Shown here piece after piece: positions 1 to 12,513 of a DNA stretch of 12,513 nucleotides (position 1 is the stretch's first letter; the number at the start of each line of letters is the position of its first letter). The notes beneath the pieces were generated by a model, which ran no database searches, was not told the DNA's origin, and worked only from the letters and a program-made list of their open reading frames with translations. The translations under genes were made by a program, and so were the position numbers. Origin of the DNA: Mariprofundus sp. (GTDB taxonomy: Bacteria; Pseudomonadota; Zetaproteobacteria; Mariprofundales; Mariprofundaceae); assembly GCA_030951095.1 (NCBI GenBank), contig JAUZQI010000170.1:1-12513 (forward strand), given 5' to 3'.

Positions 1-651
1 ACTACCGAGAAAAAGGTCGCAAAGGCCTGGAATGATTTCGGCGGACTGATAACCGCACTGAGTCATATCGTGGGTATTGATCCAGGTTGTGCAGTTGCTG
101 TCATATGCGTGGAATCCAGTGGCAAGGGATTTTCTGCGGACAAACGCATGATTATCCGTTTCGAGAATCATAAGTTCTGGAAATTCTGGGGCAAACAGCA
201 CCTGAATCAATTCAACGAACATTTTAAATATCAAAAAGGCAAAGCGTGGTTGGGCCATGAGTTTCGCTCCTCTGCCAACGCAGACTGGAATAATTTTCAC
301 GGCAAGCAGTCTCGCGAATGGGATGTATTCAATTTTGCCAAAGGTCTGGATGAACCAGCAGCCATGCAATCTATCAGTATGGGATTGCCGCAAATCATGG
401 GGTTTAATCATGCAGCAATTGGTTATGAGTCACCCGGGAAAATGTTTAGCAGATTTCAATTCGATATTCGATATCATATCCTCGGATTATTCGATTTCCT
501 GCGCGGTGCCGGAACCACATCCCCCATGCTGCAAGCATTGCAACGCAGCCAGTATGATCAGTTCGCTTCACACTATAACGGCTCCGGTCAAGCCGCCAAA
601 TACGCCACCTTGATAGAAAATCACTTCGAAACGTTCAAGAACCTGGCTTGA
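1..651 (+). CDS. N-acetylmuramidase domain protein (DUF3380 type), 5' partial
   Basis: The frame is open from base 1 to the TGA at 649-651, so the true start lies left of the window; a GTG at 70 is internal to the domain and is not a credible start. The 216 visible residues match the N-acetylmuramidase (DUF3380) family of peptidoglycan-cleaving endolysins. Seen: GIDPGCAVAV followed by VESSGKGF, whose Glu (visible residue 38) is the expected catalytic acid; IRFENHKFW; SMGLPQIMGFN; and the late FASHYNGSG motif. The visible part covers nearly the whole catalytic domain, so any missing N-terminus may be short or carry a peptidoglycan-binding module. It would hydrolyse the glycan strand, either as a phage lysin or a domesticated autolysin. 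No holin, spanin or other phage gene follows, so prophage origin is inference only. The next gene starts about 125 bases downstream. Confidence 0.85.
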   Translation, partial: TTEKKVAKAWNDFGGLITALSHIVGIDPGCAVAVICVESSGKGFSADKRMIIRFENHKFWKFWGKQHLNQFNEHFKYQKGKAWLGHEFRSSANADWNNFHGKQSREWDVFNFAKGLDEPAAMQSISMGLPQIMGFNHAAIGYESPGKMFSRFQFDIRYHILGLFDFLRGAGTTSPMLQALQRSQYDQFASHYNGSGQAAKYATLIENHFETFKNLA

Positions 652-776
652 TGGCGGGCATGTAGTATGGATTTTGGCTCATGAAATAGTCGTTCTTCAG
701 CCTGTCGAAAAAAATATGGAAAGTCTTATCTGAATTTATTAACCTGTGATCAGCAATGCAGGGGGGAAAACGTTTC
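652..776. promoter_or_regulatory. Intergenic leader with ribosome binding site for the ODP-GGDEF gene
   Basis: This gap holds a run of six G followed by AAAA at 761-770, a purine-rich Shine-Dalgarno-like site ending just ahead of the ATG at 777. That placement favours the 777 start over the in-frame ATG at 756, which has no such site. At 689-709 there is GTTCTTCAGCCTGTCGAA, which resembles half of a common dispersed intergenic repeat of the TTCGACAGGCT type; here it is single and degenerate. I see no clear terminator hairpin after the muramidase gene and no convincing sigma-70 promoter. Confidence 0.4.
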
Positions 777-2540
777 ATGGACAAGCAGTCTTTAGATACA
801 AACCATGCCATCAAAATATCGGAACGTATCTGGTGGGTAGGTCATTATATTGAGGGAGACCCGTTTCAGTGCCACACCTATCTGATTGAGAACGGCGATC
901 AATCCGTGCTATTCGATCCCGGATCAAAACTGACCTTTAATTATACGCTCGGGAAAATTGAAGAGGTAACCCCCTTCTCGAATATTCGCTACTTTGTCTG
1001 CCACCATCAGGATCCTGACATTACTGCAGCAATGGGGTTGATTGATCAGATGGTAAATCGTGACGATGTGCTTCTTGTGACACATTGGCGAGCGGCAGCA
1101 TTGCTGAAACATTATGACCTGAAAAATATCCCCTTCTGGCAGGTAGAAGAACACGACTGGAAACTGGAACTGGATGATCGCACCCTGCGCTTTATCTTCA
1201 CACCGTATATGCATTTCCCCGGTGCATTCTGCACCTTCGACGAAAAAAGCGGCATCATGTTTTCCAGTGATATCTTTGGAGGCTTTACCGAAGAATGGAG
1301 CCTGTATGCCAAAGATGAATCCCACTTCGAAGCAATCAAACCATTCCACGAACATTATATGCCCAGCCGCGAAATCATGCAGCACGGTTTATCCAGAATG
1401 CGGGAATACCCCATCAGGATGATCGCCCCGCAACATGGTTCCATTATTCCTGAAACGCTGGTGGATTTTATGTTTGATCGCCTGGCCGGGCTGGATTGTG
1501 GTTTGTATCTGATGGTCAAGGAAGATACGGACATCAAACATCTGGTAGCCATGAATCAGATGCTGCGGGAATCCATGGAAGCTATGATGTTATATCGGGA
1601 TTTCAGTGATATTGCCCATTATTTATTGAGCGCTGTACAAAAGATTCTCCCGATCAAGGCGCTATCATTCATGGTCAAGGATGATGGGCAGATGCTCTTG
1701 CTTGCTCCCGACAACTTTTATCATGGTGCAATTATTGATATCTCGCCTGATTTTCAGGAAATTTTTTCCTGTGATCAACATACCTGGCAAGAGAAACATT
1801 CAACCCACTACAAAAATATAGCCGCCCCTTCCTGTGAGGAGGTTCAGCTCGTGATGCCGTTATTTTCAGCTGAAAACAAAATCTGTCGGGCAGCAGTCGT
1901 CATGCATATGGAAGCCGAAACCACCATCAGTGCCGAAATAGATGCCTTGTTCAGTCGCCTGATGGAGCCATTATTAACCGCAGTCGAAAGGGAAATAATT
2001 TTCAGATCGATGGAAGAAGACCGTGATGTCATCTATGAGCGTTCTATCCGTGACCCCCTGACGGGGCTGTTCACCAGATTGTATATGAAGGACACGGTTT
2101 CCCGCATGCTTGAATTGCATGATCGCGAGATCAATTCATCTGTCTCTATCGTCATGTTTGATGTGGATCATTTCAAGCATGTGAATGATACCTATGGACA
2201 TATGACAGGTGATGAGGTTCTCAAAAAAGTCAGCTCTGTCATTCTGACAGAATGTCGCACCACTGATATCCCGGTACGCTTCGGAGGTGAGGAATTCCTG
2301 ACATTTATTGCTTCTTCCAGGCCCGGTTGCGGTAAAGGATTTGCCGAGCGTGTTCGCGAAAAAGTGGGAATGTTGTGTTTCAATGCCAACGATCAAAATT
2401 TTTCTGTCACTATCAGTGCCGGTATCGCCGCCCATGCTCAAAATGAACCGTTGCAGGAACTGATTCATCGCGTTGATATTGCTTTATATGCTGCCAAGGA
2501 AAGTGGAAGAAACCGTGTGTGTATTGCCCCGGATGTCTAG
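777..2540 (+). CDS. Diguanylate cyclase with N-terminal ODP-type diiron (MBL-fold) sensor and GAF-like linker
   Basis: This 587-residue soluble protein has three parts. Residues 10-245 form a metallo-beta-lactamase fold of the oxygen-binding diiron (ODP, flavodiiron-like) type: HHQDPD at 76-81, H146 in MHFPGAF, D165 in FSSDIFGGF and H220 in APQHGS supply the expected metal ligands. The position after the last D, often His in flavodiiron proteins, is Ile82. Residues about 270-410 look GAF-like. Residues 420-587 are a GGDEF domain with DPLTGLF, an intact GGEEF active site (503-507) and an intact RxxD inhibitory site (R494, D497) five residues before it. It should make cyclic di-GMP from two GTP, gated by iron, oxygen or redox state; the signal is inferred from the family. 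No transmembrane segment is seen. ATG 777 is preferred over 756 because of its ribosome binding site. The stop is TAG. Confidence 0.88.
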   Translation: MDKQSLDTNHAIKISERIWWVGHYIEGDPFQCHTYLIENGDQSVLFDPGSKLTFNYTLGKIEEVTPFSNIRYFVCHHQDPDITAAMGLIDQMVNRDDVLLVTHWRAAALLKHYDLKNIPFWQVEEHDWKLELDDRTLRFIFTPYMHFPGAFCTFDEKSGIMFSSDIFGGFTEEWSLYAKDESHFEAIKPFHEHYMPSREIMQHGLSRMREYPIRMIAPQHGSIIPETLVDFMFDRLAGLDCGLYLMVKEDTDIKHLVAMNQMLRESMEAMMLYRDFSDIAHYLLSAVQKILPIKALSFMVKDDGQMLLLAPDNFYHGAIIDISPDFQEIFSCDQHTWQEKHSTHYKNIAAPSCEEVQLVMPLFSAENKICRAAVVMHMEAETTISAEIDALFSRLMEPLLTAVEREIIFRSMEEDRDVIYERSIRDPLTGLFTRLYMKDTVSRMLELHDREINSSVSIVMFDVDHFKHVNDTYGHMTGDEVLKKVSSVILTECRTTDIPVRFGGEEFLTFIASSRPGCGKGFAERVREKVGMLCFNANDQNFSVTISAGIAAHAQNEPLQELIHRVDIALYAAKESGRNRVCIAPDV

Positions 2541-2706
2541 GTTGTTCATAAATCCTCATGTCCAGCTTCGTTTGTACTCAAACAGTAACAAGACAGCTAT
2601 GATTTTTTTCATCAAAAAAACACCAGTCGGCTATTCTGAACAGGGATCCATATTTATCCGCCAGATGATGCTTTCCCTATACCACTGCGGCACCTAGACT
2701 CGCCTC
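2541..2706. other. Intergenic gap between GGDEF and lptG genes
   Basis: No gene is evident here. The only structure seen is TTTTTTT-CATC-AAAAAAA (2603-2620), a pure A/T inverted repeat without a GC stem, which is too weak to call a terminator. No well-spaced sigma-70 promoter for lptG was found. Confidence 0.4.
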
Positions 2707-3765
2707 ATGCCTGTAATTTTCAGATGGATTTTTTCCGGCTGTATAAGCCGCTCATTGATCATGATGACAACATTGCTGGCAATTTATGTCATTATCGAAT
2801 CATTCGACAAGGCTCGTTATCTGGGCCATGGACTGAGTACCAATCAAATGCTCGAATACATCTTGCTGAAGATGCCATTCATGATCTCGGAATTTATGCC
2901 CATTATGGTTCTGATCGGTGCCAGCATTTACCTCATCGAAATTTCACGCCATCATGAAATAGTCGCCCTTCGGGCGGCGGGGCTTGGCATCAACAAGGTA
3001 CTGCTTCCCTTGCTCGCGGTAGGTTTTCTGGCCTCATTGCTGAGCTTTGCGATTGGCCAGTGGATCACCCCCGTCACCAATCAACGGCTGGATACGATTG
3101 AACAGGTAAATATCCAGCACAAACAAAACCCGAAACAGGGTATTCAGTGGCTAAAAGACGGACACAGATTTTTTCGACTGACCCCGCTAAGTGCAAATCA
3201 GTTCGCCCTGACCATGCTTGAAACCGGCAATAAGGGCAACTGGGTTCAACGAATTGACAGTGCCAGAGCCAGTTATGACCAGGGCACCTGGCATTTAAAC
3301 AATGTATATATCAGCACCCCGTCCAATGATGAGGGTATGCAGGTCGAGCAACAGGACAAACTATCCATCATATCTTCTGTCGGGCCTGAAACAACAGGGT
3401 TACCGAGGCCAAGGCATATGGATTTCTTCCAACTCTATCATTATATCTATGATCTCGAACGTGCAGGTTTAAGCGCCAGTTCCTATAGTTATGCCCTGCA
3501 CCGAAAATTTTCCGCCCCGTTCGCCTGTCTGCTGATGGTGATTCTCGCCGCCGCTTTATGCCTTGGCAGTGGTGACCGCAACAGTCGGGCATCATGGAGC
3601 CTGGTACTCACCATTTCACTGGGCCTGGCATTTTATATCGTAGGTAATGCCGGCCACCTATTAGCCAGCAGCGAACATTTGCCGGCGGCTTTCGCCGCCT
3701 GGCTACCCAGCCTCGTATTCGGAGGCATCGCCATCTTTCTATTACTCAAACGCGAAGGTCACTGA
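2707..3765 (+). CDS. lptG: LptG/LptF-family LPS export permease
   Basis: This 352-residue inner-membrane protein has the YjgP/YjgQ (LptF/LptG) layout: three N-terminal membrane helices (about 15-31, 60-78, 98-117), a periplasmic beta-jellyroll region (about 125-250) and three C-terminal helices (about 270-287, 298-316, 330-347). The cytoplasmic coupling segment after helix 2 reads EIVALRAAG (84-92), the conserved motif in this family. With LptB and its partner permease it would extract lipopolysaccharide from the inner membrane and feed it to LptC/LptA. The FFQLYHYIYDLERAG segment and length favour LptG over LptF, but this is not decisive. Usually lptF and lptG are adjacent; here no partner is present, and the downstream neighbour is convergent. 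ATG 2707 is kept because it gives the normal N-terminus, although the upstream bases offer little Shine-Dalgarno match. Confidence 0.85.
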   Translation: MPVIFRWIFSGCISRSLIMMTTLLAIYVIIESFDKARYLGHGLSTNQMLEYILLKMPFMISEFMPIMVLIGASIYLIEISRHHEIVALRAAGLGINKVLLPLLAVGFLASLLSFAIGQWITPVTNQRLDTIEQVNIQHKQNPKQGIQWLKDGHRFFRLTPLSANQFALTMLETGNKGNWVQRIDSARASYDQGTWHLNNVYISTPSNDEGMQVEQQDKLSIISSVGPETTGLPRPRHMDFFQLYHYIYDLERAGLSASSYSYALHRKFSAPFACLLMVILAAALCLGSGDRNSRASWSLVLTISLGLAFYIVGNAGHLLASSEHLPAAFAAWLPSLVFGGIAIFLLLKREGH

Positions 3766-3799
3766 ACCAGAGCCTGCCGAAACATAAAATCTGCCCGAA

Positions 3800-4933
3800 T
3801 CAGAAATACCAGTCAGCTCGAACAGCGTAGAGCGGCTCAAACACTGAGAACTCGGTGGTTCCACTGCCCTGCGGCAGCTGCGCAAAAAATCTTATATCCA
3901 CATTCTCGTCTGCCGACCAGGTTATCGACGGTGTAATAAACCAGCCGGATTGTTGCAGATCAGCAATCAGCAGCAGATCAATTCGCCACAGCGGCGTCAA
4001 ATCATATCCGAGCATACTGCCGAGCAAATGGTTTGAACGACCATTCAACCTATCCTGTTTAAAACGTGGCGAACCGGCTGCACCATTATAAAAATATTCC
4101 AGTGCCATATAAAGACCGTTGGGAAACCATGATGGATACCATGTATAATCGATGCCAGCTGACAGCTGCCCATAGCCCCCCTCCAGTGGATTTCTTGCCT
4201 GCATCCATTCCAGCTGCACACCAGCATCACCCATGTTGCCTGTAATATCGACACCGAACATATTTTCGTTATTGATACGCCCGGCCATCAGCGCCAGATC
4301 AAATTCGCCGAATGTATCCTGCCACCTGAACGCCAATTTGCGCGATGTGCGGGAAGATGGCCGAGCAGGAGCAGCGACGGCAATCAAACTGCCATTGCCC
4401 GCATAGTTCCATTCAATTCGGCCTGCATCCACACCCAGCTTTTCATTCGGCTCCAGTGCAGTTGGCTGCACCGGGTTAAAACGATCCGTCGGGTTCCAGA
4501 TACGCCCTGATCCCCATGCAATACGCTGTCGACCCAGTTTGACCCGCACCTGCCCGGCTGCATATTCGACCCAGCCCCGATATAAATCATGTCGCCAGTT
4601 AAAATGCGTGCGCCGGCTTATCGTTGCACTGGTATCCAGCCAGGTCGGATCGGGTTGGCGCAGTACTGCAGCCAATACAGGATCGGCCACCAAACCTCCC
4701 CATAACAGCTCATGATCATAAGCCAAGTGAAATCGAACATGCCCGTAATCTCCATCCGCTTCCAGTCGCAAACGATTCAAATCGGTTGTTCTATCCTGTT
4801 TCAGACTATCGCGTGTTTCAAACAGCAGGTTTGTATATTGGCCTGAGAGCTCCAGGGCGAAGCCCGGTTCAGCCAGCAGCGCTGAAAAAAGCCATGCAAT
4901 AAACAGTCTGGCGATGATTTTTTTCCTATTCAT
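3800..4933 (-). CDS. Outer-membrane beta-barrel protein of an ABC/LolA-like export cluster
   Basis: A 377-residue protein with a signal peptide (basic MNRKK, hydrophobic 7-21, likely cleavage after Ala26 in GFA). The mature part is rich in alternating aromatic and polar strands and ends in a terminal Phe (RADWYF), the usual BAM targeting signal, so it should be an outer-membrane barrel. A conserved block LGRQRIAWGSGRIWNPTD, followed by FNPVQP, is typical of porin-like barrels of the DUF1302/alginate-export class often found beside RND or ABC exporters and LolA-like proteins; family membership here is by recall. A TTG at 4939 would add two residues; ATG 4933 is preferred. It begins 13 bases after the ATPase stop, so it is the last gene of the minus-strand operon and is likely that system's outer-membrane partner. 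Substrate unknown. Confidence 0.7.
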   Translation of the reverse strand: MNRKKIIARLFIAWLFSALLAEPGFALELSGQYTNLLFETRDSLKQDRTTDLNRLRLEADGDYGHVRFHLAYDHELLWGGLVADPVLAAVLRQPDPTWLDTSATISRRTHFNWRHDLYRGWVEYAAGQVRVKLGRQRIAWGSGRIWNPTDRFNPVQPTALEPNEKLGVDAGRIEWNYAGNGSLIAVAAPARPSSRTSRKLAFRWQDTFGEFDLALMAGRINNENMFGVDITGNMGDAGVQLEWMQARNPLEGGYGQLSAGIDYTWYPSWFPNGLYMALEYFYNGAAGSPRFKQDRLNGRSNHLLGSMLGYDLTPLWRIDLLLIADLQQSGWFITPSITWSADENVDIRFFAQLPQGSGTTEFSVFEPLYAVRADWYF

Positions 4934-4946
4934 ATTCAATTGTGCT

Positions 4947-5636
4947 TCAAACGGTTTTGGATGACTCTATTCGCCCATCCTGCATGGTGATCAGAGTTCG
5001 CGCCGAGGCAATCACGGCCGGATCATGGGAGGCGATAACAAATGTCGTGCCCCGCTCTTCATTGAGTTGTCGCATCAAACCCATCAGCGATTCACCCGTA
5101 TGTGAATCAAGATTGGCCGTGGGTTCATCAGCCAGCACCAGGTCGGGTTCAGTTGCCAGCGCCCGCGCTACAGCCACTCGCTGCTGTTGACCGCCGGACA
5201 TCTGATCGGGCCGGCGGTTTTCAAATCCTTGCAGGCCCACTTTGGCCAACCACTGATCGGCCAGCCGGAAACGCTGTTTTTTGTCCATACCTTGCAATTG
5301 CAACACATAAGCAACATTTTCACGCGCACTCAACACCCGAATAAGGTTATAAGCCTGAAACACAAAACCGAGGTGGCATAAACGAAAGTTGGCTCGGCCA
5401 GCCGACGACATGGCCAGCAAATCCTGGCCGGCAATCACAAGTGAGCCTGAATCCGGCCGATCCAGTCCACCCAGCATATTCAGCAGCGTTGTCTTGCCCG
5501 AGCCGGAACGTCCGGCCAGCACCACATACGCCCCCCGGTTGATCAATAAATCGATACCATCCAGCGCCGCCACCCTCAACTCGCCACTTTCGTAATACCG
5601 GGTCAGTCCACTCGCTGATATTAATACTTCAGGCAT
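4947..5636 (-). CDS. LolD/MacB-type ABC transporter ATPase
   Basis: A 229-residue ATPase with all motifs: Walker A GRSGSGKT (42-49), Q-loop Q94, signature MSGGQ (146-150), Walker B LVLADEP (166-172) and H-loop H204. The LADEPTANLD wording and length place it in the LolD/MacB/FtsE subfamily, which works with FtsX-type (type VII) permeases by mechanotransmission and not by moving substrate through a channel. ATG 5636 is chosen over upstream in-frame starts because GGGAGAAA (5640-5647) sits just ahead of it and the protein then begins MPEVLISASGL as family members do. It would energise the two FtsX-type permeases encoded upstream on the same strand. An inverted repeat lies between it and the preceding permease gene. 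Confidence 0.92.
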   Translation of the reverse strand: MPEVLISASGLTRYYESGELRVAALDGIDLLINRGAYVVLAGRSGSGKTTLLNMLGGLDRPDSGSLVIAGQDLLAMSSAGRANFRLCHLGFVFQAYNLIRVLSARENVAYVLQLQGMDKKQRFRLADQWLAKVGLQGFENRRPDQMSGGQQQRVAVARALATEPDLVLADEPTANLDSHTGESLMGLMRQLNEERGTTFVIASHDPAVIASARTLITMQDGRIESSKTV

Positions 5637-5668
5637 GCGTTTCTCCCATATAAGCTTAACGAGCAGTA

Positions 5669-5769
5669 ACCATAAAGGCACGAAAGTGCAAAGAAAAACG
5701 AGAAAAACTGGCCAACAGGAAACAGAGATATCGCCTTTGACTTTCTTTGTGCCTTTGTGCCTCTGTGGT
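5669..5769. repeat. Imperfect inverted repeat element between permease 2 and ATPase genes
   Basis: The left arm at 5669-5696 begins ACCATAAAGGCACG and the right arm at 5742-5769 ends TGCCTCTGTGGT. By hand, the right arm matches the reverse complement of the left at 22 of 28 positions. About 45 bases separate the arms. In RNA from the minus strand this would form a long imperfect hairpin in the 156-base gap between two operon genes. The outer end (ACCACAGAG read from the right) is shared with the element at 7045-7189, so both belong to the same broad class of dispersed intergenic palindromes. Confidence 0.7.
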
Positions 5770-5792
5770 AAACCGTCTTTGACTCTTTCACG

Positions 5793-7028
5793 TTATAATT
5801 CCCGCAAAGCACTGGCCGGTTCCAGTTTGGAGGCTTTCCAGGCCGGGATCAGGCCTGCGATGATCGCGCCAAACAGCGAAGCTCCCAGAATACGCAGAAT
5901 GCTGTCGGCCTGCAGAAGCGGATGGATAACCGGATCCATGTACATAAACGAAAAGGCAATGGCGAACTGCGACAGGTCAATGCCATATTCACCATACCAG
6001 AGCGACAGGCCGCCACCGATAGTAAAACCGCTCAACCCGCCAATGAACACCAGAATCACCGTTTCCCATACGACCATAGCAAACACCTGAGCCGGGGCTA
6101 CTCCCAGCGCGCTCATCAGACCAAACTCGCGCACGCGCTCATGCATACTCATCAACATCGTATTGAGTACTTCGGCCAGCACCACGATAATTACAATCAG
6201 GAGCACAATCCAGGTATAAGCATCGGCAAAATCTGCCCATTGCTGCGCCATCGGATCGATATCGAACCAGCGCAACACTTCCATCCCCTGGCCTGACAGT
6301 GCATTTTTCAGATTTTCTGCCAATGGCGTGACTCGCTCGAAACTGTCTGCACGGATCACTATATCGGTTACAGCCTGGCCAATCCCTAACCATTGTTGCG
6401 CTGTAGTCAACGGCACAATCACGCTCATATCGTCCACATCCATCACCCCGGAATGGATCAACCCGCGCACCCGAAACACTTCAGAAGCAATATCGCCACC
6501 CGGCACTGCTGCCATCAATACCAGTTTATCGCCGATGCCAATACCGAGTCGGTCTGCCAATCCATCACCCAATACAGCTGCCCGTTTATCTCCTGCAGGC
6601 AGCCAGGCACCCGCCGAGATAAATGTGGCAAGCCGACTCAAGCGTTGCTCGGCTTCCGGCTCTACACCATAAATAAACGCACCCGCATTTGCGCCAGCAC
6701 TGGAAGCCAGCCCGGATACACGCACGCGTCGGGCCATAGTCTGTATGCCCGATATATTGCCAATAGCCTTCATCATCGCCTGCGGATCAACAATCCGTTG
6801 CGCCAGTTTGCGACTGTCTTCAAAACCATCGGCATGAATCTGAATATGTCCGGTCATGGTCAGCGCGAAGTTTGTCTTGATCTGCTGCATCCAGCCGTCA
6901 TCCATAGCCGAAAGGAATGTCAGTGCCGCAATGCCAATACCAAGGGCAACCGCCGTCAGCGTTGTACGCAACGGGTGCAACCACAGATTCCGCCACCCCA
7001 GCTTCAAATAAATCGACAGGTTATCCAC
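5793..7028 (-). CDS. FtsX/LolE-type ABC transporter permease (second permease)
   Basis: A 411-residue permease with one N-terminal membrane helix (about 23-41) after WRNLWLHPLRTTLTA, a large periplasmic MacB-type domain (about 45-265) and an FtsX domain with three C-terminal helices. Helix 2 is followed by the conserved cytoplasmic segment ERVREFGLMSALG, the coupling helix that contacts the LolD-like ATPase. The protein ends AWKASKLEPASALREL, typical of the family. The start is GTG at 7026-7028, with AAGG about ten bases upstream; the resulting N-terminus matches family norms. Length agrees with LolC/LolE. It is a paralogue of the split permease encoded at 8421-7213 and the two probably form the heterodimeric membrane part of one transporter that lifts a lipid or lipoprotein from the inner membrane. 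Stop is TAA. Confidence 0.88.
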   Translation of the reverse strand: MDNLSIYLKLGWRNLWLHPLRTTLTAVALGIGIAALTFLSAMDDGWMQQIKTNFALTMTGHIQIHADGFEDSRKLAQRIVDPQAMMKAIGNISGIQTMARRVRVSGLASSAGANAGAFIYGVEPEAEQRLSRLATFISAGAWLPAGDKRAAVLGDGLADRLGIGIGDKLVLMAAVPGGDIASEVFRVRGLIHSGVMDVDDMSVIVPLTTAQQWLGIGQAVTDIVIRADSFERVTPLAENLKNALSGQGMEVLRWFDIDPMAQQWADFADAYTWIVLLIVIIVVLAEVLNTMLMSMHERVREFGLMSALGVAPAQVFAMVVWETVILVFIGGLSGFTIGGGLSLWYGEYGIDLSQFAIAFSFMYMDPVIHPLLQADSILRILGASLFGAIIAGLIPAWKASKLEPASALREL

Positions 7029-7044
7029 CAGTCAAAACCTTTTG

Positions 7045-7189
7045 ACCACAGAGTACGCAAGGGACGCTGAGGAAAAGCAGATATTATGCGATGAACCTTC
7101 CATACGTTGATGATGTTTTATAACATAGAAATACATCATGATTTTAACCCAAATAGATTTTCCTCTGCGTACTCTGTATCCTCTGCGGT
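7045..7189. repeat. Imperfect inverted repeat element between the two permease genes
   Basis: The left arm at 7045-7076 begins ACCACAGAGTACGC and the right arm at 7158-7189 ends CCTCTGCGGT. The right arm matches the reverse complement of the left at 24 of 32 positions by hand count. The 81-base centre contains a smaller ATGATGT/ACATCAT pair. Together with flanking bases it fills the 184-base gap between permease 1 and permease 2. The sequence style (ACCACAGAG ... CTCTGCGGT) is that of widespread intergenic palindromic repeats in environmental Proteobacteria. No coding capacity is evident. Confidence 0.7.
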
Positions 7190-7212
7190 GCATGCATTTT
7201 AGTTTTTTCTGA

Positions 7213-7770
7213 TCAAACATGATGAATCGCCTCGACTGGCTCCAGACGTGCGGCACGAATAGCCGGCCAAATTGAGGCTGCGATAGCTGCTGCCAGCACC
7301 GCCAGGATCGTATCCAGCAAATGACTGTTATCAATCTCGGTATGGATCACCGGATTGAGATAGAAGCGGGCGACTGAATCCATTTGGCTGGAAAGGTCGA
7401 TCCCAACACCATGAAAATAATACACCAGAGCCAGCCCTGCCACGGTGCCAGCCACAATACCAGCCAGTCCCAGCAGCAACGACTCGATCACCACCATGGC
7501 CGCCAAACGTAAGCGGCCACAGCCCAATGCCATCATCACACCGAATTCATGCATACGTTCCAGCATACTCATTAGCGCAGTGTTCATGATGCCTGCGGCC
7601 ACAATCACCAGCACGATGGTAAGGAATATATAGTAAAACGCATTCTCCAGTTCCACCCACTGTTTCATCATCGGGTACATATCGTACCAGCGCAATACCT
7701 CATATGACTTGCCTAGTTTTGCTCTCAATGACGCAGTTACCAGCTCCAGCCTTTCAGGTGGCAGTTGCAC
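7213..7770 (-). CDS. FtsX-type permease 1, C-terminal half (after in-frame TAG)
   Basis: These 185 residues (GTG start at 7768-7770) are the C-terminal half of an FtsX/LolC-type permease: the end of the periplasmic domain (LRWYDMYPMMKQWVELENAF), helix 2, the ERMHEFGVMMALG coupling segment, helices 3 and 4, and the ending AIRAARLEPVEAIHHV. It lies in the same reading frame as the 7780-8421 half, separated only by TAG and three further codons (GAA ATT GTT). The sequence aligns well with the second permease (LRWFDIDPMAQQW there), so the half has not decayed. AGGA at 7778-7781, partly made by the TAG itself, stands seven bases before the GTG, so reinitiation could make this as a separate polypeptide. 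Otherwise it is the tail of a nonsense-mutated gene. The stop is TGA. Confidence 0.65.
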   Translation of the reverse strand: MQLPPERLELVTASLRAKLGKSYEVLRWYDMYPMMKQWVELENAFYYIFLTIVLVIVAAGIMNTALMSMLERMHEFGVMMALGCGRLRLAAMVVIESLLLGLAGIVAGTVAGLALVYYFHGVGIDLSSQMDSVARFYLNPVIHTEIDNSHLLDTILAVLAAAIAASIWPAIRAARLEPVEAIHHV

Positions 7771-7782
7771 AACAATTTCCTA
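7768..7782 (-). other. In-frame amber codon and overlapping reinitiation site in permease 1
   Basis: On the minus strand the gene reads CAT TAG GAA ATT GTT GTG CAA. The TAG (7782-7780) is in frame with both halves, so a single base change, for example from CAG, would restore one open frame of about 402 codons, the length of the second permease. The same bases give AGGA seven bases upstream of GTG. Two other genes in the window (ending at 2540 and 9275) use TAG as their normal stop, so general recoding of TAG is unlikely. Confidence 0.75.
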
Positions 7783-8421
7783 ATGCCGCCCGCCCATAGC
7801 TGTCATCTGCTGTAGAAAGCCAAGCGGGATAATCGCCAAACCACGGTCGATACCCATCTCACCACTGGTGATCATACCAACCAGTGTCAGCTTTTCCGCT
7901 GCCAGCGAGCCATATCGGTCTTCGGTTAAAAAAACGACGTCATCGCCAATGTCAACCCCGAGATTTCGGGCAGTCGTCTTCCCCAACACGCATGCAGCTT
8001 CATCATTATCCCGAATAAAACGGCCATGATCAACTTTGGCAGCAATGCGCGTTGCATTCTTCTCCATGTCAGGATTCATACCGAGCAGAACAAGACCTTC
8101 GGAGCTTTCATCACCCGCTGCCAGCGCGAAAGTGCGTAGTCGGTAGCTGAAATTCTTTACCCCGTTCGCTTTCAACAGTTGAATCACCCGCCCCGAATCC
8201 GGTACTGTTTTCACCATCTGTGGATGATGGAAAAAACCATTCGAGTGAACCTGGATACTGCCGACAATCACCTGTTGCAGATTACGCATCATGGCATTGT
8301 GCACACCATCATTAAAACCCCAGAGGAAGATAAGTGAAGCCAGACCCATCGCGACCGCAGACACAGTAATCAGGCTGCGGCGAGCATTACGCACAACATT
8401 GCGCCAGGCCAGTGACAGCAT
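7780..8421 (-). CDS. FtsX-type permease 1, N-terminal half (ends at in-frame TAG)
   Basis: These 213 residues begin MLSLAWRNVVRNARRSLITVSAV, the usual FtsX/LolC N-terminus, with one membrane helix (about 17-36) and then most of a MacB-type periplasmic domain (ASLIFLWGFNDG to FLQQMTAMGGRH). The product would be anchored in the inner membrane with its bulk in the periplasm. It stops at TAG 7780-7782, just before the end of the periplasmic domain, in the region where the second permease continues without a break. Its ATG shares its A with the TGA of the upstream LolA-like gene (TGATG), so it is translationally coupled to that gene. Taken with the 7213-7770 half this is one permease, either broken by a nonsense change or made as two chains. 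Confidence 0.65.
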   Translation of the reverse strand: MLSLAWRNVVRNARRSLITVSAVAMGLASLIFLWGFNDGVHNAMMRNLQQVIVGSIQVHSNGFFHHPQMVKTVPDSGRVIQLLKANGVKNFSYRLRTFALAAGDESSEGLVLLGMNPDMEKNATRIAAKVDHGRFIRDNDEAACVLGKTTARNLGVDIGDDVVFLTEDRYGSLAAEKLTLVGMITSGEMGIDRGLAIIPLGFLQQMTAMGGRH

Positions 8422-9197
8422 CAGTGCCCGCTTTGGCGCAAGTTAGCCCGGGTGAATATCTGTGCCTTGATCGGCACATTAAAACTGATATTTTCCAGTA
8501 TCATCACCGTGCGTTTTTCGGGTTTGTCCATGGGGTGCATGATCCAACGAGAAGGGATATCACGCCCACCCATGTGCCTGACCTTATCGAAAGCCAGCTG
8601 ACGGATATGTTTGCCATGTTCATCATAATAATCTTCGGAAAGCGGTATGGCATCGTGTGTAATACGACGAACGATCTTGCCCCATACCACGGGAGCATTC
8701 GGCTTTGGTACTGATTCAACTACATAAACGCCATCCACATCAGACAACAGCTTGTGGCTATAGTCCGCCACTACCGACTCCATCTTGACCAGATCATCAT
8801 TGGTAAAATCCGACCCCATCCAATTGGAAAGCATCATCGAAGGCGGGATACGGATATCGCGCTCCAGCTTGGGCAGATACATCCATAGATTATCGCCATC
8901 CTTGAGCCAGGTGGTGTTTTTATCTTTCCGGGGAGCAAGAATACGAATAAAAAAACGCTTTTTTGTACGATCATCCCAGGCATCCAGGCGCACGTCGCGT
9001 TGCCAGTCTGCAGTCTCAATACGCATGCTATATCTGGCAATACTTGTATCAGAACGGAGCCTGTCCTGCACTTGCCTGATCAGATCACGAGCGACCACAT
9101 CACTTCGACCACTATCCGGCGCATCATTCTGAGAATGTCCTGTCAGCGGCAGTCCTGCCAAAATGAATATCAGTGTCGAAAACATGAAAAGTCTCAT
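8421..9197 (-). CDS. Outer-membrane lipoprotein-sorting protein, LolA-like
   Basis: A 258-residue secreted protein: signal peptide (about 1-22, hydrophobic FMFSTLIFILAGLPL) and then a single LolA-like beta domain of the outer-membrane lipoprotein-sorting (PF17131-type) family. The hallmark NWMGSDFTNDDLVK (125-138) is present, as are LWMYLPKLERDIRIPP (104-119) and the closing NVPIKAQIFTRANLR. The LolA fold binds acyl chains in a hydrophobic cup and carries lipidated cargo across the periplasm. No lipobox Cys is seen, so it is probably a soluble shuttle. It precedes two FtsX permeases, an ATPase and a barrel, so it is likely the periplasmic carrier of that transporter and distinct from housekeeping LolA. 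Its stop overlaps the next start by one base. ATG 9197 has only a weak GAG-type ribosome site. Confidence 0.88.
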   Translation of the reverse strand: MRLFMFSTLIFILAGLPLTGHSQNDAPDSGRSDVVARDLIRQVQDRLRSDTSIARYSMRIETADWQRDVRLDAWDDRTKKRFFIRILAPRKDKNTTWLKDGDNLWMYLPKLERDIRIPPSMMLSNWMGSDFTNDDLVKMESVVADYSHKLLSDVDGVYVVESVPKPNAPVVWGKIVRRITHDAIPLSEDYYDEHGKHIRQLAFDKVRHMGGRDIPSRWIMHPMDKPEKRTVMILENISFNVPIKAQIFTRANLRQSGH

Positions 9198-9231
9198 GTC
9201 TCGATTGTATCCCCATCCGGAAGTCTCGTGA

Positions 9232-9273
9232 AGACTGACTGAAATAGACTGGCTGAGATAGACAGACTGACTC
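9232..9273. repeat. Three tandem 14-base repeats
   Basis: Three consecutive units are AGACTGACTGAAAT, AGACTGGCTGAGAT and AGACAGACTGACTC. They sit just past the DUF6164 stop codon and 35 bases before the LolA-like start, in the only gap ahead of the export genes. A binding site, an mRNA element or chance low-complexity are all possible. Confidence 0.55.
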
Positions 9274-9274
9274 G

Positions 9275-9640
9275 CTATTCGGAAAAATTGATGAACGGTG
9301 CCAGACTCACATAGAGAATAAACAGGGTCATCAGAAAAAAGAGCAGAAACTGCAAGGGCTTTTGCCTTATTTTATCGGTAACCTTCGGGTGACGGCCTTC
9401 GTCTTTTAACAATCGATATTCAATTTTAGCTCGCCTGGTTCTTTCCTGCTGATAAATATCAATTAAGGCACCGGCCTCTTCCAGCCTGCTGTTATCATGA
9501 ATCCAGATAGCAGGCACCGAGATTCCCCACCCTCCGGCTTCGGTCTCATAATATTCGATACCATGTTCCTGCAACAATTGCCGGATGTCTTCGGCCTCAT
9601 CATCAGGCACATTCCTCAACTTAAATAGTTTCGCAGCCAT
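9275..9640 (-). CDS. DUF6164-type small membrane protein
   Basis: A 121-residue protein. The N-terminal 65 residues (KLFKLRNVPDDEAEDIRQLL, then EHGIEYYET and GGWGISVPAIWI) match the DUF6164 family, related in style to DUF2007-type putative signal-transducing domains with a ferredoxin-like fold. A basic stretch (68-94) leads to a single C-terminal membrane helix (about 96-113), so the domain probably faces the cytoplasm as a tail-anchored protein. Function is not established. GGTAGGAAT just before ATG 9640 is a good ribosome binding site. It ends in TAG 77 bases upstream of the LolA-like gene on the same strand and may be the first gene of that transcript, although members also occur alone. 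It is divergent from the pilin gene. Confidence 0.75.
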   Translation of the reverse strand: MAAKLFKLRNVPDDEAEDIRQLLQEHGIEYYETEAGGWGISVPAIWIHDNSRLEEAGALIDIYQQERTRRAKIEYRLLKDEGRHPKVTDKIRQKPLQFLLFFLMTLFILYVSLAPFINFSE

Positions 9641-9745
9641 ATTCCTACCTGTTGTTTTCCAGAATTTTCTTCCATCGTCGCCAATTCTGAAGTCTGGGAA
9701 TCTGTTTTATTCCTGCCAGTACTGACCAAGATTAGCATACCGAGT

Positions 9746-9760
9746 TGACAATATTTGTCA
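9746..9760. promoter_or_regulatory. Inverted repeat TGACAA-TAT-TTGTCA, possible activator site
   Basis: A perfect 6-3-6 palindrome lies about 40-50 bases upstream of the sigma-54 promoter of the pilin gene, near -72 from the predicted start site. Each arm contains the TGTC core reported for PilR-binding regions of Pseudomonas pilA. It may also serve the divergent DUF6164 gene, whose possible -35/-10 (ATGACA, 16 bases, TATGCT on the minus strand) overlaps it. Confidence 0.5.
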
Positions 9761-9797
9761 TATAGTGCCACTCGCTGTTGAAGTACAAGCATCTCAA

Positions 9798-9814
9798 TTG
9801 GCATCAACCTTGCT
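9798..9814 (+). promoter_or_regulatory. Sigma-54 promoter of the pilin gene
   Basis: TTGGCATCAACCTTGCT has the invariant GG (9800-9801) and GC (9812-9813) at the required 10-base spacing and fits TGGCAC-N5-TTGC with one mismatch. Transcription should begin near 9825, giving a leader of about 40 bases that starts around the small palindrome AATGGTGCCATT (9822-9833). Major pilin genes are classically RpoN/PilR dependent, which supports the call. A TATAAT at 9818-9823 lacks a properly spaced -35. Confidence 0.8.
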
Positions 9815-9863
9815 TATTATAATGGTGCCATTGATGGCATAATATATTTTAGGAGAATCAAAT

Positions 9864-10385
9864 ATGACAAACATCTCAAACAAAGAAAAGGGTTTCACAC
9901 TGATCGAATTGATGATTGTGGTTGCCATTATCGGTATTCTGGCTGCCATCGCGATCCCGCAGTTCTCGAACTACCGTACCAAGGCTTTCAATTCAGCGGC
10001 TGTATCTGATCTGCACACTGCCCGTCTGGCTGAAGAAGCTGTATTTGCTGATTATCAGGCATATGGGTCATCGGTTAAGACAACTAACACTGCTGGCGCT
10101 GCTGGCGCAGGTAAAACACTTACTGCCAACGGCTTTGTAGCCACCTCAACCAAGGGGCAGGAAGCACCTGTAACGCTTAGTAACAATGTTAGCCTGGCAG
10201 CCGATACGGATGGCACAGAATCCTATGCCACCATTACCGCTCAGCATGCCAATGGTGACAAGCTTTATGCTGCAGAAACAGATCAGTCCGGCACGTATCA
10301 GAAGAGTGTTACTTCAGGCACTGCATTTAAGGCAATCGGTAAAGCAACCGTTAAGCTTGATGCAACAGGCTACACTGCAATGTAA
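9864..10385 (+). CDS. pilA: Type IVa major pilin (prepilin)
   Basis: A 173-residue prepilin. The leader [10 protein letters not shown] ends in Gly for PilD cleavage, and the mature chain starts [20 protein letters not shown] with Glu5, the class III signal and polymerisation helix of type IVa pilins. The first 60 mature residues, through [20 protein letters not shown], are very like Geobacter/Desulfuromonas PilA; the rest is a longer Ala/Thr/Gly-rich globular domain. There is no cysteine, so no C-terminal disulfide loop. AGGAG (9852-9856) gives a strong ribosome site eight bases or so before the ATG. A sigma-54 promoter precedes it and a terminator follows, so it forms its own highly expressed transcript. 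It would polymerise into pili for motility, adhesion or surface contact. A minor pilin is possible but less likely given promoter, terminator and length. Confidence 0.93.
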
Positions 10386-10412
10386 TACCGTGTGATTTTT
10401 TACATGGCAATC

Positions 10413-10448
10413 AGGAGGGAATGCTTTTTAGCATTCCCTCCTTTCTTC
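10413..10448 (+). terminator. Rho-independent terminator after pilA
   Basis: A perfect 12-base stem, AGGAGGGAATGC (10413-10424) with GCATTCCCTCCT (10431-10442), has a six-base TTTTTA loop and is followed by a short T-rich tail (TTCTTC). It lies 28 bases past the pilin stop. The weak U-tract may allow some read-through into the ABC genes. Confidence 0.88.
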
Positions 10449-10475
10449 AGAGAATAAAAAGCGGGCCAGCCTTAT

Positions 10476-11234
10476 ATGATCCAGTTTATCAACGTCCATA
10501 AAACCTACCCGAGACAAATTAACCGTTCCCCGGCTCAGCATGCACTGAAGGGCATTTCAATCTCACTCAAACAAGGGCGAACGCTTGGCCTGATTGGCCA
10601 AAACGGAGCCGGGAAAAGTACCAGCATCCGCCTGATTATGGGTTATATGCGACCGGATCAGGGCAAGGTCATTGTGCTTGGGGACGAAAACCCTTCTCCT
10701 GCTACACGCCGGCACATCGGTTATCTCCCGGAAACTTCCTCTTTTCCCCCTAACCTGACATGCATTGAATTGCTTCGATTTGCCGGACGCTGCTGTGACA
10801 TACCAAATAACATCATCGCTGAACGCTCAGATGAACTGTTGAACCAACTGGGCATCCGGGATGACCGCAATCGCAGATTGAGCGAATATTCAAAAGGTAT
10901 GCAACAGCGAGCCAGTTTTGCCGCAGCACTCATCCATGATCCTGATCTGCTTATCCTGGATGAACCCATGTCCGGTCTGGACCCTATTGGTCGTGCAGAG
11001 GTAATTGAGTTGATTCATGACCTGCGTAATCAGGGGAAAAGTATATTATTCTGCTCACATTTACTCGATGATGTTGCACACATTACCGATGATGTCGCTA
11101 TCCTGCATCAGGGGCATGTGCTTTATAATGGCTCGATCGCCAGCCTATGTTCACAACAATCTGCCGGTAGTGAAATGACCGGGATCACCCTGCAGGATGC
11201 CTTTGTCAGCGTAGTCCAAGGATACCGGCCATGA
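10476..11234 (+). CDS. ABC transporter ATPase (DrrA/CcmA type), pilus-locus associated
   Basis: A 252-residue ATPase with Walker A GQNGAGKST (41-49), YLPE in the Q-loop position (83-86, Glu in place of Gln, as common in DrrA/CcmA-type exporters), signature YSKGMQQR (138-145), Walker B LLILDEP (158-164), SGLDP and H-loop H195. It would drive the ABC-2 permease that follows; the two genes overlap at ATGA (11231-11234). A position directly behind a major pilin gene recalls Myxococcus PilH, an ATPase needed for pilus assembly, but sequence orthology cannot be judged here. Start ATG 10476 has little Shine-Dalgarno match but gives the normal N-terminus. It is separated from pilA by a terminator, so it either relies on read-through or has its own weak promoter, which I do not see. 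Confidence 0.9.
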   Translation: MIQFINVHKTYPRQINRSPAQHALKGISISLKQGRTLGLIGQNGAGKSTSIRLIMGYMRPDQGKVIVLGDENPSPATRRHIGYLPETSSFPPNLTCIELLRFAGRCCDIPNNIIAERSDELLNQLGIRDDRNRRLSEYSKGMQQRASFAAALIHDPDLLILDEPMSGLDPIGRAEVIELIHDLRNQGKSILFCSHLLDDVAHITDDVAILHQGHVLYNGSIASLCSQQSAGSEMTGITLQDAFVSVVQGYRP

Positions 11235-12046
11235 ATCGTATCATGGCGCTGGCCAATATTACCTTTCTCAACGGGCTAAGGCGCAACGCAGTCTGGGGTC
11301 TGTGTTTGTTTGCGCTGGTGTTCGAAATATGCGGCGTTTTCTTTATCGATTTTTTCGGCCACGATCTGGGCCGCGTCATCAGCGATTTCCAGTTTTCTAT
11401 CATGTGGACTGCCGGTATGCTTTTTATCCTTTTTTACGCAGTGCAAGCCATTGCATGGGACGACGACCACAGGATCATCGATAGCATTCTTGCCCGGCCT
11501 ATTTCCCGAACTGAATATGTACTGGGAACCATGGCCGGTTTATCATTGCTTCTGCTCTGTTTCGAGTTACTTCTAGCCGCTTTGGCCATGGCTGAAATCA
11601 TCTGGATCAAGCCAATCATCGGTTCAAGCTATTTTCCGGTATTTTCCATCACACACTTCATAATCACCTGGCTTGCCTTGCAACTGATTTTGTTGACCCA
11701 TCTGGGCATTATTATGCTTGTATCCGCTGCCATTCGGGGCGCTTTTCCTGTCATGCTGATAACACTTGCCTATTCGCTCATCTGTTCAGGGTTGCCTGTG
11801 GTCAGAGAATCAATCGGTCAGCAATCAGAAGTTTCAGCACAAGGGCTGGATAAAATATTACAGGGCATGAATATGATTTTCCCTGACTTCAGTCAGCTGG
11901 ATTTTAAAGACAGTGTGTTAAGCAATCAAAGCATGGAAACCATGATCGGCACGCCAGTATGGATGCCGTTTAGCTTGGTGATCGCCTATTTGGCAATCGT
12001 TTTAGTGCTGTCGTGTTTTATCTATCAGCGCAGGGATATTTTATGA
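11231..12046 (+). CDS. ABC-2 type permease, pilus-locus associated
   Basis: A 271-residue polytopic inner-membrane protein with about six helices (near 21-39, 56-75, 97-120, 136-155, 158-188, 246-264). The cytoplasmic segment DDDHRIIDSILARPISRTEYVLG between helices 2 and 3 is the conserved ABC-2 motif (LAKPISR-type) that contacts the ATPase. A soluble loop of about 55 residues (190-245) lies before the last helix and is probably periplasmic. It overlaps the ATPase gene upstream by four bases and the next gene by four bases (ATGA at 12043-12046), so all three are translationally coupled. By position it may correspond to Myxococcus PilI; the cargo is unknown. Relatives include NosY-like and CcmB-like permeases. 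Confidence 0.88.
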   Translation: MNRIMALANITFLNGLRRNAVWGLCLFALVFEICGVFFIDFFGHDLGRVISDFQFSIMWTAGMLFILFYAVQAIAWDDDHRIIDSILARPISRTEYVLGTMAGLSLLLLCFELLLAALAMAEIIWIKPIIGSSYFPVFSITHFIITWLALQLILLTHLGIIMLVSAAIRGAFPVMLITLAYSLICSGLPVVRESIGQQSEVSAQGLDKILQGMNMIFPDFSQLDFKDSVLSNQSMETMIGTPVWMPFSLVIAYLAIVLVLSCFIYQRRDIL

Positions 12047-12513
12047 GCGGACAGCCATTTCCGATAAAATCGCCGGTTATTCTGGTGCTACTGGTTATCG
12101 GTTATAGTTTTCTTTTTATAACGCAAGACCGGCATACTTCAGTGACTCCACCAAATTTATCGCCTGCACTTCCGGTTCGCTTGCTGGATGTGCTGGGGCA
12201 CAGTTATATGAATCAGCTGATTACTGAATCCCTGTTCATCAAAACAGCTGTATATTATGGCGGTCTGAACCAGCAGCCGAATGAAAATAATCTGGAGATT
12301 ATGCGGCAACATTTCATCACCATGAGCCAATTGCACCCCAAATTGCTGGATACTTATTACCGTAGTGAGTCGGTACTCGCACACAGAGGAACTACATTCG
12401 TTCAGGCAGCCAACACAATACTGGAAAACGGCAGAAGCGCCTTACCCAATCAGGTTGTTTTACCCTTTTTTGAAGGTTTCAACTATTTTCATTATCTCAA
12501 CACCCCGGTCAAA
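12043..12513 (+). CDS. Membrane-anchored periplasmic protein of the pilus ABC operon, 3' partial
   Basis: The frame opens at ATG 12043, overlapping the permease stop, and runs off the right edge with 157 codons visible. An N-terminal membrane helix (about 10-27) behind a short Lys-bearing tail acts as a signal anchor, leaving the rest in the periplasm. The visible periplasmic part looks alpha-helical with TPR-like spacing of aromatic and small residues (HFITMSQLHPKLLDTYYRSE, then LAHRGTTFVQAAN and LPFFEGFNYFHYLN), but I cannot assign a named family. As the third gene in a coupled ATPase-permease unit beside pilA it may be the PilG-like accessory component, which is inference from order only. 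The C-terminus is missing. Confidence 0.75.
   Translation, partial: MSGQPFPIKSPVILVLLVIGYSFLFITQDRHTSVTPPNLSPALPVRLLDVLGHSYMNQLITESLFIKTAVYYGGLNQQPNENNLEIMRQHFITMSQLHPKLLDTYYRSESVLAHRGTTFVQAANTILENGRSALPNQVVLPFFEGFNYFHYLNTPVK

Follow-up and report, generated by a model that had tools for sequence, protein, structure and literature searches.

The means by which hydrophobic molecules that are neither LPS nor lipoproteins get to the outer membrane are largely an open question, and it is raised in concrete form by a five-gene locus of the iron-oxidizing-type bacterium Mariprofundus sp., contained in a 12,513-nt stretch of DNA that was analyzed as a whole and is referred to here as the window. An initial annotation had read the locus as a LolA-like carrier, two FtsX-type permeases, a LolD-type ATPase, and an outer membrane barrel that could form a dedicated envelope-spanning route separate from housekeeping Lol. 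Is the locus such a route, and what might it carry?

Results

Organization of the locus

Window ORFs and domain profiles place the five genes on one strand (-) within positions 9197..3800, in the order LolA_like, FtsX1, FtsX2, ATPase, and barrel (Table 1), which bears out the order and coordinates first annotated, except that FtsX1 is broken by an in-frame TAG. Its reading frame consists of two ORFs, 8421-7780 and 7770-7213, with MacB_PCD in the first piece and FtsX in the second; the gene is intact in relatives. Recoding of TAG in the window was ruled out, because TAG ends two other window genes and the relatives have a sense codon at this position. Since FtsX1 carries the in-frame stop, the window copy of the cassette may be inactive.

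Two of the spacers hold dispersed repeats: that between FtsX1 and FtsX2 has 18 matches genome-wide (reversed control, 0) and that between FtsX2 and the ATPase gene has 5 (control, 0), the window's two being included in each count. At the FtsX1/FtsX2 junction, the gap measures 150 to 200 nt in L035, L037, L040, L041, and L042 and 24 to 26 nt in L034 and L036. The cassette was also found to be without a LolB-like gene, as annotated, with 0 PF03550 matches among the 10 window proteins scanned.

Table 1. Features of the cassette and its upstream neighbor in the window
Feature	Positions	Strand	Profile match
LolA_like carrier (PF17131, DUF1329-type), periplasmic, 258 aa	8421..9197	-	
FtsX-type permease 1 (FtsX1), split by in-frame TAG at 7780-7782	7213..8421	-	
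FtsX-type permease 2 (FtsX2), 411 aa, GTG start	5793..7028	-	
LolD-type ATPase, 229 aa; alternative start GTG 5681	4947..5636	-	
Outer membrane barrel, 377 aa, signal-peptide-like start, terminal Phe	3800..4933	-	
FtsX1/FtsX2 spacer, dispersed palindrome repeat, arms 7048-7064 and 7161-7177	7033..7212	-	
FtsX2/ATPase spacer, second dispersed repeat	5690..5792	-	
DUF6164 gene, upstream neighbor; marker of the site common to both cassette versions	9275..9640	-	PF19661, 5.5e-40

A second Lol-like system in the genome

The source genome is a Mariprofundus-type bin that is 78% complete. On contig C114, a housekeeping LolCE scored 416.9 bits, over the TIGR02212 cut-off, with a LolD-type ATPase adjoining; a housekeeping LolA (PF03548) lies on C125, and C21 carries a LolB match (PF03550) that is over the cut-off yet weak (E = 4.3e-6). 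The separate Lol system that the idea of a dedicated route presupposes was therefore found, and because these LolA, LolB, and LolCE/LolD genes lie elsewhere, the window cassette is a second Lol-like system in the genome.

Placement of the permeases and ATPase

The curated cut-offs are 362.45 bits for TIGR02212 (lolCE) and 307.75 bits for TIGR02211 (LolD); FtsX2 (130.4 bits) and FtsX1, read across the TAG (107.8 bits), fell below the former and the ATPase (213.4 bits) fell below the latter, TIGR02211 still being the best NCBIfam match of the ATPase. FtsX2 has domain matches to MacB_PCD (1.2e-18) and FtsX (2.1e-16), and its hydropathy plot gave five windows, two of them overlapping, which we read as four membrane segments. 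By profile comparison FtsX2 is nearest to LolE (117.5 bits), followed by MacB at 72.4 bits and LolC at 43.6 bits, so that for this permease MacB outscores LolC. The FtsX1 profile, built from relatives with the window copy left out, is nearest to LolF, then LolE, then LolC. The ATPase contains a Walker A motif (GRSGSGKT) and the signature MSGGQ; a Walker B (LVLADE) was assigned by eye only, the motif pattern giving no match. A MacB-type tripartite pump is not favored: the permeases match LolE and LolF above MacB, and the 10 window proteins scanned gave 0 matches to a membrane fusion protein or TolC-type family.

Placement of the carrier and barrel

The carrier passes the PF17131 (LolA_like) cut-off with 157.9 bits versus 30 bits, is not a match to the LolA family PF03548, has no Cys within its first 35 residues (that is, no lipobox), and shows a LolA fold in its predicted model; it is of the DUF1329/LolA_like type, not LolA.

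The barrel family has the conserved stretch GRQRIAWGSGRIWNPTDRFNP. The window barrel falls under the DUF1302 (PF06980) cut-off (13.5 bits, E = 0.036, versus 23.2 bits), a DUF1302 match at E <= 0.01 was obtained for 16 of 40 family members, and profile homology to three DUF1302-type barrels was 98.6%; we class the barrel as porin-like and remotely related to DUF1302. Neither PHROGs nor a PDB sequence search gave a match for it. The structure model has 19 strand elements, or 18 if 101-108 is taken as a loop strand, and barrels of the OprD/AlgE kind are 18-stranded; the closest solved folds to the model are the OprD/Occ uptake porins and the exporter AlgE, at about 6 to 12% identity. We know of no OprD/Occ or AlgE genes located in Lol-like cassettes.

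The genus also carries cassettes of an MMPL pump, a LolA_like protein, and a DUF1302 protein, which have the AmeABCD layout and are separate from the ABC cassette; profile comparison shows their barrels to be homologous to the ABC-linked one. Structure and profile, though not the Pfam cut-off, align the carrier of the window cassette (LolA fold, DUF1329 type) and its barrel (DUF1302-related) with the AmeABCD type; an HAE3/MMPL-type RND pump is missing from the cassette, and ABC permeases and an ATPase stand in the place of the pump.

Conservation across bacteria

A query with the barrel only was used, and 80 named loci, the best 80 of 268, were examined. Carrier, FtsX, and ATPase genes lay upstream of the barrel in 67 of these 80, the remainder being cut by contig ends (9) or incomplete (4); the neighborhood that had been annotated as one set is conserved, not scattered. 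The 67 complete loci have the orders L-A-F-F-b (32), L-F-F-A-b (29), and L-F-A-b (6), where L is LolA-like, A is ATPase, F is FtsX, and b is barrel. L111 shows an extra weak FtsX match downstream of the barrel, and the cassettes of L103, L114, and L118 are incomplete. Record titles name Zeta-, Beta-, and Gammaproteobacteria, KSB1, Elusimicrobia, Acidobacteria, and Ignavibacteria; further copies were found in one Vibrio campbellii and one Persicobacter record, and a plasmid search with a Ralstonia barrel gave 3 records. Cultured bacteria with the full gene set include Roseateles puraquae (L127) and Herbaspirillum sp. ST 5-3 (L116). The barrel is dispensable, since just 56 of 398 sampled genomes of the phylum have a match (E <= 1e-15).

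Clustering of 625 flanking ORFs of 100 aa or more from the same best 80 of 268 loci revealed no partner common across lineages that could hint at a cargo, and flanks differ between lineages; the widest cluster, of response-regulator-like genes at scattered positions, reached 11 of the 80 loci. Several Betaproteobacterial loci have FtsH-like, phosphoketolase, or metal-ATPase-like genes nearby (assigned by eye except for phosphoketolase).

Two versions in Mariprofundus-type genomes

The cassette occurs in versions A and B, which are about 25 to 50% identical, gene by gene. Among 23 Mariprofundus-type genomes, 10 have A, 10 have B, none has both, and 3 have neither (exclusivity P = 2.5e-4, a statistic that ignores relatedness and incompleteness of genomes). 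The same pilin and DUF6164 genes adjoin five of six A loci and five of eight B loci having upstream sequence; they were not shown at G003, G010, and G013 (version B) or at G022 (version A), whose cassette has no LolA-like gene at the site. The G029 site has the ATPase and barrel only, with an assembly gap upstream. A and B are mutually exclusive and often occupy a common site, which suggests that replacement involves the entire cassette. In a tree of 75 of the 92 loci, B was separate from A, grouping (0.87) with the copies from Vibrio and Persicobacter. Distance correlations, of a kind inflated by relatedness, were r = 0.94 for LolA-barrel, 0.78 for LolA-ATPase, and 0.735 for ATPase-barrel.

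Discussion

On balance, we lean toward reading the cassette as an envelope route that is complete in itself and powered by an ABC transporter, an equivalent of the systems in which an RND/MMPL pump is combined with LolA-fold and DUF1302 proteins, with a lipid or lipophile as the presumed cargo and export as the presumed direction. FtsX1, FtsX2, and the LolD-type ATPase would extract a lipid or other lipophilic nonprotein cargo from the inner membrane; ferrying it through the periplasm would fall to the soluble DUF1329/LolA_like protein, and the porin-like barrel, in LolB's place, would accept it for delivery to the outer membrane or cell surface. From the genes, we infer that all five products serve one route, and complexes among them may form; transport would run outward, since the transporter is of the LolCDE type. 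The evidence base comprises gene content, conserved co-occurrence, mutually exclusive whole-set versions, model folds, and separate housekeeping Lol genes.

In published work, AmeABCD of Castellaniella defragrans combines an HAE3 RND pump with DUF1329 and DUF1302 barrel proteins, and its deletion reduced monoterpene tolerance (PMC6394551). In Pseudomonas putida, PP_0765 (DUF1302) and PP_0766 (DUF1329) are predicted to bind each other and are required for Tween 20 metabolism, PP_2018/PP_2019 being a multidrug efflux transporter (PMC10866462), and in Thalassolituus an MMPL/LolA-like protein and a neighboring porin-like protein increased on long-chain alkane (PMC6304351). The roles of the published RND relatives, in monoterpene tolerance and Tween 20 metabolism, thus both concern hydrophobic compounds (PMC6394551, PMC10866462).

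The Lol-like transporter could instead belong to a second, specialized lipoprotein-sorting system, in which the ABC unit would release some of the lipoproteins for transport by the LolA_like protein, and the barrel would insert them or flip them to the surface, replacing LolB. Permeases nearest to LolE and LolF, an ATPase nearest to LolD, and the modeled LolA fold of the carrier are consistent with this, but the permeases and ATPase lie under the curated Lol cut-offs, the carrier belongs to the DUF1329 type, RND-linked relatives of which deal with hydrophobic compounds in the papers above, and no flanking gene is common to more than 11 of the 80 loci (in a scan of ORFs of 100 aa or more, with lipoboxes and short ORFs outside it); we regard lipoprotein sorting as unlikely. 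Efflux of toxic lipophiles from the envelope, as proposed for AmeABCD and with the ABC unit as the pump, would agree with the monoterpene phenotype, the patchy distribution, and the genes seen near several Betaproteobacterial loci. However, 20 of the 23 genus genomes have one of the two versions, which suits a constitutive role in the envelope more than an occasional one under stress, and Mariprofundus is not, to our knowledge, a hydrocarbon user; together, these points make efflux quite improbable.

Inward or retrograde transport, with the barrel importing a lipophile and the carrier taking it to the inner membrane, draws on the OprD/Occ uptake porins that stand beside the exporter AlgE among the folds closest to the barrel model, on the need for PP_0765/PP_0766 in Tween 20 metabolism, and on the alkane response of Thalassolituus. 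It is very doubtful nonetheless: the permeases and ATPase are of the LolCDE/MacB kind, which has an established outward function, and no catabolic gene is widely recurrent beside the cassette in the flanks of the best 80 of 268 loci.

Our results suggest a broader class of systems in which a LolA-fold carrier and a DUF1302-related barrel stay constant and the power comes from either RND or ABC transporters. A bolder extension of the export route, which we put forward tentatively and hold to be possible rather than probable, is a cross-phylum machine built as one horizontally mobile module from a LolCDE-like ABC transporter, a DUF1329-type carrier, and a dedicated barrel, the ABC or RND engine being exchangeable and the carrier and barrel families constant; this machine would bring lipid to the surface without LolB or a bridge protein. 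A compact module with its own pump, carrier, and outer membrane acceptor, apparently replaced as a unit and present in cultured bacteria, makes the question of hydrophobic traffic directly testable.

Searches of open-access full text, subscription papers being mostly outside them, brought up no recognizable paper on a cassette of ABC, LolA_like, and barrel genes, and we provisionally regard the ABC version as undescribed. Novelty is limited to this version, because two papers (PMC6394551, PMC10866462) already describe the arrangement with an RND/MMPL pump where this cassette has its ABC transporter. With LolABCDE, the cassette shares an FtsX-type permease pair, a LolD-type ATPase, and a soluble LolA-fold carrier; it differs in the DUF1329/LolA_like nature of that carrier, in permeases and an ATPase that score under the Lol cut-offs, in having a barrel, and in the lack of a LolB among the window genes that were scanned. 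LolF-type permeases (PDB 9w37 and others) resemble it in the FtsX1 profile and in the single FtsX upstream of the barrel in 6 of the 67 complete cassettes, whereas the cassette adds a barrel and a DUF1329-type carrier. PP_0765/PP_0766 likewise pair a barrel with a LolA-fold partner, but the gene numbers of the multidrug efflux transporter PP_2018/PP_2019 are far from those of the pair, and AmeABCD likewise has a LolA-fold carrier and DUF1302-related barrel adjoining an inner membrane pump, which is of the RND type there, with AmeC (COG4447), no counterpart of which was noted among the five genes, as a further part, and consists of ABC permeases and an ATPase here.

Results

Matches of open reading frames and domains on the minus strand confirmed the order and coordinates that the initial annotation had given for a Lol-like five-gene cluster, hereafter the cassette; the set did not stand entirely as described, however, since the first permease (FtsX1) is split by an in-frame TAG into ORFs of 213 and 185 aa. 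TAG serves as an ordinary stop elsewhere in the window, and FtsX1 is unbroken in relatives. Of 361 cassette stretches taken from the 80 related loci, 4 contain an internal stop, in each case no farther in than residue 34 of the aligned stretch; the window's copy is therefore a lost allele, a variant in the population, or a consensus error. Two repeat-bearing spacers interrupt the gene run, the first of which (FtsX1/FtsX2) is missing from two relatives (L034 and L036); one genome hit of its repeat lies just after an MMPL-type carrier gene (contig C12) and another at the start of an MMPL-type barrel gene (C99). The window is the entire contig C80 of a 1.65-Mb bin (193 contigs, 78% complete), and in a protein search the closest named relatives of the barrel were Mariprofundus sequences. 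A neighboring LptG gene adjoins in genomes G018 and G004 also.

Features of the window and of related loci
Feature	Sequence	Coordinates	Strand	Remarks
Cassette	Window	9197 to 3800	-	LolA_like (PF17131), FtsX permease 1, FtsX permease 2, LolD-type ATPase, barrel ORF
In-frame TAG	Window	7780-7782		in FtsX1
Spacer with dispersed repeat, FtsX1/FtsX2	Window	7033-7212		18 genome hits, own counted; 0 in reversed control
Spacer with dispersed repeat, FtsX2/ATPase	Window	5690-5792		5 genome hits, own counted; 0 in reversed control
LptG gene	Window	2707-3765		above TIGR04408 cutoff; convergent with barrel
ODP-type metallo-beta-lactamase domain fused to GGDEF domain	Window	756-2540
MMPL pump, LolA_like/DUF1329, DUF1302-type barrel	L143 (same family)	641-6587		extra FAD-oxygenase-like gene (by eye) between carrier and pump
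MMPL pump, LolA_like/DUF1329, DUF1302-type barrel	L144 (same family)	4566-9044
MMPL pump, LolA_like/DUF1329, DUF1302-type barrel	L145 (same family)	4102-8518
MMPL, LolA_like, ferredoxin, related barrel	L152 (Haliovirga abyssi plasmid)	2479-7936		after TetR gene
Partial second barrel, same family	L071 (Zetaproteobacterial contig)	14347-14727		farther downstream

Judged by gene content, the cassette is separate from housekeeping Lol, as had been suspected, and a second set was found outside the window in the same genome. A LolCE-type permease on C114 scored 416.9 bits, above the curated cutoff, and adjoins a LolD-like ATPase; a LolA match (PF03548) lies on C125, downstream of an apparently FtsK-like gene. 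The LolB match, at the end of C21, is weak (E = 4.3e-6), though above cutoff, and lies beside apparently ispE- and prs-like genes; lolB-ispE-prs is the order in E. coli. The cassette permeases fell under the Lol cutoff (130 and 108 versus 362 bits), as did the ATPase under that for LolD (213 versus 308 bits).

The gene order proved to be conserved across taxa. Scanning a genome collection with the barrel alignment alone gave 268 relatives; in 67 of the best 80, counting upstream of the barrel only, LolA-like (L), one or two FtsX (F), and ATPase (A) genes precede the barrel (b), in the orders L-A-F-F-b (32 loci), L-F-F-A-b (29), and L-F-A-b (6). The other 13 are cut by contig ends (9) or incomplete (L072, L103, L114, and L118), and downstream of the barrel the 80 loci hold one extra same-strand FtsX match, a weak one in L111. 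By record title, complete loci occur in Mariprofundus erugo, Ralstonia pickettii, Herbaspirillum, Roseateles puraquae, and Piscinibacter, among others, and in bins assigned to Acidobacteria, KSB1, Elusimicrobia, and Ignavibacteriae; further copies occur in one Vibrio campbellii and one Persicobacter record. No flanking genes common across lineages were found in the best 80 of 268 loci, so the cassette is a self-contained unit. Of the 398 genomes sampled in the phylum, most lack the barrel: it matched (E ≤ 1e-15) in 56, and 48 of those belong to the window's family. The carrier gene was not found at the cassette of G022, and G029 has ATPase and barrel alone at the site, with an assembly gap upstream.

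Individual loci vary. A single FtsX precedes the barrel in L098, L100, L111, L121, L126, and L130, where it might act as a homodimer, by analogy with LolF. A small gene, of the SirB family (PF04247) in L059, separates ATPase and barrel in L059, L060, L061, L062, L067, and L078; a phosphoketolase gene lies between carrier and ATPase in L108, L119 (XFP match), L124, and L127, and in L118 one precedes the ATPase. In seven Betaproteobacterial loci, genes that look FtsH-like by eye occur upstream. G108 has three barrel matches on a single contig.

Of 23 genomes in the window's genus (its own counted), 10 carry the barrel of the window's version (A), 10 that of a second version (B), none both, and 3 neither. 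G019, one of these last three, shows a DUF6164 gene and, at the end of a contig, a carrier of version B. The probability of zero overlap under independence is 2.5e-4, a value that ignores shared ancestry and genome incompleteness. Identity of version B to the window is about 35% for the carrier, 26 to 33% for the permeases, 50% for the ATPase, and 25% for the barrel. The same pilin and DUF6164 genes stand beside version A (G000, G018, G006, G011, and G002) and version B (G008, G016, G001, G012, and G020); they were not found upstream in G003, G010, and G013 (B) or G022 (A), and the remaining A loci end too close to the cassette to show them. A tree was built from the joined carrier, ATPase, and barrel sequences of 75 of 92 loci, the 17 incomplete ones being dropped; in it the 21 loci of the A group form one clade, and the 9 B loci, including G024 from a sister genus, cluster with Vibrio and Persicobacter (support, 0.87). 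Distances correlated between carrier and barrel (r = 0.94), carrier and ATPase (0.78), and ATPase and barrel (0.735). The simplest reading of these sequences is that the cassette was swapped whole, in many cases at one fixed site; such exchange argues that all five products cooperate and that A and B share one function.

The window's barrel scored below the DUF1302 cutoff (13.5 versus 23.2 bits), and 16 of 40 family members matched DUF1302 at E ≤ 0.01. The family profile matched three version B barrels (99.8%, E = 1.1e-28) and three barrels from MMPL cassettes of the same genus (G011 and G004) and family (G024) (98.6%, E = 6.4e-16); Pfam MMPL, LolA_like/DUF1329, and DUF1302 were confirmed in G011, the other two being assigned by similarity to it. 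Pieces of an MMPL cassette lie on C12 and C99 of the window's genome.

Discussion

Gene content, conservation, mutually exclusive versions, model folds, and a separate housekeeping Lol set form the basis for a proposed route in which the ABC unit would lift a lipophile out of the inner membrane, the carrier would ferry it across, and the barrel, in LolB's place, would receive it. Transporters of the LolCDE/MacB kind work outward, and because the cassette's transporter is of this kind, an outward direction is suggested here too, over the rival reading of uptake. A specialized lipoprotein route is another rival, but a lipid or lipophile is favored as cargo because the AmeABCD and PP_0765/0766 RND systems use a carrier and a barrel of the same kind; efflux of toxic lipophiles is a further rival to the proposed route.

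In searches of a library of open-access full texts, we found no description of a cassette combining ABC transporter, LolA_like carrier, and barrel. AmeABCD of Castellaniella supports monoterpene tolerance (PMC6394551), whereas in P. putida the PP_0765/0766 set serves Tween 20 metabolism (PMC10866462); both share the cassette's layout, but their pump is of the RND type. Operons with MMPL and LolA_like genes, which the Haliovirga plasmid genes resemble, are strongly raised by iron limitation in P. gingivalis and Prevotella (PMC10434189). Carrier and barrel are thus of known kinds, and the difference lies in the ABC engine.
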